DNA from: Phycisphaerae bacterium
GTDB taxonomy: Bacteria > Planctomycetota > Phycisphaerae > UBA1845 > PWPN01
Assembly: GCA_012729395.1 (NCBI GenBank)
Contig: JAAYDF010000029.1
Coordinates: forward strand, 1 to 62,352
Length of the DNA stretch: 62,352 bases
Direction of reading: 5' to 3'
The position numbers and the translations under genes were made by a program. Below are positions 1 through 62,352 of this stretch, piece after piece. Position 1 is the stretch's first letter. Each line of letters begins with the position of its first letter. Below the pieces are notes generated by a model. That model saw only the letters and a program-made list of their open reading frames with translations, had not been told where the DNA came from and made no database searches.

Positions 1-1
1 G

Positions 2-376
2 CCGATCGAGGGCCTGACGGGCGATATCGCCGAAGTCCTGCGGGGCTGGCCGATTGACGCGAATACCTACGTCGTGATCGTAACCCGCGGTCACCGACAC
101 GATGAGCAGGCGCTGCACGCGGTGGTCGACTCGCCGGCCCGGTACCTGGGCATGATCGGCAGCCGCCGCAAGATCCAAGTGATCTTTGACGACCTGGCCG
201 AGCTTGGCGTGGACCGGGACCGATTGGAGCGGGTACACTCGCCGATCGGGCTTGCCATCGGGGCGATCACCGTGCCCGAGATCGCGGTGAGTATCGCGGC
301 CGAGTTGACCCAGGTGCGGCGCGAGCGAGGGGCGAAGCCGGTCACCGGGCCGTTCGAGATCAGTGCGTCGTCATAG
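2..376 (+). CDS. XdhC family protein, C-terminal part (5' end outside window)
   Basis: The reading frame is open from base 2 to a stop at 376, so only the last 124 residues are present. The motif YLGMIGSRRK followed by HSPIGLAIGA and a TVPEIAVSIAAEL helix is the signature of the C-terminal Rossmann-like XdhC domain. XdhC proteins bind molybdenum cofactor and help insert it, after sulfuration, into xanthine dehydrogenase and related molybdenum hydroxylases in the cytoplasm. The MobA/MocA-like transferase at 2538 and adenine deaminase at 3411 on the same strand fit a molybdoenzyme/purine-degradation neighbourhood. The hydroxylase subunits would have to lie upstream, outside the window. The family call is firm; the substrate of the client enzyme is inferred. 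Confidence 0.86.
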   Translation, partial: PIEGLTGDIAEVLRGWPIDANTYVVIVTRGHRHDEQALHAVVDSPARYLGMIGSRRKIQVIFDDLAELGVDRDRLERVHSPIGLAIGAITVPEIAVSIAAELTQVRRERGAKPVTGPFEISASS

Positions 377-440
377 AGGCACCGACAACGGTCACCGCAC
401 GGCACTGCTCTGTGAATGAGCGTACGGATTCGTGGGCAAC

Positions 441-454
441 ACGAACAAGTTCGT
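441..454. repeat. Solitary copy of the dispersed palindromic element (CGAAC/GTTCG version)
   Basis: ACGAAC-AA-GTTCGT is a 14-bp interrupted palindrome in the gap before the DUF4091 gene. On the minus strand it reads ACCGAACGAACTTGTTCGTG. This matches the flank and core of the 24-bp arrays at 15088, 35907 and 51753, with the outer base pairs changed in a compensatory way. Confidence 0.6.
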
Positions 455-525
455 TCGGTGCCGTGACACGAACGAATCGGCTTGCTCCGAAGACATGGAC
501 ACGTTCTCTTTGGCCGGAGGTACAG

Positions 526-2451
526 ATGAAACGAACGACGTGGTTGGCGGTGTTCATCGCGGTGATGACGGCTGGCGCATCCAGCCTCTGTGGCAGTGAG
601 AATATCGCGCTGGTCCCATCGCATCCGCTGGCGAAGGTGCTGCGTACGGAAGCACTGACCGTCGCTGACGGCTCCGTACTGCGTCTGGATGGGGCTGCCG
701 GCGAGATCGTCAGCGGGCAAGCCGTGGTGCTGGCGGGTGATGCTGCCGACGTGGTGACGGCCACGATGTCGGATCTCTTGCTCACCGGGGGGCAAGCGAG
801 GATTCCCGCCGGCGCCGCCAAGCTGCAGTGGGTACGCTACTTCGACATCAGCAAGAACACGCAGGGCGTTCCCGAAGACGAGCTCGTCGCCCGTGCGCCG
901 GCGAGCATCCCCGACCCATTCTGGGAAGATGGCGAGCGACCTGTCGAAGCGGGGCTGCCGCAACCGCTGTGGATCGAGCTCAGTCTTCCCGCCGACGCCC
1001 AGGCCGGCGAATACCGCGGCACGGTCTCGGTCGTCGGTCAGGCAGGCCGGGCCGAGTTGCCGCTCGTGGTGCGAGTGCGGGCGTTTCGCCTATCGCAGGA
1101 ACGCCACCAGCGAGTCATTCAATGGTGGGCTTTCCCCGGACGCGGCTTTGAGAACCTCAAGACCGGCAGCCAGGGTTACTGGGACCACTTGGAGCGGTCT
1201 TGTGCGTTCCTCCGGCAGCATCGGCAGACGGACGTTCGCGTCGGCTGGGATCTCATCACATCGAAAGCCGACGCCGACGGTAAGCCCCACTGGGATACGG
1301 ACCTGTTCGAGAAATACGCGGACATGGTCTTCAAAGCCGGCCTGCAGGGCATCCACTTCCCCGCCGCCGGCAAACACACGAAACACCAACTCGAGCAAGA
1401 CAGCAGGACCGACACGATCGAGGAAAACCTGGGGCGGCTGGCTGCCATCCAGAAGCTGGTGGTCCAGCGCGGCTGGCAAGGACGAATTCTCACCAGCCTG
1501 GCCGATGAACCATTCATCTACCACGAGCAGTCTTATCGTGCATCGCTGGAGCGCATCCGCTCGGCCGCACCTGACGTGGGGGTGATCGAGGCGGTCGAAA
1601 CGGAGCATCTCGGCGATTTGGATATCTGGGTACCCAAGCTGTCGCACCTCAACCTGTGGTGGCCCTACTACGACAACCTGAAACGGCAGGGCAAGGAGGT
1701 CTGGTTCTACACCTGCTGCCACCCGGTGGGACGGTATCCCAACCGGTTCATGGACCAGCCGCTCATTAAGGCCCGCGAGCTGCACTGGATCAGCTACTTG
1801 TACGGCCTGGACGGCTACCTCCACTGGGGCTTGAACTGGTTTGCCGCCAACGAAGACCCCTACACGGAGAAGGGAGCCAGCCCCTGGGCTCTACCGCCCG
1901 GCGATGCGCAGGTGGTCTACCCCGGCAAGAGCGGTTTCCTCGGCTCGCTGCGTTTGAGCGCGATGCGCGATGGCCTCCAGGACTACGAGTACCTGTGGAC
2001 CCTGGAAGACCGCATGCGGGCGGTCAAGGCACGGCTCGGCGAGGAGGCCCACTGGCTTGACCCCCGCCAGCGTTCGCTGGAGTTGTGCCGCCGGGTCGTC
2101 CAATCGTGCTACGAGCACACCCGCGATCCGCAAGTGCTCTACGCCACGCGAGCGGCGCTCGCGGATGAGATCGAGGCCCTCGACAGCTCGCCGCTGCTAA
2201 TCGTGCAAACCTCGCCGCCGGAGGGATCGATCGTGCCGGCGGGCCCGATCATGATCAATGTCCGCGGGGTGACCACGCCCGGGGCCAAGATCACGATCAA
2301 CGGTCGGCCGGTGATTGCCGACAACGTCAGCTCGCGGGGCTGCTTCTTCGACGCGGTGTTCATCACCGCCGATGCCCCGAACATCGTCACCACGGCGGAG
2401 CACGACGGACAGACGACTACGACCACCCGAGCCTTTCGCGTCGTCGAGTGA
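526..2451 (+). CDS. Secreted DUF4091-containing (glycoside-hydrolase-like) protein
   Basis: The start at 526 is chosen because GGAGG lies 5 nt upstream and translation begins with a clear signal peptide (MKRTTWLAVFIAVMTAGASS). The frame stays open upstream to 412, but that part carries a dispersed repeat and looks untranslated. The 641-residue protein has an N-terminal beta-rich region, a central (beta/alpha)-barrel-like part and, from about residue 445, the DUF4091 segment with features such as LHWGLNWF and LRLSAMRDGLQDYEYLW. DUF4091 proteins are common in planctomycetes and Bacteroidetes and are thought to act on polysaccharides outside the cytoplasm; the substrate is unknown. A C-terminal beta domain (SPPEGSIVPAGPIMINVRG) resembles Ig-like modules. 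It sits oddly between xdhC-like and mocA-like genes. Confidence 0.8.
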   Translation: MKRTTWLAVFIAVMTAGASSLCGSENIALVPSHPLAKVLRTEALTVADGSVLRLDGAAGEIVSGQAVVLAGDAADVVTATMSDLLLTGGQARIPAGAAKLQWVRYFDISKNTQGVPEDELVARAPASIPDPFWEDGERPVEAGLPQPLWIELSLPADAQAGEYRGTVSVVGQAGRAELPLVVRVRAFRLSQERHQRVIQWWAFPGRGFENLKTGSQGYWDHLERSCAFLRQHRQTDVRVGWDLITSKADADGKPHWDTDLFEKYADMVFKAGLQGIHFPAAGKHTKHQLEQDSRTDTIEENLGRLAAIQKLVVQRGWQGRILTSLADEPFIYHEQSYRASLERIRSAAPDVGVIEAVETEHLGDLDIWVPKLSHLNLWWPYYDNLKRQGKEVWFYTCCHPVGRYPNRFMDQPLIKARELHWISYLYGLDGYLHWGLNWFAANEDPYTEKGASPWALPPGDAQVVYPGKSGFLGSLRLSAMRDGLQDYEYLWTLEDRMRAVKARLGEEAHWLDPRQRSLELCRRVVQSCYEHTRDPQVLYATRAALADEIEALDSSPLLIVQTSPPEGSIVPAGPIMINVRGVTTPGAKITINGRPVIADNVSSRGCFFDAVFITADAPNIVTTAEHDGQTTTTTRAFRVVE

Positions 2452-2537
2452 CGGCACGAGGGCCGGCATGTTCACATCGCGGCACATGGCTTGCGCCAAG
2501 CCTGTGCCCGACGCGGCCAGGCGAATCGCATGGGGAT

Positions 2538-3221
2538 ATGAGCAAGGCAGACTTCGACGTGTGGGCGATCGTACCGGCCGCGGGACGGGGTCGGCGATTC
2601 CGCGCGGCGTCGGTTGATTCGGCCGCCGCGCCGGCCAAGCAGCTCGCCCGGCTGGGTGATCGCTCGATGCTGGCCGCGGTGCTCGATACGCTCGATGCCT
2701 CGCGGGTCGCGGGCGTCGTGGTCGTGGTCAACGCGGACGTCGCCCCCGCCATCGAGGCCGAACGCCCCCCCACCGCCCGCCGGGTCTACATACTGAACCC
2801 CGATCCGGACGGCGAGATGATCGAATCCGTGCAGATCGGGCTGGCGAGGGCGGGGGCAACCGCCACATCGGGGCCGACCGGACAACCGGGCTCGGGCGAG
2901 CTACAGTATGGACAAGGGCCGGCGGGCTTCTTGGTCTGTCCGGGCGACCACCCGGCCGTGACAACGCGAGCGGTGGACGTTTGTTTGGCGGCGTTTGCCG
3001 CGTCGAGCAAGTCGATCGTACTGGCGACCTGTGACGGCCGGCGAGGGCACCCGCTGATCGTACCCGCGGACTTGGCCGACGTCGTCGCGACGTGGCCGAG
3101 CACCGCCAGGCTCAACGAGCTGCGGACACGGTTTGCCGACCGCGTGCTAGAGGTTGAAACCAGTGAGCCGGGCGTGCTGACCGACGTGGATGTGCCCGAG
3201 GATCTGGCGGGCCTCAGGTAG
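2538..3221 (+). CDS. MobA/MocA-like nucleotidyltransferase (molybdopterin cytidylyl-/guanylyltransferase family)
   Basis: The start at 2538 has GGGGA 2-6 nt upstream and gives a 227-residue protein opening with the NTP-transferase loop VPAAGRGRRF. A lysine follows in AAPAKQLARLGDRSM, and FLVCPGDHPAVT matches the metal-binding region of the NTP_transf_3 family. Members transfer CMP or GMP from CTP/GTP to molybdopterin, or activate sugars. The xdhC-like gene upstream and adenine deaminase downstream make a MocA-type role (molybdopterin cytosine dinucleotide for a xanthine-dehydrogenase-like enzyme) the most likely. The glycine-rich loop has GRGRR where many MobA proteins have G-x-S-x-R-M, so the exact nucleotide is uncertain. 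Confidence 0.75.
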   Translation: MSKADFDVWAIVPAAGRGRRFRAASVDSAAAPAKQLARLGDRSMLAAVLDTLDASRVAGVVVVVNADVAPAIEAERPPTARRVYILNPDPDGEMIESVQIGLARAGATATSGPTGQPGSGELQYGQGPAGFLVCPGDHPAVTTRAVDVCLAAFAASSKSIVLATCDGRRGHPLIVPADLADVVATWPSTARLNELRTRFADRVLEVETSEPGVLTDVDVPEDLAGLR

Positions 3222-3228
3222 TGTTGGG

Positions 3229-3257
3229 TTCATGCGGCATGCCTGACGCCGCATGAA
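3229..3257 (+). terminator. Hairpin just after the mocA-like gene
   Basis: A perfect 10-bp stem (TTCATGCGGC at 3229-3238, GCCGCATGAA at 3248-3257) begins 8 nt after the stop at 3221. No U-tract follows, so it may be an mRNA-stabilising hairpin rather than a true intrinsic terminator. Confidence 0.45.
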
Positions 3258-3321
3258 GGTTTGACTCGCGTGGCGGCGCGGAGAGCTGGATCGCGAGGGA
3301 GGCGGCGACGTTGGGGTGCAA

Positions 3322-3351
3322 GAACCGCTGCCTCACGGTCGCGGCTCTGCT
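3322..3351 (+). repeat. Half-copy of the CGCTCCCTTACGGTCGCGGC repeat
   Basis: GAACCGCTGCCTCACGGTCG followed by CGGCTCTGCT is a close copy of the right arm of the perfect inverted repeat at 59255-59319. Only one arm is present here, in the leader of adenine deaminase. Confidence 0.6.
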
Positions 3352-3410
3352 GGGGCGCGGCTCTGCTGTGGCGCTGTTCTGCGAGAAGCAGGTCGTAGTT
3401 GGAGACAAGC

Positions 3411-5135
3411 ATGGAGCTTTCGCATCTGATTGACGTGGCTGCCGGGCGCAAGCCGGCCGACTTGGTCTTCAAGAACGGCTCGTTCGTCAACGTGTTCACC
3501 AATACAATCGAGCAGGCGGACGTGGCGGTTGCCGGGCCGCAGATCGCCGGACTGGGCTCCTACGAGGGGCGTGAGGTGGTCGATCTGCGGGGCGGGATGC
3601 TCTGCCCGGGCTTCATCGACGCCCACGTGCATATCGAGTCATCGATGCTCAGCGTGCCGGAGTTCGCCCGCACCGTGGTGGCCCGGGGCACGACCGCGGT
3701 GGTGGCCGACCCGCATGAGCTGGCGAACGTCATGGGGGCCGAGGGCATCCGCTTCATCCTTCGCAGCAGCAAGTATTGCCCGATCGCGGTCTACGTGATG
3801 CTCTCGAGTTGCGTGCCCGCGTCGCACCTGGAATCGGCGGGTGCCGAGCTCAAGGCGGTGGATTTGCTGCCGTTTCTGAGCGATCCGTGGGTTCGCGGGC
3901 TGGCGGAGATCATGAACTACCCCGGCGTGCTCAGTAAGGATCCCGACGTACTGGACAAGATCCGCATCGTCGGGCGGACGCCGATCGACGGGCACGCGCC
4001 GGGGCTCAGTGGGATGGACCTGTGTGCGTACATCGCGGCTGGCATCCGCAGCGACCACGAGGCCTCGACCTTCGAGGAAGGAGCCGAGAAGCTGCGCCTC
4101 GGCATGCACCTGATGATTCGCGAGGGGTCCGCGGCCCGAAATCTGGACGCTTTGCTGCCGCTGATCACGCCGGAGACTTTGCCGCGCATCATGTTCGTGA
4201 CCGACGACAAGCATGTGGATGACCTGGTGACGGAGGGGCATATCGACGTGATGGTGCGGCGTGCGATCGCGGCGGGGCTGAAGCCGGCGTACGCCGTACG
4301 GGTCGCTTCGTTCAATGCCGCCCGGTACTACGGACTGCACGATCTCGGGGCGATTGGGCCGGGCTACCGGGCGAACCTGACGGTGCTTGAGGATCTCAAG
4401 GGCTGCCGCGTCCTGCGTACCTACAAGGACGGCGAACTCGTTGCCGACGACGGGGCCTGCGTGGCCGTGGACCAGAGCCTCGGACGGCCCCCGATGCGAC
4501 TGCGGTCCAGCATCAACGTACAATGGCTCGAACCGGACAACTTCGTTCTGCCCGTCCCGCCGGGAGCGGAAGGCCGATCCGTACGCATCATCGAGATCAT
4601 TCCCGACCAGTTGACCACCCACGAGCTGCGGGAAACGCCAACCACGCTGGACAATCGCGTCGTCGCCGATGTGCAACGCGACCTGCTCAAAATCGCGGTC
4701 ATCGAGCGGCATTCATCGAGCGGGAACATCGGCATGGGCTTGGTGCGGGGCTTCGGCCTCAAACGCGGAGCAATCGCCAGCAGCGTGGCACACGATGCCC
4801 ACAACCTCATCGTCGTTGGGACCAACGACGCGGATATGCTGGCGGCGGCGGTGCACCTGGTGAAGATTCGCGGCGGCCTGTGTGCCCTGGCCGACGGCAA
4901 GGTGCTGGCCGACCTGCCCCTACCCATCGCCGGGCTGCTCTCCGAAGAGCCGGCCGGGGTGGTCGTCCAACAACTCCAGAAAGTGCGTCAGGCCGCCCGG
5001 TCGCTCGGCTCCCCGCTCTCGCATCCCTTCATGACCCTCGCGTTCATGAGCCTCTCGGTCATCGGCGACCTCAAGCTCACCGACCTCGGCCTGGCGGACG
5101 TGAAGGCGTTCAAGCATGTGGAGTTGTTCGTGTGA
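3411..5135 (+). CDS. ade: Adenine deaminase
   Basis: The 574-residue protein has the full set of AdeC-type amidohydrolase motifs. These are the metal-binding GFIDAHVHIESSM near residue 68, ADPHELANVMG, DGHAPGLSG, SDHEASTFEEGAEKLRLGM and the FVTDDKHVDDL metal ligand. The enzyme deaminates adenine to hypoxanthine in the cytoplasm using a dinuclear metal centre. The ATG at 3411 has GGAGA 5 nt upstream and is preferred over the in-frame TTG at 3399. Length and C-terminal domain are normal for the family. With the XdhC-like and MocA-like genes it suggests adenine to hypoxanthine to xanthine catabolism. Confidence 0.95.
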   Translation: MELSHLIDVAAGRKPADLVFKNGSFVNVFTNTIEQADVAVAGPQIAGLGSYEGREVVDLRGGMLCPGFIDAHVHIESSMLSVPEFARTVVARGTTAVVADPHELANVMGAEGIRFILRSSKYCPIAVYVMLSSCVPASHLESAGAELKAVDLLPFLSDPWVRGLAEIMNYPGVLSKDPDVLDKIRIVGRTPIDGHAPGLSGMDLCAYIAAGIRSDHEASTFEEGAEKLRLGMHLMIREGSAARNLDALLPLITPETLPRIMFVTDDKHVDDLVTEGHIDVMVRRAIAAGLKPAYAVRVASFNAARYYGLHDLGAIGPGYRANLTVLEDLKGCRVLRTYKDGELVADDGACVAVDQSLGRPPMRLRSSINVQWLEPDNFVLPVPPGAEGRSVRIIEIIPDQLTTHELRETPTTLDNRVVADVQRDLLKIAVIERHSSSGNIGMGLVRGFGLKRGAIASSVAHDAHNLIVVGTNDADMLAAAVHLVKIRGGLCALADGKVLADLPLPIAGLLSEEPAGVVVQQLQKVRQAARSLGSPLSHPFMTLAFMSLSVIGDLKLTDLGLADVKAFKHVELFV

Positions 5136-5406
5136 GCCCCCGTCGAGGGAAGATGCCGCCAAGCCGATCACCGGATAAGCCAGCAAACCCGTGTACCAAG
5201 ACGGGTCTGCCGGATCGCTCGCCCGCCTGAGCATGGTGAGCTTCACCGGGTCCACGTTGGCGACGATGGGGCACGACGCCGACACCGTCATCAGCGAGGG
5301 GCTTGCCGCCCGGCGCACCCCGAGACCGCCGAGAGACGCGTAACCGCAGACCGTGCAATCAAAACCGACTTCGGCCTGGCGCGAAAACAAGGTTGCGGTA
5401 TATCTA

Positions 5407-5675
5407 CAACGCCAACGGCGTTGAATAGCACAGCCCAGGGTCGCGCAGCGCACCCTGGGGCATGGGGACAACCGCAACACGGCAAACCCTGAAAGGGTTT
5501 CATGTTCCGCCCGAACGCGCTCCCTGGACCACCCCTCCCGTCCCCTACCCTCTCATGTCCTACCCGCGCGAACGATGAGACATGCAACCCTTTCAGGGTT
5601 GATCTGTGCTTGCCGGCATGGATCCCGGGGTGCGCTGCGCGACCCCGGGCTGCGTTATGGAACCGCGTTGCGGTT
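5407..5675. repeat. Two inverted triple-hairpin modules (REPIN-like)
   Basis: Module 1 has stems CAACGCC/GGCGTTG (5407-5423), CCCAGGG/CCCTGGG (5434-5459, inner TCGCGCAGCGCA) and AAACCCT/AGGGTTT (5484-5500). Module 2 carries matching stems in reverse order and orientation: CAACCCT/AGGGTTG (5585-5601), CCCGGGG/CCCCGGG (5624-5649, inner TGCGCTGCGCGA, the exact complement of module 1) and AACCGC/GCGGTT (5661-5675). The plan (outer hairpin, central CCCAGG-type hairpin, GAA-loop hairpin, in an inverted pair) matches the ends of the RAYT element at 11365-12149. Confidence 0.75.
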
Positions 5676-5916
5676 CGAGGGCGAGAATCGGCGCGCCGAC
5701 AAGGTGTTGCAGCCCTTGACCATGGCAGGGGTCAGAAGCCATTCTGTCTTACTCCGGCAGCATCTTGAACGACCGACGGGACGGGGGGCGCTATCCAGGC
5801 CCAGCTTGGTCGCGACTCGTCGCCCCCAGTCAACTTCACCGCAAGGGCGACCGCGGCGAGCCGCGCAACCTCCAGTTCCCGCTCATCCGCCGGCCGTTCG
5901 CCACGACTTGCGAGCC

Positions 5917-5979
5917 CGCGTCGCGATTCAGCACATGGTACGCCGACCCGCCCAATGCCATCCAAGATCCTCTCGCCAT
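5917..5979 (-). pseudogene. Remnant of a REP-associated (Y1/HUH) transposase N-terminus
   Basis: Reading the minus strand from the ATG at 5979 gives a peptide containing SAYHVLNRDAGSQ. The AYHVLNR sequence is the hallmark start of one RAYT transposase group. The homology breaks off after about 20 codons and no HUH motif or catalytic tyrosine follows, so this is at most a decayed fragment. It lies about 240 bp from the inverted hairpin pair, as expected for a dead REP-transposase unit. It is only a short match and could be chance. Confidence 0.4.
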
Positions 5980-6078
5980 GCCGCCGCCCTATGTATCAAT
6001 GGCTTCTGCCCCCGTGTCCGGTCTCTTGAGAAACGGGGGCTAATGGGTGACCCCTTTCATGCTCCCCCTACACGATCT

Positions 6079-7287
6079 TCACCACCCATAGAACAAGGCA
6101 TCGAGAAGGGCTGTCCGCCCTTGCCAGATGGCGAGTGCCTCACCACCGGATGGCCGTGGAGACCTCCACCATACACTATCCTGTATACGCTGAATAATCT
6201 CTTGCCAGTAGCGGTCGAAGTCCATGGGCAATTGAGAGATGCCAAACTCCCTGCAGAGCCCGGACCGATTGGCTGAATTAAGGCATACGAACACATCTGG
6301 TCGCTTTATGGAGAGCAATCGCGTTGCCCCCCCAACACCTCCTCCTCCGTTTGGAAAGGCCTTTACAAACGTCTTCACATACTGATTGAAGACTTCTGTG
6401 GTCACGAGCCCTTTCATCGGAATGCTATCCAGGGCATTTGAGATATGCCGGTTATTGGAATTGATAGCTCTCGTGAAGTAGCCCGCACCTCCCATACCAC
6501 CAAACCACCCCCAGCGGTCCGGGTCAGGTCCACATCCGGCGACATGCTGGCGCTGCGTATCTGTCATCGCCGAGAACGAACGTCTCTTAGTGAAGTAAGT
6601 GCGTGCGTCGGCAAGAACATCTAATCGGACCTTCAAGGTGGAATTCCCCCTGCCGTCTCTTTCCTCCCTCACACGGCTAACGAAGTCATCCCAAGAAAGA
6701 GTGAACAGTGAGGGAGGAATCTCGGTGTGTGGCTGTCTCCGCCCCTTGCCCTCCTGAACCTTTCCGCCAGCAATCTTCTTAAGGTGAACGTGTGCCTTTC
6801 TCCACTGCGCTCTATACGCGTCGATTTGTGGCCTGGTCAGACGCGTTGCAGACTCCCAGTGTCTATTGAGGACGTTGCTCAGATCGCGATGCTGTGCGTC
6901 AGCACCGACCGATGAACTGTCCAACATGACAGCTACCTCGACGTTGTCAGAGTAGGCAGCTCTTGTGAAGTTGGGACTCCCCACGATACACGCCCAGTCC
7001 TTCGGACTGTTCTCGAAGAGGTAGATTTTGGGATGAAACACCCCACTGGTTGCCGGGACGAACCGCACCTTGGGGTGGTCGCATAATGACTTCAGGACGT
7101 CGGGATGCGTCTGGTAGAAATGAGTGCCGATGATGGCTTTTTTAATCCGATCCCGTTTTTCGAGTAATTTGTCGTACAGATCAAAACCAACTGATGCCCA
7201 TGCTACAGACCAGCGATACTGGTGGTACTTGTCCATGAGTGACCGGAGTGTGTTTGTCAGTGTCTCGGCGGTTGTCAGTACCTTCAT
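6079..7287 (-). CDS. Phospholipase D-like (PLDc_N type) nuclease-family protein
   Basis: The 402-residue protein begins at 7287, with GGGAG about 7 nt upstream. An N-terminal PLD domain holds one HKD-type motif: HPKIYLF at about residues 85-91 and GSPNFTR at 103-109, as in PLD-family nucleases that dimerise to complete the active site. The C-terminal half has no family I recognise; its end (ATRLLSIKRPDVFVCL, FDRYWQEI, SPRPSGGEALAIW) looks like a conserved globular domain. The gene is visibly less GC-rich than its neighbours and stands alone beside a repeat cluster, which suggests horizontal acquisition. A DNA-targeting, defence or restriction role is possible but inferred; no helicase or methylase partner is adjacent. 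Confidence 0.75.
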   Translation of the reverse strand: MKVLTTAETLTNTLRSLMDKYHQYRWSVAWASVGFDLYDKLLEKRDRIKKAIIGTHFYQTHPDVLKSLCDHPKVRFVPATSGVFHPKIYLFENSPKDWACIVGSPNFTRAAYSDNVEVAVMLDSSSVGADAQHRDLSNVLNRHWESATRLTRPQIDAYRAQWRKAHVHLKKIAGGKVQEGKGRRQPHTEIPPSLFTLSWDDFVSRVREERDGRGNSTLKVRLDVLADARTYFTKRRSFSAMTDTQRQHVAGCGPDPDRWGWFGGMGGAGYFTRAINSNNRHISNALDSIPMKGLVTTEVFNQYVKTFVKAFPNGGGGVGGATRLLSIKRPDVFVCLNSANRSGLCREFGISQLPMDFDRYWQEIIQRIQDSVWWRSPRPSGGEALAIWQGRTALLDALFYGW

Positions 7288-7496
7288 GCTTGTCTCCCTG
7301 TGAATGAGGTGCCGGTGGCTGATCGGATACGTGATCTGTAAGTCTCGCCATGGCGCCATCCTACTTGTGCCCCAGCCTCGCGACAATACCCTTCCAAGAC
7401 GTTTCTAAACCCCTTGTAGCCCCCGTGGTAAACTGGCGATACCGCGAAGTGCGATGGAACCCTTTTATGTTGTGGGTCGGTTCCGGGCTCCCACCG

Positions 7497-7781
7497 TCAA
7501 TGTGCGAACCAGATCGGCTGGCCCTCTTCGTCCAGGAGGATCAACCCAGGGCCGCCTTCCTCGCTCACGGCCAGCGTGGCACGGATCTGGCCCTTTTCGT
7601 CGAAGAGGCTCAGCGCAGGGCCTTCCTTGCTCATGGACAGCATAGCGCGGGTCTGGCCCTTGTCGTCGCGGAAACTCAGCGCGGGCTCGCCATCTGTGGT
7701 CACGGCCAGCGTGACGCGGGTCCGCCCCTGTTCATCTTCCAGGATAAGCTGCCGCGTGCGGATCGCGTCGGCCACGCTCAT
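7497..7781 (-). CDS. Small protein built from ~23-residue beta repeats
   Basis: The start at 7781 has GGAGAAC about 6 nt upstream and gives 94 residues. After a short helix the protein is a tandem repeat with the pattern L-x-L-x-D-E-x-G-x-x-R-x-x-L-x-V/M-S/T-x-(E/D)-G-x-P, present about three and a half times (LILEDEQGRTRVTL, LSFRDDKGQTRAML, LSLFDEKGQIRATL, LILLDEEGQ). This suggests a short beta-meander or solenoid. No signal peptide or known catalytic motif is present. I do not recognise a named family, and its role is unknown. Confidence 0.65.
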   Translation of the reverse strand: MSVADAIRTRQLILEDEQGRTRVTLAVTTDGEPALSFRDDKGQTRAMLSMSKEGPALSLFDEKGQIRATLAVSEEGGPGLILLDEEGQPIWFAH

Positions 7782-7936
7782 GGTATGTTCTCCGTTTGGG
7801 GAAGTGTGAGGGGGGCCGCTGCCCCCGTTGCCGTAAACCTTACCCCCCGTCCCCCTCACACCGCAAGTTACCCTGCCTCCAGCACCATTTTGGGCCGACC
7901 GACGGGGCGGAGCGTGCTGCGGGGTGTCTGTTTATT

Positions 7937-7998
7937 GAGGACCGAGTCAACTTATTGATCGACGTTCCGCTGGTATGACACGAACAGCAACAAGTTGC
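7937..7998. repeat. 24-bp palindromic elements in opposite orientations
   Basis: A forward unit (GAGGACCGAGTCAACTTATT onward, 7937-7960) is followed by an opposite-orientation unit with the perfect palindrome GCAAC-AA-GTTGC at 7987-7998. On the minus strand the latter reads GACCAAGGCAACTTGTTGC, so it is the same family. The same forward-plus-reverse pairing recurs at 51744-51900. Confidence 0.65.
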
Positions 7999-8045
7999 CT
8001 TGGTCTCGTTTGAGACCCCGCCGATCCAGTGGCGGACCCGCGACG

Positions 8046-8483
8046 TCAATCCATGTGGAAGACCTCTTCGAGGCTGTGCCACCATTCGTCCGGGCCGGCG
8101 GTGACCAGCTTATACTGCAGCGGGTCGGTGTGTTTCCACCATTCCTGGGTAACGGGGTCGGCTTTCATCTTGGCCATGTCCGCGGCGAAGTCCTGGCCGA
8201 CGTATTCAAAGCGGGAGAAAAGACAGAACTCGTCCGGCTTGATCTCCGCGAGATAGATCGAGTAGTTGCGGATATGACATTCCTTGAGCATCGCCAGCAC
8301 GCCCGGCCAGCACTCGGCGTGCAGTCGCTTGTACTCCGGGATCGCTTCCTTCTTGACGCCGATGACCTGCCCGAACCGTTGCACCTTGGCCTCCTGGGGA
8401 GCGCAACCCATGCCGCAAGCGGCCAGTGTGAGCCCAAGCACCAGCATGGGGAGCATCGTTGCCTGTCGCGCGACTTTCATCAT
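8046..8483 (-). CDS. L-rhamnose mutarotase-like (RhaM/DUF718) lipoprotein
   Basis: The 145-residue protein opens with a lipoprotein signal (VLGLTLAAC, cysteine 23). The mature part follows the RhaM fold: EYKRLHAECWPGVLAML, then NYSIYL, and a C-terminal WWKHTDPLQY with HSLEEVFHMD at the end. RhaM interconverts the alpha and beta anomers of L-rhamnose, normally in the cytoplasm, so an exported lipid-anchored version is unusual. It lies 15 nt after the secreted protein at 8499-10004 and probably shares its transcript. The fold assignment is good; catalysis on rhamnose is inferred. Confidence 0.8.
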   Translation of the reverse strand: MMKVARQATMLPMLVLGLTLAACGMGCAPQEAKVQRFGQVIGVKKEAIPEYKRLHAECWPGVLAMLKECHIRNYSIYLAEIKPDEFCLFSRFEYVGQDFAADMAKMKADPVTQEWWKHTDPLQYKLVTAGPDEWWHSLEEVFHMD

Positions 8484-8498
8484 GTTGCAGCCCTTGCG

Positions 8499-10004
8499 TC
8501 AGCGCGGCGTGACCCGTACCTCGACGCGAGCGCGAGCCAGTTGCCGCGTATCGCCCCATCCGTGCGGGACGAACAGCAGAATCTGATCTTTCATTACGTG
8601 CATTACGACGGACGCTCCGGGATAGGGCCGTTCTGGGCCAACTGGATGCCCCGCGGCAAACGTCCCCTCCCATCGCACCACGTCGCCGCGCGACAGGGGC
8701 GTCCGCGGATCAACGTCCGCCAGAGCCCACCGGCCGGCCTCCTCTATGTGCCGCACCACGCCCAGCGGAAGCCACCGCGACCACGGCGGAGTGACCCGCT
8801 CCGCGAAATCCCAAACCATCAGCCGCGTGTCACTCAACATCCGCACGTCCGCCCCGCAATGGTCCACCTTGACCGTCTGCACGGTCAGCTCGGCCACGTC
8901 TTGCAGCCGGGCGGGATCCTCCGGCGACGAACGCCGAACCCGCAGAACCTCGCCCACGCGGATGCCGTCGCCCTCGCCCGCGGCCACCAGGCAGTAGTCC
9001 TCCGAATCCACCTTGAACACTGCCGCAAGCAACGGCCGCAGGGGCGGCTCGGAGCCCGACCGCATCACCGCTCGATCACCGACCTCCGGCACCTGGGCAC
9101 TGGCCGACTCGATCATCTGGGCCACGCTCAGCGGGTCGGACACCTCGACAACCTCCGCCACGCCCACATAGCCCCCGTCGCGGTAAAGATCCACCAGCCG
9201 GCCAGGCATCAGACCGTCCTCAACCGCCCCCACCAGCGTAATCAGCCGGCCCAGCCGATCAGGCTGAACGTCGAGCACCGTGCTGTTGACCCGACCCAAC
9301 GCCCGCTCCGCCGGTGCCGGCCAGAGCTCCACGGAATCACCAGCCTCTGACAACGCATTGCCGACAACCGGCTGAAGAGCCGCCAAGGCACAGTCATCTT
9401 GCAGCAGCGTCACCACGCCGCGGGCCAGGGGAATGTTGTTTCGCCGGACCAACAGGCGGTCGCCGACCCGCATGCCCACCCGCTGGCCAAGGTCCAGCCA
9501 CGCCGTGTGCCTGCCGGGGGGAAGCCGTTCCAGACGGCCACGCAAGGTCACCCCCTCGGGCAACCGATCACGCCACGCCCCCCAACCGTCCGCCCGAGCC
9601 ACCACCACGCGATCCGACTCAGTCACGCCCGCAATCGGACCCACCAGACGGCCTACGCTCTCCCCAGCGGTCACCAGGAACACAGTTCCCCAACCACGAA
9701 CCTCCGAGTCGCTCACGACCCAAAACAGGTCGCCCACCGCCAAGCCCGCCTGGTTGCCCGCCTTGAAGGCCAGCAGACCCTTCGCCGGCTCGTGTCGGAT
9801 GACCTCCGCGTCGAGAGCCGGCGGCCGGGGAGCGGCCACGGGAACGCGGCGGTCCGCCTGTGAGGAGGAACCACGAACAAGTTCGCTCGGTCCCTGTCCA
9901 CGAACAAGTTCACTCGGTCCCTGTCCGCGGGCAAAGTCGACCGATCCTTGTGCGAGGACCATACCCGCCAAGGACAACAGGACGATATTGAGGCGACCCG
10001 GCAA
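8499..10004 (-). CDS. Secreted modular protein of unknown function with an in-frame copy of the dispersed repeat
   Basis: A TTG at 10004 is taken as the start because GGAGG precedes it and a signal peptide (LNIVLLSLAGMVLAQ) follows at once; upstream sequence belongs to the glycosyltransferase gene that stops 2 nt earlier. After the signal comes GPSELVRGQ repeated in 9-residue units, encoded by copies of the dispersed palindromic element. The rest of the ~501 residues contains several similar modules with the pattern G-x-x-x-G-D-x-(V/L)-x-V-x-R and a following strand (GMRVGDRLLVRR, GLMPGRLVDLYRDGG, GIRVGEVLRVRR), like small beta-barrels. I do not recognise the family. It is probably periplasmic or cell-surface and co-transcribed with the GT9 gene. 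Confidence 0.7.
   Translation of the reverse strand: MPGRLNIVLLSLAGMVLAQGSVDFARGQGPSELVRGQGPSELVRGSSSQADRRVPVAAPRPPALDAEVIRHEPAKGLLAFKAGNQAGLAVGDLFWVVSDSEVRGWGTVFLVTAGESVGRLVGPIAGVTESDRVVVARADGWGAWRDRLPEGVTLRGRLERLPPGRHTAWLDLGQRVGMRVGDRLLVRRNNIPLARGVVTLLQDDCALAALQPVVGNALSEAGDSVELWPAPAERALGRVNSTVLDVQPDRLGRLITLVGAVEDGLMPGRLVDLYRDGGYVGVAEVVEVSDPLSVAQMIESASAQVPEVGDRAVMRSGSEPPLRPLLAAVFKVDSEDYCLVAAGEGDGIRVGEVLRVRRSSPEDPARLQDVAELTVQTVKVDHCGADVRMLSDTRLMVWDFAERVTPPWSRWLPLGVVRHIEEAGRWALADVDPRTPLSRGDVVRWEGTFAAGHPVGPERPYPGASVVMHVMKDQILLFVPHGWGDTRQLARARVEVRVTPR
9874..9912. repeat. Dispersed palindromic element, two units of 27 bp inside a coding sequence
   Basis: CGAAC-AA-GTTCG at 9874-9885 and CGAACAAGTTCA at 9901-9912 are 27 bp apart. 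On the coding (minus) strand each reads GGGACCGAG(C/T)GAACTTGTTC, homologous to the intergenic 24-bp units. The spacing became a multiple of three, so the host protein gains nine-residue repeats and is not interrupted. Confidence 0.65.
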
Positions 10005-10006
10005 GG

Positions 10007-11098
10007 TCAGTGTACCTCCGCCGCAAGAAGAGCGGCCACACGACGACAAACCATGGCCGGTGTCAGTTCCCGCAGGCACCGATGGCCATGGGGGCAGTCG
10101 GACAGTCGTTTCAAGTAACATGGCGAACACGGCAAGTCCAGCCGGGCGACCGCATCCGGCCGACGGTAGGGGCCGGTCCGCACCGGACTGGTCGGCCCGT
10201 AGATGGCCACGAGCGGTCGGCCCAACGCCGCCGCCAAGTGCATCGGGCCGGTGTCGTTCATCACCACCACCGACGCCCCGGCCACCAGAGCGATCAGTTC
10301 CCGCAAGTTTGTCCGGCCGGCCAGATTCACCACATCCCCGCCCGACAGATTCGCCACCTCCGCGGCCGCCTCGACCTCGTCGGGGGCACCGGCCAGCACC
10401 ACCGCCAACCCATGCTCATTCCGCAGACTGCGGGCCACCTCGGCAAAGTGCCCGACAGGCCAACGCTTCGTCTCCCAACGAGTGCCCGGAGCCAGCAGTG
10501 CATAACCGCGACCCGGTCCGATCCCCCCCGCCGCCAACCACTCGGCAACGACCCTTCGGGAACTGGCATCAACCGGCAACCTGAACTGAATGGGCACATC
10601 CGCGAAACCCAGCAGCCGCCCCGCCTGGTAGTTACGATCCACCGCGTGCCGCTCGCCCCGCGACTCACGCATCGGCCGCGTATAGAAAACCCAGCCAAAC
10701 TCCCGTGCCCGGGCAAAGCCCATGCGAACCGCGGCCCCACTGGCCAGCGAAAGGAAACCGCTGCGAAACAAACCCTGTAAGTCCAGAGCCAAATCAAACC
10801 GCCGACCGTTCAACTCCCGGACAAACGCGGCAAACTCGCAGGTCACCCGCCAGCTTTGCCCCAGGCGGCCAAACCGACGACGATCGAACAGGACGATTTC
10901 GTCGAGCTCCGGGTGCCCTTCCAGCAAACCTGCGCAGGCCGTCGAGACCAGCCAACTGATCCGCGCATGCGGGAAACGCTGCCGCAGACCGTGCAGCACC
11001 GGCAACGCGTGAATCACGTCGCCGAACGAACTCGGCTTGATGATCAGGATCCGCCGAAAATCACGCGGAACCATGCCGTCAAGTCCAGCCAACTCCAT
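10007..11098 (-). CDS. Glycosyltransferase family 9 (heptosyltransferase-like)
   Basis: The 363-residue protein has the GT9 layout: an N-terminal Rossmann strand with IKPSSFGDVIHALPVLHGLR, a middle region with ALDLQGLFRSGFL, and a C-terminal nucleotide-sugar domain with LLAPGTRWETKRWP, VMNDTGPMHLAAALGRPLVAIYGPT and a cysteine-rich tail (LPCSPCYLKRLSDCPHG). This matches ADP-heptose:LPS heptosyltransferases, which add heptose to lipid A-core on the inner face of the cytoplasmic membrane. The ATG at 11098 has AGGG 7 nt upstream; ATGs at 11119, 11116 and 11074 are alternatives. The stop is 2 nt before the next gene on this strand. Its donor sugar cannot be read from sequence. Confidence 0.88.
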   Translation of the reverse strand: MELAGLDGMVPRDFRRILIIKPSSFGDVIHALPVLHGLRQRFPHARISWLVSTACAGLLEGHPELDEIVLFDRRRFGRLGQSWRVTCEFAAFVRELNGRRFDLALDLQGLFRSGFLSLASGAAVRMGFARAREFGWVFYTRPMRESRGERHAVDRNYQAGRLLGFADVPIQFRLPVDASSRRVVAEWLAAGGIGPGRGYALLAPGTRWETKRWPVGHFAEVARSLRNEHGLAVVLAGAPDEVEAAAEVANLSGGDVVNLAGRTNLRELIALVAGASVVVMNDTGPMHLAAALGRPLVAIYGPTSPVRTGPYRRPDAVARLDLPCSPCYLKRLSDCPHGHRCLRELTPAMVCRRVAALLAAEVH

Positions 11099-11119
11099 TT
11101 GCCAGCCCTGCCTCATCAT

Positions 11120-11347
11120 CACACAGCCGCCACCCGACCGACAATCCCCGCTCGCAACCCTCAGCCTTTCGCCTTTCGCTCTCAGCCTTCAGCCCTCCGC
11201 ACAACCTCGCCGCTTCGTAGCGGCCGTCGCCTCTGGCGGCCGCTGGGCGGCGATGATGTCCTACTCGCCGGCCGCCTCGGCTCGACTGAGCTCGCCAAAG
11301 TCGGGGGCGGCCGCTACCGAACAATGCCATCCATCGCCGTCATACGA
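11120..11347. repeat. Left copy of a ~228-bp direct repeat flanking the RAYT element
   Basis: This stretch is repeated in the same orientation at 12218-12444 with only about a dozen differences. It contains a GC-rich hairpin core (GTAGCGGCC ... GGGCGGCCGCTAC) of a wider family also seen at 23479 and 61637. Its left edge touches the 5' end of the glycosyltransferase frame. Confidence 0.85.
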
Positions 11348-11364
11348 ACAGGCTCATCAATCTT

Positions 11365-12149
11365 CGAGCCTGAAGGGCTCGTTCCACAAGCCCAGGCCAA
11401 AGGCCTGGGAATGGGATGGCGCCCCCGGGCCGGCCCTGAAGGGGCCGTTCACGTCGCGTCAGTCCCAGACGTACCGTTCATCCCATTCTACCCCGTATCG
11501 CCGCAACCACTCACGCATTTCGTCCTGGAACGATCTCTTGGTGTGGTGTTCCGGTTGCTGCCGGATGTACGCGCTTACCGCCTCGATACCGGACTGGCCG
11601 ACCGAGAAGACGGCGTGTCCCGCCTGCCAGTGGAACCGTTCCGCCAGACCCCGTCTCTGGTTCACCCACAAAGACGAGGTGGATTTGATCTTGCCGACGG
11701 CGTCCGCCATGGTGATCGTCCGTCCGAGCTGAAACAGCATGTGGACGTGGTCCGCCGTGCCCCCGACGAGCAACGATTGACAACCCAAATGGTTGGCCGT
11801 TCCTCCAAGAACCGCGAACAACTCATCCCGCCACGCATCGAGAAGGACCGGTTGGCGGTTCTTCGTTGAGAACACTGCATGAAGGTACACTCTGGATAAG
11901 GACTGCGGCACGGGACGCTCCGAGACTCCTAACCATCCGGTCGTCTTCATCCTCCCTGGCCAGGATTTGTCTGGTTCGTACGAGGTCAGCCTACACAGGT
12001 CTTGCCCCGCAACATATTACCTCACCGTTTGGCTGGCCACCTCGCTCCACAGGGCCGAGCGTGAACGGCCCCTTCAGGGCCGTCGGAGAGGATGGCGTCG
12101 CTTTCCCAGGCCTTCGACCTGGGCTGGTGGAACGAGCCCTTCAGGCTCG
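11365..12149. mobile_element. RAYT transposon-like unit with inverted triple-hairpin ends
   Basis: The left end (11365-11453) and right end (12060-12149) are inverted copies of one module of three hairpins: CGAGCC-TGAA-GGGCTCG, CCCAGGCC-AAA-GGCCTGGG and GGCCC-TGAA-GGGGCC. The transposase gene lies between them and stops 6 nt from the left module. This is the arrangement described for REP-associated tyrosine transposases and their REP/REPIN substrates. The ends are near identical and the gene is intact, so it may have been active recently. The whole unit sits inside a 228-bp direct repeat, far longer than any normal target duplication. Confidence 0.82.
11459..11911 (-). CDS. REP-associated tyrosine transposase (RAYT, Y1/HUH superfamily, IS200-like)
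   Basis: A GTG start at 11911 (GGAG 6 nt upstream) gives 150 residues beginning VPQSLSRVYLHAVFSTKNR, the typical N-terminus of TnpA-REP proteins; the frame runs on upstream but without homology. The HUH metal motif is present as TADHVHMLFQLG, followed by MADAVGKIKSTSSLWVN and a C-terminal AYIRQQPEHH where the catalytic tyrosine sits. Such proteins nick and rejoin single-stranded REP hairpins. All expected motifs are intact and the gene lies between matching inverted hairpin modules, so it is probably functional. It likely created or mobilised the hairpin families in the region. Confidence 0.9.
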   Translation of the reverse strand: MPQSLSRVYLHAVFSTKNRQPVLLDAWRDELFAVLGGTANHLGCQSLLVGGTADHVHMLFQLGRTITMADAVGKIKSTSSLWVNQRRGLAERFHWQAGHAVFSVGQSGIEAVSAYIRQQPEHHTKRSFQDEMREWLRRYGVEWDERYVWD

Positions 12150-12217
12150 GGGAGCCTGCGGCTTCGCCTTGGCGGGTGGGATTCCAACCCTTGCCCTGCT
12201 CGGCCTCGCCCTGTGTC

Positions 12218-12444
12218 CACACAGCCGCCACCCGACCGACAATCCCCGCCCGCACCCCCCAGCCTTTCGCCTTTCGCTCTCAGCCTTCAGCCCTCCGCAC
12301 AACCTCGCCGCTTCGTAGCGGCCGTCGCCTCTGGCGGCCGCTGGGCGGCGATGATGTCCTACTCGCCGGCCGCCACGGCTCGACTGAGCTCGCCAAAGTC
12401 GGGGCGGCCGCTACCGAAAAACACCATCCATCGCCGTCGTATGA
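12218..12444. repeat. Right copy of the ~228-bp direct repeat flanking the RAYT element
   Basis: It is the same sequence and orientation as 11120-11347, ending 24 bp past the stop of the alcohol dehydrogenase gene. With the inverted hairpin module at 12060-12149 it fills the gene-free stretch 11912-12468; I see no other feature there. Confidence 0.85.
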
Positions 12445-12468
12445 GCCTTTGCCCTTCAGCCTCCCCTG

Positions 12469-13737
12469 TCAGCATGGCCCCACAAATGCCACCTTGATGA
12501 CCCCCGCCTGGCGCCGAATGGCCAGGGTGGCGAACGCTTCTCGGTATTGGTCCAGGCGGAAGCGGTGGGTCAATAGGCCGCTCAGGTCCAGCCGCTTGTC
12601 TCGCAGCAGATCGAAGACCACCTCGTAGGTGTGCCGTTTTCCGCCCTGCCAATTCTCGAACGCCCGGCCGTTGGCACCCACCAGCGTCAACTCGTCCAGC
12701 CACAACGGGGCCGTGTCCACCAGACCGATCTGAGAGGTTCCGACCTCTACCACCGTGCCGCCGGACCGGGCGTACTTCATCGCGTCGGTCAGGCTCTGCC
12801 CGCTGCCGACGCAGTCGTAGACCAGGTCGAAGCCGCCCTGAAACGCCTGGTGACCGAACTTCGACGGCACGACCAAAGCGCCGACCAAGGCGGCCACCTT
12901 GCCGTAACGCACCGCCTGTGAATCCGATCGCCTCGTGATCACCACCTCGTCGGCCCCGTACCGCCGCAACTGCTCGGCCTGCAGGTCGTGCCGGGCGAGC
13001 CCCACAAGCCGGCACCGCAGACCCAACGCCCGGATCGACGCCACCACCCCAATTCCCACCAGCCCCGCGCCCAGGACCAACACCGTCTCGCCATCCGCCG
13101 GCGGCCGACGCAGCACCGCGTGCAACGCTCCCGCCACCGGATCCACCAGCACCGCCTGGGAGTCATCCACGTCGTCGGGCACCCGGTACAACTGCGACTC
13201 GTGGGCCACGAAGTACGGCGCCCAGGTTCCGCCGGTGAAGTTGTTCCAGCCGATCATCGAGCCGACCGGCAACGGGCCGGTGCGGAAGTTCTGGCAGAGG
13301 GTGAACCGGCCCGCGGCACACATCGCACACGGCGGGGTGATCTCCCTGACCGCACACGACAACGCCGACTCGACTACCACCCGATCGCCGGGTCGCCACC
13401 CCTTGACGGCCGGCCCCACGGCATCCACCACGCTCACGTTCTCGTGCCCCAGCACGGCCGGAAAACTCGAGATCGTCTGCAGCACCGAGGCAGGGTGATG
13501 ACGCTGGGTCACCGCCGCCAAATCGGTGCCGCAGATGCCACCCAGCAAAGGGCGAAGCCTGACCCAACGCGGCGATGGCAGTGCCGGGACCGGCAACTCC
13601 ACCATGCGCAGCCCGGCCCTGCCCGACCAGAAAACCGCCGGCCGCACCCAGCCCGCGACCTTGCACAACGTCCACCGCACGGGATGCACGTCATACACCA
13701 AGGCAGTCATACGCTCTGAGTGCATAGGATTGGCCAT
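12469..13737 (-). CDS. Zinc-dependent alcohol dehydrogenase (MDR superfamily, threonine-dehydrogenase-like)
   Basis: The 422-residue protein has the catalytic zinc site (GGICGTDLAAV and the GHENV motif), a structural-zinc loop with CAMCAAGRFTLC, and an NAD(P)-binding Rossmann motif VLGAGLVGIGVVASI. The family oxidises alcohols or polyols, or reduces aldehydes, in the cytoplasm; the substrate is not evident. It is longer than the usual ~350 residues because of an extended N-terminus, and ATGs at 13725 or 13710 are possible starts. The gene follows the DUF5009 protein by 45 bp on the same strand and may share its transcript. Confidence 0.85.
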   Translation of the reverse strand: MANPMHSERMTALVYDVHPVRWTLCKVAGWVRPAVFWSGRAGLRMVELPVPALPSPRWVRLRPLLGGICGTDLAAVTQRHHPASVLQTISSFPAVLGHENVSVVDAVGPAVKGWRPGDRVVVESALSCAVREITPPCAMCAAGRFTLCQNFRTGPLPVGSMIGWNNFTGGTWAPYFVAHESQLYRVPDDVDDSQAVLVDPVAGALHAVLRRPPADGETVLVLGAGLVGIGVVASIRALGLRCRLVGLARHDLQAEQLRRYGADEVVITRRSDSQAVRYGKVAALVGALVVPSKFGHQAFQGGFDLVYDCVGSGQSLTDAMKYARSGGTVVEVGTSQIGLVDTAPLWLDELTLVGANGRAFENWQGGKRHTYEVVFDLLRDKRLDLSGLLTHRFRLDQYREAFATLAIRRQAGVIKVAFVGPC

Positions 13738-13782
13738 GGCCCCATGATAGTGGGCTGCGGGATCGCCGCCAACGCCCGGTTT

Positions 13783-15009
13783 TCACACGCGAAGGCGAAC
13801 ACCCAGCCTGCCCAGCAGACCCGTCGCGGCCACGATGCCCGCCGCGAAGACCGCCGACCTGACAATGCCCACCCAACCCTCGTTCAGGTGCGTCTTGAGC
13901 AACTCGACGCCGATCACCGCCAACAGAGCATGCACCATGGACGGCAGGATGTAAGCCAGCAGCGGGTTCATGCCCGCCGGCCGGACCAATGCACACCAAC
14001 GGGTGAGGCGCCGACCTTCGATCAGCCAATGCGACAGAGCGAATACGACACAACACCACGCCGCGCTGTAGAGGCACCAGGAAGGTGTCGCGGCGTTCTT
14101 GTTCACGCCGTACGCCTGCCACAACAGAAACCCGCCCGCCGCGAACATCAGCCCAATCAGCAGGACCACTCGAGCCGTCCCGGCCGGCCCAGCCCCCTGC
14201 CGGCGCACCAGAACCAGAGCGACCGTCATCCCCGCCAAGGCAACGGCGGTATGCCCGCCCACGTGCCCCCCGACGTTGATGTACTCGTGAACCACGCCCA
14301 GAAACCCGAGGGCCCCCGTCTTGTCGCCGATGAACAAGGCAATGCACAGAGCAAGCAGACCCGTCACCACCGCCAGCCGCCCACCGGACACCCAATACGC
14401 CGCCGAGCCAAACAGATACGCCCACCCGATCAACCCCAGAATGCCCCACCAGTAGGTGCGCATGCCCACAATCTCGCCGCCCGCCTTCCCACGGAACATC
14501 ACCGCCAGCACAACCAGCAGCAGAACTCCCGCTACACGCAGCCCGATGGCCACCCCGCGTGCGCTCCGCGAGGCCGGCCGGTAGTCATTCCATATCAGGA
14601 TGAAGCTCAGGTAAGCCAGCAGCGACCACGCCGCCCGGCTCATGCCCGTCGCCGCAACCTCGATGGCCGGCATGTTCACCATAAACACGCCCATGACCAG
14701 CAGAGCCAGCGTGCGGCTCAACACATGCCGCCCAAGCACCCACCGCGAATGTCCCTGTGCCATCCGCCGCCCCAACGCAAAAGGCACCGCCATCCCCATC
14801 ACGAACAGAAAGGCCGGAAACACCACGTCCACGAAGGTCATGCCGTCCTCCGCGGCCGGATAGTGCTTCAGCCACCCCGGCACCCCCTTCATCCCCCCCA
14901 ACTCATTGACAAAAACCATCAGCAGAATGGTCAACCCGCGAAACGCGTCGATCGACACCAACCGCGAGGCGGACGACGTACCGATCAGGTGATGATGTGG
15001 CTCACTCAT
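13783..15009 (-). CDS. DUF5009 / heparan-alpha-glucosaminide N-acetyltransferase-like membrane protein
   Basis: The 408-residue product begins MSEPHHHLIG and soon reads RLVSIDAFRGLTILLMVFVNE, the characteristic first helix of the DUF5009/NagX-HGSNAT group. About ten further hydrophobic helices follow, ending in a PAGMNPLLAYIL segment typical of the family. Relatives transfer acyl groups from the cytoplasm to extracytoplasmic sugars. The frame continues upstream to 15183, but that extension is only translated 24-bp repeat, so the start is set at 15009. A TACAAT box lies exactly 7 nt upstream and no Shine-Dalgarno is visible, so the mRNA may be leaderless. Confidence 0.82.
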   Translation of the reverse strand: MSEPHHHLIGTSSASRLVSIDAFRGLTILLMVFVNELGGMKGVPGWLKHYPAAEDGMTFVDVVFPAFLFVMGMAVPFALGRRMAQGHSRWVLGRHVLSRTLALLVMGVFMVNMPAIEVAATGMSRAAWSLLAYLSFILIWNDYRPASRSARGVAIGLRVAGVLLLVVLAVMFRGKAGGEIVGMRTYWWGILGLIGWAYLFGSAAYWVSGGRLAVVTGLLALCIALFIGDKTGALGFLGVVHEYINVGGHVGGHTAVALAGMTVALVLVRRQGAGPAGTARVVLLIGLMFAAGGFLLWQAYGVNKNAATPSWCLYSAAWCCVVFALSHWLIEGRRLTRWCALVRPAGMNPLLAYILPSMVHALLAVIGVELLKTHLNEGWVGIVRSAVFAAGIVAATGLLGRLGVRLRV

Positions 15010-15016
15010 GGGCGGA

Positions 15017-15022
15017 ATTGTA
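15017..15022 (-). promoter_or_regulatory. Putative -10 box for a leaderless transcript of the DUF5009 gene
   Basis: On the minus strand TACAAT is followed by 7 nt and then the ATG at 15009, which puts the expected transcription start at the A of the start codon. Confidence 0.45.
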
Positions 15023-15087
15023 CCCCGAGCACCCCGCCGACACGACGCCCCCGGACCAAAGCGACCCCGCCGCCGTCCCCCGACCAA

Positions 15088-15206
15088 GTCAGCCTGCGAA
15101 TCGAGAACCCCGTCAACTTGTGGATGGAGGGCCAAGTCAGCTTGCGAATCGAGGACCACGTCAACTTGCTGATGGAGGACCACGTCAACTTGTTGATGGC
15201 GGGCCT
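15088..15206 (+). repeat. Array of five 24-bp palindromic units
   Basis: Units begin with GTCAGC or GTCAAC at 15088, 15112, 15136, 15160 and 15184, spaced exactly 24 bp. The best unit carries TCAAC-TT-GTTGA; others have decayed arms. The period is eight codons, so every frame stays open, which explains spurious long frames here. The rest of the 15010-15364 gap (15207-15364) holds only GC-rich sequence with nothing recognisable. Confidence 0.8.
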
Positions 15207-15364
15207 GTAGCGGAGCGGGCGAGCGCTACGAGCCCCGAGCGCGAGCGAGTGGGTCCTGGTGTCGGTGTGGGACCGGCCTGCCCGCCGTGGTGGGCGTCTC
15301 GCCGGGGTCCGGTCGCCGCGAAGGGGTGCCGCGGGTTGCGGCTCTGTGTGCCCCCCGGTCTGCC

Positions 15365-16588
15365 TCAGGCCGGGAGGCTGACGAGCGTGCCGGCCTGCTT
15401 GGCCTGGCGGGCAAGGTCGTACACGTGGTTGTAGGTGCTGGCAACGAGATCCCAGCTCACCACCTCGTCGAGGTAGCTCTTGAGCTGATTGCCCAGCCGG
15501 AGCCGCAGCCCCTCGTCGCACGCCAGCCGGATGACCGCCTCACGCAGCATCTGCTGATTGGTGAAGAGCAACCCGCCACCGCTCTCGATGGTCTGGGCGG
15601 TCAGCCCTTCCATGGGGGCCGAGGTGATGAACGGCTTGTTGAGGGCGATGATGCGAGCCAGGGTGTGCGACTGGGTCTCATCCGTACTGGGCAGAACGAT
15701 GAAGTCGCAAACGCCGAGCATCTTGTAGAAGGCGTCCCCCTGCGGCGTGAACTCGTAGTAGTGGGCGAGGCCCTTGCGCTCGAGCTGCCTGATGTCCCCG
15801 CGATAGCGTTCGTATTCGTCCGCGTCCGCCTCGTTGACTGCGCCGCCCGCGAGGAGGTCCCACCTCTGACCTGTCCGTTGCTGAATCTCGCGGCCGATCT
15901 CTTCCCACATGCTGGTGAGGATATCCCAACGCCTGCGAGACTGAATCCAGCCGATGAGCCCCACGAGATGACCCGCAAGGTTCGGCACCTGATCGAGGCC
16001 TAAATCGTGACGGAGTTGGGGAACTTCGTGCACCCCGTAGCGGCGATCCGGACGGGCACCATGGGGCACGATCATGATATTGGCAGGCACCCTTCGGCCC
16101 AGCGATGGAAAAGTCCACTCGATCCGCCACTTCTGGTAGTGGCATTTGAACAGTACCACGTCCGCCAGGTGACAGAGCTTGTAGAGGAAGTCGGCCTCGG
16201 CATCCAACATGCGGCTATGGATGGTGTGCGGCTCGACAATGAGCGGCCAGTGGCGTATCGCCTCAAGCAGTTCGATGAAGCCTCGTTGCTCGTCGCTTGC
16301 GCCCTCGGAATCCACATGCTCGTACAGGCCCGGATCGTGCTGAACGTGAATGACGTGCGGTTTGAGCTCCTCGATCCGGGCCGCGACCGGCTTCCACCAT
16401 TTGCGGTGCGAAGTGTCAATCAGCGGCAGGATGCCCTCACCCCGAGAGCCGGCATGGCTGATCACTACCACCGGCCGATCGGGATTGTGCTTGCGAATGA
16501 ACGCCAGGGCCTCCTCGCAGAACGAAGCCACAGAGTCCGTACGCGGGGGGAAACTCGATATCAGAACAATCGGGTCGGCATCGGTCAT
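15365..16588 (-). CDS. Glycosyltransferase, GT4-like
   Basis: The start at 16588 has a strong GGAGGAG about 10 nt upstream; 407 residues. The N-terminal domain begins PIVLISSFPPRTDSVASFCE, a GT-B opening, and includes HVIHVQHDPGLYEH. The C-terminal half has LVGLIGWIQSRRRWDIL, a nucleotide-sugar region with YKMLGVCDFIVLPSTDETQS, and PFITSAPMEGLT. This matches GT4-type glycosyltransferases that add sugars to lipids, proteins or polysaccharides at the cytoplasmic face. It is transcribed alone, divergently from the kinase operon. Donor and acceptor are unknown. Confidence 0.8.
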   Translation of the reverse strand: MTDADPIVLISSFPPRTDSVASFCEEALAFIRKHNPDRPVVVISHAGSRGEGILPLIDTSHRKWWKPVAARIEELKPHVIHVQHDPGLYEHVDSEGASDEQRGFIELLEAIRHWPLIVEPHTIHSRMLDAEADFLYKLCHLADVVLFKCHYQKWRIEWTFPSLGRRVPANIMIVPHGARPDRRYGVHEVPQLRHDLGLDQVPNLAGHLVGLIGWIQSRRRWDILTSMWEEIGREIQQRTGQRWDLLAGGAVNEADADEYERYRGDIRQLERKGLAHYYEFTPQGDAFYKMLGVCDFIVLPSTDETQSHTLARIIALNKPFITSAPMEGLTAQTIESGGGLLFTNQQMLREAVIRLACDEGLRLRLGNQLKSYLDEVVSWDLVASTYNHVYDLARQAKQAGTLVSLPA

Positions 16589-16891
16589 AAATGCACAGCT
16601 CCTCCGCCACTCGGCACATAACCTTACCGATGTATCGGACAAGCCGGGTTCGGGTTTTTGTTCCCGCACTGAACAATCCGCAAACGGGCAATAGTGCCCA
16701 ACAATGGGACCTCGCTGGTCCATCAACTCCATCGAACGCGTCGCAGGGAGGATGATGACCTTGGCACACCGCTTGCACCCCCAGCCAAGCAGGAACCGAC
16801 GGATGGTCCGTCGGGAAGGTTGGCTGGACGCGATACGGTGCGTGGCGTACGATCAGCGCCTGGTCCACGACACCATGGGAATGACTGGCCC
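16589..16891. other. Divergent intergenic region between glycosyltransferase and kinase
   Basis: These 303 bp separate two divergent genes and must hold both promoters, but I see no convincing -35/-10 pair. A small hairpin CCGAT-GT-ATCGG lies near 16631-16642. No gene is recognised. Confidence 0.4.
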
Positions 16892-19312
16892 ATGAGCAAG
16901 ACGAGAAACCCTGACGAACCGGGCCCTTTCCTCCCAGGACAAGCCACGGAGATTCAATCGCCCGATGGCCTGAACCTCTCCGTCGACCTGTCCATCCCCA
17001 AACACGTGACACAACACGAGGCGGCACCGGACGTGGCGGGGTATGTGCTCACCGCTCGTCTGGGCGAAGGCGCGTACGGGCAGGTCTGGCGGGCGTGGCA
17101 GATCCGCACCCGCAAGGAGGTCGCGGTCAAGGTCTTCAAGCAGCACAGCGGGCTGGACTGGATTTTCCTGCAACGCGAGGTTGAACGACTCTTGCGGCTG
17201 GATCGGCATCCGCACGTAGTGACGCTGCTGGACGCCGGCCTGGAAAGTGACCCACCATTCTACGTCGTCGATCTGCTGACCGGCGGTTCGCTCGATCAGT
17301 TCGTTGATCCCCAACAAGCCGCCCCGCCGGACCGCGCGATGGCGTGGACGCGGCAGATGTGCGACGCCCTGAGCTACGTGCACAACAAGGGTCTGATCCA
17401 CTGCGATCTGAAGCCGGCTAACGTGCTGATCGACGAGCAGGATCGGGTGCGGGTGGTGGATTTCGGGCAGTCGCGGGTTTTCACCGAATCGGCTGCCTCG
17501 TTGGGCACGCTGTTCTATATGGCCCCGGAGCAGGCGGTGGTCACGGAGCTGGGCAAACCCGTTCATCCGGACGTGCGTTGGGATATCTATGCCCTGGGAG
17601 CCACGCTGTTCTCCATGTTGACCGGGCGGGTGCCGTACGCCACCGCGGCCAATCGCGAAGCCCTGGAACAGGCGGGCTCGCTGGACAAACGTCTGGAGCG
17701 TTATCGTGCGATGATCGGCGGCCGGTCGGTCGCTCAGGATGATGTGGAGTTACGAACGCGAGCGGGCGTGGAGTTGGCTGCGGTGGTGGCCAAGTGCATG
17801 GCTGTCAGACCGGAGGATCGCTACGCCTCGATGGCCGAGGTCAGCGCGGACATCGAGGCCATCACCCATCATCGCCCGGTCAGTCCGCTGGCCCATCGGA
17901 AGGGGTATCGGTTTGGCAAGTTTGTGCGGCGTAACCCGTTCGGGGTAGCGTTGGCTGGGTGCCTGGCAGTCCTGGCGGTGGGAGCCTACAGCCTGCGGAC
18001 ACAGTGGGTCCGAGTGGATCGGGCGAAAGCGGCGGATATTGCGGCGATGTTCGTGTCCAGCCCGGCCCAGGGGGTGGCGGCTCTGAAGGCGGCCGGCCCG
18101 CGGGTGCGACAGTTCCTGGCGGAAGACACCGCCCGCCGGCTCAACTCGCCGGCGTACACCGAGCGGATCATGGGTGCCCGCAACGGTGTCTGGGCCAACC
18201 CGGCCGCTTTTTGGGCGGGCGTGGATGGCGGGGCATTGTGGCAGAGCGGCGAGTGGCTCGAACTGGCAACGTTCGACTGGCCGCAGCCCGAGGAGGTGCT
18301 CGCCCAGCTTCGCGCCAAGGCGACCGGCGGCAGTGATCGGCAAAAGTATGCCGCGTTCTGTTTGATTGGCCGAGCGGTACCACCGAGCGACGTGACATTG
18401 ACTGACCTGTGCCGATCCGCCGTGCGATCGGAAAGCCATCCCGGCGTAATCGCGGCGGCCCGTTGGGCGTCTCAGCGACTGGGGCACGATGAGCCTTGGC
18501 ACCACGGTGGGCGCATCTTTGTCGATGATCTGACGGGGCTGGTGTTGGTTCATATCCCCGGCAGTGAATCGTTCCGTCGCGGATCGCCACCGGCGGAGCG
18601 GGATCGGTTCACCAACGAGGACATGCCCGCGACCGGCAGCCCGATCCAGTCGACGTTTGTGGCCACAACCGAGCTGACCGTCGCGGCGCTCGCGCGGTTC
18701 CTGGAGGATCCGGACACGGTGCAGTGGTTGGCCCAGCAGGCGAGCCAGTCGGCGGAACTGCAGGCTCAGTTGCGGTTGGCCGGCGAATCGTGGCAGTCTC
18801 AAATCGCCCGCGGAGCGATGGACGAGGCGGCGGGCTGGATCAGCCTCGGCTTGGCCCGTCGGTATTGTGAGTGGGCGAGTATGCGGGGAGCGGGAGCGTC
18901 GCCGGCCCGACGTTATCGCCTGCCGACGGAGGACGAGTGGGAGTATGCCTGCCGAGCAGGCAACGCGGGGCGATTCTGCTTCGGCGATAGCGAGGGGTAC
19001 GTGCCGTTCTTCGCCCATTGCAGCGGGCACCAGGCCGGCCCCCCCATCACGGGCTTGAAGATGCCGAACTTCCACGGTTTGTTCGACATGCACGGCAGTT
19101 TGTGGGAGTGGACCGATTCGCGATATCCGCCCGAGCTGGTCGCCGAGGCGGACATGGATCCGGCGCTGCGGCAGAATCTGTATGTGTGTCGCGGCGGGGC
19201 GTATTACTCGCCGGCGGTGCGCTGCCGGTCCGCCCAGCGGAACTACGGCAGCCCGCATTGGCCGGACATGTACAAGAGCTTTCGGCCCGTCATGGAGCTG
19301 GTCGAGCGATGA
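16892..19312 (+). CDS. Membrane Ser/Thr protein kinase with C-terminal SUMF1/FGE-like domain
   Basis: The 806-residue protein starts MSKTRNPDEP. The kinase domain (about residues 50-320) has the glycine loop LGEGAYGQVW, VAVKVF lysine, HCDLKPANVL at about 170 (HCD replaces HRD), DFG near 190 and YMAPEQ. One membrane helix (FGVALAGCLAVLAVGAYSL, about 350-368) follows, then a linker and an SUMF1-type domain with YRLPTEDEWEYACRAG near 675 and CRGGAYYSPAVRCRSAQRNYG at the end. The cysteine pair of true formylglycine-generating enzymes is not seen, so this domain probably binds ligand or peptide. The protein likely senses outside and phosphorylates inside. Two exported proteins follow in the same operon. 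Confidence 0.9.
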   Translation: MSKTRNPDEPGPFLPGQATEIQSPDGLNLSVDLSIPKHVTQHEAAPDVAGYVLTARLGEGAYGQVWRAWQIRTRKEVAVKVFKQHSGLDWIFLQREVERLLRLDRHPHVVTLLDAGLESDPPFYVVDLLTGGSLDQFVDPQQAAPPDRAMAWTRQMCDALSYVHNKGLIHCDLKPANVLIDEQDRVRVVDFGQSRVFTESAASLGTLFYMAPEQAVVTELGKPVHPDVRWDIYALGATLFSMLTGRVPYATAANREALEQAGSLDKRLERYRAMIGGRSVAQDDVELRTRAGVELAAVVAKCMAVRPEDRYASMAEVSADIEAITHHRPVSPLAHRKGYRFGKFVRRNPFGVALAGCLAVLAVGAYSLRTQWVRVDRAKAADIAAMFVSSPAQGVAALKAAGPRVRQFLAEDTARRLNSPAYTERIMGARNGVWANPAAFWAGVDGGALWQSGEWLELATFDWPQPEEVLAQLRAKATGGSDRQKYAAFCLIGRAVPPSDVTLTDLCRSAVRSESHPGVIAAARWASQRLGHDEPWHHGGRIFVDDLTGLVLVHIPGSESFRRGSPPAERDRFTNEDMPATGSPIQSTFVATTELTVAALARFLEDPDTVQWLAQQASQSAELQAQLRLAGESWQSQIARGAMDEAAGWISLGLARRYCEWASMRGAGASPARRYRLPTEDEWEYACRAGNAGRFCFGDSEGYVPFFAHCSGHQAGPPITGLKMPNFHGLFDMHGSLWEWTDSRYPPELVAEADMDPALRQNLYVCRGGAYYSPAVRCRSAQRNYGSPHWPDMYKSFRPVMELVER

Positions 19313-19375
19313 AGCGGACCAGGGCGTTGGCTGCGAGCGCGTGGAAGGCGAGCGTCAGGAACTGAGAGGTGAGAA

Positions 19376-20389
19376 GTGAGCGCGTGGATGAACAGCCGGC
19401 ATGGCGGCCAGGGCCGCGCCCGTAACGAAGCGGTGGCGCCGGGCCGGAGTCACCGCTCCCCGACGGTCGCGGCTCCGCTTGAGGTTCTCACCGCCAGAGG
19501 GAGAAGACCGTGGTCGCGACTGGTCCTGGCCTGTTCACTGGGCGGCCTGCTGGCGACGGCCTGTGTACCCGATTTGTGGTCGATTCTGGGGCTGCCGGTG
19601 GAGACGCGGCTGGCGTTCACGAACCTGTCGACGCGGTTCTACGCGGCCATGCAGGTCCGCACGCACGGCGACGGCGAGTTTGTCACCACGCCGCTTTTGG
19701 CTCCCGGGGCGACGTTTCGGGCGGATTGTGCCGAGTTGCTGGACGCGCCGTGCCCGGGCTCGCTGGATGTACGTGTCCTGCTGTACCGCAGAGTACACGA
19801 GGATCTGCCCATTGGGCTGGATGCGACGGAAGAGGTCGAGGCGGTACCGCTGGTCGCTGGCGAGGTGAGGGCGGTGCCAGCCTGTGAAATCGAGCCGCTC
19901 GAGACATACACCATCGTGAATTGGGACGCACCGGAAGGCACCGCCCGGGTCAAGTTCGCCCAGGGCACGGCCGTGGACAGCTACATTCGCCAACAGAACC
20001 TTTTTCCCAACGTGGATACCGCGTGGGAGATCAGCGGTGTAACCCCCGCACTGGCGGAAGTCGCCCCGCCGCCGCTCGCCGACCCCGAGCCGGTTTCCGG
20101 CCGGGTTATCCTCGCCAACGGCACGGGCGTCGAGAACATCGGCGTCTTGCTGCGTACGCGTTTCCGTGTCCGGCTGGATGACGCCGACGAGGGCAACGAC
20201 CCGGACTCCGACTGGAGCGACCCCATCGCGGTGACCAAGACCGACGCCGCGGGGCAGTTCGCGTTTGATCGGCCGGCCGGCGTGTACCAGGTCGAGGTGT
20301 TTGCCGACGGCTACCTCTTTCGCCCCGTGGTGGTCGAGGTGGAGACGCCACAGCAGCAGGTGATCATCATCGCGGAGCCGCAAGGATGA
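19376..20389 (+). CDS. Lipoprotein with carboxypeptidase-regulatory-like domain
   Basis: A GTG at 19376 preceded by GAGAGGTGAG is the start; 337 residues. A basic N-terminal extension precedes a lipoprotein signal (LVLACSLGGLLATAC). Part of the extension is encoded by a copy of the 26-bp dispersed repeat, so translation might really begin further in. The middle region is unrecognised. From about residue 240 there is a carboxypeptidase-regulatory-like beta sandwich (VSGRVILANGTGVENIGV, KTDAAGQFAFDRPAGVYQVEV). Its stop overlaps the ATG of the next gene (ATGA), and it starts 63 nt after the kinase, so the three genes form an operon. It is probably a surface or periplasmic partner of the metzincin. 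Confidence 0.75.
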   Translation: MSAWMNSRHGGQGRARNEAVAPGRSHRSPTVAAPLEVLTARGRRPWSRLVLACSLGGLLATACVPDLWSILGLPVETRLAFTNLSTRFYAAMQVRTHGDGEFVTTPLLAPGATFRADCAELLDAPCPGSLDVRVLLYRRVHEDLPIGLDATEEVEAVPLVAGEVRAVPACEIEPLETYTIVNWDAPEGTARVKFAQGTAVDSYIRQQNLFPNVDTAWEISGVTPALAEVAPPPLADPEPVSGRVILANGTGVENIGVLLRTRFRVRLDDADEGNDPDSDWSDPIAVTKTDAAGQFAFDRPAGVYQVEVFADGYLFRPVVVEVETPQQQVIIIAEPQG

Positions 20390-21516
20390 GACGCAATCTA
20401 CGAAACTCGGCGTTGTTGTTGCTTGCGGCGGTATGGCCGGTGGCTGGCGGCTGCGACATCCTCGGTGGCCTGCTGCCGGACGGGGTGAATCCCTTCGAGG
20501 ATCTTGCCCCGGTGGCCCTGGACGGTATCGCCCGACGCATGGCCTACGACGTGGCCCCGCTGGGCGAACTCGACGCGGGCACGGTGCTGCAAGTGGAGGT
20601 GACGGGGCAGGCGGTGGCGGCGGTGTTGATCCTCGCGGAGGATCCAGCCGCGGCGGAGGCCGGCCGACTGGCGGGGGGCGGGCCGGCCAATGAGGCGTTC
20701 AACTATCGCGTGCAAGTGCCCGGGCGGTACTACGTGTTCGCTCTGTTCGATCCACAAGCCGGAGCAAACCAACGCCGTGCGACGCTGGCGGTGAGCTTCG
20801 GCGACGCGGCCTACCGGCCACCTGCCCGGCAGGTGGTCCGCGTGGTCTTCGAGGATGGCTACCTGACCGAGCCGGGGCTCGTGGACCCGGAGTCATTCAC
20901 CGCCGAGGAAGTGCAGGTATTGGCGAATCTGAGCGACTTGGTCCGGGCCGAGGTACTCGCCCGCCTGCGGTTGCTTTTTGCCGACACACCGATCGAGATC
21001 CTCGATGAGGATGATCCGCTGCCCGACGGGCCGTGGTCGGAGTTGCGGTACGTCGCCGAGCGGCGTCTGGCTGAGGCAGGGGAATGGTTCGACGCGACCG
21101 TGCCGCCTCTATTGCCCGACCACCCCGAATGCCAGGACGTAGTCATTTTCGGCGAGGTCCTACCGCACGGAGCGTTCCTCGACCCCGGCAACCAGGTACT
21201 CGACGATCAGGCGGCGGTGTATGTCGGCAGCTTCCAGGGCCGCGGGACCAATTGCCGATCGGCGGCCATCGACTCGGTGACAAGCATCGTGCTCGGGTTG
21301 GCCCATACCGGGGCCCACGAGATCGGCCATCTCGTCGGGCTGTACCACGTTCCGCTGACTGACATCATGAACCGCTCGCCGACGCTGGCGTTTCAACGCG
21401 AGCTCAGCTTTGGGCGTGGCCAGCTCCTCGTCGAGGACGCCGACCAAGGGCAGGTGCTGACCACGGTGATTCAGGATCCGGCGTTTCACCTTGAAGCCAT
21501 CTTCGACACCCCCTGA
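20386..21516 (+). CDS. Metzincin-type zinc metalloprotease lipoprotein
   Basis: The 376-residue product begins MRRNLRNSALLLLAAVWPVA, then GGC, a lipoprotein signal. Residues about 311-321 read HEIGHLVGLYH, the full HExxHxxGxxH zinc motif, and DIMNRS shortly after supplies the Met-turn, so this is a metzincin peptidase. The N-terminal ~150 residues form a beta-rich region like bacterial pre-peptidase domains (VALDGIARRMAYDV, FNYRVQVPGRYYVFALFD). The ATG overlaps the stop of the preceding lipoprotein gene, implying translational coupling. It probably acts outside the cytoplasm; its substrate is unknown. Confidence 0.85.
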   Translation: MRRNLRNSALLLLAAVWPVAGGCDILGGLLPDGVNPFEDLAPVALDGIARRMAYDVAPLGELDAGTVLQVEVTGQAVAAVLILAEDPAAAEAGRLAGGGPANEAFNYRVQVPGRYYVFALFDPQAGANQRRATLAVSFGDAAYRPPARQVVRVVFEDGYLTEPGLVDPESFTAEEVQVLANLSDLVRAEVLARLRLLFADTPIEILDEDDPLPDGPWSELRYVAERRLAEAGEWFDATVPPLLPDHPECQDVVIFGEVLPHGAFLDPGNQVLDDQAAVYVGSFQGRGTNCRSAAIDSVTSIVLGLAHTGAHEIGHLVGLYHVPLTDIMNRSPTLAFQRELSFGRGQLLVEDADQGQVLTTVIQDPAFHLEAIFDTP

Positions 21517-21598
21517 TACACGACATCGAGCCGCGGGCCTGTCTCCGGCGGCTCTCGGGCGATGGTATCAGCGGCACTGGCAGACCGGTCAGTTCGGG

Positions 21599-22405
21599 CT
21601 ACTTCCCCAGCAGGTCGCGGACGGCTTGGCCGATGTCGGGCGAGCGCATGAGCGTTTCGCCGACCAGGATGGCGTGGACGCCGGCGGCAGCGACGCGCTC
21701 GACGTCGCGGTGATCCTTGATGCCGCTTTCCGACACGAGGATGGTGCCGGGACCGACCTCGCGGGCCAGCCGCAGGGTGGTGTCCAAGTCCGTCCGTTGA
21801 ACCGTCAGGTCGCGGTTGTTGATGCCCAAGAGGCTGCGTTTGTCGTTGGGGAAGCCGACCGCCGCCTGAAGGGCCTGCAGGGTCGCGGGCTCGTGGACCT
21901 CGATCAGGCTGGTCATACCCAACAAGCAGGCCAGGTCGAGCATCTCGGCCAGCAGCCGGGGCTCGAGCACTTCGCCGATCAGCAGGACCGCGTCCGCGCC
22001 CGCGGCCCGGGATTCGTAGACCTGGTAAGGATCGACAAGGAAATCCTTCCGCAGCACAGGCAGCGGGACGGCTGCCTTGACCTGCTCGATGAACTCCAGC
22101 CGCCCGTCGAACCAGGGCTCGTCGGTCAGGACGCTGAGAGCGCTGGCTCCGTTGGCATAGTAAACCGCGGCGATGGCGGCCGGGTCGAAGTCGGCACGGA
22201 TCAGGCCGGCCGACGGTGACTTGCGTTTGATCTCCGCGATGAGGTGCACGCCGTGCGAGGGGACGGCGGTCAGGGCGGCATGGAAATCTCGCGGCGGAGG
22301 CGCGGTGGCGGCCGCGTGCTGCACCTCGGCCAACGGGCGAGCGACGCGGCGGGCGGCCAGCTCGTCGTGTTTACCGGCGACAATGCGATCCAAGATCGTG
22401 GGCAC
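21599..22405 (-). CDS. trpC: Indole-3-glycerol-phosphate synthase
   Basis: The 268-residue TIM-barrel protein has all TrpC signatures: HLIAEIKRKSPSAGLIR, the ALSVLTDEPWFDG strand, PLPVLRKDFLVDPYQVYE, LLGINNRDLTV and ILVSESGIKDHRDVE with a phosphate-binding AILVGETLM end. It closes the indole ring from CdRP in tryptophan biosynthesis. The GTG at 22405 has GGGAGGAG about 8 nt upstream. It is a stand-alone gene; trpA is about 14 kb away at 36008 and no other trp gene is in the window. Confidence 0.96.
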   Translation of the reverse strand: MPTILDRIVAGKHDELAARRVARPLAEVQHAAATAPPPRDFHAALTAVPSHGVHLIAEIKRKSPSAGLIRADFDPAAIAAVYYANGASALSVLTDEPWFDGRLEFIEQVKAAVPLPVLRKDFLVDPYQVYESRAAGADAVLLIGEVLEPRLLAEMLDLACLLGMTSLIEVHEPATLQALQAAVGFPNDKRSLLGINNRDLTVQRTDLDTTLRLAREVGPGTILVSESGIKDHRDVERVAAAGVHAILVGETLMRSPDIGQAVRDLLGK

Positions 22406-22507
22406 GATCAGAACTCCTCCCCCGCTTACTAACCAACTGACTCACTCGCTCACCCTCCCAACATACCCGAACCCACGGCGGGCTGACAGGGAGAGGGCCC
22501 ATTCGTG

Positions 22508-22513
22508 TATCAT
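22508..22513 (+). promoter_or_regulatory. Putative -10 box for a leaderless CPBP protease transcript
   Basis: TATCAT is followed by CTCGGCC (7 nt) and the ATG at 22521. A CTGACA element lies at 22483-22488, 19 nt upstream. No Shine-Dalgarno precedes the ATG. Confidence 0.45.
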
Positions 22514-22520
22514 CTCGGCC

Positions 22521-23381
22521 ATGGGTCTGGAACTGAACACCTTAGAGATGGCGGACGCGGCGTTGATGAGCGGCGGAGTACTTGTGCTTTCCATCGCCTT
22601 GGTGCGATGGCGACGCTCAGGTTGGGCAGACCCGCTGGCCGCGGTCCCCCACCGTCCGAACGAACTGCTGGCCATTCTGGTCTGGCTCTGCATGGCGGCG
22701 CTTCTGGGCGGCGGAGCGTTCGGCACACTCGCTGCCCACCGCGTGATCCCCGACACGCTGCCCGATGAGGTCCGCGACGATTGGACGGGCATCTTGTCGA
22801 TGGCCACGGCCCAATTGCTGACCGGCCTGACTTGCCTGACCGTCGCCCGGCTGGCCCGGCTGGAGCTGTTCACGAGGGCATCTTGCAGCCTCGGGCGGCA
22901 ACTGCTCGACAGCATGGGGGGCTGGCTGGCGGCCTTGTACGTCTGCGGTTTGGTGGTTTGGTACACCAGTTGGGTTATCGAGCTTCTTTGGCCGGACTAC
23001 AGGCCTCCATCGCACACGGTCTTCTCCACATTGAACGCCGCGGAAACGCCGGTCTGGATACGGGCTGTGGCGATCGGCGGCGCGGCGATCCTCGCCCCGC
23101 TCAGCGAGGAGCTGCTTTTCCGCGCCATTCTGCAAACCAGCATCGGGAAACTCACGCCGATGCTACTGGGCGAGCGGGCCGGCCGATGGGCAGCGATCTT
23201 CGCTACCGCAATGCTGTTCGGGCTGTTACACCTGGGCACGCCGCAGTTCATGCCCGCCCTCGTCTGCCTGGGGATCCTCTTGGGCTACTTGTACGAACGG
23301 CACGGCACACTGCTGGTTCCCATGACCGTCCACGCCCTGTTCAACATCAAATCGCTGGCTTGGTACTACCTGGCAGCGTGA
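22521..23381 (+). CDS. CPBP family intramembrane glutamic protease (CaaX/Abi type)
   Basis: The start at 22521 gives 286 residues with about seven or eight hydrophobic helices. The three CPBP motifs are present in order: APLSEELLFRAILQ (EExxxR), FGLLHLG (FxxxH) and LGYLYERHGTLLVPMTVHALFN. These form the active site of membrane-embedded glutamic proteases of the Rce1/Abi group. Bacterial members process prenylated or signal peptides, or act in bacteriocin immunity; the specific role here is unknown. The frame runs upstream through the trpC leader but without homology. Confidence 0.9.
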   Translation: MGLELNTLEMADAALMSGGVLVLSIALVRWRRSGWADPLAAVPHRPNELLAILVWLCMAALLGGGAFGTLAAHRVIPDTLPDEVRDDWTGILSMATAQLLTGLTCLTVARLARLELFTRASCSLGRQLLDSMGGWLAALYVCGLVVWYTSWVIELLWPDYRPPSHTVFSTLNAAETPVWIRAVAIGGAAILAPLSEELLFRAILQTSIGKLTPMLLGERAGRWAAIFATAMLFGLLHLGTPQFMPALVCLGILLGYLYERHGTLLVPMTVHALFNIKSLAWYYLAA

Positions 23382-23478
23382 CAAGCTAAACCCCAGCGCT
23401 GCACGGGCAGCACTGGGGTCATCCAATCATCGTCGCGCGAGGCCGCAAGCGGTCGGCTCAAGTATCTCACGCCGTGGC

Positions 23479-23574
23479 GTAGCGACCACCGCCTCTGGTG
23501 GCCAGCGAACTCGCAAGGAGCACGCCGGTCGCCACGGCTCGGCTGAGCTCGCCGAAGTCGGGGCGCGACCGCTG
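23479..23574 (+). repeat. GC-rich dispersed hairpin repeat
   Basis: GTAGCGACCACCGCCTCTGG, a variable middle, then GCTCGGCTGAGCTCGCCGAA and GTCGGGGCGCGACCGCTGCG align with the core of the 228-bp direct repeats at 11120 and 12218. It lies between the convergent CPBP and glnA genes, and the outer arms can pair. Confidence 0.65.
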
Positions 23575-23602
23575 CGATGGGTCGTGCAGCGATCTGGCCC
23601 GA

Positions 23603-25057
23603 TCAGTTGTCGTAGTACAGGTGGAACTCGTGCGGATGCGGCCGCAGAGCGATCTCGTCGATCTCGTTCTTGGTCTTGTAGTCGATCCAGGTCTCGATCA
23701 GCTCGCCGCAGAAGACGCCGCCTTCGTTCAGGAACGCATGGTCCTTCTTAAGGGCATCGAGCGATTCCTTGAGCGAGCCGGGGGTATTGGGCACGGCGGC
23801 CTTGTCCTTGCCAGTCAGCTCGTAGATGTTCTTATCCAGCGGCTTGCCGGGATCGAGTTCGTTCTTGATGCCGTCCAGGGCCGCCATGAGGATCGCCGAG
23901 AAGGCCAGGTAGCCGTTGGCCGACGGGTCCGGGCAGCGGAACTCAAGGCGTTTGGCCTTGGGGCTGTCCGAGTACATCGGGATCCGGATGGCCGCCGACC
24001 GATTCCGCGAGGAATAGGCCAGGTTGACCGGGGCCTCGTAGCCGGGCACCAGGCGGCGGTAGGAATTAGTCGTCGGGGCGGCAAAGGCCAGAAGCGAAGG
24101 CGCGTGCTTGAGAATGCCGCCGATCGCATGCAGAGCCATCTCCGAAAGGCCCGCGTATCCCTTACCGGCAAACAAAGGCTTACCCGCCTTCCAGATCGAG
24201 ACGTGGGTGTGCATGCCGCTGCCGTTGTCCTGGAAGATCGGCTTGGGCATGAACGTCACGGTCTTGCCGTGCCGCTTGGCGACGTTGCGCACGACGTACT
24301 TGTACCACATCATCTGGTCGCCCATGTCGACCAGCGGGCAGAAGCGCATGTCGATCTCGGACTGGCCGGCCGTGCCGACCTCGTGATGGTGAGCCTCGAT
24401 GGCGATGCCCAGCCGCTTCATCTCGTAGACCATCTCGCCGCGAAGATCGTGGAAAGTGTCGGTCGGGCTGACCGGGAAGTACCCGCCCTTGTAGGACGGC
24501 TTGTACCCGAGGTTCGGCTCCTCGAACCGGGCGGTGTTCCAGGCCCCCTCGGACGAATCGATCTCGTAGAGACCGCGGTGCTGGTTCTGCTCGTAGCGGA
24601 CCTCGTCGAAGATGAAGAACTCGGGCTCCGGTCCGATGTGGCAAATATCGCCCAGGCCGGTCTTCTTGAGGTACTCGACGGCCTGCTTGGCAACGAAACG
24701 CGGGTCCTTGCCGTAGAACTGCCGGCTGATGGGATCGACAATGTCTGCAATGATGCTGACAGTCGGCTCTTTGAAGAACGGCTCGAGCCGGGTGGTCTCC
24801 ACCTGGGGAATAGCGAGCATGTCGGACACGTCGACATCCTGCCAGCCGCGGATGCTCGACCCGTCGAAGCCGACGCCGTTCTTGAACGTATCTTCGTCCC
24901 ACTCATCGACGGGAAACGAGCAGTGCTGCCAGGAGCCCAGCATGTCGCAGAACTTCAAGTCGACGATCTCCGCCCCCACCTGCTTGCAGTAGTCGAAGAA
25001 GTCCTTGGGGGTCTTGGCTTTCGGGGGCACATAGGAATTCTGAATCTTGTTGGCCAT
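23603..25057 (-). CDS. glnA: Glutamine synthetase, type I
   Basis: The 484-residue length and motifs match GSI: VGFDGSSIRGW, IADIVDPIS, GPEPEFFIFDEVRYE, the ATP/glutamate loop AHHHEVGTAGQSEIDMRF, GSGMHTHVSIWK and the RVPGYEAP-equivalent LVPGYEAPVNLAYS. Near the C-terminus DKNIYEL aligns with the adenylylation-site region (DKNLYDL) of I-beta enzymes, so the target tyrosine is kept and control by an adenylyltransferase is plausible. It joins ammonium to glutamate using ATP. AAAGGATGG lies upstream of the ATG at 25057. No nitrogen-regulatory gene is adjacent. Confidence 0.96.
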   Translation of the reverse strand: MANKIQNSYVPPKAKTPKDFFDYCKQVGAEIVDLKFCDMLGSWQHCSFPVDEWDEDTFKNGVGFDGSSIRGWQDVDVSDMLAIPQVETTRLEPFFKEPTVSIIADIVDPISRQFYGKDPRFVAKQAVEYLKKTGLGDICHIGPEPEFFIFDEVRYEQNQHRGLYEIDSSEGAWNTARFEEPNLGYKPSYKGGYFPVSPTDTFHDLRGEMVYEMKRLGIAIEAHHHEVGTAGQSEIDMRFCPLVDMGDQMMWYKYVVRNVAKRHGKTVTFMPKPIFQDNGSGMHTHVSIWKAGKPLFAGKGYAGLSEMALHAIGGILKHAPSLLAFAAPTTNSYRRLVPGYEAPVNLAYSSRNRSAAIRIPMYSDSPKAKRLEFRCPDPSANGYLAFSAILMAALDGIKNELDPGKPLDKNIYELTGKDKAAVPNTPGSLKESLDALKKDHAFLNEGGVFCGELIETWIDYKTKNEIDEIALRPHPHEFHLYYDN

Positions 25058-25953
25058 TGCGGAACCATCCTTTCCCTATCGGGGTATCACACCAACCGAC
25101 TGCCACCATCACACGGATTGTCCCTTGAAATCGCGAGCAGGAGTGGCGCGCCTCGCCTTGCGGTCCGACGACCGCAAGTCACGAACACGGATACCCGCGG
25201 CGCCGCCGGCACGTCCGGACCGGCCGGCCGAACCGACGGGTGGGCATGGCAGTCCAATTCCTGAACGACCGGGCCATGCCACCACAGGCATCGACCCGTC
25301 CCAAGCGATATTCAACCGGACACAAGGCAGGCCAAGACGCCGGCGGGCACCTCGCCTCGGACAACCTTCAATGCCACCTATGGGCAATTCCCGTACCAAC
25401 GTGGGCCAGGGTGCCTATCGCGGTTTTCGTGCCCGCGAGCCGCGTTCCGGGCCCCGAAAGCTCGACGCCGCATGCCTGCATCCTAGGCACAGGCTATCCA
25501 CGCAAGGCACCTATGCCCACAAAGCGGGCGGCTCAGTACCGAGTCCTCAGACCTCTGGGCGCGCAATCCGGACAGTATCCCCAGCCCCAAGAAAGCGACC
25601 CCACAAACGGAAATGCCGCTTGCCGTGCCCGCAGGGCCCCAAACCGGGCTTCGCTTCGCCGCATGTCGCCGGCATGTGAGCCCAGCAGCAAAACCGAAGA
25701 AGCTCCAAGATTGGACTGGCACCGCACTTACGAGGAAGGCGGAAGGTAGTGGTCTGTTAGCCTCCTTCCGGGACACGGTGCAGAGGCCACCTAACCTGCG
25801 GCCCCACAGCGCCTTCCATCAAGGGTTCGGAACACTCCAATCGAGGTCTTCGTGTGATGGTGCGGGGCCGGGGGTCACCAAGCGAGCCCCCCACCTCTCC
25901 CATCACACCCGCGCCTTGCCTTGAGGCTGCCCCTGAGACTAAAGTTGTACCGC
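25058..25953. other. ~900-bp gene-free divergent region upstream of glnA
   Basis: I find no credible gene between glnA and the metzincin gene; frames up to 169 codons exist but look like translated GC-rich noise. A 9-bp perfect hairpin CTTGCGGTC-CGAC-GACCGCAAG lies at 25157-25178. No clear sigma-54 site for glnA was found by eye. Confidence 0.5.
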
Positions 25954-27126
25954 ATGTACACTTACCCGCTCGGCATCCGCAGGCCTACCCGCACCATTCG
26001 CATGCTCTGGGGCGCGCTCGCCTGCACGCTGCTGCTGATCTCCGGCTGCTTCCCCGCACTCCCAGAGGACTACTCCGATCGAACCGTCGGGGTGGACCCA
26101 ACGATGTACCCCGACCTGCGGGTCCAAGGCGAGCCCAATGACACGTTCGACACCGCCCTGACCATCATCCTGAACACCAAAGGGCGGGCGTACCTACAGG
26201 GCACCATCAGTACGCCCGACGACGTGGACGTTTTCGTCATGGATGGTCTGACGCCCGGCGACAGACTGCTGGTAGACGTCGGCTCGGTAAGCGCTGCGCT
26301 GGATGCCAGATTAGCCATCTTCGATGAGGCCGGCCGGCTGGCGTTCGAGAATGACGACCGATCCGCGGCGCTATTCCAGTACGATCCTTACCTTAATGTG
26401 GTCATTCGCCGGGAAAGCATGGTGTACTTCCTGGCCATCGCCCGATCGCCGTTTGCGGAGCGGCGGGCGTACGGTTCGTACGAAGCCTTGATCACCGTGG
26501 TGCATGGCAGTAATGTGCCCGTCCCGGTGCCCCAGACGCTGGTGCTCAACTTCGGGGGCGGCAGTATCTTCATCCCCCCTTCCAGTCGGTACACGGTAGG
26601 AGCGTTCGATACGGCGGACATCCACCCGGCATACGCAGGCCAGACGCAAGCCGTCCAGAACCAGATCGTGGCCACCATGCTGAACAACTTCGAGGGTTTG
26701 GCCCTGGATCTCAGGGTCGTGCCGTCGGACGCCTGGCCGCCAGCCAATACTTACTCCACTCTCCTGTTCGGCGGTACCCATTCCCGGGCCCTCGGCATCG
26801 CGCAGGACATCGACGCGTACAACTCCGACCAGACCGATGAGGCAATCGTCTTCACCGATCTCTTCACCCCTTCGCGGTTCGGGCGGGTCCTCAGCAACGC
26901 GGAGCTTGGCACGGCCATCGGCAACGTCGCCACCCACGAGATGGGTCACCTGCTCGGGCTCAGACACGTCGCCAACATCTACGACCTGATGGACACAACC
27001 GGCAGTTCCGCGACCCTACTGCTGAATCAGGACTGGCTGGATTCCCCCCTGGACGAGACCATCTTCCCCATCGGGACACAGGATGGCCTGCTTCTGCTGC
27101 TCGAGACAATCGGCTGGCTGCCTTGA
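25954..27126 (+). CDS. Metzincin-type zinc metalloprotease lipoprotein with pre-peptidase domain
   Basis: From the ATG at 25954 the product is 390 residues; an ATG at 26002 just before the hydrophobic stretch is an alternative. A lipoprotein signal (MLWGALACTLLLISGC) is followed by a pre-peptidase C-terminal-type beta domain (GEPNDTFDTALTI, DDVDVFVMDGLTPGDRLLVDV). The catalytic domain has HEMGHLLGLRH at about residues 328-338 and the Met-turn YDLMDTTG. This is the second exported metzincin in the window but has a different N-terminal domain from the one at 20386. It stands alone with no clear Shine-Dalgarno. The substrate is unknown. Confidence 0.85.
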   Translation: MYTYPLGIRRPTRTIRMLWGALACTLLLISGCFPALPEDYSDRTVGVDPTMYPDLRVQGEPNDTFDTALTIILNTKGRAYLQGTISTPDDVDVFVMDGLTPGDRLLVDVGSVSAALDARLAIFDEAGRLAFENDDRSAALFQYDPYLNVVIRRESMVYFLAIARSPFAERRAYGSYEALITVVHGSNVPVPVPQTLVLNFGGGSIFIPPSSRYTVGAFDTADIHPAYAGQTQAVQNQIVATMLNNFEGLALDLRVVPSDAWPPANTYSTLLFGGTHSRALGIAQDIDAYNSDQTDEAIVFTDLFTPSRFGRVLSNAELGTAIGNVATHEMGHLLGLRHVANIYDLMDTTGSSATLLLNQDWLDSPLDETIFPIGTQDGLLLLLETIGWLP

Positions 27127-27235
27127 ACAAGGGCGGAAGTCGCCCGATGGATTGCCCGGCCTCGGCCACCGGCCCCTCTCCCGCAGATGATGGAGCAACA
27201 GTCGCGGGCGGCAGCCCGGCTTCCGCGTGTGGCCA

Positions 27236-27721
27236 TCAGTAGAAGACCGTAAGGATGAAGTTGGGGTCGGGATGCTTGCCCTCCCATACCCCCACCGTGG
27301 TGGTGATGTGCTTGACCTCGATCTGCGGATCGCTGTCCAGCCACTCGTTGACCGCGTCCTCGAGGTGCCGGATGGCCGCGTCGGACATCTTCGAGTGAAA
27401 GACACGCACCCGCGTCGCGCCAGTACCGGTCACGGTCAACGGACGACGATACTCACGGCCGCCAGGGCGAAGACCTTCGGTAAGGCCCAGGCCCGACTGG
27501 CCAAGCGCCGAGGCGTGGGCCGAACGATCGTGGCCCTCGGATTCGTCGGCGGCGGAGAGAGCGGCCTGGTCGGCGGGCGACCTGCGATCCGCCATGCAAT
27601 GATGGCAGAACAACTGGCCCGACACCCGGAACGCAAGCCCCCGCTCGACATGCTCAGGGTACACGTTCGCCCCACAGCCGTCACAGGTCAAGACCCGTTC
27701 GTCTTCCGGCACAGACCCCAT
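27236..27721 (-). CDS. Zinc-ribbon protein of unknown function
   Basis: The start at 27721 has GGGAGG about 7 nt upstream; 161 residues. A zinc ribbon (CDGCGANVY, then LFCHHC) occupies residues 12-45. A low-complexity linker leads to a C-terminal domain with TRVRVFHSKMSDAAIRHLED, IEVKHITTTVGVWEGK and FILTVFY at the very end. That domain looks like a compact alpha/beta fold shared by planctomycete hypotheticals, but I cannot name it. The gene is divergent from the small membrane protein at 27945. Confidence 0.6.
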   Translation of the reverse strand: MGSVPEDERVLTCDGCGANVYPEHVERGLAFRVSGQLFCHHCMADRRSPADQAALSAADESEGHDRSAHASALGQSGLGLTEGLRPGGREYRRPLTVTGTGATRVRVFHSKMSDAAIRHLEDAVNEWLDSDPQIEVKHITTTVGVWEGKHPDPNFILTVFY

Positions 27722-27890
27722 GGGCAACCTCCCTGTTCTTTGCCCGACCCGGCGAGCGGAAACGGACATGGCCTCTGGCGCTTCACATCCCGAAATGGAG
27801 CGTCTCCTCGACGCTACAAGCACGATAGCCCAACCGGATGGCGGATTCAAGGCTGCCCACACCGGCAGATCGACTGAAGTGATCGCCCCC

Positions 27891-27918
27891 TGGACACCCC
27901 CCCGCCGCCACTTATAAT
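27891..27918 (+). promoter_or_regulatory. Strong sigma-70-like promoter for the small membrane protein
   Basis: TGGACA at 27891-27896 and a perfect TATAAT at 27913-27918 are 16 bp apart. A Shine-Dalgarno AGGAG and the ATG at 27945 follow. Confidence 0.75.
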
Positions 27919-27944
27919 GCGAATGGATTCAGGAGCCCACGATC

Positions 27945-28151
27945 ATGCGAAGAAGACTATACGCGATAGCCCTGTCGTTGCTGCTGCTGCCTACACCCGC
28001 CATGGCTGCGAGTATCTCCGAGCTGGGCAGCTACCTACGTAGCCAGGAATTCCGGCTGGTCGGTAGCGAGGTCATCATCCAAATCCTCATCGGATTCGTC
28101 GACGCCTTCATCCTGGCTGTAGTGACCCTGCTGTTCGGCGTCAGTTCCTGA
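27945..28151 (+). CDS. Small exported or membrane protein
   Basis: The 68-residue product begins with a signal-like helix ending at PAMA (LSLLLLPTPAMA), a short polar segment and a second hydrophobic stretch (IIQILIGFVDAFILAVVTLLFG) running almost to the C-terminus. AGGAG precedes the ATG and one of the best promoters in the window drives it, so it is probably real and well expressed. It has no recognised family. It could be a single-span inner-membrane peptide or a subunit of a membrane complex. Confidence 0.65.
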   Translation: MRRRLYAIALSLLLLPTPAMAASISELGSYLRSQEFRLVGSEVIIQILIGFVDAFILAVVTLLFGVSS

Positions 28152-28216
28152 CGACGCCCCGTTCCCCCGACAAACGCAGCCAACACAGGCACTCGTGCAC
28201 CCAGGGTATCGGGCTC

Positions 28217-28651
28217 TTACGGTGGAGTCTCGTCCGACCCGCTATGTGACGCCAAAAACGATTCCAGCAGAATCTGGGCGGCCACCCCATCCTGCCTGAC
28301 CTTCTTCTGTCGCCGGGTCAGCTCGCGTGTCAGCAGCCGGTGGTCAGCGGCATTCGAGGTCAACCGCTCGTCATGGAGGTACACCGGCAAGCCGGTCTTG
28401 CGTTGCAGGATAGAGGCCAGAGATCTGGACAACTTGGCTTGCGGACCCTCCGAACCGTCCATGTTCAACGGCAAACCCATCACCAAGGCGTCGATCGCAT
28501 ATTCATCCGCGATCGCCGCGACCGCTTGGGCATCCGCCTCCGGGCTACCACCGGCCATCAGCAGCGGCAACGGCGACACGACCCTTGTGCCGGCATCCCC
28601 CACCGCCAACCCGATCCGTCGAGTTCCCAGGTCGATTCCCAGATAACGCAT
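28217..28651 (-). CDS. ruvX: YqgF/RuvX family putative pre-16S rRNA nuclease
   Basis: The start at 28651 gives 144 residues beginning MRYLGIDLGTRRIGLAVGD, the first RNase H-like strand with its catalytic aspartate. LVMGLPLNMDGSEG and VYLHDERLTS are the other family signatures, and a DGVAAQILLESFL helix ends the domain. The family processes the 5' end of 16S rRNA and was formerly annotated as a Holliday-junction resolvase. Length is normal; the in-frame extension upstream is ignored. Confidence 0.93.
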   Translation of the reverse strand: MRYLGIDLGTRRIGLAVGDAGTRVVSPLPLLMAGGSPEADAQAVAAIADEYAIDALVMGLPLNMDGSEGPQAKLSRSLASILQRKTGLPVYLHDERLTSNAADHRLLTRELTRRQKKVRQDGVAAQILLESFLASHSGSDETPP

Positions 28652-29030
28652 CTTGTGAACCTTTGACGAAAGCCCGCAAAGGCATGCCATTGTCGTTGAC
28701 ACCCACCTCGCGAAACGGCAAGCTGGCTGCGGACTTGTGCCGCAAAGGCCGCATTGTACCCGTCCCCAGCGTCATGGGCATCCTCATGGCAGAATTGGCT
28801 TCCTGACCCGCTTGCGGCTTCACGGTCTCTTAACAAGACTGGCACAATGGCTTAACATGCCGCCCGTAAGGTACCGCCGTGCAGCAACGCGAATGGCAGG
28901 GGCGCGCGTTCGTGGCCAATGGGGCGCGGCCGCGCTGGAGGAGCTTCTGTTGGTGTCGGCGATTCCCGCCATGTCTCGTGTGCTCAAGCCGACCAGCCCC
29001 GCCGACACGCTGATCGAGAGAGTGTCGTCC

Positions 29031-29729
29031 ATGGCCAAGCAACAGTCCATTCTGGTCGTCGAAGACGAGAGCGACCTGGCACGCTTGCTGCGGCACAACA
29101 TCGAGCGAGAGGGCTACAAGTGCCGTGTGGCCGCCGACGGCCAGAAAGCCCTGGCCGAGATGGAGGCCGCTGCTCCAGACCTGATCCTGCTCGATCGGAT
29201 GTTGCCCGAACTGTCGGGTGACGAAGTCATCGCCCGCGTGCGTCGCGACCCTCGTCTGGCCGCGACGCCGATCCTCATGCTCACGGCCAAAGCGGACGAG
29301 GCGGACGAGCTGGTGGGCTTTGCCCTCGGTGCGGACGACTACGTCAGCAAGCCGTTCTCGATGAAGCTCGTTTTGGCCCGAATCGCCGCGCTGCTTCGCC
29401 GCCGGGACAATCCGAACCCTCAGGCCGAGACCGAGCTTCTGCGGGCCGGCCCAATCCACCTGGACCTCAGCCGATACGAGCTGACCGTTGACGGCGAACC
29501 CGTATCCCTCACCGCCACGGAACTCCGACTTCTCAAAACGTTGATGGCCGCCGATGGCCGCGTGCTGACGCGGGCACGGCTGATCGACAGTGTCATGGGC
29601 ATGGGAATCGCGGTCACCGATCGGACCATCGACGTGCACGTCACCGCCCTTCGCCGCAAGCTTGGCGATGCGGCCTCCTGGGTGCAGACCATCCGCGGCA
29701 TCGGGTACACCTTTCGTCCACCCACCTGA
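29031..29729 (+). CDS. OmpR/PhoB-family response regulator
   Basis: From the ATG at 29031 the product is 233 residues. The receiver domain begins SILVVEDESDLARLL, with the phospho-acceptor aspartate at about 55 (LILLDRMLPE) and the lysine in DYVSKPFS. A winged-helix DNA-binding domain follows (VSLTATELRLLKTLM, RTIDVHVTALRRKLGD, TIRGIGYTFR). An upstream ATG at 28971 is possible but adds residues without homology. The kinase gene starts 24 bp downstream, so the two form a two-component operon most like PhoB-PhoR. Confidence 0.92.
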   Translation: MAKQQSILVVEDESDLARLLRHNIEREGYKCRVAADGQKALAEMEAAAPDLILLDRMLPELSGDEVIARVRRDPRLAATPILMLTAKADEADELVGFALGADDYVSKPFSMKLVLARIAALLRRRDNPNPQAETELLRAGPIHLDLSRYELTVDGEPVSLTATELRLLKTLMAADGRVLTRARLIDSVMGMGIAVTDRTIDVHVTALRRKLGDAASWVQTIRGIGYTFRPPT

Positions 29730-29752
29730 ACCTTCCGGGAGCTTCAGCCATC

Positions 29753-31669
29753 ATGCGGCTAGGCAGTCTGTTTTGGAAACTCCTTCTGGGCAACGCGCTG
29801 TTGATCGCCGCGGTTCTGGGAACCTGCGCATGGCTGATCGCCGATGAACTCAATCGGCTCCAAGGGCAAGAGCTGACGGCGAACCTGCGTTCCCAAGCAA
29901 CCATCCTGGCCCAGACCTTACACGACCGCTTTGACTTGGCCCATGCCGCCCAGCTCGATCGGTTCGCCAAGCGGCTGGGACGCGGTGAGGAGGCCGCGAT
30001 CCGCCTGACCCTGCTCCTGCCGGACGGGACGGTGCTGGCGGATTCCGAGGCCGACGTCGAACGCATGGAGCGCCACGCGGACCGCACCGAGATCCAACAA
30101 GCCCTTGCCAATGGCTGGGGAATGGACATGCACGACTCCCAGACGGTCGGGCGCGAGATGCAGTACGTGGCCGTGCGCATCGGTGAGGCCGAAGCACCCC
30201 GCGGCGTGATCCGCGTATCCGTCGCCAGTCGGGTCATCAGCCAACGACAGCGGGCCGTCCAACGGATCATCTGGACGGTCACCCTCCTGGGGCTTGCAGC
30301 CTCCATCGTGTTTGCGGTTCACCTGGCACGGTTGTGGAGCAAACCCATCCACCGGATCATGACCACCGCCCACAGTCTCTCCCGCGGCGATCTCTCAGCG
30401 CGGGCCCGTGTGGCCGGCCGCGACGAGATAGCCCTCCTCGCCAATTCGCTCAACGAAATGCGCGAACACCTCGCCGGGCACCTCCAAACCATCGATCGAC
30501 AACGCCGGACACTCGAATCCCTCATGACCCAGCTCCGCGAAGGGGTGATCGTCGCCGGTCCCGACGGCAGAATCGTACTCATCAACCCCGAGGCCATCCG
30601 ACTACTCGGGCTGGGCTCAAGCAGCCTGCGCCACCCGGCGGGCTTCAAGGGGCTGGCGATCCGGACATGCGTTTCCCAGCCGGAACTGCAGGACATGCTC
30701 CTGCCCCACCCGGCGGAAGACGAGCGGCGAGCCTCGTCGTCCTCTTCCCGCGGATCCCGCCGCACGGTATGTGAGATCCACCGCCAGGGTGAGGGCCGCA
30801 ACGCCGAATTGACCATGCTGGCCCGCGCGTCCGACATCATGCTGCCTGAATTCGAGGAGGATGATGCCAGACCACCCTCCGCGGAACGCAGGCCCGTCGG
30901 ACGCATGGTCGTGCTCACCGACATCACCGAGCTGGCCCGCACCGTGCGCGTCAAGAGCGATTTCGCCTCCAACGCCTCACACGAGCTGCGCACCCCGCTC
31001 TCGACCATCCGCGCCGCGGTCGAGACGCTCATGGACTGCGACTGTGCCGGCGATCCTGAGGCCGCACGGCATTTTCTGGACATCATCGATCGGCAAAGCC
31101 GCCGTATGGAAGACATGGTTGTTGACCTGCTCGACCTCTCGCGCATCGAGTCGGCCGCTACGTCTCCTGAGCCTGAGACGGTCCATATCGCGCGGTTCCT
31201 CGATGAACTGCGTCAGCGGTCTCAGGAGCGGCTGGACGCCCGGCAGCTTCAGTGGTCCGCCGATCAGCCGGCGGGTCTGCTCACCATGGCGGTCAACCCG
31301 CACCTGCTGCGCATCGCAATGGACAACCTGCTCGACAACGCGATCAAGTTCACCGAGCCGGGCGGACGCATCTCAGTGATCTGTTCTCGTTCGCCGGCCG
31401 ACAACCGACCGCTCGAGGCCATATCGATCACTGTCGGGGACACGGGCTGTGGCATCGCTCCGCATGAGCAGGAGCGCGTGTTCGAGCGATTCTACCAGGT
31501 GGAAAAAGCCCGCAGCGGCGTGGCGCGAGGCACAGGCCTGGGCCTGTCCATCGTTCGCCACGCCGTCGCGGCCATGAAGGGCACCGTCGATCTGCAAAGT
31601 GAGGTCGGCAAGGGCACTCGCGTGACCATCACCATCCCTCAAAGCGAGCCGCACGCGACGGCCGCTTGA
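29753..31669 (+). CDS. PhoR-like sensor histidine kinase
   Basis: The 638-residue protein has an N-terminal membrane helix (LLLGNALLIAAVLGTCAWLI), a periplasmic sensor, a second helix near residue 185, a HAMP segment, a PAS-like region around 250-300 and the kinase core. The phospho-histidine is at about 410 in NASHELRTPLS. N, G1 and G2 boxes are present (DNLLDNAIKFTEPGG, VGDTGCGIAP, GTGLGLSIVRH). With the regulator 24 bp upstream it should sense a signal across the membrane and phosphorylate it. Layout fits PhoR, but no pho genes lie alongside. The 3' end overlaps the convergent GNAT gene by 31 bp. Confidence 0.92.
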   Translation: MRLGSLFWKLLLGNALLIAAVLGTCAWLIADELNRLQGQELTANLRSQATILAQTLHDRFDLAHAAQLDRFAKRLGRGEEAAIRLTLLLPDGTVLADSEADVERMERHADRTEIQQALANGWGMDMHDSQTVGREMQYVAVRIGEAEAPRGVIRVSVASRVISQRQRAVQRIIWTVTLLGLAASIVFAVHLARLWSKPIHRIMTTAHSLSRGDLSARARVAGRDEIALLANSLNEMREHLAGHLQTIDRQRRTLESLMTQLREGVIVAGPDGRIVLINPEAIRLLGLGSSSLRHPAGFKGLAIRTCVSQPELQDMLLPHPAEDERRASSSSSRGSRRTVCEIHRQGEGRNAELTMLARASDIMLPEFEEDDARPPSAERRPVGRMVVLTDITELARTVRVKSDFASNASHELRTPLSTIRAAVETLMDCDCAGDPEAARHFLDIIDRQSRRMEDMVVDLLDLSRIESAATSPEPETVHIARFLDELRQRSQERLDARQLQWSADQPAGLLTMAVNPHLLRIAMDNLLDNAIKFTEPGGRISVICSRSPADNRPLEAISITVGDTGCGIAPHEQERVFERFYQVEKARSGVARGTGLGLSIVRHAVAAMKGTVDLQSEVGKGTRVTITIPQSEPHATAA

Positions 31670-32340
31670 GGGGCACGACCCAGCTCGACGGTGCGTCGGG
31701 CGGCGCGCCGGACCGGGTGGTCAACCTTCTGAGCGGCGTCCCACTCCGCACGCAGGATCGCGAAGCGGTACTCGTCGTGGAACCGCCCACCCTGGTAGAG
31801 TGAGTCCCGCAAGCAGCCCTCGGGTACGAATCCCGCCTTCTGGTAGCAGCGGATCGCCCGCAGATTGTGCGCGTAAACCGCCAGCCCGATCCGGTTGAGA
31901 TTCAACTCCTCGAACCCGTACCGCAGCATCAACTTCACCGCCTCGGTGCCGTAGCCTCGGTTGTGATACCCGGCATCACCGATGGAGATGCCCAGCATCG
32001 CGCTGCGGTTGGCCGGGTGAATGCGATGCAGACCCACCGACCCGATCAGCCGATCTTCCGCCCGAACCACAATACCGAACACGTGCTCCGACGGGTCACT
32101 GCCCAGCTTCTCGATCCAGGCCCGCTCCCGTGGAGCGTTGCAGGGCGGCCTCATGCTCAGATTGGCCCAGATGTGCGGATCGTTGATCCAGCGCTCCAGG
32201 ACGGGAGCGTCCTCCGGCTCGAGCGTGCTGAAGTAGATCCGCTCACCCACATAGCAGACCACTCGCGAACTCCGTACGGGCTCATCCACCCGCGGCCGAG
32301 CTGCCGCTTGTCGCCTTGTCAACACGGTTGCCTGCGCCAT
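31639..32340 (-). CDS. GNAT acetyltransferase, RimJ/RimL type
   Basis: A 233-residue protein from the ATG at 32340 (AGGCAGG upstream). The acetyl-CoA domain has IYFSTLEPEDAPVLERWIND, LIGSVGLHRIHPANRSAML, the pyrophosphate loop GYHNRGYGTEAVKLML and AVYAHNLRAIRCYQKAGFVPEG. This is the Acetyltransf_3 layout of enzymes acetylating ribosomal N-termini, antibiotics or small amines; the acceptor cannot be told. The tail after about residue 205 is basic and non-conserved, and that part overlaps the histidine-kinase gene on the other strand. Confidence 0.88.
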   Translation of the reverse strand: MAQATVLTRRQAAARPRVDEPVRSSRVVCYVGERIYFSTLEPEDAPVLERWINDPHIWANLSMRPPCNAPRERAWIEKLGSDPSEHVFGIVVRAEDRLIGSVGLHRIHPANRSAMLGISIGDAGYHNRGYGTEAVKLMLRYGFEELNLNRIGLAVYAHNLRAIRCYQKAGFVPEGCLRDSLYQGGRFHDEYRFAILRAEWDAAQKVDHPVRRAARRTVELGRAPQAAVACGSL

Positions 32341-32424
32341 GATACACCTGCCTTTCACGCTTCCGACGCGCGCAGACCACCCGCCCGCACCGAAAACGAT
32401 TTTCGGAACGATTCAATCAACCCA

Positions 32425-32461
32425 ACAAAAAACCCCGCAGACCTCGAAGGGCTGCAGGGTT
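32425..32461 (-). terminator. Rho-independent terminator of the small unit at 32489-32659
   Basis: On the minus strand the stem AACCCTGCAG / CTGCGGGGTT (one mismatch, 32461-32431) is followed by a run of six T. It comes 28 nt after the small gene's stop and just before the GNAT gene leader. Confidence 0.75.
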
Positions 32462-32488
32462 GAGACATATCCCGAATATCCCGTTACC

Positions 32489-32659
32489 CTACGGCCCGCC
32501 CCTTTCGTAATCCGTGCCGACGTATTCCCGACAAGGCAGGTCTGCCCGCATCGACATCGCCACATGGCCAAAGCCCATCGGCCGGCCATGAACGACCACG
32601 ATGCGCAGCCTGTCGTCGGCCGCACGAACCATCAGGTTGTCAGAAACCAGGACGTTCAT
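32489..32659 (-). CDS. Small protein of unknown function, or a short non-coding transcript
   Basis: The frame from the ATG at 32659 encodes 56 residues (MNVLVSDNLMVRAADDRL ... YVGTDYERGGP). No family is recognised and no strong Shine-Dalgarno is seen. The gene is credible mainly because it is framed by its own promoter (32725-32752) and an intrinsic terminator (32425-32461), giving a transcript of about 290 nt. That size would equally suit a small RNA. A second terminator-like hairpin lies right after the promoter. Confidence 0.45.
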   Translation of the reverse strand: MNVLVSDNLMVRAADDRLRIVVVHGRPMGFGHVAMSMRADLPCREYVGTDYERGGP

Positions 32660-32687
32660 CACTGCACCGGGAAACGGAACAACGCAC

Positions 32688-32714
32688 AAAAAAACGAAAC
32701 GGCCCGCCGGGCCG
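32688..32714 (-). terminator. Promoter-proximal terminator-like hairpin (possible attenuator)
   Basis: On the minus strand CGGCCC-GGC-GGGCCG (32714-32700) is followed by TTTCGTTTTTTTG. The hairpin begins only a few nucleotides after the predicted transcription start near 32718, so it could release most transcripts early. Confidence 0.55.
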
Positions 32715-32724
32715 CTGTTTAATC

Positions 32725-32752
32725 AATATACACCAGAAATCGCAAAAGTCAA
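32725..32752 (-). promoter_or_regulatory. Sigma-70-like promoter of the small unit
   Basis: On the minus strand TTGACT (32752-32747) and TATATT (32730-32725) are separated by 16 bp in a locally A+T-rich stretch. The predicted start is near 32718. Confidence 0.7.
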
Positions 32753-32792
32753 ATCGACTTCGCAAATTCCTTCGAGCAAACGAGCGCCCGAG

Positions 32793-32903
32793 CGAGCAAG
32801 TGGGAGCGCGAGCCGCGGATGACACCCCCCGGTCAATCCGCCGGGTCACCAGAGCATCAAGACTGCGAACTGAACTCCGCTGCCGGCTTGCCGCTTCGCG
32901 GTC
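32793..32903 (+). repeat. ~110-bp dispersed repeat (CCGGGGGT hairpin family), degraded copy
   Basis: It aligns over most of its length with 56652-56763. Both contain GAGCGCGCGAGCC-like sequence, a CCGSGGRTGA...ACCCCCGG hairpin, ATCCGCCGGGTCA, TGAACTCCGCT(A/G)CCGGCTTGCC and TCGCG. In this copy the hairpin arms carry mismatches. Confidence 0.7.
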
Positions 32904-32923
32904 ACGTCATTGCCTTCGAGCGA

Positions 32924-33967
32924 TCAATTCGCCCGCTCGGACATCAATGCCGGCCCGACCCGGGTGCGGGCGAGTTCTTCACGCACCAACCGATCGGGAA
33001 GCGGACGCAGACGAAGGAACTTGAAGCCCAAGATTCGCGCGTCCTTCTGGAGATACGCCAACAGCGGCTCCTCTCTGACTTGCGGGTTGGCCGAGTGAAT
33101 CAGGTACACGTTGCCCTCGGCGTTCAAGCCGATCATGCCCACATGAGCCACGAGTTGGTGACGCTCGTCGCCCCGGATCACGTTGACCATGTCCCCGTTC
33201 CTGAGGTCCGGCAGCACGTTGGGCACGCGGGCTCGCGGGATGTACACGTCGGGCCATTCGACGTCCGGCCGCGTCGAGGGAAGCCGCATCTTGTGGAAGA
33301 ACTCGCGAGGCGACCAGAATGCGAGCATATCGACCCACTGTTTACCTCCTCCGAGCGTCCGGCAGATATCCTCGAACAGCCACGCGTTGTGCTGGTTCCA
33401 CTCGCTGGTCATCTCGTGGTTGCGGGTGCGGATGCCGATCTGGCCGTCCTTGTAACGCAGCCGCTGCAACAGCAGGAAGAACGATTCCCAACCCCGGGAC
33501 AGGGCCATGGCATAGGTGTGTTCGCAGAAGGTGACGCAGTCGCTGTGCGTGAGGCAGTAGAGAGGGTCGGGGTCGTGGGTCTCAAAAGGGAACTCGCCGA
33601 GCAGGAAGAGCTTGTAGGGCTGCCCGATGTTCTTGCGAGCCAAGTGCATCACTCGGGCAATGGGGTCCGCTTCACGATCGCTGAGATGCTCGAGGTAGGC
33701 GGCCAAGTCGAGCTCGGTGAACTCATAGAGCGGCTTGTCCTGAAGCCGCTCGATCGGCAGGGCTTCGGGCAACATGTGGACCACGCCGGGCAGTTGCTCG
33801 TAGGTGCGCGGGCGCTCGGAAGCGGACTCGTCGGCCGGGGCCGTCTCGGCCGCAAGAGCGCTCGATCGCGAGTCTCGATTCGACTGCGTCAGGCCGGCCA
33901 TCAGCAGGGCGGCCAGCATCCAGAAGCCCAACAGCCACAGTCCGTAACGCATCAGGATCGGCAACAC
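32924..33967 (-). CDS. DUF1460 (N-acetylmuramoyl-L-alanine amidase-like) exported protein
   Basis: A GTG at 33967 with GCAGGAG upstream is the preferred start, giving 347 residues with a membrane or signal helix (GLWLLGFWMLAALLMAG). The domain motif HSDCVTFCEHTYAMAL contains the nucleophilic cysteine typical of DUF1460 (usually DCVTFVE), an NlpC/P60-related cysteine-hydrolase family. NGDMVNVIRGDERHQLVAHVGMI carries the likely catalytic histidine. It probably cleaves cell-wall peptides or related amides outside the cytoplasm. An ATG at 33952 is the alternative start. Confidence 0.82.
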   Translation of the reverse strand: MLPILMRYGLWLLGFWMLAALLMAGLTQSNRDSRSSALAAETAPADESASERPRTYEQLPGVVHMLPEALPIERLQDKPLYEFTELDLAAYLEHLSDREADPIARVMHLARKNIGQPYKLFLLGEFPFETHDPDPLYCLTHSDCVTFCEHTYAMALSRGWESFFLLLQRLRYKDGQIGIRTRNHEMTSEWNQHNAWLFEDICRTLGGGKQWVDMLAFWSPREFFHKMRLPSTRPDVEWPDVYIPRARVPNVLPDLRNGDMVNVIRGDERHQLVAHVGMIGLNAEGNVYLIHSANPQVREEPLLAYLQKDARILGFKFLRLRPLPDRLVREELARTRVGPALMSERAN

Positions 33968-34094
33968 GGGTAAGGTCTCCTGCGGTAACGGTCGAAACGG
34001 CAGCGATCCACGGAACGCCGCGGGACGAAAGCGGGGACTATTGTACGGGGCACGGGCATTGGATGACAGCGCCGTTGGCCGCCGGCGTCCGTCG

Positions 34095-34871
34095 TTATCC
34101 GCACAGACCAACGAAGAGGGCGAAGCGGCCGGCCTCGTCACCGTCGCGGCGGTGGCTCCAGAAACGCAGATCGCAGATCGAGCACAGACCGGGCAACTCG
34201 ATGCGATCCTCGCCGATGCCGGCGTTCATCAACTGCCGACGGTTGGCGGCCCAGAGATCGAAAATCAGTCGGCCGTTCCGCCGGCGGAAGCATTCCTCGG
34301 AGCAGTCCAGCCGCCCCTCCGCGATGCGTTGCACCTCCGGGCCGACCTCGTAGCAGCACGGCCCGCCGGACGGCGCAACCGCCGCCAGCAGACGCCCCGG
34401 ATCGCTGCCGAACACACGCACCATTTGCCGGACGAGATTCTCCGCCGCCCCCGCCACCGTGCCGCGCCAACTGGCGTGTACCGCCCCGACCGCCGGCCGA
34501 TCCGCGTCGTACACGCACACCAGCGGGCAGTCCGCCGACAGCAGAATCAGCGGCACACCCGGTCGATCGCAGATCAACCCATCCACGAACGGCACCGCGG
34601 TCTGACGCCCGTCCCGCCCTCGGCCGACGTCGCCTGCCTCCACCGCGAGTACCTCCGGCCCGTGCACCTGCGACGGCGAGGTCAGCCGATCGAACGGCAT
34701 CCCCAGAAGCTCGCACACCCGGCGACGAGCGGCCAGGGCATTCTCCCGGCCCACGCCCCGGTGCGGCGCGTAGTTGTACGGCCGGGCCACGACCACGTGG
34801 GCCAAGCCAGGCTCGGTGGCCAACCGCTCGAAGCGAAATACCTTCAACTCGCCATCCGTGGTGCAATGCAT
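34095..34871 (-). CDS. Laccase-domain protein (YfiH/PgeF family)
   Basis: A 258-residue protein starting at 34871, 2 nt after the stop of the alcohol dehydrogenase upstream, so the pair is co-transcribed. Metal-site residues are kept: SQVHG (His), LSADCPLVCVYD (Cys) and GAVHASWRGTVAG (His). The FALFVGL segment closes the fold. The family is described as zinc-dependent purine nucleoside phosphorylase/adenosine deaminase and, in E. coli PgeF, as an editing enzyme for peptidoglycan precursors. Which applies here cannot be told from sequence. Confidence 0.9.
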   Translation of the reverse strand: MHCTTDGELKVFRFERLATEPGLAHVVVARPYNYAPHRGVGRENALAARRRVCELLGMPFDRLTSPSQVHGPEVLAVEAGDVGRGRDGRQTAVPFVDGLICDRPGVPLILLSADCPLVCVYDADRPAVGAVHASWRGTVAGAAENLVRQMVRVFGSDPGRLLAAVAPSGGPCCYEVGPEVQRIAEGRLDCSEECFRRRNGRLIFDLWAANRRQLMNAGIGEDRIELPGLCSICDLRFWSHRRDGDEAGRFALFVGLCG

Positions 34872-34873
34872 GG

Positions 34874-35830
34874 TTATGACGCGACTTTCAGCAGGATCTT
34901 GATGTAGCGGGGGTCGGCGGCCATGGCCAACGCCTCCAGGCCGCGATCTAACGGCAGTGTTCGCGAGACCATGGACTCGACGTCCACTTGCCCACGAGCC
35001 AGGGCCTGAAGGGCGTCCGGGAACGGGCCGCAACGGCTACCCAGCACGGTGATCTCGTTAACCACCACCGGGGCGAGGTTCAGCGGAGCGGCCTCGGCGT
35101 GAGTGCTCTTGAGAATCAGCATCCCACGCGGCCGAAGTAACCGCAGGGCCAGCTCCAGACCCGCCGGCGAACCGCTGCATTCAACCACCACGTCGCGGTC
35201 ACCCCGCGGCCGCACCTCCGCCACCGGAACCGTACGGATGCCCCGTTTCTCGCAGAAGTTGAGGGTCAGTTCGTTTCGCCCAACCACTTCGAGTTCGCAC
35301 CCCGTGGCCTGCAAAACCTGAGCGACCAGCAGACCGAGCCGACCCGAGCCGATGACCGTGACGTGCATCCGCTTCTCGATCGGGTATTGCTTCACCACCT
35401 GGTACGCGGCCGCCAGCGGCTCGACGAAAACCGCCTGCTCATCGGTGACCGTTTCCGGTACCTCGTGAAGATTACGCACCGGCAAAGCCACCTGCTCGGC
35501 GAACACGCCGTCTCGGCCCTGAATGCCGATCACCGTCCGTCGCCGGCAATGATTGGACAGCCCGCGCTGGCACAGCTCGCACCGGCCACACACGCAGTTG
35601 ATCTCCGCCACCACCCGCTTGCCGCGCCACGCACGCGGTCCGCGCAGCACGACGCCCACAAACTCATGCCCCAGTACGCCCCGGAAGCTCATGTAGCCTT
35701 GGGTGATTTCCAGATCCGTCGCGCAGATACCCGCCAAGCGCACCCCGACCAGCGCCTCCTCGGGACCCGGTTGCGGCTCCGGGTAGCGAGGCTCCAGGGA
35801 CAGACTTTCGTTGTAGCAGAGGGCCTTCAC
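34874..35830 (-). CDS. Zinc-dependent alcohol/sugar dehydrogenase (MDR superfamily)
   Basis: A GTG at 35830 gives 318 residues (a TTG at 35878 is possible) beginning VKALCYNESLSLEPRYP. Catalytic-zinc motif RLAGICATDLEI and GHEFVG, structural-zinc cysteines CVCGRCELCQRGLSNHC, and a VIGSGRLGLLVAQV nucleotide-binding turn are all present. It is shorter than the MDR at 12469 and only distantly similar to it. Substrate unknown. It is the first gene of a pair with the laccase-domain protein. Confidence 0.86.
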   Translation of the reverse strand: MKALCYNESLSLEPRYPEPQPGPEEALVGVRLAGICATDLEITQGYMSFRGVLGHEFVGVVLRGPRAWRGKRVVAEINCVCGRCELCQRGLSNHCRRRTVIGIQGRDGVFAEQVALPVRNLHEVPETVTDEQAVFVEPLAAAYQVVKQYPIEKRMHVTVIGSGRLGLLVAQVLQATGCELEVVGRNELTLNFCEKRGIRTVPVAEVRPRGDRDVVVECSGSPAGLELALRLLRPRGMLILKSTHAEAAPLNLAPVVVNEITVLGSRCGPFPDALQALARGQVDVESMVSRTLPLDRGLEALAMAADPRYIKILLKVAS

Positions 35831-35906
35831 CGCCGTCAGTATCGAGCATCGCCGCGAATGGGTCAATTCCGCTGTCAATGCTCGCCCCCGCCGGGCTCAG
35901 AACCCA

Positions 35907-35952
35907 GTCAACTTGTTGATGGCGGACCCAGTCAACTTGTTGATGGGGCCCC
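35907..35952 (+). repeat. Two 24-bp palindromic units
   Basis: GTCAACTTGTTGATGG occurs at 35907 and 35931, exactly 24 bp apart, each with the perfect TCAAC-TT-GTTGA palindrome. They lie between the divergent dehydrogenase and trpA, just before the trpA promoter. Confidence 0.75.
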
Positions 35953-35970
35953 GGCGAGGGACGGGGACTT

Positions 35971-36000
35971 GATTCTGAGGTGGTCTGCCGGTCTGATAGT
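35971..36000 (+). promoter_or_regulatory. Putative promoter for leaderless trpA
   Basis: TTGATT (35971-35976) and GATAGT (35995-36000) are 18 bp apart, and the ATG follows after exactly 7 nt (CGCCGCC). There is no Shine-Dalgarno. Confidence 0.5.
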
Positions 36001-36007
36001 CGCCGCC

Positions 36008-36820
36008 ATGAATACACGAACCAATCGCATCGAAGCCGGGCTCGCAGCCTTGTCCGCCGCCGGACGCAAGGGCCTGTTGCCGTACGTCACCGCCGGTGTG
36101 CCGAACATCGAGACCACCGAGCGCATCCTCGAGGCCCTCGCAGACCTGGGCGTAACCGCGGTAGAGCTGGGTATTCCGTACTCTGACTCGATCGCCGACG
36201 GTCCGGTGATCCAGGCCTCCTTCGCCCGAGCCCTCGACCGCGGGGTTCGCGTGCGGGAGATCCTGGCCATGGTCAAGCGGTTCCGACGATCGCATGAGTT
36301 ACCGCTTCTGGCGATGCTTTCGTATTCGATCGTCTGCCGCGTCGGTGTCGACGCTTTCATCGGGCGAGTGGCCGAGGCGGGCATCGACGGGCTGATTCTG
36401 CCCGATCTGCCCTTGGAGGAGGCTCCGCCGGTAGCGGAACGTGTAGCCGCGGCGGGTCTGTGCCTTCCCCTGCTCGTGTCGCCGGCCTCGCCCCCTGAAA
36501 GGCGTCGGCGGATCGCCCAACTGTCTAGCGGGTTCGTCTACTACATCTCGGTCACCGGTATCACCGGCGAGCGGAACCAGTTGCCGCCAGACCTGGTGCA
36601 GAACGTGCACGATCTGCGGCAGGCCTCCGGGCAGCCGGTTGTGGTCGGGTTCGGGATCGGCACGGCGGATCAAGTTCGGCTGGTCTGCCAGGAGGCCGAC
36701 GGAGCGATCATCGGCAGTGCCCTGGTGCGGCGCATCCTCGAGGCGGAGGACGCCGGCCAGGATGTCGTCCAAGTCGCCGCCAGTGCGGTCCGTGAGTGGA
36801 TGACCGGGCTGCCGGGGTAG
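36008..36820 (+). CDS. trpA: Tryptophan synthase alpha chain
   Basis: The ATG at 36008 gives 270 residues, normal for TrpA. Signatures are LLPYVTAGVPN (catalytic Glu region shifted), VELGIPYSDSIADGPVIQAS with the catalytic aspartate, LAMLSYSIVCRVGVDAFI, DGLILPDLPLEEA, YYISVTGITGERN and VVVGFGIGTADQV. It cleaves indole-3-glycerol phosphate to indole, which passes to the beta chain. No trpB is beside it. It uses the product of TrpC, encoded at 21599. Confidence 0.95.
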   Translation: MNTRTNRIEAGLAALSAAGRKGLLPYVTAGVPNIETTERILEALADLGVTAVELGIPYSDSIADGPVIQASFARALDRGVRVREILAMVKRFRRSHELPLLAMLSYSIVCRVGVDAFIGRVAEAGIDGLILPDLPLEEAPPVAERVAAAGLCLPLLVSPASPPERRRRIAQLSSGFVYYISVTGITGERNQLPPDLVQNVHDLRQASGQPVVVGFGIGTADQVRLVCQEADGAIIGSALVRRILEAEDAGQDVVQVAASAVREWMTGLPG

Positions 36821-37017
36821 GCTGGCTTCTGTAGCGAGGACGGGGCACACCCGCATGCGAAACCTTAGCATGACAACGATGGCTTGGGCTTTCCGGTAGC
36901 GGCCGCCCTCTCCGCCGCCTGAAGATCTCTCGCCGTCCAGCGGCCGCCAGGGGCGGCGGCCGCCACAAGGCAGCCCAGCGGCCGCTACAAGGCAGCGCTG
37001 CCATAGCGGGCACGCGG

Positions 37018-38046
37018 TCAGCGGACCTTGATGACCTGCCCGGTCTGGGCGCTTTGCTTCTCGATCAGGGCGATGCCCACCGCGTCGCGGCTTTCAGCAG
37101 GCGTGCTCGTCCGCGGCGCCTCGTTTCGCTCGATACAGCCCAGGAAGTAATCGATCTCGTTGTAGTAGCCGTCGTTGGGCTGCATCTCCGGTGTCTCCTT
37201 GCCGCCGTCCGGGGTGTAAACGGTCAGCGGCTGGCCGGTGCAGATATCAAAAACCACCGCTCCCTTCTCAAACCTGGCGGTGAATCCCATGTTGAAGCCG
37301 AATGCGGGCGGCATGTCCCAGTACCCCTCAAGCTGCACCACGAGATCCGGGCGATAGTGCCACAAAGCGTGGACGCGATCGTACGCCCCTGCGGTCCGCT
37401 GACAGGCCTGGGCGCAAATCGCCTCCGGCTTGCCCAGCAGGAAAAGGGCAAAGTCTACGTCGTGCACGTGCAAATCCAGAATGGCTCCGCCGGACAGGGC
37501 CGGGTCGAGAATCCAGTTGTTCAGCGAGTAGCCTGGCGTGCTGGCTTGCCGCCGGAGGTGCAGTGCCTTGAGCTCTCCGTAACGGCGGTCGTCGATGGCT
37601 TGTTTGAGCCAGACGCATTCCGGCCAGAAGCGGATGCACTGAGCGATCATGAAGCGGCCCTTGGCTGACGCGGCGGCGGCCAGCATCTCATCGCATTCCT
37701 GCAAGTTGAGCGCCATGGGCTTTTCGCTGAGGACGTGCTTGCCGGCCTTCAGGGCGGCGATGGCCATCTCCTTGTGCAGATAGGTCGGCACGCAAATGTC
37801 GACCAGATCAACCTTCGGGTCCGCGATCAGTTCCTTCCAGTCCGCGTATGGCCGGATGTCTCCCAGATCGCGCCGCGTGCCCTGCGTGTCGCCGACGTTC
37901 CCACCGACGCCTGACCAGTCGCCCAGCCGTCGCGGCTCTTCCTTGTCACACAAAGCGACGAGCTTGCACCGATCGGTGAGTTTTTCGTACTGGTTGAAGT
38001 GGTTTCGCCCGATGAACCCCGCTCCGATGATGCCAACGCCGATCAT
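37018..38046 (-). CDS. Gfo/Idh/MocA family NAD(P)-dependent oxidoreductase
   Basis: The start at 38046 has AAGGAGAG about 6 nt upstream; 342 residues. An N-terminal Rossmann fold (VGIIGAGFIGRNHF) is followed by DICVPTYLHKEMAI and HVLSEKPMALN, with the conserved EKP lysine. The C-terminal domain has GGAILDLHVHDVDFAL, the substrate-site DxxxHD-type motif. Members oxidise or epimerise sugars and inositols. It is divergent from a GH94-like phosphorylase, which suggests a carbohydrate-utilisation locus. The preceding intergenic stretch (36821-37017) contains only GCGGCCGC-rich repeat sequence. Confidence 0.9.
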   Translation of the reverse strand: MIGVGIIGAGFIGRNHFNQYEKLTDRCKLVALCDKEEPRRLGDWSGVGGNVGDTQGTRRDLGDIRPYADWKELIADPKVDLVDICVPTYLHKEMAIAALKAGKHVLSEKPMALNLQECDEMLAAAASAKGRFMIAQCIRFWPECVWLKQAIDDRRYGELKALHLRRQASTPGYSLNNWILDPALSGGAILDLHVHDVDFALFLLGKPEAICAQACQRTAGAYDRVHALWHYRPDLVVQLEGYWDMPPAFGFNMGFTARFEKGAVVFDICTGQPLTVYTPDGGKETPEMQPNDGYYNEIDYFLGCIERNEAPRTSTPAESRDAVGIALIEKQSAQTGQVIKVR

Positions 38047-38164
38047 GCCTGCTCTCCTTAACCTGGACAAACTTGGCAATATCCAACGCCTAGGATAAGG
38101 TGACCCGGCCGGTCAGGCAAGACAGCCCAGCGCACCCGCGTGCCGGGTAAGACGCACTCAGGAG

Positions 38165-38235
38165 CCGGGGTGATAACCACCGGTTCTCGTCGTCTCGGAG
38201 CAACTCCAGGATGAGCCGGGGGTGACAACCCCCGG
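38165..38235 (+). repeat. Two CCGGGGGT-type hairpins in tandem
   Basis: CCGGGGTGATAACCACCGG at 38165-38183 (one imperfect arm) and the perfect CCGGGGGT-GACA-ACCCCCGG at 38216-38235 lie 51 bp apart, between divergent genes. The same hairpin occurs at 56673-56692. Confidence 0.75.
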
Positions 38236-38265
38236 TTTCTGCACCTTTCCGGAGCAGCGACACCC

Positions 38266-40761
38266 ATGCCCACTGCCATCGAGGAAACGCTCAACCGCTT
38301 GCACCAGAATCTGCATGCGGGCAGGCTGCCGCGGGAGGGCATCGATCCACAAGCCTGGCAGACCCTGTTGAATCGTTACGCGCGTTTTGAGGACACCCGC
38401 GACGCGGCGGGTTTCCTGACCGACAGCGAGGTGGTTATCACCAGCCTGCGTACACCCCGGCCGTGCCTGCACCTGATGGCCTCCGGCTTGCCGCGCGAGG
38501 TGGGCACCTGGGGAAGCTTCTGGGACCAACTCGGCGGCGGGTTCTCGTGCCTGACCAGCGTGCTGGCTGGCCGCATGACCAGCCACCTGGACACCAACTA
38601 CGTGCCCACCGCCCCGGAGCCGCAGGATGTCCGCCGATTCTTCATCCACGAGCAGGGGCGGGCCTGGCCCATGTTCCCCGTCCCCGGCGTCGAGGAGGAC
38701 GCCTACTCCGGCTGGCGTTGCCTCCAGGGACTGGACCGCATGGCCCTGCACGCGGAGCGGGGCGGGCTCACCTGCTCGCTGGAAGTCAGCGTGCACCCAG
38801 GTCTGCCGCTCGAAAGCTGGCAGGTGAGTGTCAGCAACACGGGCGATACCCCGCGGCGGTTTTCCTGGTTCGCCGACGTGCGAGTGAATGTGGACTCCTT
38901 CCCCTCCTACTACTTCGTTCCACGGATCGTGTGCGAAGGCCTGCTCGAAGAGGATGCGCTGGTTTTCCTGAACCACGACCAGAACAACCGGCATCGGCGG
39001 CAGGCTTTCTTCCTGGCCCGGCCGAGGTTTGCCGGCTTCGACATGATGGGCGAGATCTACAACGGCGTCGGTGGGCGAAGCGTGCCGCCGGCCGCGGTGC
39101 GGGAAGGACGCTGCCGCAATTCGCTGGGCTTGCAGCCGTACGCGGGGCTGGTGGCCGCGGCCCAATTCAACGCCGATCTCGCCCCCGGCGAGTCCGCGCG
39201 CTGGGTGTGCGCCTACGGCTGGTGCCCCTACGAGACCGACCAGCGCCGCGAGTATCTGGCCCGTGTTCGCTCCGACGTGCTCGCCGATCCCGATCACTGT
39301 ACCAGCGCGGTCAGAAGGGGCTGGATGGAACGCATCCAATCCAGCATGATCCGCACGCCGTCGGCGGACCTCGATCGCTACTTCAACATCTGGTCGCGCT
39401 ACCAGGCCCGCAATCAGTCGCGTTTCTGCCGGGCCCTGGACAAGATCGGATATCGCGATGTCTTGCAGGATTTGCTCGGCGTCTGCGACTGCGAGCCAAG
39501 CTTCGTGCGCCGGCAACTGCTGCACACCCTGCGCTACCAAGCCGCCGACGGACGGGCCGTCCGCCAGTACGAAGCCTGCCCCGGGGCCGGCCAAGACATG
39601 CGCATGTACATGGACTCCTCGTCCTGGATTCCCGACACGTTGGTGCAGTACCTCAAGGAGAGCGGCGACTTCGGCGTGCTCGATGAACCGGTGGCGTATT
39701 TCGACATGCAGACCCAGCAGCCCGACGACACGCACACCGGCACGGTCTACGAGCACGCCCTGGCCGCGGTTCGCTCCCTGGCCGCCAACACCGGCTACCA
39801 TGGCCTGTGTCGCATCGGCTACGGTGACTGGAACGACGCTTTGTCCGGCATCGGCGGCGAGAAGGGCGTCAGCGTGTGGCTTTCCTGTGCCTGCATCCAT
39901 GCCGCCCAGCGAATGGAGGAACTGGCCAGCCATCTTGGCCGCGAGGACCACGCCCGAGAGATGCACGGCCTCATCGACACGCTGACGCGGCGGATCAACG
40001 AGCATGCTTGGGACGGCAAGTGGTACATCTACGCGATCAACGGTCGCGGCCTGCCGATCGGCTCGAAGGACAACCCTGAGGGCCGCATCCATCTCAACGT
40101 CAACACCTGGGCCCTGTTCACCGGCGTGGCCGCAGCCGCCGGCAGAGAAGAGGCGGTCCACGCCGCCATCGAGCGACTCGCCACGCCGCTGGGCCATAGG
40201 CTCCTGGCCCCGCCGTACTCGCAACGCAGCCGTGCCGACGTCGGACGCATCGCCGACCAGAAGCCGGGCCTCTTCGAAAACGGCAGCCTCTATCTGCACG
40301 GGGAAGCCTTTTATCTGTACGCACTCGTGCACGCCGGACGCGGCGACGAATGCTACGATTGGCTGGTGCGCACCCTGCCTTCCAGCTTGGTGCAGGATCT
40401 CGCCACCGGTCCCCGCCAGCAGCAGTCCAACTTCACCGTCGGGCCAGACCACCCAGCCTACGGAAAGCAGCTGTTCAGCAACTTCACCGGCTCGGTCTCC
40501 TGGTATCGCCGGGTGATTGAGAGGCTGGTCGGCGTGTGGGCCGACTTCGATGCCTTGGTCATCCAACCGTGTCCACCCAAGACCTGGACGAATTACGAGG
40601 TGCGGCGACAATGGCGCGGAAGGGCGGTGCATGTCGCCTTCAAGCGGACCGGGCCGCCTGGTGCCCGCATCCGACTCAACGGCCAGGCCTGCGGGCAGCG
40701 CGTGCCGCTGGCCAGCCTGTCGACGTCGAAGGTGAACCGCATCGAGGTGGAGTTCGGGTAA
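38266..40761 (+). CDS. GH94-like glycoside phosphorylase (cellobiose/chitobiose phosphorylase family)
   Basis: The 831-residue protein starts just after a hairpin pair. An N-terminal beta-sandwich (MASGLPREVGTWGS, SLEVSVHPGLPLESWQVSV) leads to an (alpha/alpha)6 barrel with GYGDWNDALSGIGG at about 518-531, which holds the acid catalyst aspartate of GH94 enzymes. SNFTGSVSWYRRVIERL near 750 and a short beta C-terminal domain (IRLNGQACG) complete the family layout. Such enzymes split beta-linked disaccharides with phosphate; GH94 is the best fit, but the linkage is unknown. An aldo/keto reductase lies 111 bp downstream and a Gfo/Idh/MocA gene is divergent. Confidence 0.85.
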   Translation: MPTAIEETLNRLHQNLHAGRLPREGIDPQAWQTLLNRYARFEDTRDAAGFLTDSEVVITSLRTPRPCLHLMASGLPREVGTWGSFWDQLGGGFSCLTSVLAGRMTSHLDTNYVPTAPEPQDVRRFFIHEQGRAWPMFPVPGVEEDAYSGWRCLQGLDRMALHAERGGLTCSLEVSVHPGLPLESWQVSVSNTGDTPRRFSWFADVRVNVDSFPSYYFVPRIVCEGLLEEDALVFLNHDQNNRHRRQAFFLARPRFAGFDMMGEIYNGVGGRSVPPAAVREGRCRNSLGLQPYAGLVAAAQFNADLAPGESARWVCAYGWCPYETDQRREYLARVRSDVLADPDHCTSAVRRGWMERIQSSMIRTPSADLDRYFNIWSRYQARNQSRFCRALDKIGYRDVLQDLLGVCDCEPSFVRRQLLHTLRYQAADGRAVRQYEACPGAGQDMRMYMDSSSWIPDTLVQYLKESGDFGVLDEPVAYFDMQTQQPDDTHTGTVYEHALAAVRSLAANTGYHGLCRIGYGDWNDALSGIGGEKGVSVWLSCACIHAAQRMEELASHLGREDHAREMHGLIDTLTRRINEHAWDGKWYIYAINGRGLPIGSKDNPEGRIHLNVNTWALFTGVAAAAGREEAVHAAIERLATPLGHRLLAPPYSQRSRADVGRIADQKPGLFENGSLYLHGEAFYLYALVHAGRGDECYDWLVRTLPSSLVQDLATGPRQQQSNFTVGPDHPAYGKQLFSNFTGSVSWYRRVIERLVGVWADFDALVIQPCPPKTWTNYEVRRQWRGRAVHVAFKRTGPPGARIRLNGQACGQRVPLASLSTSKVNRIEVEFG

Positions 40762-40784
40762 GAACGTGTGCGAGAACGTCATGC

Positions 40785-40808
40785 GGAACCGCGACCGTCA
40801 GGAAGCGG
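40785..40808 (+). repeat. Half-copy of the CCGCGACCGTAAGGGAGCGG repeat
   Basis: GAACCGCGACCGTCAGGAAG plus CGGT matches the left arm of the 59255 inverted repeat. It lies between the phosphorylase and the aldo/keto reductase. Confidence 0.55.
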
Positions 40809-40872
40809 TAGCTTGGATGCCCCTGAAAACCCTTGAGGAGGTAGGGGCCACTGGAAACGCGAGGAGGCCATG

Positions 40873-41811
40873 ATGGCGGAGAAGATCAAGCTCGGGCGAA
40901 CGGATCTACAGGTCAGTCGCGTTTGCTTCGGCTGCTGGCAGATGGCAGCCAATGAGTATTGGCCGGTGGTCGAGGAAGATCGCCTCACCCGGGCTGTGCG
41001 GCGGGCGATCGAGCTGGGCATCAACTTCTTCGATACCGCCGACGCCTACGGCGATGGGTTTGCCGAACAGTTGCTGGGTCGCATGCTCAAGGGTATCCCA
41101 CGCGAGGCCTTTGTGCTCGCCACCAAGGTCTACCACCATTGGCTTGGCGAGCCGGGATCGCCGCGCGTTGGCGATTTGTCCGGCGATTACATCGTCTGGG
41201 AATGCGAGCAATCGCTCAAACGCCTGGGCCTCGACCACATCGACCTTTACCAGGCCCACACCTTCGACGTGATGACCCACCTGGAAGAGACCGCGCGGGC
41301 CTTCGAGAAACTCAAGAAAGACGGCAAGATCCGGTTCTACGGCGTGAGCAACTTCAACGTGGAACAGCTCCGAGCGGCCAACACCTTCGGGCACTTCGAT
41401 ACCGTCCAACCGCGGTACAACCTGCTCGATCGCGAGTTCGAGAGCAGCTTGGGGCCGCTTTGCATGACCCACAACCTCGGCGTGCTGACCTACAGCTCGC
41501 TGCAGTATGGCTTGCTCACGGGCAAGTTCACCGGCACCGAGACCTTCAACGACGTGCGGGCCATGAGCCCCATGTTCAAGGGCGAGGCCTTCCGCGCCAA
41601 CGTGGAGAAGGTCAACCGACTTCGCCCCATCGGCGACCGGCTTGGACGCAGTATCACCCAATTGTCGATCCGTGCGCTGCTTGAGCACCCGGCCGTGCAC
41701 TGCGCCATCGTCGGCATCAAGAACGAGAAGCAGATCGAGGAGGCCGCCGGGGCTCTGGGTTGGCGCCTGTCACGCGAGGACTACTACGCCATCCGCCAAG
41801 CCACGACGTAA
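40873..41811 (+). CDS. Aldo/keto reductase
   Basis: The second of two adjacent ATGs (40873) is chosen because GGAGG lies 5 nt upstream; 312 residues. AKR motifs are KLGRTDLQVSRVCFGCW, FDTADAYGDG (Asp and catalytic Tyr), LATKVYHH (Lys), DLYQAHTFD (His) and the NADPH-binding C-terminal region QLSIRALLEHP with VGIKNEKQIEEA. It reduces aldehydes or ketones of sugars, or oxidises them, with NADP(H). Genomic context (GH94-like gene before it) suggests a sugar substrate. Confidence 0.93.
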   Translation: MAEKIKLGRTDLQVSRVCFGCWQMAANEYWPVVEEDRLTRAVRRAIELGINFFDTADAYGDGFAEQLLGRMLKGIPREAFVLATKVYHHWLGEPGSPRVGDLSGDYIVWECEQSLKRLGLDHIDLYQAHTFDVMTHLEETARAFEKLKKDGKIRFYGVSNFNVEQLRAANTFGHFDTVQPRYNLLDREFESSLGPLCMTHNLGVLTYSSLQYGLLTGKFTGTETFNDVRAMSPMFKGEAFRANVEKVNRLRPIGDRLGRSITQLSIRALLEHPAVHCAIVGIKNEKQIEEAAGALGWRLSREDYYAIRQATT

Positions 41812-41832
41812 CGGCCGCCACGGGGGGCGGCC
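41812..41832. terminator. GC-rich hairpin between convergent genes
   Basis: CGGCCGCC-ACGG-GGGCGGCCG starts right at the stop of the aldo/keto reductase and ends 1 nt before the stop of the convergent hydrolase. It resembles the GGCCGC repeat family. It may block read-through in both directions, though no U-tract is present. Confidence 0.5.
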
Positions 41833-41833
41833 G

Positions 41834-42640
41834 CTACGGGTGGGCCGCCGACACCGGTTGATCGCCACAGGGGCGATCATGACGAGGCGGGCCCGCCAGC
41901 AGTGGTGCGATTCGCTCCGCCACGAACCGGGCCGACGTGATGGTGAAATGGTCCCCGAAGTAGTTCAGACGCAAATCCCTGGGTGACCAAGCATGTTGCG
42001 TGAGTCCCGCAGGCGGATTCCTGAATCCCACCATGCCCGCCGCCAACCCCCGCCGCCGATCATTGCAGCCGAAGACCCACGGCCCCAGACCGTTGATCAG
42101 GCAGTCCAGCGGCGAATGGAACGAGTGGACCGCCCGTGCCCGGTGGACTGAGTCGTGCAGGGGGTAGCTCGGCGAAACAGTCGCCAACAGGAGAATCACC
42201 GTGCCGAGCGGCCGGGTGTCCCCGAGCAAACCGACAGCCTCGGTCACCAAGTAGCAGCCGCTGGAGTAGCCGCACAAGTGGATGGCGATATTGGGGTGCT
42301 CCTTGACTGTGCTGTCGATGAGCCGGGCCAGTCTGGCCGCCTTCGCCAGAAGCCGCTCGTGCCGCATCAGATCGGGGATGACCAGCAGGGCGCCGGCCCG
42401 TTTGCTCCAGCGGAACAGCCGAATCTGTCCGTTGTAACCTCCCCGCCGCAGTCCTCGCACAAACGGCAGGAAGCCCCAGATGATGAAAAGCCATCGCACC
42501 GGCTCGACAAAGATCACGATGCCATCGCGCGGGTCACCGTCGCCAGCCAGCCTTCGGACCTGCCGGCGGTGGCGGATAACCGCCAGGAGCCACAGCCCAG
42601 CCAAGCCGATCGTCGCGATCATCCATGTCAGCGAGTCCAC
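41834..42640 (-). CDS. Membrane-anchored alpha/beta-hydrolase-like protein
   Basis: A GTG at 42640 with GGAGG about 8 nt upstream starts a 268-residue protein. An N-terminal helix (WMIATIGLAGLWLLAVI) probably anchors it. The nucleophile elbow CGYSSGCYL (G-x-S-x-G) near residue 124 and a late GDHFTI histidine suggest a serine esterase or lipase fold, with the aspartate unclear (a candidate lies in SPLDCL). No named family is recognised. It is convergent with the aldo/keto reductase and may be an unrelated unit. Confidence 0.65.
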   Translation of the reverse strand: MDSLTWMIATIGLAGLWLLAVIRHRRQVRRLAGDGDPRDGIVIFVEPVRWLFIIWGFLPFVRGLRRGGYNGQIRLFRWSKRAGALLVIPDLMRHERLLAKAARLARLIDSTVKEHPNIAIHLCGYSSGCYLVTEAVGLLGDTRPLGTVILLLATVSPSYPLHDSVHRARAVHSFHSPLDCLINGLGPWVFGCNDRRRGLAAGMVGFRNPPAGLTQHAWSPRDLRLNYFGDHFTITSARFVAERIAPLLAGPPRHDRPCGDQPVSAAHP

Positions 42641-43058
42641 TCGGTGAACCTCCGGTCATGCACCTCGTCGGCGTACATCGGTTGGCCTCGATACGCACGT
42701 TGGCCCCATGTGGTTGGCAAGGAAGCCTGTTTCTGTCGCGGGCGGTGGTCCTGGCCGGCTGCCCACTGACCATGCAGACCGCTGGCCTGTCATGCCAACT
42801 CGGCGTCGCCGGGTGCGACTTATGGGGCCTTGCTCGTTTTGCCGGATCCCCAAAACACCGTCTGGGGGATTGCCACCACGCCGTGAGTCGCTAATATACC
42901 GCTGTTAGCAGAATGCAGTGAGGTCGGTGTACGGTGCCACATGCCGTCCTTTCCCCGTCTGCCTGGCGAGCATACGGGCGTGCATCTTGTGTCGAACGCC
43001 GATATAATGCCCGGAGAGTAGCCGGTGTGCTGATCACCTGAGGCTGTGGAAACTCCAG
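42641..43058. other. 418-bp divergent intergenic region with a -10 box at 43004
   Basis: No gene is recognised. TATAATGCC at 43004-43012 is a good -10 element for the reductase gene at 43059, though no -35 is evident. ATCCCC/GGGGGAT arms around 42846-42871 can form a hairpin. Confidence 0.5.
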
Positions 43059-44201
43059 ATGTTGAATGAAGATACGAATATCCTGATAACCGGTGCAACC
43101 GGCTTGATTGGCGGCGAACTGGTCCGGCGGCTTGTTGGCAGCGGCGTGGGCCGGGTCTCCTGTCTGATTCGTCCCCAGACCGGACGGTCCGCTGATGACC
43201 GCCTGCAGGACCGGTTTCGACTCAGCAGCGATCAGACTTGCCTGGGAGGCGAGGTGCCTGTGGAGGCGGTCGCGGGCGATGTCACCGCTCCCCAATTCGG
43301 CATGAACAGTGCGGACTTCGCCCGGGTCACCGACTCGGTCGATATGATCATCCACTGCGCTTCGGAACTCTCCTTCATCCGGGATATCAGTTGTCGACAA
43401 ACCAACATTGCTGGCATGGAGAACCTGATCAGTCTCACGCGATCCTGCAAGCGTTCCCCGTTGATCGTGCACATCAGCACGGCGACGGTGTGCGGCACGG
43501 TGGTCAACCGGTGCGTGACCGAGACCGACGACACGGACACGGGTGACGGGCACTTCAACGAGTACACCCGATCGAAGCTGGTGGCGGAACAGGTGCTTCG
43601 GGCATCGGGTCTGCCGGCCCTGGTCGTGCGCCCGTCGATCGTGCTGAGTGCGGAACTCCCGTCGGAGAACTTCGCCAAGGCGATCCTGTGGTTCCTCCCG
43701 CTGCTCAACGAGTTCGAGGCCGTGCCCGTCAATCCGGAATCGCGGGTGGACGTCGTGCCCGTGTCTTTCGTCGTCGAGTCAATGGTCCGCCTGCTTCAGA
43801 CGCCGAAGCGCGAGTATGGCTGTTACCACATCTCGGCGGGCGAGGGCGGCGCGATGCGCTGCGGGCAGGTGGCCGGCTACCTCGACAAGTACTACGCCAG
43901 GTCTACGCCGCTGACCTTGATTCGCCCGGATCAGTGGACGCGCGAGATCCATCGCCGATACGTTCGGACCCCCCGGCAGCGAAAGTTCTTCGCGACGCTG
44001 AAGTACTACCTTCCGTTCCTGAATATGGATGTGGTTTACGACAACTCGCGGCTGGGCAGTGCCCTCGGCCGTGAGGCTCTCGAGATCCCCCACGTCACCG
44101 AGTACATCGGGCAACTACTGGATCTGGTGACGCCGGCCATCCAGGAAGAGGATGGCTCACTTTCCGTCAACCGTGTGTCCGCGGCGACGTCTCTGGCCTG
44201 A
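43059..44201 (+). CDS. NAD(P)-dependent reductase of the extended SDR / thioester-reductase-like family
   Basis: The 380-residue product opens with a Rossmann motif (ILITGATGLIGGELVRRL) and has DMIIHCASELSF, IVHISTATVCGT, the catalytic YTRSKLVAEQVLR (Tyr-x-x-x-Lys) and VVRPSIVLS. This is the NAD_binding_4 pattern of thioester reductases and fatty-acyl reductases. A typical role is reduction of carrier-bound acyl groups, or sugar-nucleotide epimerisation in the wider family. No carrier protein or ligase gene is adjacent, so the substrate is open. A -10 box at 43004 is its likely promoter. Confidence 0.82.
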   Translation: MLNEDTNILITGATGLIGGELVRRLVGSGVGRVSCLIRPQTGRSADDRLQDRFRLSSDQTCLGGEVPVEAVAGDVTAPQFGMNSADFARVTDSVDMIIHCASELSFIRDISCRQTNIAGMENLISLTRSCKRSPLIVHISTATVCGTVVNRCVTETDDTDTGDGHFNEYTRSKLVAEQVLRASGLPALVVRPSIVLSAELPSENFAKAILWFLPLLNEFEAVPVNPESRVDVVPVSFVVESMVRLLQTPKREYGCYHISAGEGGAMRCGQVAGYLDKYYARSTPLTLIRPDQWTREIHRRYVRTPRQRKFFATLKYYLPFLNMDVVYDNSRLGSALGREALEIPHVTEYIGQLLDLVTPAIQEEDGSLSVNRVSAATSLA

Positions 44202-44269
44202 GAGGCATCTCGCGAAGCGGTGGACGGAGCGACGACGACTCTCCCTGACGCGACGGTTCTCTTTGATTT

Positions 44270-45682
44270 CTACTTCGCTGGCACCCTGAGGTCCGAAAGG
44301 AACTCGGGCGTGATCTTTTTGCCCACCAGGAAGCACTTGCGGTCCGTGTGCCACAACACGTTGTTGCCCCCGCGGGTGGTGAAGCTCGAGTAAAGTCCGA
44401 TGCCGGTTTGAACGTTGGGATGGTCTTTGGAGTCGCGGCCGTCGACAGCGATGCCGTCGTTGTCCATGAGTTGCTTGGACTCGCTGAACCAGAGGGGCTG
44501 GTCGGCGTTGGGGCGGAACTCCGCGAGGGCGATGAAGGCCGGTCGGCGAGGCCGATGCGTGCCCTCCGGCTTCGATTCGATGTCGCCGCGGTGGTTGTGG
44601 TGCAGGAGGACATAGCGGCCGTCCGCGAGGCGGTAGATCGGGCAACAACCAACCGGTTGGAGAATGGGCACGCCGTGATCCTTGCGCAGCAACGGGCGGG
44701 GGTTACTCCAGGTCCGGCCGTCGTCAGCGGAAAGACTGTACCAGATGTAGCCCGCGTTGGTGCGCATGACGCAGAAGAGTCGTTGATCGGGCAGACGCAC
44801 GATGCTGGGTTCCTGGGCAACGCTGACCAGCGGGTATTTGAAGTGCGGCACCCGCAGAGCCTGGTCTCCCCAGGCGGAGTAGGTCACGCGGATATCGCGT
44901 GGCTCGGGGTGGTCGTCGATGTTCTCGAAGCGCATGAACTCGCAGACCGACTCGATCTCGGTCCATGACTCGGCCTCGGGGCGGGTGGCCCGGGCCTTGT
45001 TCACCCAATGGGTATACCCGACGAAGTACCGGCCCTGCAGGTCCCGCTCGGGCACCTGCCAAACGATCCACTCGGCCGGGATCTTGCCGTCGGGGTCGTC
45101 GTAGATGCTGTGGGGCATGGGGATCCGCTGGGGCTTGGACCAGGTGTGCCCGTTGTCGTCGCTGTAGATGCCGTCCATGGTGCCGGTGTGCATCTTGATC
45201 CAGCCCTGGTTGCCGTGGTTCTGGTTGTAGAGCACGTAAACGCGGCCGTGTTTGGAGACCATGGGAAACGCCCAACTGGCCATGTGGGCGGGATCGTCGG
45301 GCGTAGTGGGACCGGCGATCCGGAGCGGCGGGGCCCAAGTCACTCCATCATCATCGGAGCGGGCGAAGAGGATGCGGTTCGCCGGTCCGGGATCACGCAT
45401 GGACTGCGTCCAGACGGCCATCAGCGAACCGTCGGGGCCGTCGAAGACCAGAATGTGCTCGTTGTGGGAATCGTGCGTCGAGCCGTCCCAATGCCGGGGA
45501 ACGAAGAGCAGGTAGTCCGGCTGACTGCGCTGAAGCTCCTTCTGGAGGTGCTCGCGGACTTCAATGGGTCCATCCTCGGCGGCAGCCGGCCTCGCACCGC
45601 AGAGGCAAACCGCCATCGTGACCACCCCGGCCATCCACCATCGCGACGCCATGGACACATCTTGTCGACCTGGTTGCTTCAT
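44270..45682 (-). CDS. Secreted sialidase-like (BNR/Asp-box repeat) protein
   Basis: The start at 45682 has AGGGAGC upstream; 470 residues with a signal peptide ending in ARPAAA. Three Asp-boxes of the S-x-D-x-G-x-T-W type are visible: SDDDGVTWAPP, SDDNGHTWSKP and SADDGRTWSNP. Together with ILFAR, PVGCCPIYRLADGRYVLLHH and a C-terminal GLYSSFTTRGG they indicate a six-bladed beta-propeller of the sialidase superfamily. In planctomycetes such proteins act on diverse glycans, and true sialidase activity is unproven. It is the last gene of a three-gene minus-strand operon. Confidence 0.85.
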   Translation of the reverse strand: MKQPGRQDVSMASRWWMAGVVTMAVCLCGARPAAAEDGPIEVREHLQKELQRSQPDYLLFVPRHWDGSTHDSHNEHILVFDGPDGSLMAVWTQSMRDPGPANRILFARSDDDGVTWAPPLRIAGPTTPDDPAHMASWAFPMVSKHGRVYVLYNQNHGNQGWIKMHTGTMDGIYSDDNGHTWSKPQRIPMPHSIYDDPDGKIPAEWIVWQVPERDLQGRYFVGYTHWVNKARATRPEAESWTEIESVCEFMRFENIDDHPEPRDIRVTYSAWGDQALRVPHFKYPLVSVAQEPSIVRLPDQRLFCVMRTNAGYIWYSLSADDGRTWSNPRPLLRKDHGVPILQPVGCCPIYRLADGRYVLLHHNHRGDIESKPEGTHRPRRPAFIALAEFRPNADQPLWFSESKQLMDNDGIAVDGRDSKDHPNVQTGIGLYSSFTTRGGNNVLWHTDRKCFLVGKKITPEFLSDLRVPAK

Positions 45683-45735
45683 CGTCGGGCTCCCTATGTC
45701 CGAGGCCGTATCAGAGATTCCTTGCTCCAAGCCGC

Positions 45736-46503
45736 TCAGGCTTCACGGCCGGCAGCCCGCAGGCACGCTTTGGCCCCCTCGTCCAGAAACACATTGTCCA
45801 GGCCCAGGACCAGCAGCGTATACCCATCGTCCAGGGCGGCGCGGATGTTCTCCGCGTTGGGGCGGACGATATGCATGCCCGCGGACACCCCGCGAGCCCG
45901 GCACACGTCGAGGTACCTGCGCAAGGCCGTCACCATCCGCGGATGCTGCATCTGCCCTGTTATCCCCATGGAGCCGCTGAGGTCCAGCGGGCCGATGAGT
46001 AACCCGTCTACGCCGTCCACTTCCAGAATCGCCTCCAGGTTGGCGACCGCGTCGGCGTGCTCGATCTGCATGATCATCGCGATCTCGTCGTTCGCCGAGG
46101 CGATGTAGGCGTCGAAATCCATACCGTGCAGGTTGGCCCGGCTGTATCCAAAACCGCGCGTGCCGCGCGGCGGGTACTTGGCCTCGCGCACCGCTCGCTC
46201 GGCTTGCTCGGCCGTGTGCACCATGGGAATGATCAGAGCCCGGGCACCGGCGTCCAGACTGCGATGAATCCAGACCGGGTCATTCAGCGGCAAGCGGGCG
46301 ACCGGCACGGTGTCGAACCCCACCAACGTCCGAAAGATATCCGTCATTGTCTCCAGGTCGATGGCTCCGTGCTCGAGGTCAACGCAAACCCAGTCGAAAC
46401 CCGCCCGGGCCATAATCTCCGCGCAGGCCGGGTGACCGATCTGTAGCCACGCTCCGAGTGTCACTTCGCGGTTCAGCAGGGCCTGTCGCAACTTGTTCTT
46501 CAT
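45736..46503 (-). CDS. HpcH/HpaI family class II aldolase
   Basis: A 255-residue TIM-barrel protein. Family motifs include LGAWLQIGHPACAEIMARAGFDWVCVDLEHG, with the catalytic histidine region, VARLPLNDPVWIHRSLDAGA, LIIPMVHTAEQAERAV, PPRGTRGFGYSRA and the metal-binding IMQIEHADAVANL. These enzymes split 2-keto-3-deoxy acids into pyruvate plus an aldehyde. Its ATG overlaps the stop of the dehydrogenase upstream (ATGA), so the two are translationally coupled. A sialidase-like gene follows after 53 bp. Confidence 0.92.
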   Translation of the reverse strand: MKNKLRQALLNREVTLGAWLQIGHPACAEIMARAGFDWVCVDLEHGAIDLETMTDIFRTLVGFDTVPVARLPLNDPVWIHRSLDAGARALIIPMVHTAEQAERAVREAKYPPRGTRGFGYSRANLHGMDFDAYIASANDEIAMIMQIEHADAVANLEAILEVDGVDGLLIGPLDLSGSMGITGQMQHPRMVTALRRYLDVCRARGVSAGMHIVRPNAENIRAALDDGYTLLVLGLDNVFLDEGAKACLRAAGREA

Positions 46504-47519
46504 GTCGGGTCGTGCTCCTTGCGGTTCAGTACAGCGGGATTCAGCAGGTCCATTGTGGCGAACTCGCCCGCTTCAGCCATTCGGATATTCGTGAGGGCTC
46601 TGGAAGCCATGCGGTCGCATGCTTCCTGCGTGCTGCTGCCGATGTGCGGGGACATGATGACGCGGGGAAGCTGCCGGAGATCCTTGTCCGGCATGATGGG
46701 TTGATAGGGCTCATGCTCAAAGACATCGAGAGCCGCTCCAGTGATCCGGCCGGCGGACAGGGCGTCGTACAGATCCGCCTCACAGACCAGCGCTCCGCGA
46801 GCGGTGTTGATGAGCCAGGAACAAGGCTTCATCAGGGCAAGCCGTGCGTGGTTCACGTAATGGCGGGTGTCGGCCGTGCTGGGAATGTGCAGGGTGACAT
46901 AGTCGGCGTCGGCGACGGCGTCGGCGAACTGATCGCGGATTTCGGCAAAGCCGTACTCGATCCGCAGACGTTCCTTGTCGACAGGGACTACTTCGCAGCC
47001 GACCACGTGCATGCCCAAGCCGCGAGCGGCGATTCGTGCGACCCGTCGCCCGATCGCCCCGCACCCGATGACCGCGAGCGTCTTGTCCCGCAGCTCCGAG
47101 CCGACGCGTGGTCCCCAGGTGCCCGCCCCAGTCGCCGCGGAGACGTCGGGCAGGTGGCGAGCCGCCGCCAGCATCAGGCCGACAGTCAACTCGGCCACGG
47201 AATCATCCAGTACGCCGGGGGTGTTTGTGCACAGGATCCCTCGGCTCGTCGCGCGTTCCTTGTCGATGCCATCGTGCCCTACCCCGAACCGGGCCAGCAC
47301 GCCGCCGCGCGGGAGGGCGTCATACAGCGGGCCGGCGTACCGCTCGACCCCGACGACCGCGTGTTGGATCCTGTGTTCCACGATGAACCGGGCCAGTTCT
47401 TCCTCCTGCGCAGGGGCCGACAGACAAATCAACCCCTCGCCCGCCCCGGCCTCGAAGACGCGGCGGGCTTTCCCGTATTCCAGCTGAGCGACCGCGATCT
47501 GGCAGACATTCTCGGGCAT
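46500..47519 (-). CDS. D-isomer-specific 2-hydroxyacid dehydrogenase (SerA-like)
   Basis: The ATG at 47519 (AAAGGA 7 nt upstream) gives 339 residues; longer frames upstream lack homology. It has VIGCGAIGRRVARIAARGLG for NAD binding, HIPSTADTRHYVNHA, INTARGALVCE with the active-site arginine, ALDVFEHEP and the catalytic histidine in SPHIGSST. It oxidises or reduces 2-hydroxyacids and is closest to phosphoglycerate dehydrogenases. Coupling to the aldolase suggests a sugar-acid pathway rather than serine synthesis. Confidence 0.9.
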   Translation of the reverse strand: MPENVCQIAVAQLEYGKARRVFEAGAGEGLICLSAPAQEEELARFIVEHRIQHAVVGVERYAGPLYDALPRGGVLARFGVGHDGIDKERATSRGILCTNTPGVLDDSVAELTVGLMLAAARHLPDVSAATGAGTWGPRVGSELRDKTLAVIGCGAIGRRVARIAARGLGMHVVGCEVVPVDKERLRIEYGFAEIRDQFADAVADADYVTLHIPSTADTRHYVNHARLALMKPCSWLINTARGALVCEADLYDALSAGRITGAALDVFEHEPYQPIMPDKDLRQLPRVIMSPHIGSSTQEACDRMASRALTNIRMAEAGEFATMDLLNPAVLNRKEHDPT

Positions 47520-47855
47520 GTCAACATCCTTTCCGAACATGCTGTCAACCGCAAGTTTTTTCTTGAAATCCGCGGCCGCCGGCCAGGGGTGCATCCGAAT
47601 TTCAGGGGCACTGGGTGGCACTGGTCTGTACCCAAACCAGTGGGTACCCAGGCCAGTGGCTATCCGCATTTGGCCACGGGTCGGAGTACCGACCCATGCC
47701 ACCCTCGATACTTCGCCTTTGGCAACTTGCCACTGAACGGCGGATGCACCCGCCGGCCAGGGTCACTGCGACCGGCTCTTGACCCGGAGCGAGGTGCGGG
47801 TTAGGTTAGTGCAAACAGTACCGGTCAGGCCCCCCCTGCCGGTGCCGCGAATAGA
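47520..47855. other. 336-bp gene-free region upstream of the dehydrogenase operon and tRNA-Leu
   Basis: No gene is seen. A 7-bp hairpin GGGTCGG-AGTA-CCGACCC lies at 47678-47695, and CCAGTGGGTACCCAGGCCAG near 47637 has several short self-complementary pieces. The promoters for the leftward operon and the tRNA must lie here. Confidence 0.45.
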
Positions 47856-47939
47856 GCCCGGGTGGCGGAATTGGCAGACGCGCATGGTTGAGGGCCATGT
47901 CCCAGAAATGGGGTGGAGGTTCGAGCCCTCTCCCGGGCA
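47856..47939 (+). tRNA. tRNA-Leu (anticodon GAG)
   Basis: The acceptor stem GCCCGGG/CCCGGGC, D-arm starting GGCGGAATTGGCAGACGC, anticodon stem CATGG/CCATG with loop TTGAGGG (GAG at 47890-47892), a long variable arm (CCCAGAAATGGG) and T-arm GGAGG-TTCGAGC-CCTCT fold normally. The long variable arm and GAG anticodon identify a leucine tRNA reading CUC/CUU. The CCA end is not encoded. Confidence 0.95.
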
Positions 47940-48035
47940 TTCCCCCTGAAGCATTATGCTCAAGTCATGAAGTGGGCCAGCCAATCTTCATCTGTTCTGG
48001 TTGGGAAACGCCCGCACAGTCTTTTGGACAAAGTC

Positions 48036-49058
48036 TCACAGAGCCGTTCGGTTGCCGCGGGCGAGGAGCAGGTAGAGGAAGAAGCTGCCGCCGACGAGGC
48101 TGGTGAATACGCCGACGGGGATCTGGCGGGACTCGGCGGCCAGCCACCAGAGCATGTTGCGGGCGAGGAGATCGCACAAAGGCAGGAAGATCGCCCCCAC
48201 CAGGGCGCAAGCCCCGAGCAGGCGGTGGTGTGTCGGGCCTACCAAGCTGCGGCAGATGTGCGGGATGAGCAGTCCGACGAAGCCGATGGGCCCGCAGTGT
48301 GCGACCACGCCGGCGGTCAGCAGCGAAGCCGAGAAATACACCAGCCGACGCGACCGCCGTACGGACACCCCCCGGCTGGCGGCCACAAGTTCGCCCATCA
48401 TCAGCAGGTCGAGGTCGCGATGCAGATAGGCGGCCACGCCACCGGCCAGGGCGGCCAACGCGAGGGCCTCCCAGACGGGATTCATGCCGACGATCTCCAG
48501 CGAGCCCATCATCCAACGCAGGATGTGGTCTGAGTCGCGGATCTCGGCGAGGAACATGACCAGCACGATCAGAGCGGAGCTGATGAACCCGAGCGTCAGG
48601 CCGGCCAGGAGCAGGGTGGCCGTTGCCTGTCCCTGTCGCAGGCGGGCAACGAGGTAGACCACGCTGACGCAGACGAGGGCTCCGACGAAAGCCGCCAAGC
48701 TGACCACGGGGATGCCGAGCCACAACCCGGTGCCCGCACAGGTGATGGCGATGGCCGCTCCCAGGGATGCCCCGCTGGAGACGCCGAGCGTATACGGGGA
48801 GGCGAGCGGATTGCGGAACAGCGACTGGAGCATGGCCCCGGCGACGGCGAGGGCGGCTCCGGCGAGCGTTCCCATGGCCAAACGGGGCAGGGGCAGTTCG
48901 GCGAGGCTTTTCAGGAAGCAGGTCAGCGGCCGCTCCGCTCCCGCCGCCGCTCGCCAGTAATCGCCGATGGACACGCCGGTGGTGCCGACGGTCAGCGAGC
49001 AGGCCGCCACCGCAAGCCAGACCATTGCCAGAACCACATACAGTAGACCGCGGCGCAT
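48036..49058 (-). CDS. FecCD/BtuC-family ABC transporter permease
   Basis: A 340-residue protein with about nine or ten membrane helices. Family features are LPLPRLAMGTLAGAALAVAGA, MLQSLFRNPLASPYTLGVSSGASLGAA and GGVVAHCGPIGFVGLLIPHICR. GGAG about 10 nt upstream of the ATG lies inside the end of the ATPase gene, 4 bp away, so the two are one operon. Such permeases import cobalamin, haem or ferric siderophores across the inner membrane. No substrate-binding protein or TonB receptor is next to it, so the cargo is uncertain. Confidence 0.93.
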   Translation of the reverse strand: MRRGLLYVVLAMVWLAVAACSLTVGTTGVSIGDYWRAAAGAERPLTCFLKSLAELPLPRLAMGTLAGAALAVAGAMLQSLFRNPLASPYTLGVSSGASLGAAIAITCAGTGLWLGIPVVSLAAFVGALVCVSVVYLVARLRQGQATATLLLAGLTLGFISSALIVLVMFLAEIRDSDHILRWMMGSLEIVGMNPVWEALALAALAGGVAAYLHRDLDLLMMGELVAASRGVSVRRSRRLVYFSASLLTAGVVAHCGPIGFVGLLIPHICRSLVGPTHHRLLGACALVGAIFLPLCDLLARNMLWWLAAESRQIPVGVFTSLVGGSFFLYLLLARGNRTAL

Positions 49059-49062
49059 GATA

Positions 49063-49842
49063 TCAGGGCTCCGTGACCACCGGGTGAAGCGAGCGCGACC
49101 GCCCCTCGGCGCCGTGGTGCAGCTCGAATCGGGTGCCGAACAATCGCCCCAGCCGCTCCGTATCCTCCAGGGCCGCGACGGGTTGATCGAAGCTAACGCG
49201 ACCGGCCTGGAGGGCGATCACTCGGCCCCCCAGAGCCAGCGGCAGGTTAAGATCGTGGCAGATCACCACCAGAGTACCACCGCCGGCCGCGAAAGCGTTC
49301 ATAATGCGGATCAGTTCGACTTGGTGGGCGGGGTCGAGGGCGCTGGTCGGCTCATCGAGCAGAAGCATCGATGACTGCTGGGCCAGGGCGGCGGCCAGCC
49401 AGACCTTCTGGCGTTCCCCCCCCGATAGCGTGTCCACGGATCGGTCCAGCAACTCCGCCAGACCACACGCACTGACCGCCTCGGCCACCGCCTGGTGGTC
49501 CCGCGGCCCCAGCGGGGTCAACGGCTCGACATGAGCGTACCGACCGGTCTCGATCACCTCGCGAACGCGAAAGCCGAGGTAACCGTCGTGGCTCTGGGGT
49601 ACATACGCGATCCGTCGGGCGATCTCGCGGCGTCGAAGCCGGTTCATCGGTTGGCCGTCGAGCCGTACGGCACCGGCCGCGAGAGGCAGCAAGCCCGCCA
49701 GCGTGGCCATGAGGGTGGATTTGCCCGCCCCGTTCGGCCCGATGACCGAGACCCGCTCGCCATCGGCGATGCGCAGCGAGATATCCTGGAGCACGATTCG
49801 CCCCATCCGCCGCACGGTTACACCCTGGGCCTCGATAGCCAT
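49063..49842 (-). CDS. FecE/BtuD-family ABC transporter ATP-binding protein
   Basis: The ATG at 49842 gives 259 residues with VIGPNGAGKSTLMATLAG (Walker A), a Q-loop in YVPQSHDGYLGF, signature LSGGERQKVWLAAALAQ and MLLLDEPTSALD (Walker B), then VICHDLNLPLAL (switch His). This is the pattern of siderophore/cobalamin importer ATPases. The frame stays open to 50115, but TAGAAT sits exactly 7 nt before the chosen ATG and there is no Shine-Dalgarno, so a leaderless start is likely. Operon with the permease downstream. Confidence 0.93.
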   Translation of the reverse strand: MAIEAQGVTVRRMGRIVLQDISLRIADGERVSVIGPNGAGKSTLMATLAGLLPLAAGAVRLDGQPMNRLRRREIARRIAYVPQSHDGYLGFRVREVIETGRYAHVEPLTPLGPRDHQAVAEAVSACGLAELLDRSVDTLSGGERQKVWLAAALAQQSSMLLLDEPTSALDPAHQVELIRIMNAFAAGGGTLVVICHDLNLPLALGGRVIALQAGRVSFDQPVAALEDTERLGRLFGTRFELHHGAEGRSRSLHPVVTEP

Positions 49843-49849
49843 GGCGACC

Positions 49850-49855
49850 ATTCTA
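49850..49855 (-). promoter_or_regulatory. Putative -10 box for leaderless ABC-ATPase transcript
   Basis: On the minus strand TAGAAT is followed by GGTCGCC (7 nt) and the ATG at 49842. No -35 match is obvious. Confidence 0.45.
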
Positions 49856-49931
49856 TAGCCAAGCCTCACGGCCGGCGAACGCAACCCGTTCGCGAGGGCC
49901 GCACACCCGCATGCGCTGCAGCGGAGGCATC

Positions 49932-49962
49932 TTGACGGGGACCCGCTGATTGCGTCTATAAT
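49932..49962 (+). promoter_or_regulatory. Promoter for the GAF-HD-GYP gene
   Basis: TTGACG (49932-49937) and TATAAT (49957-49962) are separated by 19 bp, slightly long. The GTG start with AAGGTG upstream follows at 50001. Confidence 0.6.
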
Positions 49963-50000
49963 CGGTGAGGTGAAACCTGTCTTGAAAGCAAGGTGCAGCA

Positions 50001-51188
50001 GTGAATCATTTCGGAAGCACTGAGGATCTCTTGGCCCGTCTGAACCAGATCGGAATTGCCCTATCCAGCGAGCGCGATCTCGATAAGTTGCTCTCCACGA
50101 TCCTGTCCGAGGCACGCAAGTTTACCAGTGCCGAGGCGGGCACGCTCTACAGTGTGGAGGGCGACAAGCTGCGTTTTCTGGTAACGCAGAACGATGCCCT
50201 GGACCAGCTTGACGGTCGCGGCGCCTATCCAATCTCGACGCCGGGGCAGTCGATGCCGCTCTCCCGTGAAAGCATGGCGGGTTACGTCGCCTTGACCGGC
50301 GAGGTCATCAATCTGCCGGACGTCTACGCGATTCCGCCGGACCGTCCTTATCGTTTCAACTCGGAGTATGACCGGCTCGACGGGTACCACTCGCAGTCGA
50401 TGCTCATGGTGCCGATGACCGAGCCGGACGGCACGATTCTCGGCGTGTTGCAGCTCATCAATGCGCTCGACGGTGCGGGGCAGGTGGTGCCCTTCGAGTC
50501 GCGCTGGGAAGGGCTGGTCATGTCGCTGGCGTCTCAGGCGGCGGTAGCGATTCGCAATGTTCGGCTGACCGACGAGCTGAAAGCGGCGTATTTGGATACC
50601 GTCCTGCGGTTGTCGGTCGCGGCGGAGTACAAAGACCACGATACGGCCAACCACATTCGGCGGATGGCCCAGTACTCGGCGGTGATTGCCGAGGAGTTGG
50701 GGCTGGATGCCCAGCAGGTGGAGACTCTGCGTTGTGCCGCCCCGATGCACGACGTGGGCAAGATCGGGGTGCCAGAGACGATCCTGCAGAAGCCCGGCAA
50801 GCTGACCGAGCAGGAGTACGATGAGATGAAGCGGCACACGGAGATGGGGGCGAGCATCTTCGAGGGTTCGGACGCGCCGGTGCTGCGGATGTCGGGCACC
50901 ATCGCCCTGACGCACCACGAGAAGTACGACGGCACGGGCTATCCGCGAGGTCTGCGGGGTGCGGAGATTCCCATCGAGGGCCAGATCGCCGCCTTGGCCG
51001 ACGTGTTCGACGCCTTGTCCACCGCCCGTTGCTACAAACCGGCTTTTCCCGTGGAGAAGTGCCTGGAGATCCTGCGCGAGAGTGCCGGCAGCCATTTCAA
51101 CCCTGAGGTAGTGGAAGCCTTCATCAGGAGGTTGCACGATATCTTGGCCATTCGCGAGCGCTACGCGTCCGCCCAGGCCTTGAGATGA
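50001..51188 (+). CDS. GAF and HD-GYP domain protein (putative cyclic-di-GMP phosphodiesterase)
   Basis: A GTG start gives 395 residues. The N-terminal GAF domain spans about 20-185 (SEARKFTSAEAGTLYSV, GVLQLINALD, SLASQAAVAIRNVRL). The C-terminal HD-GYP domain (about 195-380) has MHDVGKIGVPE, HTEMGASIFEGS, HHEKYDGTGYPRGLRG and ALADVFDALST, so the metal-binding HD and the GYP signature are intact. Such proteins hydrolyse the second messenger c-di-GMP in response to a small ligand on GAF. No diguanylate cyclase gene is nearby. It has no membrane segment, so it should be cytoplasmic. Confidence 0.92.
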   Translation: MNHFGSTEDLLARLNQIGIALSSERDLDKLLSTILSEARKFTSAEAGTLYSVEGDKLRFLVTQNDALDQLDGRGAYPISTPGQSMPLSRESMAGYVALTGEVINLPDVYAIPPDRPYRFNSEYDRLDGYHSQSMLMVPMTEPDGTILGVLQLINALDGAGQVVPFESRWEGLVMSLASQAAVAIRNVRLTDELKAAYLDTVLRLSVAAEYKDHDTANHIRRMAQYSAVIAEELGLDAQQVETLRCAAPMHDVGKIGVPETILQKPGKLTEQEYDEMKRHTEMGASIFEGSDAPVLRMSGTIALTHHEKYDGTGYPRGLRGAEIPIEGQIAALADVFDALSTARCYKPAFPVEKCLEILRESAGSHFNPEVVEAFIRRLHDILAIRERYASAQALR

Positions 51189-51213
51189 TCATCTCCCGCC
51201 CCCGGGTTGTTGT

Positions 51214-51492
51214 TCATTCGACGGTGATGAGGGAGTCCATCGACCCGAACTCGTTGGGTGCTTTCTGTTCGGCGTCGGGATCCTCGACCCACTCGCCGTC
51301 GACCAGGAACTTGTAGCGGTGCTCGCCGGGTGGGAGCTGCAGTCGTTTGCGAAATGAGCCGTCCTTCTGTTTGGTCATGCGTCCCTGCTTCGGCTCCCAT
51401 GCGTTGAACGTGCCCACGAGGTGCACGTGGCGGCAATGGTTGTGCGGCTGGTACACGAAGGTGATCTGGGTCTTGCCTTTCTTGAGGATCAT
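51214..51492 (-). CDS. Glycogen-binding (AMPK1-CBM/CBM48) domain protein
   Basis: The 92-residue product is essentially a lone carbohydrate-binding module: ITFVYQPHNHCRHVHLVGTFN, AWEPKQGRMTKQKDGSF and LPPGEHRYKFLVDGEWVEDP, with the conserved tryptophans for starch/glycogen binding. Such small proteins occur near glycogen enzymes or as regulatory targets; here none is adjacent. A GAGGGAAAGG Shine-Dalgarno region precedes the ATG at 51492. It is convergent with the HD-GYP gene. Confidence 0.9.
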   Translation of the reverse strand: MILKKGKTQITFVYQPHNHCRHVHLVGTFNAWEPKQGRMTKQKDGSFRKRLQLPPGEHRYKFLVDGEWVEDPDAEQKAPNEFGSMDSLITVE

Positions 51493-51743
51493 GGCATTAC
51501 CTTTCCCTCAACGAACGGACGCCGATGTCATACCCCGGCAGGTGTGCAGGAAGCGGAGCCGTCGTCTGGGTCGGGATCGCAAGTGAGCGGTTTGCCGAGA
51601 TGGGCAGGCGACCGCTTTCTGGCGACCGCGGCTCTGACCAGACGGGGGCGGCTCAGTTGTGGCTTCAAGCGCACGCCCCGAAATTCAGCCCACAGATTGT
51701 AACGCGACGGGTGCCCGTAGCCAAGTGCTCGCGCCCGATCGCT

Positions 51744-51900
51744 GAGGACCGGGTCGACTTGTTGATGGAGAACCGAGTCAACTTGTTGATGGAGGACCGA
51801 GTCAACTTGTTGATGGACGGATCCATGCGTTTGGGACGAACAGCAACAAGTTGCCTTGGTCCTGGTCACGGCCCCCGCAAGTTGCCTTGGTCCTGGTCAG
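51744..51900. repeat. Array of 24-bp palindromic units in both orientations
   Basis: Forward units begin GTCGAC/GTCAAC at 51753, 51777 and 51801 (24-bp spacing), two of them with perfect TCAAC-TT-GTTGA. Reverse units follow, including a perfect GCAAC-AA-GTTGC at 51843-51854 and two CAAGTTGCCTTGGTCCTGGT copies 31 bp apart. The remainder of the gap 51493-52066 before purB shows no gene. Confidence 0.8.
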
Positions 51901-52066
51901 GGATTCCGCTTGGGCGGCGGGCTTTGACCGCTCGCCGTTGTTTCGACTACACTTGGGCCCGAGGATCTTCCCTCGGAGATGATCGATTCTGTCTCTGGCG
52001 GCGGCTTGCGGCCTGAGCGGGGACCGAGTCATCGCTACAAGACGGCGGTACCTGGACGGATGACTC

Positions 52067-53533
52067 ATGGCTGACTTCTATCGGAATCCTTTGGTGGCTA
52101 GGTATGCGTCAGCCGGCATGAGCGAGCTATTTGGCGCTCAGCGGCGGGTGCGGACGTGGCGACGGGTCTGGCTGGCTCTCGCCGAGAGCCAGGCCGAACT
52201 CGGTTTGCCCATCTCCGCCAAGCAGATCGGGCAGCTTCGCAAATCGCTTAACGACATCGACCTGGCCAAGGCGGCCGAGTATGAGAAGAAACTGCGGCAC
52301 GACGTCATGGCCCATCTCCACGCATGGGGTGACGCGGCCCCCGCGGCCCGCGGTATCCTGCACCTGGGTGCCACCAGCATGGATATCGTGGATAACGCCG
52401 ACCTGATCATTCAGCGTGAAGCGATGACCATGGTGCGGGATTGGCTGGTCAATGTGATTCTCGGGTTGTCGCGTTTCGCATGCACTTACCGTGACGTTCC
52501 GTGTCTTGGGTATACGCATTTTCAGCCGGCCCAGTTGACCACCGTGGGGAGGCGAGCGTGCCTGTGGGCGTACGATTTTGTGCGTGATCTGGAGGAAATC
52601 GATCATCGTCTGACGGGCCTTCGGTTTCGCGGCATTCGCGGGGCGACGGGCACGCAGGCAAGCTTCCTGACCTTGTTTGGCGGGGACGCTCGCAAGGTGG
52701 CCCGGCTGGAGAAGAAAGTGGCCGCCCGTCTGGGCTTCAAGGAAGTCGAGTCGATCACCGGGCAGACTTACGCACGCAAAATCGATGCGGAGATCGTTGC
52801 CGGTTTGGGGCACATCGCGACCAGTGCCCACAAGTTCGCCAACGATATCCGTCTGCTGGCCGGCCTCAAGGAGATTGAGGAGCCCTTCGAGGAGGATCAG
52901 GTGGGCTCGTCGGCGATGGCGTACAAGCGCAACCCGATGCGTTGCGAACGCATCACCGGGCTATCGCGCTATGTTTTGTCGCTGGTTTCCAGTGCGATGC
53001 AGACCGCCGCCGAGCAGTGGCTTGAGCGCACGCTTGATGATAGCTCGAACAAGCGGATTGTGATGGCTGAGGGGTTCCTGGCCACCGATGGCATTCTGCG
53101 GATCGCGACTGATGTGGCTCGGGGGCTGGTCGTCTACCCCAAGGTGATCGAGAGTCGCGTGATGGCCGAGCTGCCTTTCATGGCCACCGAGGAAATCCTG
53201 ATGGCTGCCGCCACGAGTGGCAAGGGCAAGCGGAAGGGGTCGAAATCCAAGGCTGAGCAGATGGGTGACCGGCAGGCCCTGCACGAACGACTGCGCCAGC
53301 ATTCGCAGGCGGCAGCCCGCGAGGTCAAGATGCAGGGGCAACCCAACGATTTACTTCGTCGATTGGCGGCGGATCCGGCCTTTGCGGCCGTGGACCTCGA
53401 TCGGGCGCTTGCTCCGCAGCAGTTTGTCGGTCTCGCCCCGCGGCAGGTGGATGACTTCCTCAGCGAGGTGATCCAGCCCATTCTTCACCGTTACCGTTCC
53501 GTGCGGCGGCTCGATGCCGCCCTGGATGTCTGA
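52067..53533 (+). CDS. purB: Adenylosuccinate lyase
   Basis: A 488-residue fumarase/aspartase-superfamily lyase. Motifs include RRVRTWRRVWLALAESQAELG, AARGILHLGATSMDIVDNADL (substrate histidine loop), GYTHFQPAQLTTVGRRACLW and the signature GSSAMAYKRNPMRCERI. A basic insert (TSGKGKRKGSKSKAEQMGDR) occurs in the late helix region. It makes AMP from adenylosuccinate and AICAR from SAICAR in purine synthesis. Its C-terminal domain is of the animal-type PurB subgroup, common in planctomycetes. Stand-alone, after a long repeat-rich leader. Confidence 0.94.
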   Translation: MADFYRNPLVARYASAGMSELFGAQRRVRTWRRVWLALAESQAELGLPISAKQIGQLRKSLNDIDLAKAAEYEKKLRHDVMAHLHAWGDAAPAARGILHLGATSMDIVDNADLIIQREAMTMVRDWLVNVILGLSRFACTYRDVPCLGYTHFQPAQLTTVGRRACLWAYDFVRDLEEIDHRLTGLRFRGIRGATGTQASFLTLFGGDARKVARLEKKVAARLGFKEVESITGQTYARKIDAEIVAGLGHIATSAHKFANDIRLLAGLKEIEEPFEEDQVGSSAMAYKRNPMRCERITGLSRYVLSLVSSAMQTAAEQWLERTLDDSSNKRIVMAEGFLATDGILRIATDVARGLVVYPKVIESRVMAELPFMATEEILMAAATSGKGKRKGSKSKAEQMGDRQALHERLRQHSQAAAREVKMQGQPNDLLRRLAADPAFAAVDLDRALAPQQFVGLAPRQVDDFLSEVIQPILHRYRSVRRLDAALDV

Positions 53534-53629
53534 GCTTGGCCCACCGTCTGCCAAGGCCGTGCGGTCCGGCATACGCATTCTTAACCGATTCTGAACGGAG
53601 AGGGACGCTCGCCGCGGCTCGCCGGCGCT

Positions 53630-53635
53630 TATAAT
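53630..53635 (+). promoter_or_regulatory. -10 box upstream of the PafA-like gene
   Basis: TATAATGCG at 53630 is a consensus -10 with no clear -35. It lies about 100 nt before the ATG at 53737. Confidence 0.5.
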
Positions 53636-53736
53636 GCGCCTCGTGGCCCAGGCGGCGATGGGTGCCTGTGACCTGCCGCATTGCGCCGCCGGTTGGGGCC
53701 GGGCGAGCCGAGTGCTTGGAGACCAAGGAGAGTGCG

Positions 53737-55383
53737 ATGAGCGGATCGCTGCGTGCGATCGGGTTGGTGGTGGGAACCCTGGCGGTGACGGTCGGCTCGG
53801 CGACGCGGGCCGATGGGGCCGCTCCGCCGCGGCTGGTGGTCTGGGTCACGGTGGATCAACTGCGGGGCGATATGGTCTCGCGGTACGCCAACCCCGAGCG
53901 GCGAGGTGGTTTTCACTATCTTCTGGAGCGTAGCGTCTACTTCCAGAACGCTCACTTTCGGCACGCCACGACGTTCACCTCCGTAGGGCACGCGGCCCTC
54001 TTCACTGGTGGCCATACCGCCGACCATGGCATCGCGGGCAACGACTGGCACGACATTCGCACCGGAGAGCGGGTGTATTGCGTGCAGGATGACCGGTATC
54101 CGCTTGTCCGGCAGCCGGCGATCGAGAACGGAGGGCGGTCGCCCGCCAACCTGACCGCGAGCACCATCGGGGACGAGATCGTTTGGGCCTCCGGCGGGCG
54201 GTCGCGCGTCTTCAGCGTTTCCGGCAAGGACCTTGGGGCGATCATTCCCGCGGGCCATCTGGGCAAAGCTTTCTGGTATGACCAGGGGCAATTCGTCACC
54301 AGCACCTACTACTACGAGGCGTACCCGGCATGGGCAGCGGCCTGGAACATGGCGGACCCCGCCTCTCGCTACCACCGGCAGCTCTGGACGCTCCTCGATG
54401 AGCCCGCGACGTACATGCACGCCGAGGCGGACGATCGCCCCTGTGAGAAGGGCTACAAACACCTGGGCCACACTTTTCCGCATGACCTGGCCACCGACAA
54501 CGTCGGTGATTTCGTCGCCGCTCTTCGCTACACGCCGTTTCTCGACGAGCTGACGTTGGACTTCGTCCGCGAGCTGGTTCTGCGGGAGAAGCTTGGCCAA
54601 ACCCATGGGATGGACATGCTCGCGGTAAGCCTGTCGGCCCTGGACTACATCGGGCACAACTGGGGGCCGGAGAGCCTCGAAGCCGAGGACCACGTTCGTC
54701 GGGTGGACGTGATGCTGGCCGAGCTGTTCGCATTCCTGGCCGAGCAAGTCGGGCCGGATCGCCTGCTCATCATCCTGGCGTCGGATCACGGTATGGATGA
54801 TATCCCGGAGTGCCGGGCGCCCATGGGTTTCGACGCCGGCCGGCATGTGCCCGCGGAGTTCCTGCGAGAGCTCAACGATGCCCTCAAGGTTCGTCTGCGG
54901 ACGGGCGAAACGCTGGTCACCGCCTTCTGGAACCCGAGTCTGTACCTGGATGAGGAGGCGGTGCGACGCGCGGGCGCAGCCATGGCGGACGCCGAGCGAG
55001 TCCTGGCGGAGGAGGTAATGCGGTTGCCGGGTTTTGCCCTGGCGCTCACCCGGAGCGACCTGCTGACGGGCCAGATCCCGCGGATTCCGCTCGCTGAGCG
55101 CTTGCAGCGGTCATTTCATCCGCGGAGATCGGGGCACGTTCTGGTTGTCCCCTCGCCGTTCTGGTACTTGTACCACGACCCGGTTGAGCACGCGGCTATG
55201 CACGGCTCGCCTTACAGCTACGATACCTACGTGCCTGTGTTTATTGCCGGCCCGGGCATCCGGCCCTGTACTGTCAGCCGCTTGGTCGGCCCGGAGGACA
55301 TCGCCCCGACGGTCGCGGCTTGCTTGGGCATCAAGCCGCCGTCCGGCTGCATCGGCACGGTCCTTCCTGAGGCTCTTCCGTAA
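53737..55383 (+). CDS. Secreted alkaline-phosphatase-superfamily enzyme (PafA/phosphodiesterase-like)
   Basis: AAGGAG 7 nt before the ATG at 53737 sets the start; 548 residues with a signal peptide (LVVGTLAVTVGSATRA). The metal-site strand VTVDQLRGDMV, the catalytic threonine in ATTFTSVGHAALFTGGH, and later SLSALDYIGHNWGPES and SDHGMDDIPE all match periplasmic alkaline phosphatases of the PafA / nucleotide pyrophosphatase group, where Thr or Ser attacks phosphate. It probably releases phosphate from organic esters outside the cytoplasm. It could instead be a phosphodiesterase; the residues that distinguish them cannot be settled by eye. Confidence 0.88.
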   Translation: MSGSLRAIGLVVGTLAVTVGSATRADGAAPPRLVVWVTVDQLRGDMVSRYANPERRGGFHYLLERSVYFQNAHFRHATTFTSVGHAALFTGGHTADHGIAGNDWHDIRTGERVYCVQDDRYPLVRQPAIENGGRSPANLTASTIGDEIVWASGGRSRVFSVSGKDLGAIIPAGHLGKAFWYDQGQFVTSTYYYEAYPAWAAAWNMADPASRYHRQLWTLLDEPATYMHAEADDRPCEKGYKHLGHTFPHDLATDNVGDFVAALRYTPFLDELTLDFVRELVLREKLGQTHGMDMLAVSLSALDYIGHNWGPESLEAEDHVRRVDVMLAELFAFLAEQVGPDRLLIILASDHGMDDIPECRAPMGFDAGRHVPAEFLRELNDALKVRLRTGETLVTAFWNPSLYLDEEAVRRAGAAMADAERVLAEEVMRLPGFALALTRSDLLTGQIPRIPLAERLQRSFHPRRSGHVLVVPSPFWYLYHDPVEHAAMHGSPYSYDTYVPVFIAGPGIRPCTVSRLVGPEDIAPTVAACLGIKPPSGCIGTVLPEALP

Positions 55384-55478
55384 TATGGCTGGCGCGGGAC
55401 AGCGTTTTCCGGTAGCTTCCGTCCCCTCGCCAAGCCAGGCCCCTCTCTCTCGGGAAGAAGGCTCGCTTGCCTGCTGCC

Positions 55479-55507
55479 TTGCTGGCTTGCTGCCTGATTC
55501 CTATAAT
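55479..55507 (+). promoter_or_regulatory. Promoter for thiS-thiG
   Basis: TTGCTG (55479-55484) and TATAAT (55502-55507) are 17 bp apart. The GTG of thiS follows at 55537 with GGGAGG in between. No thiamine-pyrophosphate riboswitch is visible. Confidence 0.6.
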
Positions 55508-55536
55508 CGGCCCCGGGTGACGGGAGGCGTATCGAC

Positions 55537-55737
55537 GTGCGGTTGGTCATCAATGGTCAAGAGCGTCAGATGGAGCCCGACACCACGGTGAGCGGGCTGG
55601 TATCCGCCTTCGGGCTGAATCCGCGGCATGTGGCCGTCGAGGTCAACTGCGAGCTGGTGCCCCGCCGAGTGTTTAATACTGCAGCGCTGCGAGAAGGCGA
55701 CCGCGTCGAGATTGTCACCCTGGTGGGAGGCGGATAA
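55537..55737 (+). CDS. thiS: Sulfur carrier protein ThiS
   Basis: A GTG start with GGGAGG upstream yields 66 residues with the ubiquitin-like fold ([35 protein letters not shown]) ending in the diagnostic VTLVGGG. The terminal Gly-Gly is adenylated and converted to thiocarboxylate to donate sulfur for the thiazole ring of thiamine. The stop TAA overlaps the ATG of thiG by one base. Confidence 0.96.
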
Positions 55738-56567
55738 TGCAGCAGGAGTCGTTCCGCGTCGGCCCGTTCACTTTCACGTCTCGTCTGTTCGTCGGCACCG
55801 GCAAGTATGCCGACTTCGACCAGATGAACGCGTGCCTGGAGGCTTCCGGCGGACAGGTGGTCACCGTAGCCGTCCGTCGTGACGTGCTGACGCCCGAGGG
55901 CGGACGCCGGCCGCAAAGCCTGCTCGACGCCCTGGATAGCCGCCGTTATACCATCCTGCCCAACACGGCCGGGTGCTTCACCGCCCAGGACGCGATCCGG
56001 GCCGCCCGGTTGAGCCGCGAGCTGCTCGAAGGGGTGGACAACCCCGGTGCCCAGTGGGTCAAACTCGAAGTATTGGCCGACAAACGCACCCTGCTGCCCG
56101 ACCCGGTCGGATCGCTGCAGGCGACCGAGCAACTGGTCAAAGAAGGCTTTGCCGTTCTGGTCTACACCTCGGACGACCCGATCATGGCCAAGCGGCTCAA
56201 GGAAGCCGGGGCGACCAGCGTCATGCCGGCCGGCTCACCCATCGGCAGCGGGCAGGGTGTGCTCAACGCCAACAACATCCGCATCATCATCGAGTACCTC
56301 AAGGAGGGCGACCCGGACTATCCGGTGATCGTCGACGCGGGCGTGGGCACCGCCTCGGACGTGAGCATAGCCATGGAGCTGGGCAGCGACGGCGTGCTGC
56401 TGAACACCGGCATCGCCGGGGCCCGGGATCCCTTGCGCATGGCCCGCGCCATGCGGCACGCGATCGAGGCCGGCCGGCTGGCGTACCAGGCCGGGCGAAT
56501 CCCTAAAAAACTCTACGCCACCGCGTCGAGCCCCACCGAAGGCGTCATCGCGTCGGCGGGAAAGTGA
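55737..56567 (+). CDS. thiG: Thiazole synthase ThiG
   Basis: The 276-residue TIM-barrel protein carries [13 protein letters not shown], the Schiff-base lysine region [29 protein letters not shown] and [18 protein letters not shown], with [15 protein letters not shown] near the end. It joins ThiS-thiocarboxylate, dehydroglycine and deoxyxylulose phosphate into the thiazole. It directly overlaps thiS, so the pair is translationally coupled. The imine-forming gene (thiO or thiH) is not in the window. Confidence 0.96.
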
Positions 56568-56572
56568 GCGAG

Positions 56573-56763
56573 TCAGTGAATGAGCGAGTGACCGAGTGAC
56601 GGAGTGACTGAGTAAGTGAGCAAGTGGACGAGTGAGCAATCAAGCGTGCGAGCAGGCAAGTGAGCGCGCGAGCCGGGGGTGATAACCCCCGGTTCATCCG
56701 CCGGGTCAGCGAAGCCTCGCCACAGCGAGTTGAACTCCGCTACCGGCTTGCCTCATCGCGAAG
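56573..56763 (+). repeat. Degenerate GAGT tract followed by the ~110-bp CCGGGGGT hairpin repeat
   Basis: From about 56573 to 56670 the sequence is a degenerate run of GAGT, GAGC and AAGT tetranucleotides. It leads into a full copy of the dispersed repeat with a perfect hairpin CCGGGGGT-GATA-ACCCCCGG at 56673-56692 and ATCCGCCGGGTCA, matching 32793-32903. No gene is present. Confidence 0.75.
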
Positions 56764-56808
56764 CAAACGCATGTACCTTCGCGACCCCGTTGGCGACAGG
56801 ACACAACC

Positions 56809-57261
56809 GTGCAACGCCGAACACGTAACAAGATCTGCATCTGGGTGATCTTCGGCGGCCTCATCAATTTCCTTACCTATACGGTGATCTACTGGGAACT
56901 GGGCGGCGACGCGAAGAACGGATGGAAGGAAGTCATTCGCGACGGTGACCACAAGATCGGTTCCCGCTACCATATCCAGGGGCATTTCATCCACGGCTCG
57001 GGCGTGGGCCGATCCGCAGAGGTGCCGCGATGGGTGTGGATCTATAGCTACCTGCACTCGATCAGCCTCTGGCCGACGCAGGGGGCCATGGTCATCTGCA
57101 TGCTGATCCTCGCCCGACCGCACATCATCGCGACGATGAGCGAGAGTACCTGGATCCGCGGCCCGACGTTCATCACCGTGGTGATTACCCTCACCGCCGT
57201 GCTCTGCTCCGTGCTGACCTTGTTGTTCACCATCCACTTCATTCGGGATCTGTGCGCCTGA
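56809..57261 (+). CDS. Membrane protein of unknown function
   Basis: A GTG start gives 150 residues. A first helix (ICIWVIFGGLINFLTYTVIYW), a polar extracytoplasmic loop of about 45 residues (HIQGHFIHGSGVGRSAEVP), then a helix WPTQGAMVICMLILA and a C-terminal helix (FITVVITLTAVLCSVLTLLF). No catalytic motif or family is recognised. It ends 26 nt before dinG-like 57288 on the same strand, so the two may be co-transcribed. It looks like a planctomycete-specific hypothetical. Confidence 0.6.
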   Translation: MQRRTRNKICIWVIFGGLINFLTYTVIYWELGGDAKNGWKEVIRDGDHKIGSRYHIQGHFIHGSGVGRSAEVPRWVWIYSYLHSISLWPTQGAMVICMLILARPHIIATMSESTWIRGPTFITVVITLTAVLCSVLTLLFTIHFIRDLCA

Positions 57262-57287
57262 CGCGCCCGCCGTGGGGGTAGCCTGCC

Positions 57288-59240
57288 ATGCAAGTCGCCG
57301 ACATTCTGGGGCCCGACGGCCTCATCGCCCGGCGGCTCGAGCGGTACGAGCATCGCCCCGAGCAGCTCGACATGGCTTCCGCCGTCGAGCGGGCGTTTGA
57401 GGCCGGCCGCCATCTGCTCGTCGAGGCGGGCACCGGCGTGGGCAAGAGCTTCGCCTACCTCGTGCCCGCTATTCAGCGGGTCCTCGCCGCCAATCAGCGA
57501 GTGGTCATCAGCACCCACACCATCGCCCTGCAAGAGCAGATCATCGAGCGGGATATCCCCTTCCTGCAAGCCGTTTGGCCCGACGAGTTCACCGCCGTGC
57601 TGGTCAAAGGCCGCCACAACTACCTCGGCATTCGCCGCCTGCGCCAGGCCAGTGAGCGTCAGCATTCGCTCCTGGCGGCCACACCCCAGTTGCGCGAACT
57701 CCATCGCATCGAGGACTGGGCCTACCACACAAGCGACGGCTCGCTCGCCGACCTCACCCCCGGACCCGACCCGCTGGTCTGGGAACTGGTCCGCAGCGAG
57801 CACGGCAACTGCCTCGGCCGACGGTGCGAATACTACAACAAATGCTTCTATCAGCGGGCTCGCCGTCGGGCGCACAACGCCCACGTCCTCGTCGTCAACC
57901 ACGCCCTGCTGCTGTCGGATCTCGCCCTGCGACACGTCGGCAAGTCGATCCTGCCGGAGTACCAACTCGCGATCATCGACGAGGCCCACTGCTTCGAGGG
58001 CGTGGCCGCCGAGCACTTCGGCAAGAGCGTCACCCAGGGCCAGGTTCGCTACCTGCTCAACCGCCTGCACCACGAACGCAGCGGCCGCGGCTTCCTGCGC
58101 ATCCACGGCACCCGCGACGCGATCGAGGCCACGCAGCAGGCCCGGCAGGCGGCGGAGGCGTTCTGGCGCAACCTCGCCGACTGGCATGACCTGCACGGCA
58201 GACCCAACGGACGGCTGACCGAGCCAGTCCCCGTGCCCAACACCCTCTCACCCAGCCTCCAAGAGCTGGAGAGCGCGCTCAAGGCCTTGCGCCGCGACCT
58301 GGAAGACGACAAGGATCGCTACGAGCTGGCCAGCCTCGAGCAGCGCGTCGCCGAACTGGCTTTGACGCTCCAGGCGACGCTCGAGAGTACCTCGACCGAC
58401 ACTGTCCGCTGGCTCGATGCGACAAGCGGGTCGCGCCCCAGCCTGGGCCTCTACGAGGCCCCGATCACCGTGGCCGACCGATTGCGAGAACTGCTCTTCG
58501 ACGAAACCCACAGCGTCATCCTGACCAGTGCCACCCTGGCCGTCGGGCGCAAAGACGGGTTCCGCTACCTCCGCTCCCGGCTGGGCCTCACCGAGCCCGA
58601 CGAGGCCGACGAGTTGCAGCTCGGCTCACCGTTCGACTTCGAGCATCAGGCGGAGCTGCACATCGAGATGGGACTGCCCGATCCGGATGACGCCTCGTTC
58701 CTCTCTTCAGCGGCCGAGGTGATCGAACGCCGTGTGTGCGAATCCGCCGGCCGAGCGTTCGTGCTTTTCACCAGCTACCAGATGATGAACGAGATGGCCG
58801 CCCTGCTGCTGCCGCGCTTCGAGCAGGCGGGCCTCAAACTCTTGGTCCAAGGCGAGGGCTTGCCCCGTTCGCTGATGCTCGAACGCTTCCGCCGCGAGCC
58901 CGGGTCGATCATCTTCGGCACCGACAGCTTCTGGCAGGGCGTGGACGTGCCCGGCGACGCCCTGGTCAACGTCATCATCGTCAAGCTGCCCTTCGCGGTG
59001 CCCGATCGACCGCTCATCGAGGCCCGCATCGAGCAGATCCGGGCAGCCGGCGGCAACCCCTTCCGCGAGTACCAGTTGCCCGAGGCCATCCTCAAGTTCA
59101 AGCAGGGCTTCGGCCGACTCATCCGCACCCGCTTCGACCGCGGCACGGTCGTGGTCCTCGACCGCCGCATCAAGACCCGCCGTTACAGTCGCTCTTTCCT
59201 CAACGCCATCCCCCCCTGCCCGGTGATCCTCCACGAGTAG
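57288..59240 (+). CDS. DinG/YoaA-type ATP-dependent helicase
   Basis: The 650-residue superfamily-2 protein has Walker [14 protein letters not shown], motif Ia [14 protein letters not shown]-box [10 protein letters not shown], and C-terminal motifs [22 protein letters not shown] and [12 protein letters not shown]. An XPD-like iron-sulfur region is present as [14 protein letters not shown] (three cysteines). The position expected for the fourth ligand reads [11 protein letters not shown], with glycine in place of cysteine, so cluster binding is doubtful. DinG helicases unwind forked DNA and R-loops during repair. A 27-bp inverted repeat follows 15 nt after the stop. Confidence 0.92.
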
Positions 59241-59254
59241 GTGTGCCCCCCGGA

Positions 59255-59319
59255 AGAGCCGCGACCGTAAGGGAGCGGTTCCGCGGGGAAAAGAACCGCT
59301 CCCTTACGGTCGCGGCTCT
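59255..59319. repeat. Perfect 27-bp inverted repeat, probable terminator or REP-like element
   Basis: AGAGCCGCGACCGTAAGGGA plus GCGGTTC (59255-59281) pairs perfectly with 59293-59319 across an 11-nt loop. It starts 15 nt after the DinG stop. Single arms recur at 3322, 19446 and 40785, so it is a dispersed repeat rather than a simple terminator. Confidence 0.75.
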
Positions 59320-59343
59320 GCTGGTCCGCCTGGACGCGGCTCC

Positions 59344-59373
59344 TTGTGTTGTGAACTCGTGGCGCCGTATAAT
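59344..59373 (+). promoter_or_regulatory. Promoter upstream of the S41 peptidase
   Basis: TTGTGT (59344-59349) and TATAAT (59368-59373) are 18 bp apart. The ATG at 59445 lies about 70 nt downstream. Confidence 0.55.
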
Positions 59374-59444
59374 GCTGGGAACACCGGTGGACGAGGCGCC
59401 TCTGCCCACCGGTGCGTCCGCTCGCATTTCCGGAGACCTCGATC

Positions 59445-60503
59445 ATGTTCTCACGCAAAACCCTGCTCGTGTTGCTGTCGTGCTGTGTCCTGCCGCTGCT
59501 TCTGGGGCAAGTGTGCATCCCCCAACAGGATCCTACCGACCCGGAGACCCTGGCCCGCTTCGACGAAGTATGCAACACCTTCGACCAGAAGTACTCATAC
59601 TTCGTCCACAAGGAGGTGGACTGGCAGGAAATGCGGGAGTTGTATCGGCCGCTCTTCGAGTACTACCTAACGCCCGCCGAGTTCGCGGAGGAACTCAACG
59701 ACATGCTCCAGGTGCTGCACGACTGGCATGTGAATGTCTTCCCGCCCGAGGGTGACGCGCTCGGCTACGAAGGCACCTACGAGACCAACTACCCGCCCAC
59801 GCCCATCGCTGACTACACCGTGGGTGGGGCCGGCTACGAAAGCCTCGGCGGAGGCGTCATCCGCCATGCCTTGATCGGCGACAACATCGCCCACATCCGC
59901 ATCGATTCGCTCGATACCGACGCCTTCAGCGCGATCACCGACAACATGATCGGCAACCTGTTCGTGCAATACCAGAACGCGGCCGGCATGATCATCGACA
60001 TTCGAGCCAACAACGGCGGCAACGAAGACAACGCCATCCGGTTCGCCTCGCGACTCACCGACGCCACGGTGACCTATGGCTACACGGAAACCCGCAACGG
60101 CCCCGACCACGACGACTTCGACCCGCCCGTGGCCAAGCAGCTCACGCCCAGTGATCGGCTGCATTACGACGGTCCGGTGGTCGGACTCATCGGACAGCGT
60201 TGCCTCAGCTCGGCCGAGTGGTTCACCCTCATGCTCCGGGCATCGGGCGCGACCCTCATCGGCGACGACACCCGCGGCAGCTCGGGCAACCCCGAGACCT
60301 TCTCGCTATCCAACGGCGTAGAGTATCGCCTCTCCCGCTGGGTGGCCTGGACCGCCGACGCCGACGGCGAGATGGAATCCATCTTCGAGGATATGGGCAT
60401 CACCCCAGACATCCATGTCCCGCCGGGCGAGGGCGCGAGTAACAGCTACACTGCCACCCGCGACTATGTGCTCGAACGGGCCCTGGAGTATCTGGGCGAC
60501 TGA
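59445..60503 (+). CDS. S41 family peptidase (tail-specific/CtpA-like), exported
   Basis: The start at 59445 gives 352 residues with a signal-like N-terminus (TLLVLLSCCVLPLLLG). The S41 core includes DNIAHIRIDSL, GMIIDIRANNGGNEDNAIRFA, LIGQRCLSSAEWFTLMLRA (nucleophile serine region) and GDDTRGSSGNPETFSL with the catalytic dyad lysine not clearly placed. No PDZ domain is seen. It probably processes proteins in the periplasm. Whether the cysteine at 15 or 16 makes it a lipoprotein is uncertain. Preceded by a good -10 box. Confidence 0.85.
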   Translation: MFSRKTLLVLLSCCVLPLLLGQVCIPQQDPTDPETLARFDEVCNTFDQKYSYFVHKEVDWQEMRELYRPLFEYYLTPAEFAEELNDMLQVLHDWHVNVFPPEGDALGYEGTYETNYPPTPIADYTVGGAGYESLGGGVIRHALIGDNIAHIRIDSLDTDAFSAITDNMIGNLFVQYQNAAGMIIDIRANNGGNEDNAIRFASRLTDATVTYGYTETRNGPDHDDFDPPVAKQLTPSDRLHYDGPVVGLIGQRCLSSAEWFTLMLRASGATLIGDDTRGSSGNPETFSLSNGVEYRLSRWVAWTADADGEMESIFEDMGITPDIHVPPGEGASNSYTATRDYVLERALEYLGD

Positions 60504-60851
60504 CCAACCGCGGGTACGTATTGGGGCACCCGGCGACTGGCTCTTCTGTGCCGGCCTGGAGGCGGTTCGCTCGCATCAGTCACTTGACGGCATGGCGATG
60601 CCGTCGCGTCGGAAGGCGGGCGAGGGCGGAGTCACGGACCAGACGATACGCCCGTCGCCACGCCGCAAGCGACGTGGGTCGGTGACGCAAGCGGCACCGC
60701 TAAACGGTTTGTGAGTCGCCACAGCCTGTCCGCCGTGCTGATGGGGGCGACCGCTGCTGGACAACCCCATCCAGCGCTGTCATACGAAGGATAGGCGCGG
60801 CGTCATCGCTCAGCATGCTTCTCATGGGCGGTGCTGTTAGAATGCACCTGT
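60504..60851. other. 348-bp gene-free region with a single 36-bp repeat unit
   Basis: It contains a hairpin GGCAT-GGCG-ATGCC near 60591 and one unit of the 36-bp family at 60685-60720 (ACGCAAGCGGCACCGCTAAA onward), matching the array at 61759. No gene is recognised. Confidence 0.6.
60838..60843 (+). promoter_or_regulatory. Putative -10 box for a leaderless transcript of the zinc-ribbon gene
   Basis: TAGAAT is followed by 8 nt and then the ATG at 60852; no Shine-Dalgarno is present. Confidence 0.45.
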
Positions 60852-61580
60852 ATGGAGAAGCCACCGAACCTACCCGACACGTCACCTGTCGCCAGTCGGA
60901 TCGACTTCGACGTGCCCTGCCCCGAATGCCGGTACAACCTGCGCGGACTGACCGTACCCCGCTGCCCGGAATGCGGCGAGGAGTTTGACTGGGACGAGAT
61001 CACGACACTCCCGCACAAGAACCCAAGAATGCACGAAGGCACATGGGATGCGATTGTCGTGGCCGGGCTTATCGTGCTGGTGCTGATGATGATACTGGCT
61101 CTGGCCTTGATTTCTGGCGAGCTCTACCTGGAGTCGATTCTCCTCCCCTTCGTGATCTGCGCCCCTTTCGCGGTGATCTGCCTGCTCGCGGCCGTCCAGG
61201 CGGGTGTGGAGATCGGCTTTGCCTCGCTGGCGATCGGGGCTCCGACGTGGAGGCGGTTCCGTGCCTGGTGGGAAGGCGTGCTCATCGGTTACGGGGCGTG
61301 TTCACTGGTTGCCTGGCCATGGGGAGGCTGTCTCCATGCTCCCACGAAGGTCGCGTACGCGATTCAGTTCTCCGGGCATCCGGTATGGCGAATGTGGCCG
61401 CTGTTCGTGAGCACCGGCCTTGCCGTTCTCGTTGTGCAGTGGTGGGTGGTACGGAGAATGACCCGGCGATGGGGCGACCCGATACCGGACCGGCGGTTGT
61501 GGCTCGGCTGTCTGCTGGCCAAACTGGTTACGGCCGTGGCGTGGGTCACGATCGCAGCAGGTTTCCTTCGAGTCAGGTAA
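60852..61580 (+). CDS. Zinc-ribbon membrane protein of unknown function
   Basis: The start at 60852 gives 242 residues. A zinc ribbon (CPECRYNLRGLTVPRCPECG) lies at about 23-42. A linker leads to roughly five hydrophobic helices, including IVVAGLIVLVLMMILALAL and ICAPFAVICLLAAVQAGVEI. Zinc-ribbon-plus-membrane proteins of this kind are abundant in planctomycetes and have no assigned function. The C-terminal helix pair ends at the last residues. It may bind RNA or protein at the membrane; nothing in the sequence settles it. Confidence 0.7.
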   Translation: MEKPPNLPDTSPVASRIDFDVPCPECRYNLRGLTVPRCPECGEEFDWDEITTLPHKNPRMHEGTWDAIVVAGLIVLVLMMILALALISGELYLESILLPFVICAPFAVICLLAAVQAGVEIGFASLAIGAPTWRRFRAWWEGVLIGYGACSLVAWPWGGCLHAPTKVAYAIQFSGHPVWRMWPLFVSTGLAVLVVQWWVVRRMTRRWGDPIPDRRLWLGCLLAKLVTAVAWVTIAAGFLRVR

Positions 61581-61636
61581 GCGGTTGTCGGCGTTGGAGC
61601 ATTTCTCGACTCAATCCTCGACTTTCATGCAATGGT

Positions 61637-61717
61637 CGCAGCGGCCGCCGCTATGGGCGGGCAGCGAGCTTCGCCCCCAAGAATACGCCGGTCGCCACGG
61701 GGGGCGACCGCTACGAG
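61637..61717 (+). repeat. GC-rich dispersed hairpin repeat
   Basis: GCAGCGGCCGCCGCTATGGG, a variable middle, then CGCCGGTCGCCACGGGGGGC and GACCGCTACGA form a variant of the family at 23479 and 11120/12218. It begins 57 nt after the zinc-ribbon gene. Confidence 0.55.
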
Positions 61718-61758
61718 GAGTCGGAAAGCGAGTTGGCCCTGTCGCAAGCGACAGGGGG

Positions 61759-61866
61759 CGCCGCAAGCGGCACCGCTAAACGGTTTGTGAGCAACACCGC
61801 ATGCGGCACCGCTAAACGGGCTGCAAGCAACGCCGCACGCGACACCGCTCAACGGGATATGTGAGT
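61759..61866 (+). repeat. Three tandem 36-bp repeat units
   Basis: Units start with the palindrome-bearing CCGCAAGCGG (61761), CCGCATGCGG (61797) and CCGCACGCGA (61833), exactly 36 bp apart, each continuing CACCGCTAAACGGG/T. One further unit lies at 60685-60720. The remaining stretch to 62037 shows no gene. Confidence 0.75.
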
Positions 61867-62037
61867 GCCTCCCCCAACGGTCGTGCACCGTGAACACCCC
61901 TTGCCGTACGAAGGTCCGTTAACTCAAGTCGGCGTCATGGTTATCCGACGATTGGGCCAGGATGCCTCCTGCGGTGTGCGCGCGGCCGAGGCTGGTAACG
62001 GTGACCGCGGACGTATCCTCCGCGTTGGGGACAGTTT

Positions 62038-62352
62038 ATGGCCCATGTTTGTCTGGTCAACCCGCCGGGCATCAAAACCACGAGCGGCCTGCAGATGCAC
62101 ACGCCCAACCCGCCGACCGGGCTGGCGTACATCGCAGCAGCGGTTCGGGCGGCGGGGCATCGGGTGACGGTGATCGACGCGACCGGTTCGGCGCTCGATC
62201 AGATCCGCCCCATGGCCGGCCGACCGGACATCCTCGTGCAGGGCCTGACACCCGCACAGATCGCCGCCCAAGTCCCCGCCGACGCCGACGCCCTCGGGCT
62301 GAGCTGCCTTTTCAGTACGTTGTGGCCCATTTCGCGGCAGGTTCTGGAGGCC
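62038..62352 (+). CDS. B12-binding domain protein, probably radical SAM (3' end outside window)
   Basis: From the ATG at 62038 (GGGGA 6 nt upstream) the frame stays open to the window edge, giving the first 105 residues: MAHVCLVNPPG, then GLQMHTPNPPTGLAYIAAAV and GHRVTVIDATG. This is the opening of the cobalamin-binding Rossmann domain that precedes a radical SAM core (NPPG with P-P-x-G-L-A-Y-I-A). The SAM motif itself would lie beyond the window. Such proteins carry out methylations or other radical chemistry. The 5' end is clear; the rest is inferred. Confidence 0.8.
   Translation, partial: MAHVCLVNPPGIKTTSGLQMHTPNPPTGLAYIAAAVRAAGHRVTVIDATGSALDQIRPMAGRPDILVQGLTPAQIAAQVPADADALGLSCLFSTLWPISRQVLEA

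Follow-up and report, generated by a model that had tools for sequence, protein, structure and literature searches.

Several described systems resemble the locus treated here. Class 3 of the TnpA_Y1 family, for which a place between IS200 transposases and RAYTs has been suggested, occurs mainly in Planctomycetes and Acidobacteria; its conservation extends over about 155 amino acid residues, it has an IS200-like Y...Q signature, and the gene is flanked by several atypical hairpins with a CnGA foot, which are present in multiple copies in the genome (PMC6006769). In TIRtrons, the Y1 gene (TIRYT) is placed between long terminal inverted repeats that make up a moderately abundant dispersed family (PMC3733652). 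In P. fluorescens SBW25, tandem REPIN clusters consist of near-identical flank-REPIN-flank units set apart by a short piece of non-repeated DNA (PMC3116915, Fig. S7).

The locus of the present study belongs to a planctomycete-group assembly (5.74 Mb, 370 contigs) and lies on a contig, C312, that was analyzed at its full length of 62,352 nucleotides and is called the window below. The unit at the center of the locus is like class 3 in its Y128/Q132 signature and in having flanking hairpins with further copies in the genome, but these hairpins form an ordered three-hairpin module with a GAAC foot, and a CnGA is not clearly recognized 5' of them. As in a TIRtron, the Y1 gene is flanked by long, dispersed inverted repeats, whereas the unit as a whole is nested within a duplicated REPIN of another family. 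Two near-identical flank-REPIN-flank units parted by non-repeated DNA recall the SBW25 clusters, although the intervening DNA is here a whole, apparently foreign transposase unit, amounting to 870 bp with its spacers. The core of the direct repeat is like the classical combination of GTAG REP/REPIN and RAYT (class 2, REPtron), with a likely RAYT on contig C138, yet the transposase enclosed by the repeats is a different one. The locus looks less like a new kind of mobile element than like one repeat system placed within another.

Layout of the locus and origin of the transposase unit

The whole arrangement is held in a 1.35-kb intergenic stretch between a heptosyltransferase-like gene, whose alignment with homologues begins at residue 20, and a zinc-dehydrogenase-like gene. 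Direct repeat 1 is followed by a 17-nt spacer, the module, the Y1 gene on the minus strand, the inverted module, a 68-nt spacer, and direct repeat 2. The original prediction had described a gene enclosed by inverted three-hairpin modules, the whole being enclosed in turn by a near-identical 228-bp direct repeat, and both parts of this description hold: the modules are 84% identical over 90 nt, and the direct repeats, which are 228 and 227 bp long, are 96% identical, with nine substitutions and one 1-nt indel. Other short repeats of the window are a minisatellite family with a 24-bp period (GTCAACTTGTTGATGGAGGACC-like; 7929-7964, 15079-15223, 35874-35949, and 51720-51840) and a 35-36-nt repeat (CCGCAAGCGGCACCGCTAAACGG; 60681-60715 and 61757-61863), three units of which stand in tandem at the second place.

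Features of the locus, with positions in the window
Feature	Position	Strand	Remarks
ADP-heptose/LPS heptosyltransferase-like gene, left neighbor	10007..11122	-	TIGR02195; probable start near 11065
Direct repeat copy 1	11120..11347	+	flank 1, GTAG-type REPIN, flank 2
GTAG...CTAC inverted-REP element (REPIN) in direct repeat 1	11217..11317	+	member of dispersed family
17-nt spacer, direct repeat 1 to module	11348..11364	.	without counterpart after direct repeat 2
Three-hairpin module, downstream of gene	11365..11453	+	hairpins 11365-11381, 11391-11409, 11431-11447
Y1/HUH transposase gene (class-3-like TnpA), ~150 aa	11459..11911	-	PF01797; probable GTG start at 11911
Three-hairpin module, inverted copy upstream of gene	12060..12149	-	hairpins 12133-12149, 12105-12123, 12066-12082
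68-nt spacer, module to direct repeat 2	12150..12217	.	second copy sought in genome: none beyond ~20-nt chance-level matches
Direct repeat copy 2	12218..12444	+	96% identical to copy 1
GTAG...CTAC REPIN in direct repeat 2	12315..12414	+	member of dispersed family
Zinc-type alcohol/threonine dehydrogenase-like gene, right neighbor	12469..13737	-	next to heptosyltransferase gene in sister genera

The open reading frame of the transposase is intact (11459-11950, minus strand), and the real gene is probably shorter, as listed in the table, because the homologues begin at residue 14, which is a GTG here. The protein matches PF01797 with an E-value of 1.3e-23 and carries the HUH motif and the catalytic Tyr of the IS200/IS605-like Y1 superfamily; it also passes the NCBIfam IS200 model (63.8 bits, cut-off 55). 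In the alignment of homologues, the HUH motif (H68-V-H70), Y128, and Q132 (Y+4) are invariant; the gene of the homologue L069 has an internal stop. A sequence search of solved structures found nothing matching at E 0.001. Identification as a strict RAYT was rejected: the score against the class 2 model NF047646 of NCBIfam is 21.6 bits vs a cut-off of 80, and the gene is not flanked by GTAG/GGAG-footed REPs of its own, the flanking hairpins carrying GAAC/GTTC instead. The GTAG elements lie outside the modules of the transposase and match the RAYT of C138. The Tyr+4 Gln signature, the planctomycete and acidobacterial range, and the multi-copy flanking hairpins make the enzyme a likely member of class 3 of the TnpA_Y1 family.

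The transposase groups, with 100/100 support, with proteins from other planctomycete families and one Gemmatimonadetes MAG (61-76% identity), and its best homologue within its own order is only about 51% identical. Judging from these sequences, the unit was apparently acquired horizontally, from other planctomycetes. In the sister genera G001, G003, G005, G009, and G012, the heptosyltransferase gene is next to the dehydrogenase gene, with a gap of roughly 40-210 bp that lacks the unit, and the two genes are also close together in G007. Because the gene pair adjoins without the unit there, the insertion is recent on the scale of sister genera.

Two dispersed repeat families

Both modules, each about 89 nt long and sharing a perfect terminal segment of 23 nt, fold as three hairpins; on the strand that allows all three of them, z is about −3.5. 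The order of the hairpins is a GAAC-footed one, CCCAGG..CCTGGG, and another GAAC-footed one. Eleven copies, two of them the inverted ones on either side of the gene, can be aligned over ~88 nt, and their ends are sharply defined, from CGAGCC... to ...CCGTTCA, outside which the flanks are unrelated. Their stems are retained in 96.8% of cells, and only one compensatory pair is seen, the copies being too alike for covariation to prove the folding. Elsewhere in the genome the module occurs solo, in about 12 full or partial copies whose flanks are not repeated, and it is thus dispersed on its own, like REPINs. The same hairpin order is found 26-52 nt downstream of the gene at the homologous loci L067-L070, L075, and L162, although the third hairpin was not recovered in all of them; L072 and L073 are similar, at all these loci the hairpins agree with the module in sequence as well as in order, and the module also stands inverted upstream of several homologues. 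Because the same hairpin order flanks these homologues, the module goes with this clade of transposases; in recognizably related form it borders the gene's closest homologues in other planctomycetes. No Rfam family was found for the module or the direct repeat, the single hit being irrelevant and far below the gathering score. Solo modules are not preferentially placed near GTAG elements, since 1 of 12 lies within 500 bp of one vs 6.5% of random positions. At another locus (L040; G000:C108:48507-49460), two modules stand in direct orientation 0.9 kb apart; a transposase was sought between them and is absent, and what they enclose is a repeat resembling the hairpin family of contig C67, so that the pair is another instance of nested REP systems.

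The direct repeat belongs to a different system. Its positions 97-226 (~130 nt) are a dispersed family with 54 matches genome-wide, built as GTAGCGGCCG... inverted to ...CGGCCGCTAC and followed by a conserved tail, an architecture shared with classical GTAG REPINs. The likely partner of this family is the RAYT on C138, which is bordered on either side by inverted GTAG REPs that are 100% identical and which matches NF047646 with an E-value of 4.7e-21 (75.2 bits, slightly under the cut-off of 80). Other members of the family reach 92% identity with the repeat over about 50 nt only, none of them exceeds 82% across 120 nt or more, and the outer ~65 nt of the repeat are found at this pair only in the genome. 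It follows from these two observations that the pair stems from a single local duplication rather than from separate insertions of two REPINs. No third copy of the whole 228-bp repeat turned up in a search of the genome; likewise, no similarity was detected in a search for a continuation of the duplication past either repeat end. The original prediction had reasoned that the flanking pair would be a coincidence if copies of the repeat were common and unlinked to the RAYT; this is true of the REPIN core, but not of the unique outer 65 nt or of the 96% identity of the pair. Duplication of this family also takes place where no transposase is present. At C207:9972-10411, two copies of a REPIN of this family follow each other in tandem, flanks included (209 nt, 91%), and on C142 a direct repeat with a REPIN of the same family encloses an ordinary host gene. 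Such local duplication was seen at 1 of 27 sampled GTAG loci, in addition to the C207 case.

Direct repeats spanning Y1 genes

The frequency of this geometry was surveyed by defining a spanning direct repeat as one of at least 100 bp and 80% identity. Such a repeat was present at 12 of the 55 Y1 loci surveyed, including the window, and in this genome at 3 of the 11 Y1 genes, namely those of C67 (399 bp, 94%), C199 (397 bp, 94%), and the window. The earlier belief that REP/RAYT units are not known to sit in long direct duplications is contradicted by these counts. The controls, whose chief weakness is that REP density is not matched, gave 0 of 763 positions for the remainder of these loci. In 400 kb of this genome sampled as background, 15 of 1580 gene-sized positions were spanned by such a repeat within 3 kb, and by this figure the arrangement in the window is not due to chance.

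Arrays of their own hairpins around transposases are known from REPtrons. At most of the loci that were read, the spanning repeat consists of such arrays of the transposase's own hairpin module and not of target DNA, and the spanning repeats at L195 (G000:C199) and L032/L186 (G000:C67) are large hairpin arrays of their own families. The excess of spanning repeats at Y1 genes is largely explained by REP arrays. The exceptions are the window, where the repeat contains a REPIN of another family, and L127, where the Y1 gene stands between 85% identical copies 2.4 kb apart (L127:2555-2786 and 4957-5203) that resemble coding sequence and, judged by eye, the beginning of a gene for glycyl-tRNA synthetase. 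A further Y1 locus is L194 (478-3012; G000:C317:39813-42344), where a RAYT-like Y1 transposase with inverted hairpins lies in frame inside purH. Its open frame of 844 aa has PurH parts on both sides; purH is uninterrupted in the sister genera, and no second purH was found in this genome. L194 may represent a core gene that tolerates an insertion in its reading frame.

Origin of the nested arrangement

We consider it probable that a tandem REPIN cluster was entered by the horizontally acquired, class-3-like TnpA unit and that two REP-type systems have thereby become nested. A GTAG REPIN with its flanks, 228 bp in all, would first have occupied the space separating the heptosyltransferase gene from the dehydrogenase gene, and its local duplication would have produced a two-unit tandem cluster with a short non-repeated spacer. 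The foreign Y1 gene with its inverted modules would then have been inserted into this spacer, pushing the repeat copies 1.1 kb apart. We infer this order of events, with the tandem pair preceding the unit, from the arrangement of the parts. Entry might have proceeded by single-strand insertion of the IS200/IS605 kind, in which single-stranded DNA is presumably cleaved and resealed by TnpA at the terminal hairpins, whose foot is GAAC on the strand where it lies 5' to the hairpin. If TnpA also mobilizes the module, the dispersal of solo modules would follow. The direct repeats would be bystanders. Among the genomes compared, no allele that has the tandem pair but lacks the unit was seen. Of the three options offered by the original prediction, a jump into a two-copy REP cluster is thus the best supported, although the cluster proves to be of a different REP family from the unit.

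Another of those options was that the insertion itself made the duplication, the TnpA unit or replication repair having copied a 228-bp target in the manner of a very long target-site duplication. The position of the repeats around the unit, the excess of spanning repeats at Y1 genes, and the restriction of the outer 65 nt to this pair would all fit. The repeats of a composite transposon or a long target-site duplication should, however, abut the unit, and here they are parted from the modules by the non-repeated 17- and 68-nt spacers; solo modules lack repeated flanks, and the repeats at most other loci read are the hairpin modules of the transposases themselves. Insertions of the IS200/IS605 type, moreover, are not known to produce target duplications, and we regard this origin as unlikely. 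A similarly low likelihood is assigned to the tandem duplication of a segment comprising repeat and unit, with later loss of the second unit. It would leave the observed order of repeat, unit, and repeat, and something comparable exists at L075 (2649-4037), where a succession of repeat, module, gene, and module is directly followed by a 96% identical copy without the gene, like a tandem of autonomous and non-autonomous elements. In the window, however, no remnant of a second module or gene follows 12444, and the sequences that follow repeats 1 and 2 are unlike. The remaining option, in which the unit entered, or can leave, as a circle with one 228-bp copy through homologous recombination between the repeats, agrees with the geometry, which is that of an integrated circle, and a repeat of 228 bp at 96% identity would in principle suffice for RecA-type recombination; because the repeat contains a resident REPIN family, however, any circle that came in must have been derived from this very genome, and neither a circle nor a single-copy locus was seen. 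We hold this route to be quite improbable. A false join in the metagenome-assembled genome, caused by a repeat longer than short reads, could be suspected because the REPIN family is often found at contig ends and hence breaks assemblies. The copies can nevertheless be distinguished at ten places, and the outer genes are true neighbors in five sister genera, which a false join would not restore, so that an artefact is barely conceivable.

The entry of the unit into a preexisting REPIN cluster nevertheless leaves its neat placement between the two copies unexplained. Landing exactly there would be an unlikely single event, given the rarity of local duplication among GTAG loci, and the excess of spanning repeats at Y1 genes, both in the survey and in this genome, is not what a pure coincidence of two systems predicts. 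A more active role, in which class-3-like Y1 transposases promote local direct duplications of a few hundred bp around themselves, would account for both that excess and the growth of REP arrays around Y1 genes, but we hold it to be rather doubtful. If the nested arrangement did arise by entry into the cluster, the window would be a clear case of two REP systems with different transposases stacked in one intergenic region, one of them a poorly studied class-3-like unit acquired from outside its family. If, on the other hand, Y1 transposases do cause flanking duplications, this would provide a mechanism for the still debated formation of REP arrays beside RAYT genes, and it is in this possible link between Y1 genes and local duplication that the interest of the locus lies.
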